From [Clostridium] symbiosum (GTDB taxonomy: Bacteria; Bacillota; Clostridia; Lachnospirales; Lachnospiraceae): a stretch of DNA of 40,131 nucleotides. A program made the translations under genes and the position numbers. The notes under the pieces were generated by a model. It was given only the letters and a program-made list of their open reading frames with translations. It was not told the origin of the DNA and searched no databases. Shown here in pieces: positions 1 to 40,131 of the stretch; position 1 is the stretch's first letter; each line of letters begins with the position of its first letter. The stretch is from assembly GCA_021769625.1 (NCBI GenBank), contig JAETSN010000038.1, forward strand, positions 1 to 40,131. Reading direction: 5' to 3'.

Positions 1-1491
1 CTTGTAAAGTATGGTCTGGATACGGGGCTGGTGGAGAAAGAGGACGAAATCTTTACGGTAAACAGGTTGCTGGAGTTGTTTAAACTGGATGAAATGGAAG
101 AAACAGGGGAGAATATTCCTGAAGCGGCAAAGGATGTAAATGGGGAGGAACTTGAAAAAATCCTTGGGGAGATGATGGATTATGCCCATGAAGCGGGTAT
201 ACTGCCGGAGGATGATATCACCCATCGGGATCTGTTTGATACGAAGATCATGAGTATGCTGATGCCGCGTCCGAGTGAAGTGATCAGGAAGTTCCATGCA
301 TTGTATGAGAGATCTCCGAAGGAAGCGACGGATTTCTTTTATAAATTAAGTCAGGATTCGGATTATATCAGGAGATACCGCATTGTAAAAGACCAGAAGT
401 GGGTGGCGCCTACGAAGTATGGCGATCTGGATGTGACGATCAATCTCTCCAAACCGGAGAAAGATCCGAAGGCGATCGCGGCGGCGAAGCTGGCAAAGCA
501 GAGCGGTTATCCGAAATGTCTTTTATGTATGGAAAATGTGGGTTATGCAGGACGGGTGAATCATCCGGCACGGCAAAACCACCGCATTATTCCTGTGACG
601 ATTCAGGACAGCAGATGGGGATTCCAGTATTCTCCGTATGTATATTACAATGAGCATTGTATCGTATTTAACGGCGAGCATGTGCCGATGAAGATCGAGC
701 ACGGGACATTCTGCAAACTGTTTGATTTTGTAAAGCAGTTCCCGCATTATTTTGTGGGTTCTAATGCTGATCTGCCTATCGTGGGCGGTTCCATTTTAAG
801 CCATGATCATTTCCAGGGCGGGCATTATGAGTTTGCGATGGCAAAGGCGCCTGTGGAAAAGAGATTCACGATAAAAGGCTATGAGGATGTGGAAACGGGA
901 ATCGTGAACTGGCCGATGTCGGTCATCCGTTTGAGCAGTGAAAATACGGAACGGATCATCGCGCTGGCGGATCATATTCTGGAGAGCTGGCGGGAATATA
1001 CGGATGAGGATGCATTTATTTATGCTTATACGGACAATGAACCGCATAATACTATAACACCGATCGCGAGAAAACGGGGCGATAAGTTCGAGTTAGATCT
1101 TGTGCTTCGTAATAATATCACTACCGAAGAGCATCCGCTGGGGGTTTACCATCCGCATGCGAAACTGCATCACATTAAGAAAGAAAATATCGGACTGATC
1201 GAGGTGATGGGGCTTGCGGTACTGCCCGCCCGCCTGAAAGGGGAGATGGAACAGCTTTCCGAGGCGATACTGACAGGGAAAGATATCCGGAGCGATGAGG
1301 TGCTGGAGAAGCATGCTGACTGGGTGGAAGAATTTTTGCCGAAATATGAGAAGATCGATGCAGAGAATGTCCATGATATTCTGAGAAAAGAGATCGGGCT
1401 TGTGTTTATGCAGGTATTGGAAGATGCGGGCGTTTATAAGCGGACTGAAGAAGGGCAGAAAGCTTTTATGAAGTTTGTGGAGAGGCTGTAA
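1..1491 (+). CDS. galT: UDP-glucose--hexose-1-phosphate uridylyltransferase, class II (5' end outside window)
   Basis: The protein exchanges UMP between UDP-glucose and galactose-1-phosphate in the cytoplasmic Leloir pathway. The frame is open from base 1. The residues before the GTG at 31 (LVKYGLDTGL) match the usual N-terminus of Firmicutes GalT, so the true start lies a few codons upstream of the window and the gene is partial only at its 5' end. The body matches the class II GalT family along its length (about 490-500 aa): an N-terminal helical part, the CLLCMENVGYAGR segment near nt 520-555, and the nucleotidyl-transfer segment with His-rich SHDHFQGGHY at about nt 800-830. The C-terminal domain carries YHPHAKLHHIKKENIGLIEVMG. 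Upstream neighbours are probably galK or galE, but they are not visible. Identity is secure from the family-specific motifs; the start is not visible. Confidence 0.95.
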   Translation, partial: LVKYGLDTGLVEKEDEIFTVNRLLELFKLDEMEETGENIPEAAKDVNGEELEKILGEMMDYAHEAGILPEDDITHRDLFDTKIMSMLMPRPSEVIRKFHALYERSPKEATDFFYKLSQDSDYIRRYRIVKDQKWVAPTKYGDLDVTINLSKPEKDPKAIAAAKLAKQSGYPKCLLCMENVGYAGRVNHPARQNHRIIPVTIQDSRWGFQYSPYVYYNEHCIVFNGEHVPMKIEHGTFCKLFDFVKQFPHYFVGSNADLPIVGGSILSHDHFQGGHYEFAMAKAPVEKRFTIKGYEDVETGIVNWPMSVIRLSSENTERIIALADHILESWREYTDEDAFIYAYTDNEPHNTITPIARKRGDKFELDLVLRNNITTEEHPLGVYHPHAKLHHIKKENIGLIEVMGLAVLPARLKGEMEQLSEAILTGKDIRSDEVLEKHADWVEEFLPKYEKIDAENVHDILRKEIGLVFMQVLEDAGVYKRTEEGQKAFMKFVERL

Positions 1492-1571
1492 AGCAGGAAT
1501 GATGATTAAGATGTACCGGATGATATGTATATAATGATGCTGGGGGGAGAAAATCCCCCCTCATGTTGTAG

Positions 1572-1600
1572 ATAGAGAGGTGCTTGCAGCATCTTTTTTA
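1572..1600 (+). terminator. Intrinsic terminator after galT
   Basis: GGTGC (1579-1583) pairs with GCATC (1589-1593) around the 5-nt loop TTGCA, with one G-T wobble. The stem can be extended by A-T and G-T pairs into the following run TTTTTT (1594-1599). A second hairpin at 1542-1560 (six G, short A-rich loop, six C) lies just upstream but has no T-run. Confidence 0.6.
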
Positions 1601-1663
1601 ATACATTTTTTTATATAAAGACAGTATATCTGTAAGAAAAATATCGTAATTTACAGGAAAGAC

Positions 1664-1709
1664 TTGCTATAATGTAAAAGGTTTGGATATAATGAGATTA
1701 CTCGAGTAA
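1664..1709 (+). promoter_or_regulatory. Promoter and LacI operator of the regulator gene at 1742
   Basis: TTGCTA (1664-1669) and TATAAT (1688-1693) are separated by 18 nt. The perfect 12-bp palindrome TTACTCGAGTAA lies at 1698-1709, on the expected transcription start. The same palindrome occurs twice in the promoter of the transporter operon downstream, so the regulator probably represses its own gene. An alternative extended -10, TGCTATAAT, lies at 1665-1673. The operator has the central CG typical of LacI-family sites. Confidence 0.75.
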
Positions 1710-1741
1710 CTATAATAGTTCAAGATGAAGGAGGAGAAGAT

Positions 1742-2710
1742 ATGGTATCCATGAAAGACATTGCGAATGCATTGAATTTATCAAGGTGCACAGTGTCGGA
1801 TATATTGAATGATAAATTGGAGCATAGATCTTATAAACCGGAAACAATAGAAATGGTCCGTGCGAAAGCGCAGGAAATGGGCTATATTTCAAACAACATT
1901 GCAAAATCATTAAAAACAGGTTCTACCAGAACTCTGGCGATCGTTGTTCCGCATTTAAGCAATCCTTTTTATACAAATATTATTCAGAAAGTGGAAAAAC
2001 TGGCAAACAGTGAAGATTACAGCCTGATCATATGTACAACGGAAGAAAAACTGGAAAAGGAAAATCATGTTCTGAATATGCTGACAAGCCGGATGGTAGA
2101 TGGCATTTTAATATCGCCGGTTTCTTATGAAAAATCACTTTTGAATAAATATTCTTATAAGATAGTTTGCTTTGATCGGTCAGTGAAAGGCGGAAAATAT
2201 CCTACGGCGCTGTTTGATAATAAGATGGCGGCTGAGGAGATCATGAGAAAGATGTTACAACGTGGCTGCAGAAGACCGTTATTTTTGAATACGGCAAAAT
2301 CCGATTATACGATTCACTGTAGGATGGATGGTTATAAGGAAACATTGGAAAAAGCCGGAATCATATTGGATGAAAAACTTGTTTATTATGATATTTATGA
2401 TAAGAGACAGTCTTATGAGATCATGTGTCATATTCTGGAGCAAAAAGACATACAGTTCGATTCTATTATTCTCGGTACTAATTTTTGCATTTATGGTGTT
2501 TTACGTGCTTTGAAAGAAAAAAGGGGAAAATTTGTCCCAGTAGCAGGCTTTGAGGATTTTGATGGTTCCGAAGTGATAGAAGGAGATTTTATCAAAGCGG
2601 TGCAGCCAGAGGAAAAAATTGGTGAAGAAGCTTTTTATCTGCTTCTTCAGTATCTGAACGGCAAAAAACCTTCGGATGTTTTTTTGAAAACTTACAGTAT
2701 TAAAGGATAA
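1742..2710 (+). CDS. LacI-family transcriptional regulator of the adjacent Lsr-like transport operon
   Basis: 322-aa DNA-binding repressor. Residues 4-60 form the LacI helix-turn-helix and hinge (MKDIANALNLSRCTVSDILN and the later helix ending NNIAKSLKTG). Residues from about 65 form a periplasmic-binding-protein-like effector domain that starts TLAIVVPHLSNPFYTNII. The start at 1742 has GGAGG at 1730-1734, 7 nt upstream; the Met at 1751 is a less well spaced alternative. The gene sits between its own operator (1698-1709) and two identical operators in the promoter of the next operon (2837-2877), which argues strongly for autoregulation and local control. The inducer is presumably the ligand of the importer or a product of it, but nothing in the sequence identifies it. 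Composition is AT-rich like the rest of the unit to 10.4 kb. Confidence 0.9.
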   Translation: MVSMKDIANALNLSRCTVSDILNDKLEHRSYKPETIEMVRAKAQEMGYISNNIAKSLKTGSTRTLAIVVPHLSNPFYTNIIQKVEKLANSEDYSLIICTTEEKLEKENHVLNMLTSRMVDGILISPVSYEKSLLNKYSYKIVCFDRSVKGGKYPTALFDNKMAAEEIMRKMLQRGCRRPLFLNTAKSDYTIHCRMDGYKETLEKAGIILDEKLVYYDIYDKRQSYEIMCHILEQKDIQFDSIILGTNFCIYGVLRALKEKRGKFVPVAGFEDFDGSEVIEGDFIKAVQPEEKIGEEAFYLLLQYLNGKKPSDVFLKTYSIKG

Positions 2711-2827
2711 TAAGTATTTAAAAAGTAATACATCATAAAATGCAGGTATTTTCGAAATAAATATTGTGTAAAATATACAAAAATAGAAACCAAATTTAGG
2801 CGTAATATACAAAGATGCAAAAATGTG

Positions 2828-2880
2828 TTGACATAGTTACTCGAGTAAGTTAAAATAATACATAGTTACTCGAGTAACTA
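2828..2880 (+). promoter_or_regulatory. Strong promoter with two LacI operators for the Lsr-like operon
   Basis: TTGACA (2828-2833) and TAAAAT (2851-2856) are separated by 17 nt. Operator O1, TTACTCGAGTAA (2837-2848), fills the spacer. Operator O2 (2866-2877) covers the expected start and extends to the 18-bp perfect palindrome TAGTTACTCGAGTAACTA (2863-2880). The operator centres are 29 bp apart, just under three helical turns, so two dimers would sit on almost the same face. The layout predicts tight repression by the upstream regulator. The AT-rich stretch 2711-2827 before it shows no gene or clear terminator. Confidence 0.88.
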
Positions 2881-2955
2881 ATATTTTACAAAGATCACGT
2901 TAATTTTAGTATAAGGTGGATGGAATCATGTCTGCTAAATAAGGGAGGCAAAAGA

Positions 2956-4455
2956 ATGAGTGAGCATGTCTTTTTAGAAATGTCAAATATCAGTATGACA
3001 TTTCCGGGGGTAAAAGCTCTTGACCAGGTAAGCTTAAATATCCGTGAGGGAGAAGTGCATGCTTTGATGGGAGAGAACGGAGCTGGAAAATCGACATTGA
3101 TCAAAATCATTTCCGGAGTACAGCAGCCAGATCCGGGGGCAAAGATCCTTATGGATGGAAAGGAAGTTGAATTTCCTAATGTTCATGCAAGCATCAAACT
3201 GGGAATTAATGCGATCCATCAGGATCTGAGCCTGTTTCAGAATCTGACAGTGGCAGAAAATATCTATTTGGGTCGTTCCAAAAAAGGAAAAATAGATTGG
3301 AAAGAATGCGACAGGATCGCAAAAGATGCATTGGAACGATTGTCAGTAGAGATGGACATTCATGAATTACTCGGAAATCTGAGTATGGCAAAACAGCAGT
3401 TAGTGGCAATTGCCCGTGCTATTTCTTTAAGCTCCAGATTGCTGATCATGGATGAGCCGACGGCTACGTTATCTTTCAGCGAAGTGCGGATGTTATATGA
3501 AATCATACAAAAATTGAAAAAGGAAAATATTGCCATTCTTTTTATCAGTCACAAACTGGATGAAGTATTTGAAGTTTCAGACAGAGTTACCGTGCTGAAA
3601 GATGGAAAATATGTCGGCTGTAAGAATATAGAGGAGTTGGATGAGAGTACGCTTGTTCAGATGATGGTGGGCAGATCTGTATCTTATGAGGCATTGAATC
3701 AGGAATCTTATGCAGCAGAAAAAATTCTGGAAGTTAAGAATATTTCCAAAGAAGGTAATTTTAAAGATATTTCTTTTACATTGCACAAAGGAGAAATTTT
3801 AGCCTTTACCGGACTGGTAGGCGCCGGAAGAAGCGAAACGGTCAAAGCGTTATTTGGCTTAAATCCGCCGGATGAGGGAGAAATCTTTATTCATGGAGAG
3901 CGGGTAGAGCTTAAAAAGGTTTCTCAGGCAATGAAGCATAAAATAGCTTTTATTCCGGAAGACAGACATCAGGAAGGCTTGATCCTGAATATGTCAATGA
4001 AGGATAATATCACATTATCTATTCTGACAAGTCTTTTAGACAAGCTGGGCTTTACGAACGGAAGGAAAATAGAGGACATATCAAAAGAATATGTGGATAC
4101 CCTGAACATAAAGCCGGGTCAGATCGAAAAGATGGCAAAGAATTTCAGCGGCGGCAATCAGCAAAAGATAGCGGTGGCCAAATGGCTTGTGACAAAGCCG
4201 GATATTCTGATCATTGATGAACCCACACATGGTGTTGATATTGCGTCGAAGACAGAAATCCATAAACTGCTGAAACGTCTGGCAAAAGAGGGGATGGCTA
4301 TTATTATGGTTTCATCCGAGTGGCAGGAAGTATTTGCGCTCAGCGACCGTGTTCTCGTAATGAGGCATGGAAGAATTGTACATGAGGACTCCACAAAGGA
4401 TGGAGATCAGAATCTGATGATGGAAAAAGCAATTCTTGGGGAGGGGAAAGCATGA
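2956..4455 (+). CDS. CUT2-type ABC importer ATPase (RbsA/LsrA-like), two nucleotide-binding domains
   Basis: 499-aa cytoplasmic ATPase with two fused ABC domains, as is usual for ribose/AI-2/xylose-class importers. Domain 1 has Walker A GENGAGKS at about 39-46, a non-canonical signature LSMAKQQ and Walker B LLIMDEPTATLS. Domain 2 has the degenerate Walker A GLVGAGRSE, the signature FSGGNQQK and Walker B ILIIDEPTHGVD. The start at 2956 is chosen because GGGAGG lies 6-9 nt upstream; an in-frame ATG at 2920 has no such site. It is the first gene of the operon behind the double-operator promoter. Its TGA overlaps the ATG of the next gene (ATGA, 4452-4455), so translation is probably coupled. The ATPase alone does not reveal the substrate. 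Confidence 0.93.
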   Translation: MSEHVFLEMSNISMTFPGVKALDQVSLNIREGEVHALMGENGAGKSTLIKIISGVQQPDPGAKILMDGKEVEFPNVHASIKLGINAIHQDLSLFQNLTVAENIYLGRSKKGKIDWKECDRIAKDALERLSVEMDIHELLGNLSMAKQQLVAIARAISLSSRLLIMDEPTATLSFSEVRMLYEIIQKLKKENIAILFISHKLDEVFEVSDRVTVLKDGKYVGCKNIEELDESTLVQMMVGRSVSYEALNQESYAAEKILEVKNISKEGNFKDISFTLHKGEILAFTGLVGAGRSETVKALFGLNPPDEGEIFIHGERVELKKVSQAMKHKIAFIPEDRHQEGLILNMSMKDNITLSILTSLLDKLGFTNGRKIEDISKEYVDTLNIKPGQIEKMAKNFSGGNQQKIAVAKWLVTKPDILIIDEPTHGVDIASKTEIHKLLKRLAKEGMAIIMVSSEWQEVFALSDRVLVMRHGRIVHEDSTKDGDQNLMMEKAILGEGKA

Positions 4456-5414
4456 AAAAGTTATTGGAGAGAAGGGAGACAAGTGTATTTCTGATATTAG
4501 CAGCTTTATGTATAGGGTTGACGATATATTCACCTGCGTTTTTATCCTATACTAACATTAAAAATGTGCTGGTCAGCAATACTGCTCTGGGAATCATGGC
4601 TGCCGGAATGACATTTATACTGATCACTGCCGGTATTGACGTTTCCGTAGCGAGCCAGATGATGTTTTCTGCGACCTGGCTGGCGCTGCTTGCGGAAACA
4701 CCAATGGGAAATCCTGTAACACTTGTACTGGCAGCCCTTCTGATCGGATTAATAACCGGCGCGGTCAATGGGTTTTTGATCTCACGCTATAATATTCATC
4801 CGATCATTATCACACTAGGTACAAACAGCCTTTACAGAGGCACGATCCTTGTAATAACAAACGGAAGATGGCTGATGAATCTCCCCAAATATTTCACGGC
4901 TTTTTCCAAAACGGTTTTCGGTATCCCGCTGCCTGTCGTATATGCACTGGTGATCTTTCTTGTTTCGGATTATCTGTTAAAAAATACATATTTCGGGCGT
5001 TCTATTTATGCCATGGGCGGAAACCGGGAAGCAGCAAGATATGCCGGCGTGGATTTAAAGAAAACAGTATTTTTAACATACACCTATACAGGGGTTTTAT
5101 GCGGTATTGCCGGCCTGGTATTAGATAGTATTTTAGGCAATTGTCAGCCTTCCGGCTCAAACGGATGGGAGATGAACGTTATCGCGGCGGCTGTTATAGG
5201 GGGAACGAATATTTTAGGCGGATACGGAACAATAGGGGGAACCGTAATAGGAGTTCTGATGATGGGAGTGATCGAAAACGGACTGGTAGTTGCCCATGTT
5301 CCAACGTATTGGCAGAAACTGGTATATGGCCTGATCATTATCGTTACAGTAACGATTGATGTGCTGCGTAAGAAAAAGGCAGATTCCAAAAAGCAGATGA
5401 TCGAAATTGATTAA
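4452..5414 (+). CDS. CUT2-type ABC importer permease 1 (RbsC/LsrC-like)
   Basis: 320-aa integral membrane protein of the BPD_transp_2 family. It has about ten hydrophobic segments and the family hallmarks AAGMTFILITAGIDVSVAS near residues 50-70, NGFLISRYNIHPIIITLGTNSLYRG around 106-130, and GGNREAARYAGV near 190. It forms half of the membrane channel. It overlaps the ATPase gene by four bases and is followed by a second, different permease, so the channel is probably a heterodimer, as in LsrC/LsrD, rather than the homodimer of ribose systems. Confidence 0.92.
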   Translation: MKKLLERRETSVFLILAALCIGLTIYSPAFLSYTNIKNVLVSNTALGIMAAGMTFILITAGIDVSVASQMMFSATWLALLAETPMGNPVTLVLAALLIGLITGAVNGFLISRYNIHPIIITLGTNSLYRGTILVITNGRWLMNLPKYFTAFSKTVFGIPLPVVYALVIFLVSDYLLKNTYFGRSIYAMGGNREAARYAGVDLKKTVFLTYTYTGVLCGIAGLVLDSILGNCQPSGSNGWEMNVIAAAVIGGTNILGGYGTIGGTVIGVLMMGVIENGLVVAHVPTYWQKLVYGLIIIVTVTIDVLRKKKADSKKQMIEID

Positions 5415-5427
5415 GGAGGAAGTTGAA

Positions 5428-6408
5428 ATGGAAAAAATGAAAAAGTTTAAGCTTTCACTGAATGGAATCGTGCTGTCGGCAGCATTTTTGGGGATCATGA
5501 TAATCGGAACGATAGTAAATGAAAATTTTCTGACGATAAGAAATATTTTATCGATTTTTCAGCAGATGCCTGAAATGGGAATTATGGCGATAGGGTTGAC
5601 GATCGTAATCATTACCGGCGGGAATGATCTGGCATCCGGTACTACGATGGGATTGTGTGCAGTAATATCCGGCTTATGTCTGACTTCAGGTATGCCGATT
5701 CCTCTTGCCCTATTGATCAGTGTGGCGGTAGCTGTCATATGCGGATGTATAAATGCTTTTTTAGTAGCAATCATCGGTATACCTCCTATGATTGCTACAC
5801 TGGGAACACAGATGTTCTTTTATGGAGGAGCGCTTGTGCTGAGTAAAGGAAATTCAATCTCAAATATACCGAGAGAATTTTACTTTCTGGGACAGGACAA
5901 AATTGCGGGAGTACCGCTGCAGGCTGTCATATTGATTCTTTTGACTGTCATTCTGGCTGTCGTATTGAAAAGAAGAGTATTTGGAAAACATTTATTTGCG
6001 ATTGGAAATAACTCCAAAGCCAGTGCTTATTCTGGAGTCCAGACAGAAAAGGTATTGTTCATGGCATACATCACCTGTTCGGTACTGTGCTGTATCGCAG
6101 GAAATATACAGGTATCGCGAGTGGCAACCGCGAGAGCGGATATGGGATATTCCTTCTTAATGCCCTGTATTTCAGCAGTTGTTTTAGGCGGTACAAGCAT
6201 TGACGGCGGAGTAGGAGGTGTAGGCGGTACTGTAGTGGGTGTGCTGATCTTTGCGATGATCAGCAATATCATGAATCTGGCGGGAATTTCTTCTTTCTGG
6301 CAGCAGTTGGCAACCGGGGGAATCCTGATCCTTGTAGTAGTATTCAACAAGATTACTGAAAATCATAAATTGCAGCGTAAAAAGAATGCCGGAAAAGCTG
6401 ATAAATAG
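5428..6408 (+). CDS. CUT2-type ABC importer permease 2 (RbsC/LsrD-like)
   Basis: 326-aa multi-pass membrane protein of the same family as permease 1 but clearly diverged from it. Hallmarks are AIGLTIVIITGGNDLASG near residues 52-70, AFLVAIIGIPPMIATLGTQMFFYGG around 115-140, and GNNSKASAYSGV near 195. The start is the ATG at 5428, preceded by AAGGAGGA (5414-5421). The longer TTG-initiated frame from 5407 would put this ribosome binding site inside the gene. The site overlaps the stop codon of permease 1, so the two are tightly coupled. Two non-identical permeases next to one ATPase and one binding protein give the gene order of lsrACDB. Confidence 0.92.
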   Translation: MEKMKKFKLSLNGIVLSAAFLGIMIIGTIVNENFLTIRNILSIFQQMPEMGIMAIGLTIVIITGGNDLASGTTMGLCAVISGLCLTSGMPIPLALLISVAVAVICGCINAFLVAIIGIPPMIATLGTQMFFYGGALVLSKGNSISNIPREFYFLGQDKIAGVPLQAVILILLTVILAVVLKRRVFGKHLFAIGNNSKASAYSGVQTEKVLFMAYITCSVLCCIAGNIQVSRVATARADMGYSFLMPCISAVVLGGTSIDGGVGGVGGTVVGVLIFAMISNIMNLAGISSFWQQLATGGILILVVVFNKITENHKLQRKKNAGKADK

Positions 6409-6476
6409 ATTATCCGGAAGACAGGAAAAAATGGAAGCAATTAACTTAAAATATAAAAAATAAAGGAGGTATGACT

Positions 6477-7535
6477 ATGAAAAAGGGAATTGCGTGGTTA
6501 CTGGTTATGGGAATGTGTGCAGGGCTTCTGGCAGGATGTGGAGGGCAGAGTGATACTGCTCAGGAGGCAGCAGCAGAACCGGGTGCGGAAGTGAGCGAAA
6601 GCGCAGAAGAAGCGTCCGGAGAGAATTCGGGGGGGTATACGATAGCGCTTATTCCGCAGCAGGTAGGTATTCCTTATTTTGAGACATCCGGTGTATGGGG
6701 AGAAAAAGCGGCAGAGGATTTGGGCTGTGAGGTGATCTATACCGGACCGACATCGGGGGATGCTGCAAGCCAGGCGAACATTGTCCAGGATATGATAACA
6801 AGAGGTGTGGACTGTATCGCAATTTCTCCGTTGGATGCAAGTGCTATTGAACCGGTATTAGAACAGGCAAAAGAGGCAGGAATCCTTGTAGTTACCTGGG
6901 ATTCGGATGTAAACAATACGGATCTGCGTGAAGTTTATGTTAACTGCTGTTCTGAGCAGGTACTGGGTGAGCATTTAATGGAACGTTTCGCGCATTACAT
7001 GGGAGAAGAAGGCGACTATGCGATCATAACAAGCGTATTGACAGCACAGAACTGTTCTGCATGGGCAAAATATGCTACGGAATATCAGGAGGCAAATTAT
7101 CCGAATATGCATCAGGTGGCATATGAACCCTGTGATGATGACCAGTCTAAAGCTTATTCCATCACACAGAATCTGATGACTGCTTATCCGGATTTAAAGG
7201 GTGTGTTGGGTGTGACAACTCCGGCACCTCCGGCAGCAGCACAGGCAGTAGGTGAGGCAGGGAAAAACGGCGAAGTTATTGTCAGCGGCGTAGTAGAAGC
7301 TTCAGCGGCAAAAGCATATCTGGAAGATGGTTCCATGCAGGAAGCAAATATCTGGCATCCCGGTAAGCTTGGATATCTGGCAATCTATACAGCAAAAACG
7401 ATCCTGGACGGCGGATCGATCGAAGATGGACAGGATGTGCCGGAAGTTGGAGTGGTTGAAGTAAAAGATGATCAGATCATTATGACAGAACTACTGGATA
7501 TCACAGTGGAAAATGTAGATGATTTTGATTTTTAA
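6477..7535 (+). CDS. LsrB/RhaS-type substrate-binding lipoprotein of the importer
   Basis: 352-aa extracellular solute-binding protein, lipid-anchored. The signal peptide ends at the lipobox LLAGC, with Cys21 as the mature N-terminus, followed by an acidic Ala/Glu/Ser linker to about residue 52. The folded part resembles LsrB: IPQQVGIPYFET, VIYTGPTSGDAASQ, LVVTWDSDV and APPAAAQAV. Compared with E. coli LsrB ligand residues K35, D116, D166, Q167, P220 and A222, this protein has Q61, D142, A190 and Q191, and it keeps the Pro-x-Ala pair near 252-254. Two of six contacts are therefore changed and AI-2 is an unlikely ligand. The ATG at 6477 is chosen over 6471 because AAGGAGGT (6463-6470) is 6 nt from 6477 but touches 6471. 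A hairpin follows the stop. Confidence 0.9.
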   Translation: MKKGIAWLLVMGMCAGLLAGCGGQSDTAQEAAAEPGAEVSESAEEASGENSGGYTIALIPQQVGIPYFETSGVWGEKAAEDLGCEVIYTGPTSGDAASQANIVQDMITRGVDCIAISPLDASAIEPVLEQAKEAGILVVTWDSDVNNTDLREVYVNCCSEQVLGEHLMERFAHYMGEEGDYAIITSVLTAQNCSAWAKYATEYQEANYPNMHQVAYEPCDDDQSKAYSITQNLMTAYPDLKGVLGVTTPAPPAAAQAVGEAGKNGEVIVSGVVEASAAKAYLEDGSMQEANIWHPGKLGYLAIYTAKTILDGGSIEDGQDVPEVGVVEVKDDQIIMTELLDITVENVDDFDF

Positions 7536-7550
7536 GATCTGAAAAAGAAG

Positions 7551-7580
7551 AGGCTGTCGTTCATGAAAATACGACAGCCT
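7551..7580 (+). terminator. Perfect 10-bp hairpin after the binding-protein gene (partial terminator or mRNA stabiliser)
   Basis: AGGCTGTCGT (7551-7560) and ACGACAGCCT (7571-7580) pair perfectly around a 10-nt loop. The T-tract behind it is short and broken (TTATAAAA). It lies within the operon, 22 nt before the next start codon. It could reduce expression of the three downstream genes relative to the binding protein, or protect the upstream mRNA from 3' decay. Confidence 0.6.
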
Positions 7581-7602
7581 TTATAAAAGGAGCAAAAGAG
7601 CT

Positions 7603-7977
7603 ATGAGTGGAAAAAAATCCTGGTATATTGTAGATGGATACCGCCCGCCGGAGAAACAGGGAGGCGCTGATGATTATCAAGGGCATGAGTGTATCATGAT
7701 ATTAAACTGTAATGATGAAGATGCGCATGTAAAGATCGATGTATATTTTATGGATAAGCCGCCGGTACTCGGAATAGATTATACTGCTCCGGCCAGACGG
7801 ATCAGTGCGTTTCGCAGTGATGATGAGAGTGTATTCGGAGAACTGAAATTAGGGATAGGGGAACAGTATTCTTTAAATATCACAAGCGATATTGGAATTG
7901 TTGTACAGTATGGAAGAATGGATATCAATCAACCGAATTTATCATATTTGGCAACGTTAGGATTTGCGGAGGGATAA
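7603..7977 (+). CDS. ASRT-family protein (Anabaena sensory rhodopsin transducer-like)
   Basis: 124-aa soluble protein, the same length as the Anabaena transducer, and recognisable over its whole length: WYIVDGYRPPEKQG at the N-terminus, then HECIMILNCNDEDAHVKIDVYFMDKPP, then YTAPARRISAFR, and VVQYGRMDINQPNLSYLATLGF at the C-terminus. The family is a small beta-sandwich that forms tetramers in Anabaena. Outside the rhodopsin system it has been proposed to be a small-molecule (possibly carbohydrate) binding domain. No rhodopsin gene is present here. It lies between the importer's binding-protein gene and two creatinase-like genes, 5 nt before the first of these, so a role in sensing or handling the imported ligand is plausible (inference). 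AAAGGAG precedes the start. Confidence 0.85.
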   Translation: MSGKKSWYIVDGYRPPEKQGGADDYQGHECIMILNCNDEDAHVKIDVYFMDKPPVLGIDYTAPARRISAFRSDDESVFGELKLGIGEQYSLNITSDIGIVVQYGRMDINQPNLSYLATLGFAEG

Positions 7978-7982
7978 TATAG

Positions 7983-9158
7983 ATGGAAAAAATTAAAATC
8001 TCATTGAAAGAGTTTGAAACCAGAATTCAGAGATTAAAAGAAAAAATGAAAGAGCAGAAAATAGATGCGCTGTTTGTGTATGGGGATGAGTACAGAAAAG
8101 AAAACCTGCGCTATGTATCTAATTACTGGCCGATCTTTGAAAGGGGAGGCCTGTTGGTAGGAAAGAATACAGATCCGATCGTACTGTGCGCGCCGGAGGG
8201 AGAAGAAGTGGCAAAAGAGATGAGCGTCTGGACGGATATCCGGCTGCTGCCCGATTTCTTATGCGTAACGGTGCCGGATGAGATAGAGTATCCGTTGGCT
8301 CATTACAGTAGTTTTCAGAAACTGGCACAGGAAATGCGGGAAACAGGTGAGTTGAGGAGATTGGGAATTGTCGGAAAAGATGCGATGTCTGTAGATCTGT
8401 ATCATTCTATAGAAAAGGCGTTCGGAGCAGAGATCATTAATTGTAATGATTTTCTCTATGAACTCCGTAAAGAGAAAAGCCCGGATGAGGTGGCATGCCT
8501 TAAAGAAGCGGCGAGGATCGCAGATCTTGGCTTTAAGGCGATGATGCAGACAGATCTGATCGGGATGACAGAGTTAGAAGCAGCGGGAATTGCGGAAGCA
8601 GCAGCGAGGAAAGCAGGGGCGGAACACATTATTTTCCAGATCTTCGGGAGTGGGGAGAGAACACATCGTATTGTGGGACGCCCTACAGATAAGATCATTG
8701 AAGACGGAGATATGATCATGTGCGCACTGGCTGTCCAGTATGAAGGATATGTGGCAACCTGTGAAATGCCTTTTGCGGTAGGCAATTATTCGGAAGAAAC
8801 CAAAAAGGTCATTGATGTGCTTGTGAGAGCTTTAAAAGCAGGAGTACCTTACCTGAAGGCCGGGATACCAATGAAGCAGTTTGTACAGGCTGTAAAAAAT
8901 GTATATAAGGAAGAAGGCTTATCAAAATATGATGTTTATCCGCCTCTTCATGGGATTGGCTGCGCAGAGGCAGAATCTCCTTATCCGGATGAAAATACAG
9001 AAGCAGTTTTCAAGGAAGGGATGACAGTAAATACAGATATCAGTCTGTTTGGTCTGCCGGGCGGGTCTAACAGAATAGAGGAAGGCTTTGTTATAACAAA
9101 AGAGGGGGCAGTTTCATTGTCGCCGTTTATAGATGCCTGCTGTAAAGAATGGAAATAA
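7983..9158 (+). CDS. Creatinase-like M24-family protein lacking the metal-binding aspartates (first of a tandem pair)
   Basis: 391 aa with a creatinase N-terminal domain (about 1-165) and a pita-bread M24 C-terminal domain (about 170-391). Against methionine aminopeptidase, the five metal ligands D, D, H, E, E correspond here to A248, T259, H323, D352 and E366, so both aspartates are gone. H228 in GSGERTH sits where the catalytic histidine of creatinase lies. A metal-independent amidinohydrolase or C-N hydrolase is therefore more likely than a Pro-aminopeptidase (inference). There is no signal peptide, so it is cytoplasmic. It starts 5 nt after the ASRT gene and is followed by a paralogue. 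The substrate is unknown and is presumably delivered by the importer. Confidence 0.85.
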   Translation: MEKIKISLKEFETRIQRLKEKMKEQKIDALFVYGDEYRKENLRYVSNYWPIFERGGLLVGKNTDPIVLCAPEGEEVAKEMSVWTDIRLLPDFLCVTVPDEIEYPLAHYSSFQKLAQEMRETGELRRLGIVGKDAMSVDLYHSIEKAFGAEIINCNDFLYELRKEKSPDEVACLKEAARIADLGFKAMMQTDLIGMTELEAAGIAEAAARKAGAEHIIFQIFGSGERTHRIVGRPTDKIIEDGDMIMCALAVQYEGYVATCEMPFAVGNYSEETKKVIDVLVRALKAGVPYLKAGIPMKQFVQAVKNVYKEEGLSKYDVYPPLHGIGCAEAESPYPDENTEAVFKEGMTVNTDISLFGLPGGSNRIEEGFVITKEGAVSLSPFIDACCKEWK

Positions 9159-9191
9159 AAATATAATGAAATAAATTAAAGGAGTTTAACT

Positions 9192-10373
9192 ATGAAAATC
9201 CGAATAGAGGATCAGGAATTCAGAGAAAGAGTTTGTAAAACGCAGGAAGTGATGAAACAGGAAGGAATAGATCTGCTCTTAGCTTATGGAAATGAAGCGG
9301 AGCCACAATATGTAAGATACTATTCCGATTACTGGCCGTCATTTGAATCTGCAGGAGTTTTGATGGCGGCGGAAGGTGATCCGATTTTGATCATTGGCCC
9401 GGAGAGCGGCACTTTTGCTGGAGATGTATCCAGGATTAAAAAGATAAGGCAGCTTCTGTGCTTCAGGGAATCTTCTGAGCCGGAATATCCGGGGATGAAG
9501 CTGGACGATTTTGTATCTGTGATGAAAGAAGCGGCAGAGGGTAAAGAAATAAAGAAACTGGGTATAGCGGGAAGCTGTCTGGTCACGCATGTTATTTATG
9601 AGGCACTACAGAAAGCTTTGCCGGAAGTCGGAAATCCGGAAGTTGTGAAAGCAGATTTACTGGTATCTAAAATAAGGGCAAATAAATCACCCGCAGAAAT
9701 TGCCTGCATGAGAGAAGCTTATCGGATCACACAGCTTGCCATGAAAAAGGTAGTGGAGAATATTCATGTCGGGATGACGGAAAACCAGGTAAAAGGGCTT
9801 GCCATGTCTGTTATTTATGAAGAAGGCGGAGAAGGAGAGGCGTATCCGTTCTGGATATTGACTGGAAAAGGTTCCAATCAGGCGATCAGCAGATGCCGTA
9901 ATAAAGTGATCGAGGAAGGTGACTTGGTACATATACAGGTAGGCACCCGCTATGAAGGATATGCGTCCACAATGGGACGTCCGGTAGTGATGGGAAAAGC
10001 AAATGAACTGCAAAGAGGTATCATTGAAGCAGGGCTGGCAGCGCAGCGTGCGATCCTTGAGACTGCAAAAGCAGGAATCAATGCAAAAGAAGTAAGCGAT
10101 GCACATTACAATACATTAAAAGAGCTGGGATATGAGGGGCATATTTTATATGGCCCATGCCATGGGACAGGATTGATGGAAGGGGAGTATCCCTGGATCG
10201 AGTCCAATTCCGATTATTTGCTGGAAGAAGGAATGACATTCTGTACATGTATCTATCTTGGTGATAACAAAAATCAGATCGGTATGCGGATCGAAGACGG
10301 TTTTCTGATCACAAAAGACGGGACAGAATCTTTTTCGGATTATCGCAGGGAAGTAATTGAGATTTATGACTAA
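9192..10373 (+). CDS. Creatinase-like M24-family protein, more degenerate paralogue (second of the pair)
   Basis: 393 aa with the same two-domain layout as its neighbour. Shared landmarks include (V/L)RYxSxYWP near residues 41-49, KSPxExAC near 165-172, YEGY near 254-257 and the HG(I/T)G loop. The metal-ligand positions read Q249, T260, H324, C353 and E368, so three of five are lost. The position of the creatinase catalytic His is N229. It may be a pseudoenzyme, a regulatory or binding subunit of a heteromer with the first M24 protein, or an enzyme with altered chemistry. AAGGAG lies about 7 nt before the ATG. It is the last gene of the operon and is followed by a strong terminator. Confidence 0.85.
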   Translation: MKIRIEDQEFRERVCKTQEVMKQEGIDLLLAYGNEAEPQYVRYYSDYWPSFESAGVLMAAEGDPILIIGPESGTFAGDVSRIKKIRQLLCFRESSEPEYPGMKLDDFVSVMKEAAEGKEIKKLGIAGSCLVTHVIYEALQKALPEVGNPEVVKADLLVSKIRANKSPAEIACMREAYRITQLAMKKVVENIHVGMTENQVKGLAMSVIYEEGGEGEAYPFWILTGKGSNQAISRCRNKVIEEGDLVHIQVGTRYEGYASTMGRPVVMGKANELQRGIIEAGLAAQRAILETAKAGINAKEVSDAHYNTLKELGYEGHILYGPCHGTGLMEGEYPWIESNSDYLLEEGMTFCTCIYLGDNKNQIGMRIEDGFLITKDGTESFSDYRREVIEIYD

Positions 10374-10406
10374 ATAAAGCCGAGATTTGGCAGCATTATT
10401 AGTAAA

Positions 10407-10445
10407 GGGCCTGGAACATCAGTGAGTGTTCTGGGCTCTTTGCTT
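10407..10445 (+). terminator. Intrinsic terminator closing the Lsr-like operon
   Basis: A 12-bp stem joins 10407-10418 (GGGCCTGGAACA) and 10427-10438 (TGTTCTGGGCTC), with three G-T wobbles and an 8-nt loop. It is followed by TTTGCTTTT. It separates the operon from the DUF3737 gene, which has its own promoter. Confidence 0.8.
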
Positions 10446-10473
10446 TTATGCCCGACAGCTATATCTAACTATG

Positions 10474-10514
10474 TAACTCAAGTATTTGATATGTTTGAAA
10501 AAGTGCATTACAAT
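10474..10514 (+). promoter_or_regulatory. Promoter of the DUF3737 gene, with a degenerate operator-like site
   Basis: TTGATA (10486-10491) and TACAAT (10509-10514) are exactly 17 nt apart. Immediately upstream, TAACTCAAGTAT (10474-10485) matches the operator TTACTCGAGTAA at 9 of 12 positions. The promoter is convincing. The operator resemblance may be chance, because its position upstream of the -35 is not typical for repression. Confidence 0.6.
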
Positions 10515-10547
10515 AAAACAATGACAGAAATGAGAGGAGCTTTATGG

Positions 10548-11408
10548 ATGAAGACGATTGAAAACCAGACCTTTGATATGGAGCGGGCTTTCTATGCGAG
10601 CAGTGGGATTGCTCTGAAAGATTGTACCTTTGACGGACCGGCGGACGGCGAGAGCGCTTTGAAGGAAAGTGAGGACATCCGGGTTTCCCATTGTTTTTTC
10701 AATTTGAGGTATCCGTTCTGGCATGACAACGGACTTATCATTACAGACTCGGAAATGACGGAGCTTTGCCGGGCGGCGCTGTGGTATTCCTCGGATATTG
10801 AGATCGCGGATACAAAGCTTCACGGGATCAAAGCGCTGCGGGAATGCAGCAGGGTAAAAATGCGGGGATGCGATATCATTTCGCCGGAGTTCGGGTGGTC
10901 GGTGCAGGATATGGAAATGAGGGACTGCAAGGCGCAGAGTGAATATTTCATGATGCGTTCCGAGCGACTTCATTTTACCGATGTGGAGCTGAAGGGGAAA
11001 TATTCTTTCCAGTATATTCAGGATTCCGTGTTTGAGGGCTGTCGTTTCGACACGAAGGACGCCTTCTGGCATGCAAAAAACGTGACGATCCGCGACAGTG
11101 TCATAAAAGGGGAATATCTTGCCTGGTATTGTGAAAACGTCACATTTGAAAACTGTAAGATCACAGGGACACAGCCACTGTGTTACTGCAGGAATTTAAA
11201 ACTTATAAACTGCGAGATGGCGGAGGCGGATCTGAGCTTTGAAAAGTCGGATGTGGAGGCAGTAATCACCACGCCGGTGGTGAGTATCAAAAATCCTCTG
11301 TCCGGCTGTATCCGGGTACCGCGTGTGGGGGAGATCATCCGCGATGATCCGAAGTCCAAAGCCGAGATCGTGGTACAGGATCAGAGACAGGAAAAATGTG
11401 ATATATAG
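10548..11408 (+). CDS. DUF3737 family protein, predicted right-handed beta-helix
   Basis: 286 aa. The sequence is a run of short beta-strand repeats of about 20 residues with alternating hydrophobic positions and repeated DC, NC and GC turns (for example LKDCTFDG, VSHCFFN, MRGCDI, FENCKI, LINCEM). This pattern is typical of pectate-lyase-like solenoids and of DUF3737. Aromatic-rich turns such as PFWHDN, ALWYSS, AFWHAK and LAWYCE recur at matching positions and could form a binding surface. No signal peptide is present. The ATG at 10548 has GAGGAG at 10533-10538; the frame is open further upstream, but those codons overlap the preceding terminator. The 3' end overlaps the convergent ROK gene by 28 bp. 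The function is not known. Confidence 0.8.
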   Translation: MKTIENQTFDMERAFYASSGIALKDCTFDGPADGESALKESEDIRVSHCFFNLRYPFWHDNGLIITDSEMTELCRAALWYSSDIEIADTKLHGIKALRECSRVKMRGCDIISPEFGWSVQDMEMRDCKAQSEYFMMRSERLHFTDVELKGKYSFQYIQDSVFEGCRFDTKDAFWHAKNVTIRDSVIKGEYLAWYCENVTFENCKITGTQPLCYCRNLKLINCEMAEADLSFEKSDVEAVITTPVVSIKNPLSGCIRVPRVGEIIRDDPKSKAEIVVQDQRQEKCDI

Positions 11409-12511
11409 TGGTTCAGCATCAGCAGGGCAGCGCCGATGGCCGAGGACTGCCTTTTGTGTCTGCCCGGAGAAATATAGGAGACGTCCGAATCAAATATACT
11501 GAGATCGAGGGCTTTCTGAAAAAATGAGCCGGGATACTGCGCGATATATCCGCCGATGTATCCGCCGAGGATGATATCGCAGTCGTAAGCCATCCGCAGG
11601 TTTGTGACGGCGGCGGCGAGATCGTCCAGATAGGTTTCCCAGCGCTTCGCGCACATTTCATCACCGGAGGCGAGGCGTTCAAAAAAGTCTTCAATGCGGT
11701 CATTCTCTTTCTCAAGCAGGACGCGTGCGGAACAGTAGGCGTCCAGACAGCCCGCCTTGCCGCAGTAGCACACTTTCCCACCCGGGTGGAGTATCATATG
11801 CCCGAATTCCCCGCTGCGGTAATGATCTCCGGCATACAGATTTCCGCCGTAATAGATCGCGCCGCCCACAGTGCCGCTCAGGGAGAGGTAAATGGTATTG
11901 GTTTCCTTTTCCTTCGGAATTTCCGCATAGGCGGCGCTGTTGGCATCATTTTCAAAATATGTTTTGTAGGGGATATATTGTGAAAAGGCGGAAAGGCTGA
12001 TGCCAGAGACACCTAAAATGTGCGACCGCTGCAGGGCGTTCGCTTTGGGGTCGATGATACCGGGGAGGGAGATCCCCACGCCGATGATCTTTTCCGGGGT
12101 GATATCATTGTTTTGGATGAAGGTCTCCAGATGCACATCCAGCGCGCGGTAATAGCGCTCCGTATCTTCATAGCGGAACTTAAAATAGGATTCGTTCACA
12201 GGTTCCCCGTTAAAATCCATCAGGATCAGGCGCAGGTGCCGTTTTGTGATATCCATTCCGATGACATATTTATATCCGGTGGCAAGGGATAATACTTTTG
12301 CCTTCCTGCCGCCGGTGGAATCAAATTCGCCCGTCTCGCACAATATGTTCCGTTCCAGCAGTTCCGTCACATAAGAAAAGACAGTGGGCATACTGAAACC
12401 AAGGCAGGATGCGATCTCCTGCCTTGATACATAGTGATGATCCAAAACAAATTTGATGATCTTTATTCTATTCTGGATTTTTACCTCGTTGTCTGTTTTC
12501 ATTTTTGGCAT
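11381..12511 (-). CDS. ROK-family transcriptional regulator (NagC/XylR type)
   Basis: 376 aa. The N-terminus (about 10-75) is a winged helix-turn-helix (VSRQEIASCLGFSMPTVFSYVTEL). It is followed by a ROK sugar-kinase-like domain with the zinc motif VCYCGKAGC preceded by GHMILHPGG. The ATP phosphate motif of true ROK kinases (DxGxT) is replaced by GMDITKRH, so this is a repressor and not a kinase. A probable inducer is a sugar or sugar phosphate. It lies downstream of, and in the same direction as, a zinc-dependent dehydrogenase, and it has its own promoter inside the 3' end of that gene. Neither possible start (12511 or 12502) has a good Shine-Dalgarno sequence. Its 3' end overlaps the DUF3737 gene tail-to-tail. 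Confidence 0.88.
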   Translation of the reverse strand: MPKMKTDNEVKIQNRIKIIKFVLDHHYVSRQEIASCLGFSMPTVFSYVTELLERNILCETGEFDSTGGRKAKVLSLATGYKYVIGMDITKRHLRLILMDFNGEPVNESYFKFRYEDTERYYRALDVHLETFIQNNDITPEKIIGVGISLPGIIDPKANALQRSHILGVSGISLSAFSQYIPYKTYFENDANSAAYAEIPKEKETNTIYLSLSGTVGGAIYYGGNLYAGDHYRSGEFGHMILHPGGKVCYCGKAGCLDAYCSARVLLEKENDRIEDFFERLASGDEMCAKRWETYLDDLAAAVTNLRMAYDCDIILGGYIGGYIAQYPGSFFQKALDLSIFDSDVSYISPGRHKRQSSAIGAALLMLNHYISHFSCL

Positions 12512-12610
12512 TTTGGCACGTTTTCAGATTGTGGCGGCAGATGCTTTTGATTACTCTGTCATCTACACTCGCAAACCAAATGGGTAAACTTATTCTTCTC
12601 GTTAACGCTC

Positions 12611-12639
12611 ATTATACCAGAATTACGCCTGCACATCAA
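12611..12639 (-). promoter_or_regulatory. Promoter for the ROK regulator, nested at the end of the dehydrogenase gene
   Basis: On the minus strand, TTGATG (12639-12634) and the extended -10 TGGTATAAT (TATAAT at 12616-12611) are 17 nt apart. The -35 lies within the last codons of the dehydrogenase gene, whose stop is at 12623. Confidence 0.7.
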
Positions 12640-13660
12640 TCAGGATCTTCATGCTGGTCTCCCGGTTTTCATCAATGTATTCGTAGGCCTTCTGGTAATC
12701 GTGGAAGGGGAAACATTTGCTCATCAGGGGTTTTAAGCTAATTTTCTGTTCATTTACCAGACGGATGGCGTCTATGTAGTCCTCATTCCGGTACATCATG
12801 GTCGTGTTCAGGTCCAGTTCATGATCGTTCAGAACCGCAAGGTCCACATTTGCCATTCCCGCGTAAACAGCCACCAGAATGATGGTGCTGCCCTTTCGCG
12901 CATATTTGATCGCCTGTCCCATCGTAATATCGTTTCCGGCGCAGTCGTAGATCACGTCCGCCTTGTCAGGACCGAAGGCGTCTGTCATGGCATCCCCCAG
13001 ATCCGTCTTTTTTGAGTTGGAGGTGTGCGCGACGCCGCATTCCGCCGCTTTCTCAAGTCGGTAATCGGAGATGTCAGTGATCAGGACATCGGCGGCGCCC
13101 AGCGCGCGTGCGGCCTGTGCCACAAGGATACCGATAGGGCCTGCGCCGATCACGGTGACTTTGGCGTCCCGCATCTCCGAAAAGCGTTTTGCGGCGTGGA
13201 CGGCGACAGCCAGAGGCTCTATCATAGCGCCCTCGTCATAACTCATATCATCCGGCAGCAGGGTCACTTTGGAGGCGTCCACCGCAAAATATTCGGAGGC
13301 GACGCCTGTGGTCTGGAAGCCCATCACTTTCAATTCCTCACAGAGATTATATTTGCCGTGGGTGCAGGGATAGCATTTCCCGCAGAACACCTGGGGCTGG
13401 ATGGTGACTTTCTGGCCGGGTTTAAATGCTGTGACATCACTGCCGACAGCGGCAACTTCGCCTGCCACTTCATGTCCCTGTGTCACGGGATAGGAAGTGA
13501 AAGGATGTGTGCCGTGATAGACATGAATGTCGGAGCCGCAGACTCCTATTTTCATGATCTTGATAAGAACTTCTCCGGGTGCAGGGGCGGGAATCGGAAT
13601 CTCCCGGAACTCGATCGTCTTCGGAGCGGTCATTACCTGTTGCTGCATTGTTTTTTTCAT
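12623..13660 (-). CDS. Zinc-dependent MDR dehydrogenase (sorbitol/threonine dehydrogenase-like)
   Basis: 345-aa cytoplasmic NAD(P)-dependent dehydrogenase. The catalytic zinc residues are C41 (GVCGSDIH) and H63/E64 (GHEVAGEV), with E149 in EPLAVAVHA. The structural zinc loop is complete (C93, C96, C99, C107 in CGKCYPCTHGKYNLC). The nucleotide-binding glycine motif is GAGPIG at 172-177. The ATG at 13660 is chosen because GGAGGT is about 8 nt upstream; the 44-codon extension upstream is promoter sequence. Likely substrates are a polyol or sugar alcohol, given the neighbouring ROK regulator, but the family is broad and the substrate cannot be read from the sequence. Confidence 0.9.
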   Translation of the reverse strand: MKKTMQQQVMTAPKTIEFREIPIPAPAPGEVLIKIMKIGVCGSDIHVYHGTHPFTSYPVTQGHEVAGEVAAVGSDVTAFKPGQKVTIQPQVFCGKCYPCTHGKYNLCEELKVMGFQTTGVASEYFAVDASKVTLLPDDMSYDEGAMIEPLAVAVHAAKRFSEMRDAKVTVIGAGPIGILVAQAARALGAADVLITDISDYRLEKAAECGVAHTSNSKKTDLGDAMTDAFGPDKADVIYDCAGNDITMGQAIKYARKGSTIILVAVYAGMANVDLAVLNDHELDLNTTMMYRNEDYIDAIRLVNEQKISLKPLMSKCFPFHDYQKAYEYIDENRETSMKILIDVQA

Positions 13661-13740
13661 GGGGTTACCTCCGTAATAAAATGAAACATAAGTAAAGTAG
13701 TTTATAAAAGTATTATTGTTTGAAATATGGATTATGTCAA
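13661..13740 (-). promoter_or_regulatory. Promoter and leader of the dehydrogenase gene
   Basis: On the minus strand, TTGACA (13740-13735) and AATAAT (13717-13712) are 17 nt apart. The 50-nt AT-rich leader that follows ends in ACGGAGGT before the ATG. No clean palindrome that could be the ROK operator was recognised here. Confidence 0.65.
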
Positions 13741-13964
13741 GAGGAAATACAAAAATCCCTATATTTCTGATGGAAATCTCTATGAAAAACAAAAAATGGG
13801 AGGAATATATATTAAATGATTGATAAAAGTTTGAAGTTGGATTCTAAGCAATATGGAGAAGAAAAACCAGAAACTAATATGCCGCCCGCGATTATCGTTC
13901 CGATGCAGGTGCCAGATCGATGATTGCGGACGGCATAATTGTCGGGATAGTATGATCCGTATGA
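13741..13964 (-). terminator. Intergenic region with a long hairpin behind the MATE gene
   Basis: The arms 13879-13897 and 13918-13936 pair at 18 of 19 positions (two wobbles) around a 20-nt loop. On the minus strand the hairpin lies about 30 nt after the MATE stop and is followed by a T-rich but interrupted stretch, so it is probably that gene's terminator. The rest (13741-13878) is AT-rich with no supported gene. Confidence 0.5.
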
Positions 13965-15302
13965 TTATGATACGCCGGACAACTGCCGGTACTTTTTCCT
14001 GTAAAAATAAATAGACAGTACAGTGGCAATACTCCAGCCGATGGGCCAGGAACACCAGATGCCTGTCGCGGAATTTGTTATACCGGACAGAACGAAGGAT
14101 AAAACGACGCGCAGGATGAGGTCGGTAAAAGTCGCCGTCATAAACTGTTTCATGGCGCTGGTGCCGCGGAGGATGCCGTCGGCAACCAGTTTGGCGGAAA
14201 CCACAAAATAGAAAGGCGACAGTATCCATAAAAACTGTCTGCCGGTTGTCAGTGCCGCGACAGAGCCTTTTTCCATAAACAGAAGAAGCAGGTATCTTCC
14301 AAAGAAGATGTAGAGGATGCAGAGCGGAATGCACAGGCACCATACCATTTTAACGCCCGCGCGGAAGCCATCTTTGATCCGTTCATATTTATGCGCTCCG
14401 AGATTCTGGGCGGAGAAATTGGAGATGCCGTTGCCGATCGTGGTGAACGATGTAATGACAAGATTATTCAGCTTCACTGCGGCGGAGTAACCTGCCATAA
14501 CGGAGGGACCGAATCCGTTGATGACACTCTGGATCAGAATATTTCCGATGGAAATAAAGCTCTGCTGCAGGATGCTCGGGATGGCAATGATCAGAATATT
14601 TTTCAGAAGGTTCCGGTCGAATATCGGGGCCTTTTTCTGGATCTGGATTTTTTTCAGCCTGTGCCAGACAGTGAGGACCGCAAGAATACAGCTGATCCCC
14701 TGACACAGAAAGGTTGCCCAGGCCACGCCCGCCACTCCCATCTGAAAAGCTTTCACAAACAGGATATCCACGGCGATGTTGGATGTGGAGGATACCGCCA
14801 GAAAATAAAAAGGAGTTTTGGAATCGCCCAGTGCGGAAAAGATGCCGGTTGCGATATTGTAAAAGAACACAAAGGGCAGCCCCCATACATAAATATCCAG
14901 GTACAGTTTCGAGTCCGAAAAGACTTCCGCGGGCGTCCGGATCAGATGCAGCAGCGGACTGCACCCCAAAATGCCGATGAGCATCAAAATACCGCACAGA
15001 ACGGCGCTGAAAATGCAGGCTGTGGACACGGCGGTTTTCAGCCTGCCGTAATCCTTTGCACCGAAAAGCTGTGAGACGATAACGGAACATCCCATATTGC
15101 AGCCGAACGCGAAAGCAATAAAGATCAATGTGATCTCATAGCTGTTCCCGACTGCCGCCAGAGCATTTTCTCCGATGAATTTACCTGCTACCAGAGAGTC
15201 AGCGATGTTGTAGAGCTGCTGAAAGATAATGCTGCCGAACAGGGGCAGGCAGAATTTCCATAATACTGTCTCCGGTTTTCCGACTGTTAAATCTTTATTC
15301 AT
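13965..15302 (-). CDS. MATE-family multidrug/metabolite exporter
   Basis: 445-aa membrane protein with about twelve transmembrane segments in two homologous halves. The N-terminal signature FGSIIFQQLYNIADSLVAGKFIGENALAAVGNS and the second-half counterpart SILQQSFISIGNILIQSVINGFG are typical of the MATE/NorM-DinF group common in Clostridia. Export is driven by a Na+ or H+ gradient. GAGG lies 8 nt before the ATG. It is divergent from a LysR regulator 129 nt away, which is the usual arrangement for local control. The drug or metabolite is unknown. Confidence 0.93.
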   Translation of the reverse strand: MNKDLTVGKPETVLWKFCLPLFGSIIFQQLYNIADSLVAGKFIGENALAAVGNSYEITLIFIAFAFGCNMGCSVIVSQLFGAKDYGRLKTAVSTACIFSAVLCGILMLIGILGCSPLLHLIRTPAEVFSDSKLYLDIYVWGLPFVFFYNIATGIFSALGDSKTPFYFLAVSSTSNIAVDILFVKAFQMGVAGVAWATFLCQGISCILAVLTVWHRLKKIQIQKKAPIFDRNLLKNILIIAIPSILQQSFISIGNILIQSVINGFGPSVMAGYSAAVKLNNLVITSFTTIGNGISNFSAQNLGAHKYERIKDGFRAGVKMVWCLCIPLCILYIFFGRYLLLLFMEKGSVAALTTGRQFLWILSPFYFVVSAKLVADGILRGTSAMKQFMTATFTDLILRVVLSFVLSGITNSATGIWCSWPIGWSIATVLSIYFYRKKYRQLSGVS

Positions 15303-15431
15303 GTTGAATCCTCATCTTTTTTATTTATTTTTCTTGAACAAACTGGTTTACATTTCACCAAGAGTGCATTATACTACTCCACAATAAATGTTAAAAATGT
15401 ATATATAATATGAAAGGCATATAAAATATAT
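15303..15431. promoter_or_regulatory. Divergent MATE/LysR control region
   Basis: A minus-strand TATAAT (15373-15368) serves the MATE gene and a plus-strand TATAAT (15404-15409) serves the LysR gene. Neither has a good -35, which fits activator-dependent transcription. The region is AT-rich; no unambiguous LysR box was fixed. Confidence 0.45.
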
Positions 15432-16337
15432 ATGGATATCAATTTTGAATACTATAAAGTATTTTATTATGTGGCAAAGTATGAAAATATCACAAAAGCT
15501 GCGGCGGTATTAGGCAGTAATCAGCCGAATGTGACAAGGATCATAAAGCTGCTGGAGGCGCAGCTGAACTGCAGGCTGCTGATCCGGGAGGCGAGGGGGA
15601 TCAGTTTAACGGAGGAGGGCAAGCGCCTCTATTCCCATGTGGAGATCGCCTGCAGGCATTTGTTCGGAGCACAGGAGGAGATATGCGGCGAACCGGCGGA
15701 CAGGGGAGGAATCGTGAAGATAGGGGCGACGGAAACCGCGCTGCATCTGTGCCTGCTGGATGTGCTGTGTGATCTGAAGAGGGAGTACCCTGCCATAAAG
15801 ATCAGGATCCATAACCATGCGACACCGGAAATCGTAAGGCAGTTGGTCAGCGGTAAGCTGGATTTCGCGATAGCAACAGGACCCTTTGAAGCGCCGAAGA
15901 CACTCTACAGCGAAAAGATACTGGATTATGGGGAAATACTGGCGGGAGGAACGGACTACGAGGAGTTAGGCGATACAGTCTTTGAACTGAAAGATATCAG
16001 GAGATACCCGTGGATCGGTCTGGGCGAAGGGACGGCTACTTATGAAATGTACCGGAACTTTTTTATTGAACATAAGATAGACATGGATCTTGATATGGAA
16101 GTCGCGACGTCCGACCTGATGCTGCCGCTGATTGAAAGTAATCTGGGCATCGGCTTTATACCGGAAAAACTGGCGCAGCCTTTGCTGGATGAAAAAAAGA
16201 TCGTGCATATAAATCTGAAGCAGGACATTCCGAAAAGATCCATTCAGATCATTTCGGATAAAGGGCAGGGGAAGAGCGCGGCGGCGGATATATTTTATAA
16301 GTATCTGAAGAGGTGGAAACCGGATCAAAGGGGATGA
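15432..16337 (+). CDS. LysR-family transcriptional regulator
   Basis: 301 aa. Residues 1-60 form the LysR winged helix-turn-helix (FYYVAKYENITKAAAVLG, then NVTRIIKLLEAQLNCRLL, then ISLTEEGKRLY). Residues from about 90 form the two-lobed effector-binding domain (IVKIGATETALHLCLLDVL, FAIATGPFE, NLGIGFIPEKLAQPLL). It is divergent from the MATE exporter and is the likely activator of it. There is no well-placed Shine-Dalgarno sequence: only AAAGG occurs, about 16 nt before the ATG, so expression may be low. Its stop overlaps the ATG of a tiny downstream frame. Confidence 0.9.
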   Translation: MDINFEYYKVFYYVAKYENITKAAAVLGSNQPNVTRIIKLLEAQLNCRLLIREARGISLTEEGKRLYSHVEIACRHLFGAQEEICGEPADRGGIVKIGATETALHLCLLDVLCDLKREYPAIKIRIHNHATPEIVRQLVSGKLDFAIATGPFEAPKTLYSEKILDYGEILAGGTDYEELGDTVFELKDIRRYPWIGLGEGTATYEMYRNFFIEHKIDMDLDMEVATSDLMLPLIESNLGIGFIPEKLAQPLLDEKKIVHINLKQDIPKRSIQIISDKGQGKSAAADIFYKYLKRWKPDQRG

Positions 16338-16507
16338 ATCTTCTTTTTCATAATCTGGAAGAGTTAAAAGTATCCCCGGATTCGGGGATTGTTTTGCGTA
16401 AGCTAAAGGCGTTATTAAAAAGAGAGTCCGCCTTTGCCGGATTTAAAAGATGCTATATAAAGGAGCATCTTGAGGAGTATCCGCAATTGAGAAACTACAT
16501 AAAATAG
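16334..16507 (+). CDS. Possible 57-aa protein overlapping the LysR stop
   Basis: The ATG overlaps the LysR TGA (ATGA at 16334-16337), and an AAAGGGG lies only 2-3 nt before it. The predicted protein is helical and basic (LRKLKALLKRES, CYIKEHLEEYPQLRNYIK). No family is recognised. The C-terminal EEYPQLRNYIK resembles EEYLKLRNHIQ in the 36-codon frame at 24641. It may be a real coupled small protein or a remnant. Confidence 0.35.
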   Translation: MNLLFHNLEELKVSPDSGIVLRKLKALLKRESAFAGFKRCYIKEHLEEYPQLRNYIK

Positions 16508-16546
16508 ATTTGGATTACGAAAGGTCAGCCGTTATCCGACCGGTTA

Positions 16547-17230
16547 TCAGCCGGACGCTGCATTTTCCTCAAGACGGCCATCCTCAATCCGTACGATCCG
16601 CCCGGCTGCATGGGCGACGTTCAGGTCATGGGTGATCATGACGATGGTATTTCCGAGATCGTTCAGCTGCCGGAACAGTTTCAGCACATCCTTTCCGGAC
16701 TGCGTATCGAGTGCCCCTGTCGGTTCATCGGCAAGCAGGATCGCTGGTTCCCCCACCAGAGCGCGGGCGATGGATACCCGCTGCTTCTGGCCGCCGGAGA
16801 GTTCGTTCGGTTTGTGGCCCATTCTGTGGCTAAGCCCCAGTATCCGGATAGTGTCCATACATTTTTCCTTTGCCTCGGAATAGCTCAGACCCCTCATCAG
16901 AAGGGGCATACAGATATTCTGCACGACATTGTAAGTCGGAATAAGCTGGTAATTCTGGAAGATAAAACCTATTTCCAGATTTCTCACTTCCGTCAGATCT
17001 TCTTCGTCCGTCTCGTGGATGGCTCTTCCGTTCAGAAAATATTCACCGCTGTCCATAACGTCCATACAGCCGATCATGTTCATCAAAGTAGTTTTGCCGG
17101 AGCCGGAAGGACCGAGGATCGCCACAAATTCCCCTTTGTCCACGGAAAAATTGATGTCTCTCAAAATAGGAACCTTTTCTTCGCCCAGAAGGTATCCTTT
17201 ATTTACATTTCTCATTTCTATGGTATGCAT
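16547..17230 (-). CDS. MacB/LolD-type ABC transporter ATPase
   Basis: 227-aa single-domain ATPase. It has Walker A GPSGSGKTT at about 38-46, a Q-loop in FIFQNYQLIPTYNV, the signature LSGGQKQR, Walker B ILLADEPTGALD and the H-loop in MITHD. This subtype pairs with FtsX/MacB permeases and powers extrusion or envelope mechanotransmission rather than import. The ATG at 17230 (MHTIEMRN) is preferred over a TTG at 17251, although its spacing from AAAGGA is rather long. It is the last gene of the minus-strand adaptor/permease cluster, with two genes between it and the adaptors. Confidence 0.92.
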   Translation of the reverse strand: MHTIEMRNVNKGYLLGEEKVPILRDINFSVDKGEFVAILGPSGSGKTTLMNMIGCMDVMDSGEYFLNGRAIHETDEEDLTEVRNLEIGFIFQNYQLIPTYNVVQNICMPLLMRGLSYSEAKEKCMDTIRILGLSHRMGHKPNELSGGQKQRVSIARALVGEPAILLADEPTGALDTQSGKDVLKLFRQLNDLGNTIVMITHDLNVAHAAGRIVRIEDGRLEENAASG

Positions 17231-17253
17231 ATCTGTATGGTTTCCTTTCAAAT

Positions 17254-17886
17254 TTACCGGATAATATAAATCCGTATGATATCGTCTCCTTCCAGAACTA
17301 TCGCAACGATATCGTCCGCATCCAGTCTGGAAAAGGTGGTGACAGCGCCCAACATGGTGATCACTTCCGTTCCGACCGGAATCTGCATCGTCCTGCTCTT
17401 GCTGGGAGTTTCCGAAGAACTTTCAGCGGGAGCCTCCGGCGAATTTTTGCCGGGAGCCTTTGGAGAGTTTTCAGCAGGAGTCTCCGGAGAGTTTTCAGCG
17501 GGAATTTCCGAAGAGCTTTCACCAGGTGGCTCGGATATGTTGGGATTCGTCTCCACAAAGGTAATCTCATTTCCCTGTATCCGTGTGATTTTTGCATAGA
17601 GGATCTGCTGCCCTTCTTCGGCGGTGATCTCTACAGTGGCATTTGCAGCGGCTTCTTTTTGCTGTCTCTGATAGAAAAAAATGCCGATGCCTGAGGCGGC
17701 AGCAAAAAATATGAAAAGAAGGATAAAGAGTTTGCGGCGCAGGGCTTTCTTTTTCCTGAGCTGCCGTTTTTCTCTTGCCGCTTCCACCGCCTTTGCGTCC
17801 GCTTCTTCCAGAGCCCTTGACTCCTGCTCCAAGGCGGAGAGTCCGCGGATTTCCTGTTCTACTTCCAGAATTTCTTCTTCAACCAT
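17254..17886 (-). CDS. Membrane-anchored protein with coiled-coil and Pro/Ser/Glu repeats, function unknown
   Basis: 210 aa. Residues 1-45 are a charged, Glu/Ala-rich helix or coiled coil (cytoplasmic). It is followed by a basic stretch (RKKKALRRK) and one transmembrane segment at about 51-69. The external part begins with a short domain (ILYAKITRIQGNEITFVETNPN). Next is a low-complexity linker of 8-residue repeats (PAENSPET-like), then a second small domain (MQIPVGTEVITMLGAVTTFSRL, DDIVAIVLEGDD). The two flanking pieces could fold together as one beta-domain. AAGGAGGT is 8 nt before the ATG. It lies between the MacB-like permease and the ATPase genes, so it is probably an accessory subunit of that complex. 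No named family is recognised. Confidence 0.75.
   Translation of the reverse strand: MVEEEILEVEQEIRGLSALEQESRALEEADAKAVEAAREKRQLRKKKALRRKLFILLFIFFAAASGIGIFFYQRQQKEAAANATVEITAEEGQQILYAKITRIQGNEITFVETNPNISEPPGESSSEIPAENSPETPAENSPKAPGKNSPEAPAESSSETPSKSRTMQIPVGTEVITMLGAVTTFSRLDADDIVAIVLEGDDIIRIYIIR
17420..17525 (-). repeat. In-frame tandem repeat coding for PAENSPET-like octapeptides
   Basis: About four copies of a 24-nt unit encode PAENSPET, PAENSPKA, PGKNSPEA and PAESSSET. Unit differences are mostly single substitutions. The tract links two parts of an extracellular domain and is a likely site of copy-number variation. Confidence 0.65.
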
Positions 17887-17960
17887 GAAACGATACCTCC
17901 TTTCAACAGGATATCTTGAGGATCCTGCAATATGGCCGGCTTTATACCGATGATGTTATT

Positions 17961-19316
17961 TCACTCCTGATTCAGAGCCACTACCGGGATCAGTCGCGAG
18001 GCTTTATATGCCGGATAAAAGCCGAATATGGAGCCGGTCATCACACCGAAAAACAGAGAAAGCAGCGCGCCGCCTGCGGAAAGAATGACCCTGACCTGAA
18101 ACAGTTCCACGAGCGGCGTGATGGCAAGGGAAAGCAGGATGCCAAGTATCGCGCCGATAAAACTCATGGCGGCGGCTTCCATCAGAAATTCCATCAGGAT
18201 ATCCTTTCTGGAACATCCCAAAGCCTTCAGAATGCCTATCTCATTTGTACGTTCTTTTACGGATACAAAAAGCACATTCATGATGCCTATGCCGCCCACG
18301 ATAAAGACAATGACAGCCATTGCTATAAGCAGTAACTGCAGAGTCTGGTTTGAGGCGGAAGCGGCTTCCATTTTGGTACCGGCGTCGGATATGGTAAACT
18401 CCGCATTCGGATAACTGTCCGCCAGAACGGTCTCGATATTAGCGATGACGTTATTGACATTATCCACATCTTCCGCGATGACTGTGACAGTCGGACTGAT
18501 GTGGGACCCGGTCAGATATTTTATCCCTGTCTCATAGGGGATAAAGATGGAAGTATCCGGGCTGATGCCGGAAGCTACGGTTCCTATCTCATCCAGGACG
18601 CCGGCTACGTTATACTGTCTGCTGTCTATATAAACCTCCTGATCATAGGCATCATACACGCTCCCAAAGATTTCCTTTGCGGCGGAGCAGCCGAGAACGC
18701 AGGTTTTTTCTTTGCTCTCGTCATCGGTTTCCGTAAAGGCTTCCCCGATTGCCATGGACAGGTTGCTCATCGCAAAATAATTGCTTTTTACACCTGCAAT
18801 GGTGTAATTTTCTGCTTCGTCCAGATCGCCGCCCTCAACGGAAGAATTGGTGGTGTAAGATATGGTGGCGCTTGAGATATCGGGGACAAAAGCTTCCAGA
18901 TCTTCCACATCATCAGTGTCCAGCGTGATATTTTCCTGATTGATCCGGTCACTCATGTCAAAACCGCCGAACATACCGCCACCCCCGCCGAATATACCGC
19001 CGCCGGGCATACTGCCGCCACCGGGCATAGCGCCACCCCCGCCGGGCATACCGCCTCCGCCAGGCATACCACCCCCACTGCCAGGCATACCGCCGCCTCC
19101 AAAATCAAAATTGTTGGCTTCGTAGGTGATATCTATGGCTCCGGCGTTCAGATTTTTAAACTGCTCGGCAACTTCCTCTTTACTGCCGCTTCCGATGGCG
19201 AGGACCATCATGATCGTGGCGGAACCGACGACAATACCTATGGATGTCAAAATTACTTTAAATTTGTTTTGGGCCAGATTGATCATCACCAGCCTTAAAA
19301 TTTCGGTTATCTTCAT
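17961..19316 (-). CDS. MacB-like ABC transporter permease with Gly/Met/Pro-rich insert
   Basis: 451 aa. One transmembrane segment lies near residues 18-42 (VILTSIGIVVGSATIMMVLAI), then a large extracytoplasmic MacB core domain, then three C-terminal transmembrane segments with FtsX character (QLLLIAMAVIVFIVGGIGIMN, ERTNEIGILKALGCSRKDIL). An unusual insert at about 73-119 consists of GMPGGGG-type repeats within the extracytoplasmic domain. The ATG at 19316 overlaps the stop of the upstream adaptor gene (TGATG), so translation is coupled. It probably forms a tripartite-like complex with the ATPase at 16547 and the adaptors upstream. The cargo is unknown; MacB relatives export peptides, macrolides or lipoproteins. 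Confidence 0.9.
   Translation of the reverse strand: MKITEILRLVMINLAQNKFKVILTSIGIVVGSATIMMVLAIGSGSKEEVAEQFKNLNAGAIDITYEANNFDFGGGGMPGSGGGMPGGGGMPGGGGAMPGGGSMPGGGIFGGGGGMFGGFDMSDRINQENITLDTDDVEDLEAFVPDISSATISYTTNSSVEGGDLDEAENYTIAGVKSNYFAMSNLSMAIGEAFTETDDESKEKTCVLGCSAAKEIFGSVYDAYDQEVYIDSRQYNVAGVLDEIGTVASGISPDTSIFIPYETGIKYLTGSHISPTVTVIAEDVDNVNNVIANIETVLADSYPNAEFTISDAGTKMEAASASNQTLQLLLIAMAVIVFIVGGIGIMNVLFVSVKERTNEIGILKALGCSRKDILMEFLMEAAAMSFIGAILGILLSLAITPLVELFQVRVILSAGGALLSLFFGVMTGSIFGFYPAYKASRLIPVVALNQE
18961..19107 (-). repeat. Low-complexity tract coding for GMPGGG repeats
   Basis: Roughly seven repeats of a 15-21 nt GC-rich unit code for GGGMPG variants inside the permease. Similar Gly/Met/Pro-rich tracts occur in the two adjacent adaptor genes. 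The repetition makes slippage or recombination likely. Confidence 0.7.
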
Positions 19317-20989
19317 CAACTGTTCACCCTGCTTTCGATCAGCACAATATCACCTTCGGAAAGTCCTTCCCTGATCTCCACGTTTTCACCGTCGGAAAAG
19401 CCGGTGACTATATCTTTCTCTGTGACAGAACCGTTTTCCCTGATCTTTATATAGGAACGGGTACCGTCCCGGAAAATGGCCCTATTGGAAACATAGAGAA
19501 CTTCTTCGGTTTCCCTGGTAATAAAGATCAGGTCGCCTGTCATACCGGCATAAAGTCCCGAGACATCGCCGCTGACAGAGACTGTGAAAGGCCGGGTAGT
19601 GTTTCCGTCGCTGTCGGTTTCCGCATCACCGATCTTTGAGATGGTTCCCCGGAATATGGTATCCGGATAAGCTGTAAAGGAGATATTTACGCTGCCGCCC
19701 TCCTCCAGAGACCTGATATCCGCCTCATCTACGGAGACGGTGATCGTGGTGTCGGACTCATCGTATACGGTGATCAGGGAAGTGCCGGTGGAGATCGCAT
19801 CGCCCGGCTCAAGCGGAAGTTCGGTGACGATCCCGCTGTACTGCGCCACTATAGTATTCTCGGAAATAACGGAATCAAATTCGTCCAGCTTTTCCTGAAC
19901 CTCCGTATATTCATCCTGCTGCTTTTCGTAATTGTAGGACAGATAGCCTGTTGTGACATCATATGCTTCCTGTGATGTCCGGTAGCTGAGGAGGCGAAGC
20001 TGTCTGGTCTGTTCGGCGGAGAGCTTCGTGCTTTCCAGTTCCCGTCTGGCCTGCGCCAGCTGGGTATTCAGATCTTCCAGCTGGTCCGCCACGTTTTCTA
20101 TCATCGTCTCCGCCTGTTCTATCGAAGATTCCAGATTGTCTGCATTTCTCTGGGCGGTTTCCCTCTGGTTTTCATAGTCTAAGTAAAGGGCGGTCTCGTC
20201 GGAAATATCCATATGGTCGACGCTCCACTTGAAGGCTTCGGCGGTTTCGCTGACCATCGAAAATTCTTCCCTGAGAAGAGCCAGTTCCTCCTGCCTTTTT
20301 GCCAGATCTTCTTCATATTCCGCCACTTCCTTTTCAAGGTCTGTCACCTGCTTTTCGGCTGTATAGATGCTCTGGTCATATTCCTGCTGGGCGTAACTGC
20401 CGTAAGCGGCCGATACATCATATGTATTTTGGGCTGAGACCGCAGAAATTTTATTTTCCGCCGCCAGTGTGTCCAGATCCGCTTTTGCACTGTTCACATC
20501 GCCTACAAGCTGTTCCCTGATATCCAGAATACTGTCATCTGTGAGCCGGTAGATCACATCGCCGGCTTCGATTTTTTCTCCTTCCGTGGCACAGGATTCC
20601 AGGACAGTCAGCGTATTGCTGTCGCCGGAGGAGGCGCTGCCGGCCTGCGCCAGATTCAAAAAGCCCTGACCGCCGCTGAATCCCATGCCGCCCATCTCCG
20701 TGCCGCCTGCGGGCATACCAACCGCGCCGGCATTGCCGGAATCGGAGGAGGAACTGACATACTCGCTCAGATCCAGATCAAAAGTCTGCTCCTGTGTGCC
20801 GATCTCAACGGAACCGGAGGCCTCAATGCCGACGGCAAGTTCTCCTTTTTTAACTTCCGTCTCCCGGTAAGCGATGTAGGTGTCGTTGCTTTCGGAAAAT
20901 GTGGAAACGAGCAGTACCAGACATCCGATGGCCAAAAAAGCTGCCGCTGCCAGAAACTTCTTTTTATGCTGTGTGATCATGTTTTTCAT
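19316..20989 (-). CDS. HlyD/RND-type membrane fusion (adaptor) protein, third of three
   Basis: 557 aa. A signal anchor lies at about 10-30 (KKKFLAAAAFLAIGCLVLL). It is followed by the first beta/lipoyl half (VKKGELAVGIEASGSVEIG), which contains a Gly/Met-rich insert (VGMPAGGTEMGGMGFSGG) near 90-110. A long coiled-coil hairpin spans roughly 165-370. The second lipoyl half is IVAQYSGIVTELPLEPGDAIS. The beta-barrel and membrane-proximal domains follow (ITVSVDEADIRSLEEGGSVNISF, VLYVSNRAIFRDGTRSYI). The start ATG overlaps the stop of the preceding adaptor (ATGA). It probably couples the MacB-like permease to an extracellular or cell-wall partner. Confidence 0.88.
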   Translation of the reverse strand: MKNMITQHKKKFLAAAAFLAIGCLVLLVSTFSESNDTYIAYRETEVKKGELAVGIEASGSVEIGTQEQTFDLDLSEYVSSSSDSGNAGAVGMPAGGTEMGGMGFSGGQGFLNLAQAGSASSGDSNTLTVLESCATEGEKIEAGDVIYRLTDDSILDIREQLVGDVNSAKADLDTLAAENKISAVSAQNTYDVSAAYGSYAQQEYDQSIYTAEKQVTDLEKEVAEYEEDLAKRQEELALLREEFSMVSETAEAFKWSVDHMDISDETALYLDYENQRETAQRNADNLESSIEQAETMIENVADQLEDLNTQLAQARRELESTKLSAEQTRQLRLLSYRTSQEAYDVTTGYLSYNYEKQQDEYTEVQEKLDEFDSVISENTIVAQYSGIVTELPLEPGDAISTGTSLITVYDESDTTITVSVDEADIRSLEEGGSVNISFTAYPDTIFRGTISKIGDAETDSDGNTTRPFTVSVSGDVSGLYAGMTGDLIFITRETEEVLYVSNRAIFRDGTRSYIKIRENGSVTEKDIVTGFSDGENVEIREGLSEGDIVLIESRVNS

Positions 20990-22824
20990 GGCATACCTCC
21001 CTGCCTGCCCGGCATTTGTCCGCCCGGGGCACCGTTTCCTGTACCGAAATTCATATCGGGCGTACCGCCGCCTGTGCCGTTTCCGCCAGGCATATTGCTT
21101 CCGTCTGTGCCGGGACCGCTTCCGTTTTTGCCCGGAGTGCCGGGTAGTCCTGAGAAATCGGAGGACTCTGGTCCATTGCCCTTTTCTTTATCGTCATCAT
21201 CGCCATCACCGCCAGCATCACTTTTTACCTGACTGACGATGTAGACGGCATCTCCCGCTGAAAGACCGCTCAGGATCTCGGTGGAAGAGGAATTACTCAT
21301 GCCGGTTTCCACTTCCTGCAGATTGTAGTCCCCATCCTTTTTCACGGTGACGTAGGTTTTGCAATCCTGCTTTATAACAGCTTTTTTAGATACGTAAAGG
21401 GTATCCACGTGCTCTTCAGTGACAAAATTGACTTCCGCGGACATACCTCCGTAAAGAGCTGAGGTGTCCCCGTTTACAGAAACTTCCACCGGATAACTGA
21501 CCGTCACGGAATTGGAGGAAGTATTTGTCGTGGTGATGGAGCGGATAGTGCCCTCGTAATATTGTCCTTTGTAAGCCATAAATTCAATTTCCACCGGATC
21601 GCCTACGGAGAGAGAGGTGATATCCTCCTGAGAGACATCCACGGTTATCGTCATTTCTTCTTCTTTGGCAAAAGAGACGATGATACCGGAAGTCTCCAGT
21701 TTATCTTCGGCCTCATAGCCGACCTCCGTCACGATACCGCTGCCTTCGGCATAGATCGTTCCGTCGCCGATAAAATCTTCAAAATCCATTAGTTTATCAT
21801 CCAGAATATCGAGGGTTTCCTGCGCGGTGTCTATTCCTGTCTGCAGATTTTCCAGGGTGGCCTGATAGGTTTCCAGTGCCACACTTCCGGTGATATCGGC
21901 AAGATTTTTTTCGCCCTGTGCCGTGACGATATCGATCTGTGCGCTGGCGGTGTCTGTCTCGATCTGCCTGGTAAGGGTTTCTATTTCCGCCTGATCCTGC
22001 TCAATGGTTTTCTTGATGTTTTCAAGATTGCTTTCCGCCTGTTCCAGAGAGGATTTAGCCTGCAGATAACTGGATTCAAAAGTGATCGTGACAAGCTGGT
22101 TGGAGGTTCCGACGGCTTCGAGGGCGGCAACGGCATCCTGATAATCCTCTTCAGCCTCCTCATAATCTTCCTGTGCTTCTTCCAGTTTCCCCTGATAAAG
22201 TTCAATTTCAACCTGCAGGCGCAGAAGTTCAATCTGGTTTTGGGCGATGCTGTTGCCTGCAGCCTGTGCGGCATATTGCCAGGTTATATCGGCGTTGGAA
22301 GCTTTTTCAAGGCTCAGGTCGTAGGCTTCTTTCGCGCTGATAGCTGACAGTTTATAGTCCGCCTGCGCCTCCTCCAACGCGACCTCCGCCTCGGTTTTTG
22401 CGCGGGTCAGCTTGCGGCGCACGGCTTCGATACTTTTATCGGTAAATTTTATGACGGGATCGCCTTCCGATATTCTTTCGCCAGCTGTGACATAGACATC
22501 TTCCACGATCAGGTATTTCAGGGCCTCCTCATCTTCGTCGTCGTCATCATCATCACTGTCGTCATCAGTTTCGGTGGAAAGATCCAGATCATACATCTGG
22601 GTAGTAATGCCGTAATCGAGGGTTCCGTTTTCTGTGATACCAACCCTGATATCGCCTTTCTCAACCGTTGTTTCCAGATAAACATAGGTTTCCGTATTCA
22701 GGTTGGGCTTGATAAAAACGGTGTATGCGGCCGCTCCCGCCAAAATGAGCAGTGACAGGGAAACCAGTATAAGATATTTTGTTTTTTTTCGAATTTTAAT
22801 ATTTTTTATTGCCGTCAGATGCAT
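20986..22824 (-). CDS. HlyD/RND-type adaptor protein, second of three, with acidic and Gly/Pro/Met-rich tail
   Basis: 612 aa. A signal anchor lies near residues 17-37 (YLILVSLSLLILAGAAAYTVF). A stretch rich in Asp/Glu (TETDDDSDDDDDDEDEE) sits within the first lipoyl half. A long coiled-coil hairpin spans about 130-330. It is followed by the lipoyl half, beta-barrel and membrane-proximal domain (ITVDVSQEDITSLSVGDPVEIEF, LYVSKKAVIKQDCKTYV). The C-terminal 70 residues are disordered: an acidic patch, then GTGGGTPDMNFGTG and GGQMPGRQGGMP. The ATG at 22824 has AAAGGAGG 6 nt upstream; the longer TTG-initiated frame contains this site and is rejected. It is coupled to the next adaptor gene. Confidence 0.88.
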   Translation of the reverse strand: MHLTAIKNIKIRKKTKYLILVSLSLLILAGAAAYTVFIKPNLNTETYVYLETTVEKGDIRVGITENGTLDYGITTQMYDLDLSTETDDDSDDDDDDEDEEALKYLIVEDVYVTAGERISEGDPVIKFTDKSIEAVRRKLTRAKTEAEVALEEAQADYKLSAISAKEAYDLSLEKASNADITWQYAAQAAGNSIAQNQIELLRLQVEIELYQGKLEEAQEDYEEAEEDYQDAVAALEAVGTSNQLVTITFESSYLQAKSSLEQAESNLENIKKTIEQDQAEIETLTRQIETDTASAQIDIVTAQGEKNLADITGSVALETYQATLENLQTGIDTAQETLDILDDKLMDFEDFIGDGTIYAEGSGIVTEVGYEAEDKLETSGIIVSFAKEEEMTITVDVSQEDITSLSVGDPVEIEFMAYKGQYYEGTIRSITTTNTSSNSVTVSYPVEVSVNGDTSALYGGMSAEVNFVTEEHVDTLYVSKKAVIKQDCKTYVTVKKDGDYNLQEVETGMSNSSSTEILSGLSAGDAVYIVSQVKSDAGGDGDDDDKEKGNGPESSDFSGLPGTPGKNGSGPGTDGSNMPGGNGTGGGTPDMNFGTGNGAPGGQMPGRQGGMP

Positions 22825-22929
22825 CTGTGGCCTCCTTTGATACAATGTCGCCTGGTCAATGTTCCGGATATCGCCCGCTGCCTTTCATCTGCTATGAGTT
22901 TAATACCCTGCAGTCTGCTGCGGGGAAGT

Positions 22930-24396
22930 TTATCCTTCGGCATTGTCCTCTGATACTGTTCCGAACATGACCTGCGCTGACAGATTGGCGCTGAGCATCG
23001 TAACATCCCCCTCCAGCTTTACCGTCACAAGGTATGTGACGGAGGAACGGCTGCTGCTCTGGGATATCGGATTGATGCTCTGCACGGTCCCGCTGTAATC
23101 ACCGTATTCCGTTATGGTGACAAGAACTTTATCGCCTACGGATATTTGATCGATGTAATTCTGGTTTACGGAAACCATGACGGTGAGCTCATCGGCATTG
23201 CTGTAGCCGAGCAGCATGGCATCTTTTTGCAGTTTCATATCTTCCTCCAGAGGGACCATGAGAATCTCCCCGCTGCCTGCCGTATAAAGGTATGTATCGC
23301 CGACGCGCTCCTCAAAATCTGCAAGATGTTCCTCCGCGTCTTCTTTTTCGTCCTGCAGGGAATCCAGTTCCTCCTGCGCCTTTTTCATAGCCGTATCATA
23401 GACAACCTGAGCGTTCTGCGATCTGGCGATGGCTGTGTCATAGGCGGCTTTGGCACTTATGACACCTTCGTCATAATTATTTTGGGCGGTCTGCAGCGCG
23501 CTTTCCAGATCGGTCATTTTGAGCTTGAGTTTTTCCAGTTCATAGGCGGCGCCTATGAGTGCCATATCGTATTCCTCTTTTGCGTTCAGATATTCCTGAT
23601 ACTCTTCGTCAACTTCCTGATAAAGCTTCTGGGCGGTGTCCAGATTCGGGGTATTCGCAGGAGCTCTCACCGGGTCGCCGTTATCATCCTGGCCGGTCAC
23701 ATACTGCCAGGGCAGTTCCCACTCCTCCATTTTATCGTTCAGCAGTGCAAGATCCTCTTCATATTTTGCATGCAGATAGCTGACCTGATATTTTTCATCA
23801 TAGGAATCGTTTTGAAGGGCATCCGTATATTCCGCAATGTCTTCGTTTGCCTCCTCGATATCTTCCGAAGCCCTGTTGACAGCTTTTTGCAGTTCTGTGA
23901 TCGTCTCATTATAGACTTCCTGCGCCTGCGTGCCGTTTAAGATATTGTTGTCATGCTCGTACTGCGCCTCGATCTTTGCCTGTTCATAGGTGATAGCGCC
24001 GGCACGGTATGCCAGCTCTGCTTCCGTCTTGGCATAGGTCAGTTCCCTGCGGGCATTTTCCACACTTTCTTCCGTCAGCCTGGCAATTTTTTCGCCGCGC
24101 TCAACCTGCATGCTGGAACTTAAATATACTTCCTCGATGACCAGCTCGCTTTCCAGATAATCCAGATCCAGCCCTTCCATAATAAAACCAGAGCTGACAA
24201 TGCCTGAAGCGGTTATTATATTTTCGGTGATACGGATATTGCCTGGAGCATCAGCGCCATCAGGAAAAAAAGAGGCGTCTCCCGACCGGCCTGACAGCTG
24301 TCGGCAAAGGGTGTATACAATGATGATCGCGGCGATAAAGGCCGCAACAATCAGTAAAATAAAGATAAGCCGTTTTTTTGATGGTCTGCTCTGCAA
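22930..24396 (-). CDS. HlyD/RND-type adaptor protein, first of three
   Basis: 488 aa. A transmembrane anchor lies at about 9-30 (LIFILLIVAAFIAAIIIVYTL). A short first lipoyl half (VIEEVYLSSSMQVERGEKIARL) leads into a coiled-coil domain of about 250 residues (105-365), interrupted by a loop with Asp/Pro/Asn (DDNGDPVRAPANTPN). The second lipoyl half (YTAGSGEILMVPLEEDMKL) and a beta-barrel (TVMVSVNQNYIDQISVGDKVLV) follow. There is no Gly/Met tail. The start is a TTG with GGAGG 8 nt upstream. It is the promoter-proximal gene of the six-gene minus-strand cluster and differs from the other two, so the three are not simple recent duplicates. Confidence 0.85.
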   Translation of the reverse strand: MQSRPSKKRLIFILLIVAAFIAAIIIVYTLCRQLSGRSGDASFFPDGADAPGNIRITENIITASGIVSSGFIMEGLDLDYLESELVIEEVYLSSSMQVERGEKIARLTEESVENARRELTYAKTEAELAYRAGAITYEQAKIEAQYEHDNNILNGTQAQEVYNETITELQKAVNRASEDIEEANEDIAEYTDALQNDSYDEKYQVSYLHAKYEEDLALLNDKMEEWELPWQYVTGQDDNGDPVRAPANTPNLDTAQKLYQEVDEEYQEYLNAKEEYDMALIGAAYELEKLKLKMTDLESALQTAQNNYDEGVISAKAAYDTAIARSQNAQVVYDTAMKKAQEELDSLQDEKEDAEEHLADFEERVGDTYLYTAGSGEILMVPLEEDMKLQKDAMLLGYSNADELTVMVSVNQNYIDQISVGDKVLVTITEYGDYSGTVQSINPISQSSSRSSVTYLVTVKLEGDVTMLSANLSAQVMFGTVSEDNAEG

Positions 24397-24640
24397 GGGG
24401 AAAGCCTCCGTTTCCTGTGAGATAAGACAGCCCTGCAGGCATTGTGCGAAAGATGGGGATATATCGCCGGGAGGCCTGCAAAAGCAAATATAATGGAAAA
24501 ATATTACCGGGAAATTGTGATGAGAAAATGGAAAAAATGTGTAAAGAGAATGATAAAAGGGTGAAAAAAGTGTGAACTCATAATCTGCATTCAGGACATA
24601 ATTCCCCCTTGGAAGTAGAGATTTTTTAAAAGATTATTAA
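24397..24640 (-). promoter_or_regulatory. Control region of the adaptor/ABC operon with direct repeats
   Basis: On the minus strand, TTCACAC (24576-24570) and TTCACCC (24565-24559) are direct repeats with an 11-nt period, and TTTACA (24545-24540) follows about two turns on. This is the pattern of OmpR-family (PhoP-box-like) binding sites. A/T-rich -10 candidates (TAATAT near 24505, TATATT near 24490) lie downstream. The 24450-24480 stretch can form a GCAGGC/GCCTGC hairpin in the leader. No two-component genes lie next to it. Confidence 0.45.
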
Positions 24641-24751
24641 ATGTTTATCAGAGACAAAACATTGGTAAATAGAGGTTTATTGACAGATAAAGACTTTGAA
24701 GAATACCTCAAATTAAGGAACCACATACAATTGAAAAGAATAGGTCCGTAA
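24641..24751 (+). CDS. Possible 36-aa frame, uncertain
   Basis: The frame opens with ATG at 24641 and ends with TAA at 24749-24751, three bases before the convergent LacI gene stop. No Shine-Dalgarno sequence is present. The residues GLLTDKDFEEYLKLRNHI resemble the short helical tails of SHOCT-type motifs and resemble the tail of the frame at 16334. It may be a gene remnant. Confidence 0.2.
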   Translation: MFIRDKTLVNRGLLTDKDFEEYLKLRNHIQLKRIGP

Positions 24752-24753
24752 AT

Positions 24754-25770
24754 CTAGACAATCTCCTTAATCTTCACCGACAACTCCGCATAGTAAGAAT
24801 CCTGTATGCTGGCTTCCTTGTCGGAAAGAAAGGAAAACATGACCTCCAACGACTTGGAGCCTTGCCAGTAGGGTTCCTGACAGATAGTCGCGGTGATGAT
24901 ATTTTTTTGCATCATCTCGACAGTGGAGGGGACTTCATCAAAAGTGATGACTTTGATATTCTTTTCGGGGGCAAGTTCCGCGATGGCGCGGCAGCCGCCG
25001 TAAACGCCTGCCGCTGTAAAATAGAAGGCGTTGATATCAGGGTGGCTGTGCAGCATCCGGGAAACCAGTTCATATGCCGTCTTATCATCATCCAGACTCT
25101 CACCCTGACAGACAACCTTAAAGCGGGCGTCATCCGAGAGCTTATCCACAAAACCGGAAATGCGCTGGGTGTGGCACAGAATATTATTATCGCCGTTTAC
25201 AATGCCGAGACGGACAGGGCCGGAAGTGACAAGCTTCATCAGAGCGCCGGCGGCTTCCCCGGAATTGTAGTAATCGCTGCCCACATAGGAGAGGCGGCGC
25301 ACGCCCTCCGCGTCGGAATTGACTGTGATGACGGGGATGCCGCTGCGGATCAGTTTATTCAGTTCTTCCCGTATCTCGTCGCCGTTGTAGGGTGTGATGA
25401 TCAGACCCTGTATCCCCTCCTTGAGGCATGCTCTGATGGCGGATAGCTGCGCTTCGGGGTGATAGGCGACACGTTTCACGGAAATTTCGCAGCCATAGAG
25501 CGACAATTCTTCGGCTTTATCGGAAAATCCCTGCATCACATGGTCAAAAAACGGATTTTTTCTGCTGAACAGGATGACACCGATCAGATATTTCTTTTTT
25601 TGGGCAGCAAGAGCGATCCCGGCGCGGTTGGGTTTGTAATCAAGCTGCCGGATGATCGCACGGATCCTTTCCGCCGTCTCTTCATTGACGGAACCCCGGT
25701 TGTTTAATACTCTGTCCACGGTGCCGCGGGAGACGCCTGCCAGTTCTGCAATTTCTCTGATCGTTGCCAT
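24754..25770 (-). CDS. LacI-family regulator with sugar-binding domain, divergent from the xylulokinase operon
   Basis: 338 aa. Residues 1-55 form the LacI helix-turn-helix (MATIREIAELAGVSRGTVDRVLNNRG). Residues from about 62 form a periplasmic-binding-protein-like domain of the Peripla_BP_4 kind (IGVILFSRKNPFFDHVMQGF, GLIITPYNGDEIREELNKL, IPVITVNSDAEG). This domain is closer to ribose/pentose-binding proteins than to classic LacI. GGAGGA lies 9 nt before the ATG. It is divergent from the kinase, DUF4867 and isomerase genes and is probably their repressor, with a sugar as inducer. A long hairpin element separates the two transcription units. Confidence 0.9.
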   Translation of the reverse strand: MATIREIAELAGVSRGTVDRVLNNRGSVNEETAERIRAIIRQLDYKPNRAGIALAAQKKKYLIGVILFSRKNPFFDHVMQGFSDKAEELSLYGCEISVKRVAYHPEAQLSAIRACLKEGIQGLIITPYNGDEIREELNKLIRSGIPVITVNSDAEGVRRLSYVGSDYYNSGEAAGALMKLVTSGPVRLGIVNGDNNILCHTQRISGFVDKLSDDARFKVVCQGESLDDDKTAYELVSRMLHSHPDINAFYFTAAGVYGGCRAIAELAPEKNIKVITFDEVPSTVEMMQKNIITATICQEPYWQGSKSLEVMFSFLSDKEASIQDSYYAELSVKIKEIV

Positions 25771-25814
25771 GGGATATTCCTCCTGTGAAATATTTGCCGC
25801 AGCGAAAATTCAGA

Positions 25815-25916
25815 AAACCTGCGGTTTCCCGAATTCACGGGCTTCGCCCTATCGAAAAAGAGAGAAGCAAATTTTCTTACATGCAAGCATGACGAAATTT
25901 ACTTCTCTCTTTTTCG
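25815..25916. repeat. Cluster of palindromes between the LacI and xylB genes
   Basis: There are three adjacent hairpins. AAACC/GGTTT occupies 25815-25827. GGGC/GCCC with loop TTC occupies 25839-25849. The long stem joins 25853-25867 and 25902-25916 (15 bp perfect) and continues past one mismatch through AAATTT/AAATTT; its loop holds a small ATGC/GCAT hairpin. The long stem lacks a T-run outside it and looks like a structured repeat rather than only a terminator. The remainder of 25771-26020 shows no gene. Confidence 0.65.
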
Positions 25917-26020
25917 GCACTGCTCATTGCTTTCGTGTACATTATACAGTAATACTGCCTAATAATCTATCACCATTTTCATGGATAATTACTGAAAATA
26001 AAAATAGAATTAAAAAAGAA

Positions 26021-26069
26021 TTGCAAAAACAGTGGAATTGAGTTACAATGAACACATGTAGCGTGCACG
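26021..26069 (+). promoter_or_regulatory. Promoter and probable operator of the xylulokinase operon
   Basis: TTGCAA (26021-26026) and TACAAT (26044-26049) are 17 nt apart. The palindrome CGTGCACG (26062-26069) lies just after the expected start, where a LacI-type repressor would block. Flanking ACAC/GTGT-like bases extend the symmetry only imperfectly. Confidence 0.65.
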
Positions 26070-26103
26070 GGCACACAAAATGGGAATGGAGGGTTATTAA
26101 AAG

Positions 26104-27573
26104 ATGCTGTATGTAGGAATTGATTTGGGCACATCGGCGGTGAAGCTTCTGCTGATGGACGGAGAGGGAAAGATACATAAGATCGTTTCAAAGGAATATC
26201 CTTTATATTTCCCGCATCCGGGCTGGTCGGAACAAAAGCCTGAGGACTGGTATGAAAAGAGTATGGAAGGCTTAAAGGAACTGTTGTCGGAGTGCGATAA
26301 GAGCCAGGTGGCAGGTATCAGTTTCGGCGGTCAGATGCACGGGCTTGTGATACTGGATAAGGACGACCATGTGATCCGTCCTGCGCTTTTGTGGAATGAC
26401 GGAAGAACTTTTGAAGAATGCGACTACTTAAATAATGTGATCGGGAAGGACAAATTATCCGAGTATACAGCAAATATTTCTTTCACGGGATTTACGGCAC
26501 CGAAGATCTTATGGATCAAAAACAAGGAGCCGGAGAATTTCGCGAAAATAGAGAAGATCATGCTGCCGAAGGATTATCTGGCATATAAGCTTTCCGGCGT
26601 ACACTGCACGGATGTCTCTGATGCCTCCGGTATGTTGCTGTTCGATGTGAAGAACCGCTGCTGGTCGAAGGAGATGATGGAGATCTGCGGCGTGAGGGAA
26701 GAACAGCTTGCGAAGATCTTTGAGAGCTACGAAGTGGTGGGCACTTTGAAACCCGAGATCGCAAAAGAGCTGGGACTGCCCGGGACAGTGAAGATCATAG
26801 CGGGTGCCGGGGACAATGCGGCGGCTGCAGTGGGAACGGGAACCGTGGGCGATGCAATGTGCAATATCTCCCTCGGGACGAGCGGAACGATCTTTATCTC
26901 CTCGAAGGAATTCGGCGTGGATAAGTATAACGCGCTGCATGCTTTTGCACATGCGGACGGGCACTATCATCTGATGGGCTGTATGCTGAGCGCCGCTTCC
27001 TGCAATAAATGGTGGATGGAAGATATCCTGAAGACGGAGGACTTCGCCGGCGAGCAGGGCCAGATCGAAAAGCTGGGCGAGAACCACGTTTACTTCCTGC
27101 CCTACCTGATGGGCGAGAGATCCCCCCACAATAATCCGAACGCAAGGGGAACTTTTATCGGCATGACGATGGATACGACGAGGGCGGATATGACGCAGGC
27201 AGTGCTGGAAGGAGTTGCATTTGCCCTGCGGGATTCCTTTGAGGTGGCAAAATCGCTGGGCATCAAGATCGAGCGGACGAAGATCTGCGGCGGCGGCGCA
27301 AAGAGCCCGCTGTGGAAGAAAATGATCGCCAATATACTGGGTATCAAGGTGGATGTGATCGAGAGTGAGGAGGGCCCGGGCTATGGCGGCGGTATGCTGG
27401 CGGCGGTTGGATGCGGCGAGTTCGCGTCTGTGGAAGAAGCGGCTGCAAAACTGGTGAAGGTTGTGGACACGGTGGAGCCCGATCCGGAGCTGACCGCAAA
27501 GTACGAGGCAAGATACCAGCAGTTCAAAGAGATCTATCCGGCATGCAAGCCGATATTTGATATCATAAAATAG
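26104..27573 (+). CDS. xylB: Xylulokinase (FGGY family)
   Basis: 489 aa, a full-length FGGY carbohydrate kinase that phosphorylates D-xylulose (or a related ketopentose) with ATP. It has the N-terminal phosphate loop GIDLGTSAVKLLLMD, the sugar-contact motif GQMHG at 76-80 (as in E. coli XylB), and the catalytic aspartate D237 in GAGDNAAAAVG. The C-terminal FGGY signature region contains GVAFALRDSFEV and ICGGGAKSPLW. GGAGGG lies about 11 nt before the ATG. It is the first gene of a three-gene operon with DUF4867 and an isomerase. XylB-type motifs make xylulose the first guess; ribulose or a similar sugar is possible given the isomerase type. Confidence 0.88.
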   Translation: MLYVGIDLGTSAVKLLLMDGEGKIHKIVSKEYPLYFPHPGWSEQKPEDWYEKSMEGLKELLSECDKSQVAGISFGGQMHGLVILDKDDHVIRPALLWNDGRTFEECDYLNNVIGKDKLSEYTANISFTGFTAPKILWIKNKEPENFAKIEKIMLPKDYLAYKLSGVHCTDVSDASGMLLFDVKNRCWSKEMMEICGVREEQLAKIFESYEVVGTLKPEIAKELGLPGTVKIIAGAGDNAAAAVGTGTVGDAMCNISLGTSGTIFISSKEFGVDKYNALHAFAHADGHYHLMGCMLSAASCNKWWMEDILKTEDFAGEQGQIEKLGENHVYFLPYLMGERSPHNNPNARGTFIGMTMDTTRADMTQAVLEGVAFALRDSFEVAKSLGIKIERTKICGGGAKSPLWKKMIANILGIKVDVIESEEGPGYGGGMLAAVGCGEFASVEEAAAKLVKVVDTVEPDPELTAKYEARYQQFKEIYPACKPIFDIIK

Positions 27574-27584
27574 GAGGAAGAACT

Positions 27585-28199
27585 ATGGAAATCAAAAAAG
27601 TTACGGATGCCGCTTTTCGGAAATACGGCAGAGTGATCTCTGAATTCGATTTTTCCGAACTTGTGGCAAAACTGGCGGAGACGCCGCTTCCTGAGGGCGT
27701 GGTTTATGAACCCTCGGTAGAAATGCTGGAGGCGCTGCCGCTGAAAGAAAAACTCGAAACGGCATATTATGGGGAACTGCCGATCCAGATCGGCTACTGC
27801 AACGGCCACAATCATCTGTTGAACGCAGTGGAATATCACCGTTCATCCGAAGTGGATATCGCGGCGGATGACCTGATCCTGCTTCTGGGAAGCCAGCAGG
27901 ACATCACGGACGACTATACCTATGAGACGTCTAAGATAGAAGCATTCCTCTGCCCGAAGGGAACAGGCGTGGAGCTTTACGCGACGACGCTCCACTATGC
28001 ACCCTGCAGCGTGGGGGACAACGGTTTCCGCTGCGGTATCGTACTGCCGAAGGATACCAACCTGCCGCTTGACAAAAAGCATGAAGGCTACGAGGACGCA
28101 CTGATCACGGCTAAAAATAAATGGCTGATCGGACACGCCGAAGGAGGCCTCGACGCAGGAGCGCACATCGGACTGATCGGGGAAAATATCTCCGTATGA
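27585..28199 (+). CDS. DUF4867 family protein (cupin-like)
   Basis: 204 aa, no signal peptide. The C-terminal two thirds have the beta-rich pattern of a cupin-like fold. Candidate metal or substrate residues include GYCNGHNHLLNAVEYHRSSE (His and Glu), the E of KIEAFLCPKGTGVELYATTLHYAP, and GHAEGGLDAGAHIGLIGEN near the C-terminus. The family is found in Firmicutes sugar operons and has no established function known to me. GGAGGAAG precedes the ATG, 12 nt after xylB. It sits between the kinase and isomerase genes, which suggests a mutarotase, lactonase or isomerase-like step on the same sugar (inference). Confidence 0.75.
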   Translation: MEIKKVTDAAFRKYGRVISEFDFSELVAKLAETPLPEGVVYEPSVEMLEALPLKEKLETAYYGELPIQIGYCNGHNHLLNAVEYHRSSEVDIAADDLILLLGSQQDITDDYTYETSKIEAFLCPKGTGVELYATTLHYAPCSVGDNGFRCGIVLPKDTNLPLDKKHEGYEDALITAKNKWLIGHAEGGLDAGAHIGLIGENISV

Positions 28200-28236
28200 C
28201 ATATAAACACACAAAATATAAGGAGGAACAACTATC

Positions 28237-29727
28237 ATGAACAACATTCCAAAAATCAAACTGGGTATCGTAGCTGTCAGCCGTGACTGCTTCCCGGAAA
28301 GCCTTTCCGTAAACAGGAGAAAAGCGCTTGTGGAAGCTTACAGGGCAAAATATGACGCAGAAGACATCTATGAGTGCCCCATCTGTATCGTGGAGAGCGA
28401 GATCCATATGGTACAGGCTCTGGAAGATATCAAGAAAGCCGGCTGTAACGCGCTCTGCGTATACCTCGGCAACTTCGGCCCGGAGATCTCCGAGACACTT
28501 CTCGCAAAACACTTTGACGGTCCGAAGATGTTCTGTGCGGCAGCGGAAGAGAGCCAGAATGATCTGGTAGGCGGCAGAGGCGATGCTTACTGCGGCATGT
28601 TAAACGCGAGCTATAACCTGAAACTGCGCAACGTTGGCGCATACATCCCCGAGTATCCGGTGGGAACAGCGGAGGACTGCGCTGATATGATGAATGAATT
28701 CCTGCCCATCGCGAGAGCGCTGGTTGGACTTTCCGAGTTAAAGATCATCAGCTTCGGTCCGAGGCCGCTCAACTTCCTCGCCTGCAACGCACCGATCAAA
28801 CAGCTCTACAATCTGGGCGTAGAGATCGAGGAGAACTCCGAGCTGGATCTGTTTGAAGCGTTCAACAAACATGCCGGCGATGAAAGAATTCCTGCAAAAG
28901 TTGCGGAGATGGCGGAAGAACTGGGCGCGGGCAACAAGAAACCCGAAGTGCTTGAAAAACTTGCGCAGTATGAACTGACACTGCTCGACTGGGTCGAGGA
29001 GCACAGAGGCTACAGAAAATACGTTGCGATCGCCGGAAAATGCTGGCCTGCATTCCAGACACAGTTCGGCTTTGTTCCCTGCTATGTGAACAGCCGTCTG
29101 ACAGGTATGGGCATCCCTGTATCCTGCGAAGTGGATATCTACGGCTGCCTGTCCGAGTTTATCGGAACCTGTGTCAGCAACGATATCGTTACGCTGCTCG
29201 ACATCAATAACTCCGTGCCGGCGGATATGTACAAAGAGTCCATCGAAGGCAAATTCGATTACACGCATAAGGATACCTTCATGGGATTCCACTGCGGCAA
29301 CACCTGCTCGAAGAAACTCTCTTCCTGCGAGATGAAATATCAGATGATCATGGCGAGAAATCTGCCGATCGAAGTGACAAACGGAACTTTGGAGGGCGAC
29401 ATTATGCCGGGCGACATCACGTTCTATCGCCTCCAGTCCACTGCAGACTGCAAACTGCGCGCTTATGTGGCACAGGGTGAAGTGCTTCCGGTGGCTACGA
29501 AGTCCTTCGGCGGTATCGGCGTATTCGCGATCAAGGAGATGGGCAGATTCTACCGTCACGTTCTGATCGAGAAGAATTATCCTCATCACGGTGCGGTTGC
29601 GTTTGGCCACTACGGGAAAGCTCTGTTTGAAGTATTTAAATATCTGGGCGTTCCGGTAGAGGATATCAACTACAATCAGCCGAAGAGCCTGCCGTATCCG
29701 ACAGAGAATCCGTTTGCGGTTAATTAA
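28237..29727 (+). CDS. L-fucose/L-arabinose isomerase-family protein
   Basis: 496 aa. It belongs to the short fucose/arabinose isomerase-like family and not to the 590-aa E. coli FucI type. The N-terminal domain (about 1-170) is Rossmann-like (LGIVAVSRDCFPESL, GCNALCVYLGNFGPE). The central part has GPRPLNFLACNAPIKQLYNLGVEIEENSELDL, in which Glu/Asp residues probably bind the metal. The C-terminal part has TFMGFHCGNTCS and YPHHGAVAFGHYGKALFEV, with probable active-site His. It should interconvert an aldose and a ketose that the adjacent kinase then phosphorylates; D-arabinose, L-arabinose, L-fucose or D-xylose are all possible. AAGGAGGA precedes the ATG. Codon choice (ATC, GAA, CTG and AAA rich) suggests high expression. 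Confidence 0.82.
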   Translation: MNNIPKIKLGIVAVSRDCFPESLSVNRRKALVEAYRAKYDAEDIYECPICIVESEIHMVQALEDIKKAGCNALCVYLGNFGPEISETLLAKHFDGPKMFCAAAEESQNDLVGGRGDAYCGMLNASYNLKLRNVGAYIPEYPVGTAEDCADMMNEFLPIARALVGLSELKIISFGPRPLNFLACNAPIKQLYNLGVEIEENSELDLFEAFNKHAGDERIPAKVAEMAEELGAGNKKPEVLEKLAQYELTLLDWVEEHRGYRKYVAIAGKCWPAFQTQFGFVPCYVNSRLTGMGIPVSCEVDIYGCLSEFIGTCVSNDIVTLLDINNSVPADMYKESIEGKFDYTHKDTFMGFHCGNTCSKKLSSCEMKYQMIMARNLPIEVTNGTLEGDIMPGDITFYRLQSTADCKLRAYVAQGEVLPVATKSFGGIGVFAIKEMGRFYRHVLIEKNYPHHGAVAFGHYGKALFEVFKYLGVPVEDINYNQPKSLPYPTENPFAVN

Positions 29728-29776
29728 TTTGCGGCTTTATGTGAGCGCTGTACGGATTTTTGACAATTTTATAAGC

Positions 29777-29805
29777 TTTACACCTTTTATAGAATCTGTT
29801 ATGAT
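29777..29805 (+). promoter_or_regulatory. Promoter of the small coiled protein gene
   Basis: TTTACA (29777-29782) and the extended -10 TGTTATGAT (TATGAT at 29800-29805) are 17 nt apart. The start would fall about 40 nt before the small gene. No terminator was recognised between the isomerase stop and this promoter. Confidence 0.65.
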
Positions 29806-29851
29806 TATAGTGTAAAGATCGGTAGGGGCTATTGGAAAGCAGGTGATTGAT

Positions 29852-30043
29852 ATGCCGAACGGCGCAGAAATTATAAGAGATGCTTTAAATGATTTTCAAA
29901 GAATACAGGCACATATGTTTTTGGCAAAAAAAGAAAATGCCACTGAGACGTATGCAAGCTTAAAGAATGATTATATATCATTGAAGGCATTACTCACAAG
30001 TTTGGGTGTGAATCTCTCTGAGATTGACAAGATAAAAGAATAA
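29852..30043 (+). CDS. Small helical protein (63 aa), function unknown
   Basis: The ATG at 29852 has AGGTG 6 nt upstream; a GTG at 29843 overlaps this site. The protein is all-helical with heptad-like hydrophobics (IIRDALNDFQRIQAHMFLAKKE, TYASLKNDYISLKALLTSLGV) and ends in a charged helix. No signal peptide and no recognised family. It has its own promoter and a terminator, so it is a monocistronic unit between the isomerase operon and the sensor module. Confidence 0.6.
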   Translation: MPNGAEIIRDALNDFQRIQAHMFLAKKENATETYASLKNDYISLKALLTSLGVNLSEIDKIKE

Positions 30044-30071
30044 ACATAAAGTAAATTAACGACAAATAAAG

Positions 30072-30104
30072 AGGGTGCAGTGCGTGACAGTCAGCACCCT
30101 TTTT
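30072..30104 (+). terminator. Intrinsic terminator after the small protein gene
   Basis: AGGGTGC (30072-30078) pairs with GCACCCT (30094-30100) around a 15-nt loop that contains TGAC/GTCA. It is followed by TTTTT (30100-30104). Confidence 0.8.
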
Positions 30105-30108
30105 ATTT

Positions 30109-30208
30109 CCGCGAGCAACGAGCCAAGTAGCTGCACTTGTGCGGATATTTGGCGACTGCCGCGAGGGTGGAATATCCCGCAGCTTGCTGCGGGGTATTTC
30201 ACTTGCGA
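30109..30208. repeat. Structured GC-rich repeat element upstream of the sensor gene
   Basis: CCGCGAG occurs twice in direct orientation (30109-30115 and 30159-30165). The first half folds as GCCAA/TTGGC with an inner CTGCAC/GTGCGG stem. The second half is a 17-bp stem (30167-30183 with 30186-30202, two wobbles) and only two unpaired bases. It has no T-tract. It resembles dispersed palindromic intergenic elements of Lachnospiraceae genomes (from memory, not searched). Confidence 0.65.
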
Positions 30209-30219
30209 ATTTTAATGTT

Positions 30220-31293
30220 ATGAAAGAGAAAAACGTGAAAAACAAAAATAGTTCCGCGAACAGAGCCTTTCGCATCATGCTGACAGGTTTTGTCGTCATG
30301 CTTTCCGTGGCGCTTTTCTGTGCCGTATATTTTTCCGTGAAGATGAAACAGGTGAGCGAGGCCGATGTGCGGACTTACGAAATATATGATATGCACTATG
30401 CGTTTATCGCGGACGATGCGGAGAAGGAATTCTGGAATGAAGTTTACGCGGCGGCGGCAGAAGAAGGGGAGAAAGAAAATGTTTACGTGGAACGTCTGGG
30501 GGAAAACCTGAATGTAAACTACCAGACGGAGGATCTTCTGCGGATCGCCAACAATTCATCCGTGGACGGTATCATCTTCTGCGGGGAGGATAATGAGGGG
30601 ACAGTAGAACTGATCAATGAGGCGGTGCGCAGGGGAATAGCCGTGGTCTCCCTGCGGCAGGATATCGAAGATTCCGAGAGACAGTGCTTCGTGGGCGTCA
30701 ACAGTTATGATCTGGGGCTGGAATACGGAAAACAGATTGTGGAACTGGCGAAGCAGGAGGGAATGCAGAATCCCAGGATCTGTATTCTGGCGGATAATAC
30801 AATGTCCGAATCCAAACAGAATCTGATCACCTTTGCGATCAGGGACTGCTTTTCCGAGGTCTGGCAGGAGGAGGAAAACCTGCCGGAGATGGAGATCCGG
30901 AAGATCGATACGTCGGATGCCTTCAGTGCGGAGGAGACGATCCGCGATATTTTCATGGACAGTCAGAACCTGCCGGATATCATGGTCTGTCTGAACAGTG
31001 TTTACACGCAGTGCACGTATCAGGCGGCGGTGGATTACAACCGGGTGGGGGAAGTGAAGATCCTGGGGTATTACTCGACGGATGCGATCCTGGATGCGGT
31101 GGAAAAGGGGATCATTTACTCCACGGTGCAGATCGATACGCAGGAGATGGGAAGCCAGTGCATCAGGGCGCTGACGGAGTACCACGAAAGCGGTTACACC
31201 AGCTCCTATGTGCCGATCAGTACGCAGGTCATCGGGAGCGCGGAGGCAAGAAAGCTGCTGCAGGAGGCGGAGGTGGAAGATGCTGGTGACTAA
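30220..31293 (+). CDS. Membrane-anchored sugar-binding sensor protein (XylFII-like)
   Basis: 357 aa. A single transmembrane anchor lies at about 20-41 (MLTGFVVMLSVALFCAVYFSV) with no lipobox, followed by an extracellular periplasmic-binding-protein domain (YAFIADDAEKEFWNEVYAAA, DGIIFCGEDNEGTVELINEAV, RGIAVVSLRQDIED, ILGYYSTDAILDAVEKG). It overlaps the histidine kinase gene by 14 nt. This is the arrangement of the XylFII-LytS-YesN xylose-sensing systems of Clostridia, in which the anchored binding protein passes ligand occupancy to the kinase. No good Shine-Dalgarno sequence precedes the ATG at 30220; GTG 30235 is an alternative. The ligand is unproven. Confidence 0.82.
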   Translation: MKEKNVKNKNSSANRAFRIMLTGFVVMLSVALFCAVYFSVKMKQVSEADVRTYEIYDMHYAFIADDAEKEFWNEVYAAAAEEGEKENVYVERLGENLNVNYQTEDLLRIANNSSVDGIIFCGEDNEGTVELINEAVRRGIAVVSLRQDIEDSERQCFVGVNSYDLGLEYGKQIVELAKQEGMQNPRICILADNTMSESKQNLITFAIRDCFSEVWQEEENLPEMEIRKIDTSDAFSAEETIRDIFMDSQNLPDIMVCLNSVYTQCTYQAAVDYNRVGEVKILGYYSTDAILDAVEKGIIYSTVQIDTQEMGSQCIRALTEYHESGYTSSYVPISTQVIGSAEARKLLQEAEVEDAGD

Positions 31294-32758
31294 ATGGAAT
31301 AACGCCTCAATACAGATCAAGCTGACAGTTTCCTTCACGTTTACGCTGATCATCATACTGGTGATGAACCTGTTCATGTACGTGAACATCAACGCCATGA
31401 CGTCCCGGGTGGATGAGGTTTACGTCAGCAATGTGAACTTAAACGAACTTTCTGAAGCGCTTCAGGTCCTGCATGAATCCGTGAGGGGATATCTGGACAC
31501 GAAAAGTTCCGATTCACTGGATTCCTATTACAGGGCGGATCAGGAGTACAGGGAACTTTTGGAGGGGCTGAATGAGCGCGTGGTAAACAACCAGATGAAG
31601 ATCACGGAGAAAAACATCAAGGCGCAGTCCGAGACTTATCTGGAGATGATCTATGAGACGGTGCAGGCGAAGCGCGGAAGGAATGTGGAGCGCTACAAAG
31701 CCTACTATGACGAAGCGACGGAAGTTTACGGGGACATTCAGAACTGTATCTATTCCCTGAACAATGAGCAGTTTAAGAATAACTCCGGCAGTTACATGAT
31801 ACTGCTTTCCTCCCTGCGCTATATGGAGATCATCAGTACGGTGATCCTGGCAATGATCGGCTGTATCAATCTGGTCATGGTATTTATGCTGACGAGAAAT
31901 ATGACAAGTCCGCTGATCAAGCTTTCCAAAGCCGCAAACGAGGTGGCTGAAGGCAATTTTAACGTGGAGATCGAGGATACGGAAAGCGGGGACGAGATCG
32001 GTATCGTGTCGAGGGCTTTCCAGAAGATGGTCGCAAGTATTCAGATCTATATTCAGGAGATCAAAAACAGCATGGAACGGGAGAGCCGCATGAAGGAAAA
32101 GGAACTGCTGATGGAGAGCAGCATGCGGGAGGCGCAGCTCATGACGCTGCAGGCCCAGATCAACCCCCATTTTCTGTTCAACACATTAAATGCCGGCGCC
32201 CAGCTCGCCATGATGGAGGGCGCGGACAAGACCACGGAGTTTATCGAGAATATGGCGGATTTTTTCCGCTATAATATTAAAAAAATGAATCAGGATACCA
32301 CGGTCGGCGAGGAAGTGCAGTTGGTGGATAATTATATCTATATTTTGAACGTGCGTTTCACCGGGGAGATCCATTTTGAGAAGGAGATAGATGAGAAGGT
32401 GCTGGATGTGAAAGTGCCCAGCATGATCCTGCAGCCGATCGTGGAGAATGCCGTAAATTACGGGATCCGGAATATCGGCAGGGAGGGGAAGATCAAGCTG
32501 ACAGTCTATCAGAGGGAAGAATTTATCTATCTCTCGGTGTGGGATAACGGGATCGGTATGAGCGAGGAAAAGATTTCCCAGATCCTGAAAGGGGAACTGA
32601 AGGAAGTCGACTTAAAGTCCAACTCCAACGGTATCGGGCTCGGGAATGTGATCGAGCGGTTAAAACTTTATACGGGCAGGGAAGACGTGATGGAGATCCG
32701 GAGCGCAGGGAGAGACAGGGGCTCGGAGTTTGTGATAAAGGTGCCCGCATATACTTAG
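31280..32758 (+). CDS. Sensor histidine kinase, LytS/YesM type
   Basis: 492 aa. The first transmembrane segment is at about 17-36. An extracellular helical domain of about 140 residues follows, then a second transmembrane segment at about 184-204. The HAMP domain covers about 205-262 (MTSPLIKLSKAANEVAEGNF). The His_kinase domain has H297 in LQAQINPHFLFNTLN. The ATPase domain has the N-box LQPIVENAVNYGI and glycine motifs DNGIGMS and GIGLGNVIERL. The ATG at 31280 lies inside the end of the sensor gene with GGAGG just upstream; the frame opens earlier but without a start signal. It pairs with the next gene and with the anchored binding protein. Confidence 0.93.
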   Translation: MLVTKWNNASIQIKLTVSFTFTLIIILVMNLFMYVNINAMTSRVDEVYVSNVNLNELSEALQVLHESVRGYLDTKSSDSLDSYYRADQEYRELLEGLNERVVNNQMKITEKNIKAQSETYLEMIYETVQAKRGRNVERYKAYYDEATEVYGDIQNCIYSLNNEQFKNNSGSYMILLSSLRYMEIISTVILAMIGCINLVMVFMLTRNMTSPLIKLSKAANEVAEGNFNVEIEDTESGDEIGIVSRAFQKMVASIQIYIQEIKNSMERESRMKEKELLMESSMREAQLMTLQAQINPHFLFNTLNAGAQLAMMEGADKTTEFIENMADFFRYNIKKMNQDTTVGEEVQLVDNYIYILNVRFTGEIHFEKEIDEKVLDVKVPSMILQPIVENAVNYGIRNIGREGKIKLTVYQREEFIYLSVWDNGIGMSEEKISQILKGELKEVDLKSNSNGIGLGNVIERLKLYTGREDVMEIRSAGRDRGSEFVIKVPAYT

Positions 32759-32818
32759 ATAAAATATAGAAATTATACTATATAAAGCAGGGCCGAAAGG
32801 AAAAAGTGAGGATATCAT

Positions 32819-34423
32819 ATGTACAGGATTTTACTGGCGGATGATGAGGGGATCGTTTTAAACTCTCTGGAATTTATCATAGAGAAGAATTTCAGCGGCA
32901 GCTATGAGCTGGAGACGGCAAAGACAGGACGCGGCGCGATCGAATCGGCGGAACATTTCCGCCCCGATATCGTGTTTATGGATATCCAGATGCCGGGGAT
33001 CAACGGCATAGACGCCATGCGGGAGATCCGCAAATTTTCACCGAATGTGATCTTTGTGGTGCTGACCGCCTATGACAAGTTCGATTACGCGAAGGAAGCG
33101 ATAGGCCTCGGCGTGATGGAATATTTAAACAAGCCGGTAAAACAGAAGGTTGTGGTGGATGTGATTGCCAGAGCGATGGAAGCAATCGATGCGAGGCGGA
33201 AGAAGCGAAAGGACGATCTGCAGATCAAGGAGCGTATGGAGACTGTGATGCCCATCATTGAGAACGGCTTTATCTATTCCATTCTGCTGCAGGAGCGGTT
33301 TGAGGAGGATATTGAAAATTATAAGAACCTGCTGGGGATTACTGCGAACTGGGGCTATATGCTGGCGGTGGTATTCGGGGACAGGCAGCAGGGAAACTAT
33401 ATGACCAATGCGGTAGGCACCAGTGTCAAAACACAGATGGACCACTATCCGAAGGTGCGGGAGATCCTGAAGGATACTTTTCCGGAGGGGATCGTGGGCA
33501 ATGTGAGCGCCAATAAGATTCCTGTCTTCATGCCGGCAGAAGAGCTGAAAATGCCCTACAACAAGAGGATAGAGATGATCGAGCAGTCCAGACAGGCGGT
33601 GCGGAGCATGAACAGAGGGACCGGGCTTTCCTTCCGGATCGGCATTGGGGGGGTTGTAAAACTGAAGGATACCCTGCAGTCCTACGACGGTGCGTTAAAG
33701 GCGCTGTATTCCACAAAGGGAAGCGTGGCGCATGTGGATGATCTGCCGATCGCCGTGGAATACGAAGAGAATTATCCGGTGGAGACGGAGGAAGCTATTT
33801 TTGAGAAGCTGCGGGACGGCAAGATCGAGGAATGTCTTGCACAGGCGGATAAGTTTTTTGACTGGATGGTGAGCCAGTACGGCGATGACGAGATGAGCAT
33901 CAAACTGAAGGTGCTGGAGTTTGTCATGACCGGCGAATCTATCATGTACCGGAACGGCGGGCATCTGTACCGCTTTGACAGCAGGAAGAATTATCTGCAG
34001 GAAGTGCTTGATATCAAAGGGTACGAGATCCTGAAAAAGTGGTTTATGGAGAAGATGCGCAGCGCCGCGGCAGCGATGGTAAAGGGCGGCGAGGATCACA
34101 CGAACGATCTGATCCGGCAGGCGCAGGAATATATTGACAGTCATTTTCATAAGGACATGTCTCTGGATGACATCTCCAGGGAACTGAATATCAGTCCCTA
34201 TTATTTCAGCAAGCTTTTTAAGGAGGAGACCGGCGAGAATTTCGTGGAGTATGTGACGGGGCGGCGCATGGAGAGGGCAAAGCATCTGTTGAAAAATCCG
34301 GACAAGAGTATTAAGGAGATCTGCGCGGAAGTGGGGTATTCGGATCCGAATTATTTCAGCAGGATATTCAGGAAGTATCAGGGGGTTTCGCCTACGGAGT
34401 ATAAGGAGAATGTGGGGGATTGA
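32819..34423 (+). CDS. Response regulator with AraC-type DNA-binding domain (YesN type)
   Basis: 534 aa. The N-terminal receiver domain has ADDE at 7-10, the phospho-acceptor D55 in IVFMDIQMPG and the conserved Thr and Lys in LTAYD and NKPVKQ. A middle region of about 300 residues has no named fold. The AraC helix-turn-helix pair is at about 430-530 (MSLDDISRELNISPYYFSKLFKEETG and SIKEICAEVGYSDPNYFSRIFRKYQGVSP). It is the partner of the kinase 60 nt upstream. Probable targets are the chvE-mmsAB importer and the XylF-like gene downstream. GAGGAT lies just before the ATG. Confidence 0.93.
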   Translation: MYRILLADDEGIVLNSLEFIIEKNFSGSYELETAKTGRGAIESAEHFRPDIVFMDIQMPGINGIDAMREIRKFSPNVIFVVLTAYDKFDYAKEAIGLGVMEYLNKPVKQKVVVDVIARAMEAIDARRKKRKDDLQIKERMETVMPIIENGFIYSILLQERFEEDIENYKNLLGITANWGYMLAVVFGDRQQGNYMTNAVGTSVKTQMDHYPKVREILKDTFPEGIVGNVSANKIPVFMPAEELKMPYNKRIEMIEQSRQAVRSMNRGTGLSFRIGIGGVVKLKDTLQSYDGALKALYSTKGSVAHVDDLPIAVEYEENYPVETEEAIFEKLRDGKIEECLAQADKFFDWMVSQYGDDEMSIKLKVLEFVMTGESIMYRNGGHLYRFDSRKNYLQEVLDIKGYEILKKWFMEKMRSAAAAMVKGGEDHTNDLIRQAQEYIDSHFHKDMSLDDISRELNISPYYFSKLFKEETGENFVEYVTGRRMERAKHLLKNPDKSIKEICAEVGYSDPNYFSRIFRKYQGVSPTEYKENVGD

Positions 34424-34438
34424 TTGGTGGGGGAGGAC

Positions 34439-34601
34439 GCCCGGAGCGAGATCATCATATCCCACGTCGCCACGCTTGCGCTGGCTCTGTTTTGCAAGAG
34501 CCTGTGAAATAACGCAGCGGACACTAAGCTCGTGAGGGACCTCGCTAAGTGCCGGCGTTTTTCAAAGGGCTCCTTAGGGATATGATGATCTCGCTCCGGG
34601 C
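34439..34601. repeat. 163-bp structured element with 25-bp perfect terminal inverted repeats
   Basis: The arm 34439-34463 is perfectly complementary to 34577-34601. The 113-nt interior holds further stems: GGCTCT/AGAGCC (34483-34488 and 34497-34502) and a bulged stem built from AACGC/GCGTT, CGG/CCG and CACT/AGTG (about 34511-34559). No ORF is inside. It could be a MITE, a REP-like element or a structured RNA. It starts 15 nt after the regulator's stop codon. Confidence 0.7.
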
Positions 34602-34775
34602 TGGATTGTGGCACAATTCAGTATAAATTGGATAAATAAAAGTGTATCTGTAATTTGGATATTTTGGTTACAGAGTGGGGGTATATTTGGAAAAAGGATG
34701 GAAGAGTGCTGCAGATCAGTTTTGATGTAGAGGCAAATTTGGGATTTGTGTGATTTTGTTGTAAGGACGTTTTGA
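34602..34775 (+). promoter_or_regulatory. Leader region of the XylF-like gene
   Basis: AT-rich, no gene. A short perfect palindrome, ATTGTG-G-CACAAT (34605-34617), lies next to the repeat element and could be an operator or part of the element. TATAAA (34622-34627) is a candidate -10 without a clear -35. Confidence 0.3.
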
Positions 34776-35831
34776 ATGAGGATTATTATGGGAAAGAAAT
34801 GGAAGTGTTTAATAGTTACATTGCTGATACTGGTTCTGACAGTTGTGTCATTGAGCGGCTGCGAGCAGGCGGTGGGGGAGAGTGATGTGAAGGAGGAGGA
34901 GAGCGATGCGATCCAGATCGGGTTTTCGATGGACTCTTTTCTGATCGAAAGGTGGCAGAGGGACAGGGATCTTTTTGTGTCCAAGGCGCAGGAATTGGGG
35001 GCAGAGGTGAATGTGCAGAATGCAAACGGGGAAGTGAGCAGGCAGATCTCCCAGATCGAGTATTTTATCGAGAAGGAGATGGATGTGATCGTCATCGTGG
35101 CGATAGACGGCGAGACGCTGACGGAAGTGGTGGAAAAAGCGAAAAAGGCGGGGATCAAAGTGATCGCCTATGACAGGCTGATCCTGAATGCGGATGTGGA
35201 TCTTTATATCTCGTTTGACAATGAAAAGGTGGGGACGCTGATGGGAGAGTATCTCAGGAAGGCGCTCGGGGATGAAGGGACGATCATCTGTATCAACGGT
35301 TCGCCGGCGGATAATAATGTGACATTGGTGTCAGGGGGATTCAGGAAGGCGCTGGAAGGTTCCGATATCAGGATCGACAGGACAGGTTACGCGGATAACT
35401 GGCTGGCGGAGATAGGGTTTGAATTTGTCAGTGAGTATCTGTCGGAGGGAAAGACACCGGATGCGATCATGTGCGGCAATGATGATATTGCGACGCAGGT
35501 CGTGAAGGCGCTGTCGGAAAACAGGCTGGCGGGACAGGTGTATGTGACGGGACAGGATGCGGATCTGATCGCCTGCCAGAGGATCGTGGAGGGGACGCAG
35601 CATATGACCGTCTATAAACCGTTGGAATTGCTCGCCCAGAGTGCCGCGGAGATGGCGGTGGCTATGGCCGAGGGAGAAGTGCCCGAAACGGGGGCGACGA
35701 TCAATAACGGATCCTATGATGTGCCTTTTGAAAAGCTGGAGCCGGTGGCTGTGACGAAAGAAAATATGGATGAGGTGATCATCGGGAAATACCATCAGAA
35801 GAATGATGTGTATCTGAATGTGCAGGAATAG
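34776..35831 (+). CDS. XylF-like sugar-binding lipoprotein
   Basis: 351 aa. The lipoprotein signal peptide ends at LSGC, with Cys29 as the mature N-terminus. The binding domain has the XylF/ChvE pattern: IGFSMDSFLIERWQRDRDLF, GAEVNVQNANGEVSRQISQIEYFI, VIVIVAIDGETL, IKVIAYDRLILNADVDLYISFDN, NGSPADNNVTL and VYVTGQDADLIACQRI. AAGGA is 8 nt before the ATG at 34776. It follows the two-component genes and precedes chvE but has no ATPase or permease of its own. It may be an alternative binding protein for the MmsAB importer or an extra ligand presenter for the sensor. Xylose or a related sugar is the likely ligand. Confidence 0.87.
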   Translation: MRIIMGKKWKCLIVTLLILVLTVVSLSGCEQAVGESDVKEEESDAIQIGFSMDSFLIERWQRDRDLFVSKAQELGAEVNVQNANGEVSRQISQIEYFIEKEMDVIVIVAIDGETLTEVVEKAKKAGIKVIAYDRLILNADVDLYISFDNEKVGTLMGEYLRKALGDEGTIICINGSPADNNVTLVSGGFRKALEGSDIRIDRTGYADNWLAEIGFEFVSEYLSEGKTPDAIMCGNDDIATQVVKALSENRLAGQVYVTGQDADLIACQRIVEGTQHMTVYKPLELLAQSAAEMAVAMAEGEVPETGATINNGSYDVPFEKLEPVAVTKENMDEVIIGKYHQKNDVYLNVQE

Positions 35832-36059
35832 TTGGCGCCTGCCGTTTTGCGGCGGACGTATAGCAGCATTTTTTTGTGATAAGCACAATTTTGATGACAA
35901 AAAAATCCAGATTTGTGCATATTGACAAAAAAAGAACATAAAAAAGTGAAGAAACTGACAAGTTAATGCTAGCCTGGCTGTGTTAAAGTAAAAAATGTGG
36001 AGGACAGTTTCGGATACGGAATGTCTTCTATATAAAAAAGAAAGGGAGGATATTAAAAA
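35832..36059 (+). promoter_or_regulatory. Control region of chvE-mmsAB with repeated TGACA sites
   Basis: TGACAAAAAAA occurs at 35895-35905 and again at 35923-35933, and TGACAAG lies at 35956-35962. These direct repeats are 28 and 33 nt apart. A weak extended -10, TGTTAAAGT (35981-35989), follows with no good -35, as expected for a promoter that needs an activator. The AraC-type regulator at 32819 is the obvious candidate. Confidence 0.45.
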
Positions 36060-37223
36060 ATGTCCAAAAAGTTACTTAGTGTTTTACTCAGCACAGCAAT
36101 GGTAGCGGCTCTTCTTGTTGGATGCGGCAATTCTGCAGCAGAGACAGAAGCGCCTGCAACAGAGGAAGCAGCTCCCGCAGAGGAGGCAGCTCCTGCAGAA
36201 GAAGCAGAAGCACCTGCAGAGGAAGCGGCACCCGCAGAAGCAACAGGAACCAAAGTTGGCGTGTCCATGCCGACAAAGGATCTGCAGAGATGGAATCAGG
36301 ACGGCGCGAACATGCAGTCCGAGCTGGAAGCAGCAGGTTACGAAGTTGACCTTCAGTATGCAAACAATGAGCCTCAGACTCAGGTTTCCCAGATCGAGAA
36401 CATGATCTCTAACGGCGCAAACGTACTGGTTATCGCAGCGATCGAGGCATCTTCCTTAGGTGAAGCTCTGGATATGGCTAAAGCAGCTAATATTCCGGTT
36501 ATCGCTTATGACCGTCTGATCATGAACTCCGACGCAGTTTCCTACTATGCTACATTCGATAACTACAAAGTAGGCGTAACGCAGGGACAGTACATCGTTG
36601 ATACGCTTGATCTTGACAATGCAGAAGGCCCGTTCAACCTTGAGATCACTGCAGGCGATCCGGGTGACAACAACGCTCCTTTCTTCTACAACGGTGCAAT
36701 GGATACTCTGAAACCTTACATCGAGTCCGGCAAGCTGGTAGTAAAATCCGGCCAGACCGAATTTGAAGAAGTAGGTACACCTCAGTGGAAGACAGAGACG
36801 GCTCAGTCCAGAGCAGATAACATCATCAGCTCCTTCTATGCAGACGGCACAAACATTGATGTATGGCTTTGCTCCAACGACTCCACAGCACTCGGTGTTG
36901 AGACAGCTCTGGCAAACAGCTACAACGGTGAGTACCCGATCGTTACCGGTCAGGACTGCGATATCGAGAATACAAAGAACATGATCGCTGGCAAACAGTC
37001 CATGTCCGTATTCAAAGATACACGTACTCTGGCATCCCAGGTTGTTAAGATGGTTGGCCAGATCTTAAACGGCGAAGAAGTTGAAGTAAACGATACAGAG
37101 ACATACGACAACGGAACAGGTGTTATCCCTTCATTCCTTTGCGAGCCTGTATTCGCAGATGCCAACAACTACAAAGAGCTGCTCATTGATTCCGGTTACT
37201 ACACAGAGGATCAGCTTAAGTAA
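36060..37223 (+). CDS. chvE: ChvE-type multiple sugar-binding lipoprotein
   Basis: 387 aa. The lipoprotein signal peptide ends at LLVGC, with Cys22 as the mature N-terminus. A 35-residue Ala/Glu/Pro linker (about 26-60) follows, then the ChvE fold: GVSMPTKDLQRWNQDGANM, VDLQYANNEPQTQVSQIENMI, NIPVIAYDRLIMNSDAVSYYATFDN, ITAGDPGDNNAPFFYNGAMD, NDSTALGVETAL and VTGQDCDIENTKNMIAGKQSMSVFKD. ChvE-class proteins bind glucose, galactose, arabinose or xylose. Codon use is strongly biased, so high expression is expected. GGGAGG lies about 11 nt before the ATG. It is separated from mmsA by 190 nt containing three hairpins. Confidence 0.92.
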   Translation: MSKKLLSVLLSTAMVAALLVGCGNSAAETEAPATEEAAPAEEAAPAEEAEAPAEEAAPAEATGTKVGVSMPTKDLQRWNQDGANMQSELEAAGYEVDLQYANNEPQTQVSQIENMISNGANVLVIAAIEASSLGEALDMAKAANIPVIAYDRLIMNSDAVSYYATFDNYKVGVTQGQYIVDTLDLDNAEGPFNLEITAGDPGDNNAPFFYNGAMDTLKPYIESGKLVVKSGQTEFEEVGTPQWKTETAQSRADNIISSFYADGTNIDVWLCSNDSTALGVETALANSYNGEYPIVTGQDCDIENTKNMIAGKQSMSVFKDTRTLASQVVKMVGQILNGEEVEVNDTETYDNGTGVIPSFLCEPVFADANNYKELLIDSGYYTEDQLK

Positions 37224-37263
37224 GAGAAAGCAGTTCTGAACAGAACAATATAAAGAACAACAT

Positions 37264-37377
37264 ACAGGCGGGTTGTCATACCCGCCTGTTCTAAGATAAG
37301 AAGAATTTCTAAGCCATCAAAAAACAATGGCTAAGAAATTCTAAATCTTATCTGAAAGAACGCATTCTGCGTTCTTT
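37264..37377 (+). repeat. Three consecutive hairpins between chvE and mmsA
   Basis: Hairpin 1 pairs 37264-37273 with 37280-37289 (10 bp, loop TGTCAT). Hairpin 2 pairs 37302-37317 with 37327-37342 (15 of 16) and can extend through GATAAG/CTTATC. Hairpin 3 pairs 37355-37364 with 37368-37377 (10 bp, loop TTC). None has a real T-tract, so read-through is expected. They probably protect or separate the abundant chvE message from mmsAB. Confidence 0.7.
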
Positions 37378-37412
37378 GTGAGAGTAATCAATAATGATTG
37401 GAGGGAGTTATT

Positions 37413-38951
37413 TTGGCAAAAGTATTGCTTGAGATGAAGAATATTACCAAAACTTTCCCCGGCGTCAAGGCCCTTGATAACGTAAACCTGAAGGTGGAAG
37501 AAGGCGAGATCCATGCCCTGGTAGGAGAGAACGGGGCGGGAAAATCCACCCTGATGAATGTTTTGAGCGGCATTTATCCTTACGGTACTTATGAGGGAGA
37601 TATCATCTACAACGGTGAGATCTGCAAATTTAATAAGATCAAGGATTCTGAACAGAAGGGGATCGTCATTATCCATCAGGAACTTGCGCTTGTTCCCTAT
37701 ATGTCCATCGGCGAGAATATGTTCCTGGGCAATGAACAGGGGAAAAAAGCCGCGATCGACTGGGATAAGACCTATGCGGAAGCGGATAAATATCTGAAAA
37801 TGGTGGGGTTGTCCGAATCTTCCAAAGTGCTTGTTAAAGAGATCGGAACCGGTAAACAGCAGCTCGTGGAGATCGCGAAAGCGCTCGCAAAGAACGCGAA
37901 ACTGCTGATCCTGGATGAGCCTACATCATCCTTAAATGAGACCGATTCCAAAGCCCTGCTGGACCTGATGCTGGAGTTTAAGAAGCAGGGTATGACAATG
38001 ATCATTATATCTCATAAATTAAATGAGGTTGCTTATGTATCGGATAAGATCACGGTCGTCCGGGACGGCTCCACGATCGAGACGATGGATAAGCATACCA
38101 CGGAGATTTCAGAAGATAGAATCATCAAGGGAATGGTAGGCCGTGAGATCACGGATCGTTTCCCGAAACGCCATGACGTGAAGATCGGCGATGTCAATAT
38201 GGAAGTGAAGAACTGGACCGTATATCATCCGCTCTATCCGGAGAGAAAAGTCGTGGATAACGTGTCCTTCAATGTACATAAAGGGGAAGTGGTCGGCATT
38301 TACGGCCTGATGGGCGCAGGGCGCACGGAGCTCGCCATGAGCATCTTCGGACAGTCCTACGGGACCGGCATCACCGGAACCCTCACGCTGAGCGGAAAGG
38401 AAGTCCACCTGAGGACGCCGCAGGAAGCGATCAAAAACAAACTGGCGTATGTGACCGAGGACAGAAAAGGGAACGGGCTGGTACTGTCCAATTCCATCAA
38501 GATCAATACCTCCCTCGCAAATCTGGACAGCATCAGCAACCACAAAGTGATCGACAAGGATAAGGAATATCAGGTTGCCGAGGAATACAGGGGAAAACTG
38601 AAAACAAAATGTCCTACGGTGGAACAGAATGTGGGCAATCTTTCCGGCGGAAACCAGCAGAAGGTGCTGCTCGCGAAATGGATGTTTACCGATCCGGACG
38701 TGCTGATCCTCGACGAGCCCACAAGGGGTATCGATGTCGGCGCGAAATATGAGATATACTGCATCATCAACGATCTTGTGGCGGCTGGGAAATCCGTGGT
38801 CATGATCTCCTCCGAACTGCCGGAAGTGCTCGGCATGAGCGACAGGATCTATATCATGAACGCGGCAAAGATCGTCGGCGAACTGAATGCCGAAGAGGCA
38901 ACGCAGGAACTGATCATGAGCAGTATCTTAAAATCGGGAGAGGGGGCATAA
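37413..38951 (+). CDS. mmsA: Multiple sugar ABC importer ATPase (MmsA/GguA type)
   Basis: 512-aa double ABC ATPase. Domain 1 has Walker [10 protein letters not shown] near 38-46, the non-canonical signature [14 protein letters not shown] and Walker [13 protein letters not shown]. Domain 2 has GLMGAGRTE, the signature [14 protein letters not shown] and [12 protein letters not shown]-like Walker B ([14 protein letters not shown]). The TTG at 37413 is chosen because GGAGGG lies 7 nt upstream; the alternative TTG at 37398 would overlap that site. Only 3 nt separate it from the permease gene. Together with chvE and the next gene it forms a ChvE-GguA-GguB-type importer. Confidence 0.92.
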
Positions 38952-38954
38952 GAG

Positions 38955-40124
38955 ATGGAAAAAATAAAAATAACTGATATATTAAAAAAATATACCATGG
39001 TCATCGCCCTGATCCTGGTGATCATCTTTTTCCAGATAGGGACGGAGGGAAAAATCCTGTTCGCGCAGAACATCAATAACCTGATCTCCCAGAACGCCTA
39101 CGTTTTCGTGCTGGCAACCGGTATGCTGCTCTGTATCCTGACGGGAGGCAACATCGACCTTTCGGTCGGCTCCGTTGTCTGCTTTGTGGGCGGCATCGGC
39201 GCAGTTATGATGGCAGGCGGGACAAATATGATCCTGGCAGTCATTGTGATGCTGGTCATTGGCCTTCTGGTAGGCATGTTCCAGGGATTCTGGATCGCCT
39301 ATATCAAGGTGCCGCCGTTTATCGCGACACTGGCGGGCATGTATGCGTTCAGGGGACTGTCGAACGTCGTGCTGCAGGGGTATGCGGTCTCTGTCACGGA
39401 CACGGCTTTCCTGAATATTTTCGGCGGCGGCGCAGAATGCTATGTTCCGGATTTTTTCGGCGGCGAGAACATGAATATGACCTGTCTGATCGCAGGCGTG
39501 CTGATCGCGGCAATTTATATTCTGATCACATTGAAGAACAGGGTTTCCAGAAAGAAAAAAGGATATGAGACGGGCTCCCTGACCGGGGAACTGGTAAAGG
39601 TTGTCATTATCAGTGCCCTGATCATCTGGCTGTTTTATAAGCTGGCAAACTTCAGGGGGATTTCGGCGGCGCTGATCTGGATCGCGCTGATCCTGCTGAT
39701 CTATTCTTATATCACAAAAAAGACGACGATCGGCCGTTATCTGTACGCAGTGGGCGGCAACGAAAAGGCGACAAGGCTTTCCGGTGTCAACACAAAAAAG
39801 GTTTATTTCTTCGCATATGCGAATATGGGGCTTTTAGCGGGCCTTGCGGGTATCCTGACGATCGCGAGGGCGGCTTCCGCACAGCCTACTTACGGGCAGG
39901 GCTATGAGATGGACGCGATCGCGGCCTGCTTTATCGGCGGCGCTTCGGCTTACGGCGGCGTGGGTTCTGTCATGGGTATGGTAGTCGGCGCGACACTGAT
40001 GGGCGTGATCAACCAGGGTATGAGTATCATGGGTATCAACGCGAACTATCAGAGTGTGGTAAAAGGACTGGTTCTTCTGATCGCTATCATCTTTGACGTC
40101 ATGTCCAAGAAGGAAAAGAAATAA
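38955..40124 (+). CDS. mmsB: Multiple sugar ABC importer permease (MmsB/GguB type)
   Basis: 389-aa membrane protein of the BPD_transp_2 family. It is longer than RbsC-like permeases because of an added segment between about 150 and 260 (GGGAECYVPDFFGGENMNMT, then the basic loop KNRVSRKKKGYETG and an extra hydrophobic pair), which is normal for GguB/XylH. Hallmarks are LATGMLLCILTGGNIDLSVGS near 50-75, AYIKVPPFIATLAGMYAFRG near 115, and VGGNEKATRLSGVNTKK near 265. The start follows the mmsA stop by 3 nt. GGAGGGG directly after its stop, at the window edge, suggests a further cotranscribed gene. Confidence 0.93.
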   Translation: MEKIKITDILKKYTMVIALILVIIFFQIGTEGKILFAQNINNLISQNAYVFVLATGMLLCILTGGNIDLSVGSVVCFVGGIGAVMMAGGTNMILAVIVMLVIGLLVGMFQGFWIAYIKVPPFIATLAGMYAFRGLSNVVLQGYAVSVTDTAFLNIFGGGAECYVPDFFGGENMNMTCLIAGVLIAAIYILITLKNRVSRKKKGYETGSLTGELVKVVIISALIIWLFYKLANFRGISAALIWIALILLIYSYITKKTTIGRYLYAVGGNEKATRLSGVNTKKVYFFAYANMGLLAGLAGILTIARAASAQPTYGQGYEMDAIAACFIGGASAYGGVGSVMGMVVGATLMGVINQGMSIMGINANYQSVVKGLVLLIAIIFDVMSKKEKK

Positions 40125-40131
40125 GGAGGGG

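Follow-up and report, generated by a model that had tools for sequence, protein, structure and literature searches.

Solo ASRT genes lying beside monosaccharide ABC transporters, with a predicted sugar-binding pocket and a proposed role in sugar sensing, are described in the main text of De Souza et al. (2009, PMC2739507). That main text contains no word beginning with M24, creatinase, prolidase or peptidase; the metallopeptidase that it does name concerns a different ASRAH family, at actinobacterial loci. Our literature search for ASRT with peptidase gave no match, those on creatinase, creatininase and M24 operons gave no description of an ASRT–M24 link, and no test of solo ASRT function outside rhodopsin-bearing cells was found in the literature searched.

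Creatinase (creatine amidinohydrolase) and the ectoine hydrolase EutD/DoeA are M24-fold enzymes that cut C–N bonds, in the latter case in a solute; creatinase is metal-free, as are the M24a and M24b proteins reported below, and to our knowledge few metal-free M24 proteins have a known function. The autoinducer-2 (AI-2) importer genes lsrACDB are ordered ATPase, permease, permease, binding protein.

The window, i.e., the whole stretch of 40,131 nucleotides from [Clostridium] symbiosum analysed here, resembles the ASRT/ASRAH systems in that a solo ASRT gene adjoins an ABC transporter of the monosaccharide type, and differs in its motif, which is GHE without Cys instead of the SHExxC given in PMC2739507. 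The original prediction had called the locus a candidate new system; this stands for the M24 link, which was not found in the literature searched, but not for an ASRT gene beside a monosaccharide ABC transporter, published in 2009 (PMC2739507). The ASRT–M24 partnership is recurrent in many bacteria and apparently undescribed. The M24a model shares the M24 pita-bread fold with creatinase (1chm, 7yto, 1kp0; TM 0.81–0.82) and ectoine hydrolase (6twk, 6yo9, 6twj; TM 0.76–0.80), giving TM 0.76–0.82 over both. It differs from creatinase in being only 18–20% identical, with Val/Ile at the M24 catalytic-His position of M24a/M24b. Both proteins fall far below the EutD/DoeA cut-offs (TIGR02993: M24a 20.7 and M24b 81.9 of 613 bits; NF038259: 52.5 and 68.8 of 575 bits). 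PF02633, the family of IolN, creatininase and MftE, supplies the commonest third gene in relatives and is absent from the window operon.

Operon layout and control

The following features were identified in the window:

1698–1709, unstranded: operator TTACTCGAGTAA upstream of lacI, exact match
1742–2710, + strand: LacI-family predicted local repressor, 322 aa (PF00532 64 bits; HTH PF00356 24.7 bits, slightly below the cut-off of 27)
2828–2856, + strand: sigma-70-like promoter TTGACA-17-TAAAAT, 11/12 in the promoter scan
2837–2848, unstranded: operator TTACTCGAGTAA within the promoter spacer, exact match, conserved in L031, L032 and L043
2866–2877, unstranded: operator TTACTCGAGTAA directly past the -10 box, exact match, conserved in the same three loci
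2953–4455, + strand: CUT2-type ATPase with two ABC domains, 500 aa (PF00005 197 bits, 2 stretches)
4452–5414, + strand: permease 1, 320 aa (PF02653 150 bits)
5428–6408, + strand: permease 2, 326 aa (PF02653 125 bits)
6477–7535, + strand: RhaS/LsrB-like substrate-binding protein, 352 aa (PF13407 214 bits; RhaS and LsrB below cut-offs)
7549–7582, + strand: 12-pair hairpin between the importer genes and the ASRT/M24 genes (-19.6 kcal/mol for 7530–7600, z -4.6)
7603–7977, + strand: ASRT protein, 124 aa, with the motif GHECIMILN of the M24-linked subfamily (PF07100 105 bits; motif comparison)
7983–9158, + strand: M24a, metal-less creatinase/prolidase-fold protein, 391 aa (PF00557 107 bits; ligand positions A,T,H,D,E; model pLDDT 91.5)
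9192–10373, + strand: M24b, second metal-less paralogue, 393 aa, 33% identical to M24a (PF00557 132 bits; ligand positions Q,T,H,C,E)
10401–10444, + strand: 19-pair terminator-like hairpin (-33.3 kcal/mol for 10371–10450, z -5.9)

Pfam matches recovered the ATPase, both permeases, the binding protein, the ASRT gene and the two M24 genes in the order originally claimed. The double-domain ATPase, BPD_transp_2 permeases and Peripla_BP_4 binding protein constitute a CUT2 importer architecture, with sugar binding predicted, and the operon appears self-contained and probably imports a sugar-like compound. For the ATPase an alternative in-frame ATG at 2920 is possible; a ribosome site recognised by eye precedes 2953.

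The double-operator promoter of the original prediction was likewise seen, as two exact copies inside and just after the TTGACA/TAAAAT promoter. This promoter and one other were the best (11/12) in a scan of 12 kb, which gave 36 promoter-like sites against 25.3 in shuffles. Three or more operator matches with up to two mismatches were reached in 11 of 100 shuffles, so that the number alone is not rare; the operators are unusual in that all three are exact and positioned at the two promoters. A 13-base form with at most one mismatch has three sites in the whole 4.08-Mb genome, all at the lacI/operon locus (the backward-read control motif gave no forward and three reverse matches), and further genes under the same repressor were therefore rejected at this setting, the operator being confined to the window. 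Near full-length matches of NCBIfam LacI-type models to the repressor were all below cut-off. Control of both lacI and the operon by LacI through the three identical operators is very probable.

The strong terminator claimed at the operon end was borne out by the fold of the 10401–10444 hairpin, which is absent from the list of a simple scanner. Three features had gone unmentioned in the original prediction: the lacI gene, the third operator (1698–1709) and the hairpin in the gap between binding protein and ASRT (7549–7582).

ASRT and M24 genes across genomes

At 56 of the 118 scored ASRT places an M24 gene is no more than 1.5 kb away, in 55 on the same strand, where a rough estimate of the expectation is about 0.8%. 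The adjacency holds for 17 of 29 places in the own family and 39 of 89 in the class sample, and also occurs in spirochaetes. The probability computed for it was based on 57 of 122 rows, with the window added and four duplicates among them; it presupposes independence and serves as an indication only, 56/118 being the recount. A weak place in the family (G194, L020) was left unscored, another weak match (L183) was counted as unlinked, and L179 has no ASRT reading frame, its match containing stops. A general rule that ASRT is a neighbour of M24 was rejected: no M24 occurs within 1.5 kb of any of the 30 top-scoring ASRT places in the class sample. Conservation beyond one strain, on which the original prediction depended, is evident from importer, M24a and M24b genes in L031, L032, L033 and L043, and from the recurrence of ASRT with M24 in the class and in spirochaetes.

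The window ASRT matches PF07100 over its full length (residues 3–121; cut-off 25 bits), and its GHECIMILN departs from the classical SHExxCxxN motif of the TM1070/Anabaena type. The ligand-contacting Cys is present in none of 62 M24-linked ASRTs, in 47 of 60 unlinked and in all five plasmid-borne ones; judged by these residues, the M24-linked ASRTs are a distinct subfamily with a putative pocket motif of its own. ASRTs of M24a loci are 74% (L036), 72% (L080), 66% (L037) and 60% (L040) identical to that of the window. An intact ASRT gene is absent from its place in L031, L032, L033 and L043, so ASRT is not indispensable and cannot be needed for the core reaction everywhere. The gap in L032 and L043 holds a C-terminal remnant with 72–74% identity, which makes a recent ASRT insertion in the strain studied here unlikely. 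ASRT also does not strictly track the M24a/M24b pair, since in L039 and L042, which have both, it adjoins a third M24 and shares only 34 and 30% identity with the window protein.

The M24 proteins and their partner hydrolases

The alignment bears out the description of the M24 pair as metal-less: M24a reads A,T,H,D,E and M24b Q,T,H,C,E at the ligand positions, as against D,D,H,E,E in the own-genome control L140. Of the five metal ligands each protein has lost three, along with the catalytic His, and retains one His and one Glu. The catalytic-His position, which we take to be His232 of creatinase, is V in M24a and I in M24b in an alignment made without creatinase itself, so the creatinase mechanism is not simply transferable to them. 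The alignment comprised 89 rows, with M24s below 340 aa and identical sequences left out; the D of control L139 in the last ligand column is due to misalignment, control L150 has D,D,H,D,E, and L141 is the same gene as L150, under which it stands in the tree. The losses of the three ligands and of the catalytic His are common to 62 of 63 full-length M24s near ASRT genes and thus mark a clade, L122 being the lone linked M24 with all ligands. M24a and M24b are members of this metal-free M24 clade, which travels with the distinct ASRT subfamily; M24b-clade members sit in M24a-bearing loci in nine of ten cases. Both carry a Creatinase_N domain. Their sequences place them closer to prolidases, which depend on metal, than to creatinase or ectoine hydrolase, and prolidases are also the closest solved structures (TM about 0.72–0.82 to the M24a model); the profile matches include SPT16. 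Invariance over 83 sequences is seen for His323, for Glu366 and for several new charged residues, among them Glu329 in the charged cluster at the old active site, which argues for selection on an active site.

Partner genes were identified with seeds of our own, on the same strand and within 4 kb. Of the 72 ASRT–M24 loci, 27 have a single added creatininase-like metallohydrolase, 11 a PTE-like and 10 an M81 one, and none has two together. The type of partner follows the M24 subclade; the exclusivity may therefore reflect ancestry and not functional replacement, and a shuffle test of it gives an unfair probability. M19, M20 and amidohydrolase partners also occur. A scan of 132 of 181 unannotated neighbours (130–760 aa, closed, <70% identical) placed DUF4432, Mac-type acetyltransferases, GFO/IDH/MocA and GH3 among the 25 commonest of 137 families; L-rhamnose mutarotase is near eight of the 72 loci, and aldose-epimerase-like neighbours recur. 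The creatininase-like partners score about equally weakly against creatininase and IolN (3-dehydro-scyllo-inosose hydrolase). A creatine/creatinine pathway proper, to which the creatininase-like neighbours had pointed, was rejected on three scanned linked PF02633 proteins, which lie far below the creatininase, IolN and MftE equivalog cut-offs with weak matches to all. The sole PF02633 gene of the own genome is on another contig and scores 29 bits with the linked-protein profile; no PTE gene was found in this genome.

Proposed function and alternatives

We tentatively propose that the operon is a self-contained module under LacI control for the catabolism of a carbohydrate-like compound, in which the metal-free M24s would cut a C–N or similar bond. 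LacI would repress its own gene and the operon. The compound imported by the CUT2 transporter would be carbohydrate-like and would also bear a C–N bond (of amide, amidine or glycosylamine type) or a similar one. It would be processed without metal by M24a and M24b, either each as a homodimer or both together as a heterodimer, by means of the invariant residues His323, Glu329, Glu331, Arg364, Glu366 and, in the N-domain, Tyr44/Glu53, together with Asp352 (Cys in M24b). ASRT, as a tetrameric pocket protein, may bind the ligand or product in the cytosol and present it or modulate flux. Many relatives have a separate metallohydrolase of creatininase, PTE or M81 type that would carry out a further hydrolysis; the operon studied here has a second M24 instead.

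That the M24s are enzymes is likely, and a carbohydrate-like ligand is fairly likely, given the importer and binding-protein families, L-rhamnose mutarotase, DUF4432, Mac-type acetyltransferases, GFO/IDH/MocA and GH3. Ligand binding by ASRT is slightly favoured. C–N chemistry falls a little short of an even call: creatininase-like, M81, M19, M20 and amidohydrolase partners and the M24-fold relatives creatinase and ectoine hydrolase point to it, and it is not compelled, because PTE-like and IolN-type enzymes can act on C–O or C–C bonds. The first alternative is a pure carbohydrate pathway with no nitrogen in the bond, in which the M24s would catalyse a C–O or C–C step such as lactone opening, dehydration, retro-aldol cleavage or epimerisation of a sugar, sugar acid or cyclitol. 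The sugar-type importer, the recurrent mutarotase, epimerase-like, GFO/IDH/MocA and GH3 neighbours, the even creatininase/IolN scores and the inclusion of lactonases among PTE-like proteins are consistent with it; however, M19, M20, M81 and amidohydrolases are peptidase or amide-hydrolase families and we know of no M24 protein with such C–O/C–C chemistry, so that we consider it somewhat unlikely. Pseudoenzymes, i.e., ligand-binding or scaffold proteins like the non-catalytic M24-fold part of SPT16, acting as sensors with ASRT, would accord with the ligand and His losses, the SPT16 matches and an operator common to no further gene. Such a role is unlikely in view of the strongly conserved charged cluster with its new Glu329 and the two paralogues per operon, and it would leave the operon with an importer but without an enzyme.

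The structural proximity to prolidases would suit ordinary use of dipeptides by unusual prolidases, with peptides or glycopeptides imported, yet the metal ligands required for prolidase activity are missing and the importer belongs to the sugar class (CUT2); we find this very unlikely. Most improbable is AI-2 (Lsr) or L-rhamnose uptake with accessory genes. RhaS and LsrB are the nearest models to the binding protein, gene order and binding-protein family are like those of lsrACDB, and four of six AI-2 contacts, presumably K35, D116, D166, Q167, P220 and A222 of LsrB, seem kept. Nevertheless, all equivalog cut-offs are missed (bits/cut-off: LsrA 393/586, LsrB 157/384, LsrC 187/388, LsrD 174/500, RhaS TIGR02637 209/342). 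Compared with SmLsrB, IPKL reads IPQQ and TDQN reads TAQN, with Lys and Asp replaced by Gln and Ala. The operon has no gene of LsrK, LsrF or LsrG type, nor rhamnose isomerase, kinase or aldolase. The AI-2 reading was dropped on the cut-offs and the two changed residues, in line with the original prediction.

Returning to the proposed catabolic module, it would, if functional, add an uptake-and-breakdown route in Clostridia. A wider and rather doubtful extension would make the metal-free M24 class and the ASRT subfamily fixed partners in a widespread Clostridia/spirochaete module, often with one of three unrelated metallohydrolases, degrading carbohydrate–nitrogen conjugates (e.g., glycated or glycosylamine-type amides) taken up by sugar importers, with ASRT as cytosolic carrier or allosteric subunit; if true, this would explain the role of ASRT outside rhodopsin-bearing cells. 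In this small operon, which has a simple importer, a private repressor and, as far as found, no further regulon member, the ASRT and metal-free M24 questions can be tested together. Operators resembling GTACTCGAGTAT occur as pairs in L080 and L081, ahead of M24b and also ahead of the importer–PTE–ASRT genes; M24b is thus co-regulated with import there although located apart, which favours the proposed module, and the position of M24a, not directly downstream of these operators, counts against it.

The operon and its regulation

Seven closely packed plus-strand genes form one operon downstream of a LacI-type gene. The gene set named in the original prediction is present in full, each of the seven operon products matching its Pfam family far above the cut-off; the preceding LacI-type gene heads the list:

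1742-2710, LacI-type gene, upstream of the operon
2953-4455, plus strand, ATPase
4452-5414, plus strand, permease 1
5428-6408, plus strand, permease 2
6477-7535, plus strand, binding protein
7603-7977, plus strand, ASRT
7983-9158, plus strand, M24a
9192-10373, plus strand, M24b

One copy of the palindrome TTACTCGAGTAA, at 1698, lies 5' of lacI. Two more occupy the operon promoter at 2837 and 2866, the former within the -35/-10 spacer, and this agrees with the double-operator promoter proposed earlier. Its 13-base form, with at most one mismatch, is confined genome-wide to these three sites (0 and 3 matches for the backward-read control form); lacI and the operon therefore look like one private regulatory unit, and this search found no distant catabolic gene under a common operator. 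All three operators are conserved at the corresponding positions of the sister loci L031, L032 and L043. Exact copies of TTACTCGAGTAA are also found at L094:1001 and L095:664, two loci that hold genes for CUT2, ASRT and M24, with a LacI gene close to the operator.

Two strong hairpins are present: one 3' of M24b, where a strong terminator had been predicted, and another at the binding protein/ASRT junction (7549-7582), which possibly sets the ratio of importer to enzyme expression. By eye, L031, L032 and L033 also show hairpin-like sequence there. Downstream lie a DUF3737 gene (10548-11408) and a convergent gene (11381-12511), named by eye as ROK/NagC-like.

Assignment to an Lsr or Rha system was rejected; the curated cut-offs were missed, and the earlier claim that this is not an Lsr system thus stands.

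Metal-less M24 proteins and their pairing

In an alignment that includes the genome's canonical M24s, the five metal ligand positions read A, T, H, D, E in M24a and Q, T, H, C, E in M24b, and the catalytic His position is occupied by Val/Ile in M24a/M24b, as expected of the metal-less paralogues originally predicted. Pairwise alignments to 3q6d and 1wy2 agree with these losses, which are common to 62 of the 63 full-length M24s that have an ASRT gene no more than 1.5 kb away. The one exception among the 63, with all metal ligands (L122:9149-10348), is probably an unrelated neighbour, since it and its ASRT are encoded on different strands. Invariant among 83 metal-less sequences (M24a numbering) are E10, R14, Y44, E53, R162, K165, E169, E197, Y256, H323, E329, E331, R364 and E366, together with some glycines. 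As the clade drops the metal site yet fixes a charged cluster, these alignments suggest a remodelled active site.

The predicted structure of M24a is confident (pLDDT 91.5) and, among its best 50 matches, resembles prolidases, creatinase and ectoine hydrolase with TM scores of 0.72-0.82. Sequence profile search placed prolidase-type proteins nearest (1.4e-53), followed by creatinase (2.8e-22) and ectoine hydrolase (2.6e-15). Ectoine hydrolase identity was rejected for a missed cut-off, and creatinase or prolidase identity on the tested residues.

M24a and M24b each form a supported clade in the tree and tend to go together, 9 of 10 M24b-clade members being found in M24a-bearing loci (exception, L126). 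M24a occurs without M24b on the stretch examined of L034, L035, L037, L038, L040 and L041, some of these contigs being short. Paired operators resembling GTACTCGAGTAT precede both M24b and the importer-PTE-ASRT genes in L080 and L081, where M24a is found farther upstream, adjoining another LacI gene. In the sister loci L031, L032, L033 and L043 the importer and both M24s are conserved (68-93% identity) with no intact ASRT at the corresponding place, which counts against ASRT being essential. A C-terminal ASRT remnant (L032:9801-9995 and L043:7200-7394; 72-74% identical to the window ASRT) overlaps both the binding-protein gene at its end and the gap that precedes M24a, and looks like a gene being lost.

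Four of seven M24 matches in the own genome are metal-less, all belonging to the window operon or to a second unit on contig C79 (about 141.0-151 kb; L074, L148). The latter is ordered M24, ASRT, acetyltransferase, LacI, binding protein, ATPase, two permeases, LacI and M24; its acetyltransferase is a Mac-type hexapeptide, sugar-acetyltransferase-like protein, and its later M24 is metal-less as well.

Gene neighbours and proposed function

Among 72 loci with an M24 ORF, the same-strand partner within 4 kb was creatininase-like in 27, PTE-like in 11, M81/MlrC-like in 10 and absent in 24; none of the 72 had two of these three types. The partner type tracks the M24 subclade, so that one hydrolase per locus is a clade-level pattern. 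Rhamnose mutarotase was found near eight of the 72; further neighbours are DUF4432, acetyltransferases with a Mac cap, GFO/IDH/MocA and GH3, with M19, M20 and amidohydrolases as single cases. We read sugar chemistry plus amide-type hydrolysis as their common denominator.

The gene arrangement, its conservation and the loss of metal ligands are established by these data; for the substrate, the bond cut and the role of ASRT, we infer the following scheme. In the presence of ligand, LacI would leave the promoter and the importer would take up a carbohydrate-like compound, which M24a and M24b, perhaps as a heterodimer, would convert metal-free; ASRT would bind the ligand or its product. The main rival is that the M24s perform a purely carbohydrate step. 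C-N cleavage is our first choice, because the metal-free M24 hydrolases known to us cut C-N bonds and because the alternating partner hydrolases come mostly from amide-hydrolase families.

Distribution of the ASRT-M24 partnership

An ASRT gene was present in 19 of the 397 genomes sampled from the own family and in 71 of the 391 sampled from the class, taken as Clostridia since the nearest named relatives belong to Lachnospiraceae. Scoring covered 118 distinct ASRT places, setting aside the window, one weak family place and L179 (without ASRT ORF). Of these, 17 of 29 family and 39 of 89 class-sample places had an M24 no farther than 1.5 kb away, against roughly 0.8% estimated by chance, and 55 of the 56 pairs shared a strand; the ASRT-M24 pairing is hence widespread and conserved beyond one strain. 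The 30 best-scoring class-sample places had no M24 within their 1.5-kb flanks.

A further class sample, centred on the spirochaete genome from which L042 comes, gave ASRT in 9 of 297 genomes. Twelve near-full-length ORFs with 1.5-kb flanks were compared: nine had an M24 piece on the locus, on the same strand in six (L191, L205, L206, L213-L215) and on the opposite strand in three (L210-L212); four had a creatininase-like gene (L208, L210-L212), and two (L207, L209) had neither. One genome of this sample, G822, gave five ASRT matches; one region is broken into two pieces, L216 and the stop-containing L217.

In TM1070 a pocket Cys is reported to contact ethanediol. This Cys is found in 0 of 62 M24-linked versus 47 of 60 unlinked ASRTs of the main set, and Gly at motif position one in 60 of 62 versus 10 of 60; on these residues the linked proteins look like a separate subfamily. 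All 12 spirochaete-side ASRTs have GHE/AHE without Cys. The closest ASRTs to that of the window come from M24a loci (L036, 74%; L080, 72%; L037, 66%; L040, 60%); it is just 34 and 30% identical to those of L039 and L042, where a third M24 adjoins ASRT.

Association of ASRT with monosaccharide ABC transporters is already in print (De Souza et al., PMC2739507); for ASRTs of Thermotoga and others, the same authors described a neighbourhood of isomerase, aldolase and kinase. The main text of that paper has no word starting with peptidase, creatinase, M24 or prolidase; an inactive metallopeptidase is named there near a different ASRAH family, an actinobacterial one. Titles and abstract openings in the literature searched, a scope outside which subscription journals and preprints fall, gave nothing relevant on ASRT with M24, and the combination is for that reason likely, rather than certain, to be new.

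Other settings of ASRT were also seen. In the haloarchaeon Natrononativus, two plasmid-borne ASRT genes flank a gene annotated as D-arabinono-1,4-lactone oxidase (L136:9001-11032). On a Klebsiella pneumoniae plasmid (L134), ASRT adjoins genes for a mandelate-racemase-family protein, a GntR regulator, an SDR and a sugar porter, with insertion sequences on either side.
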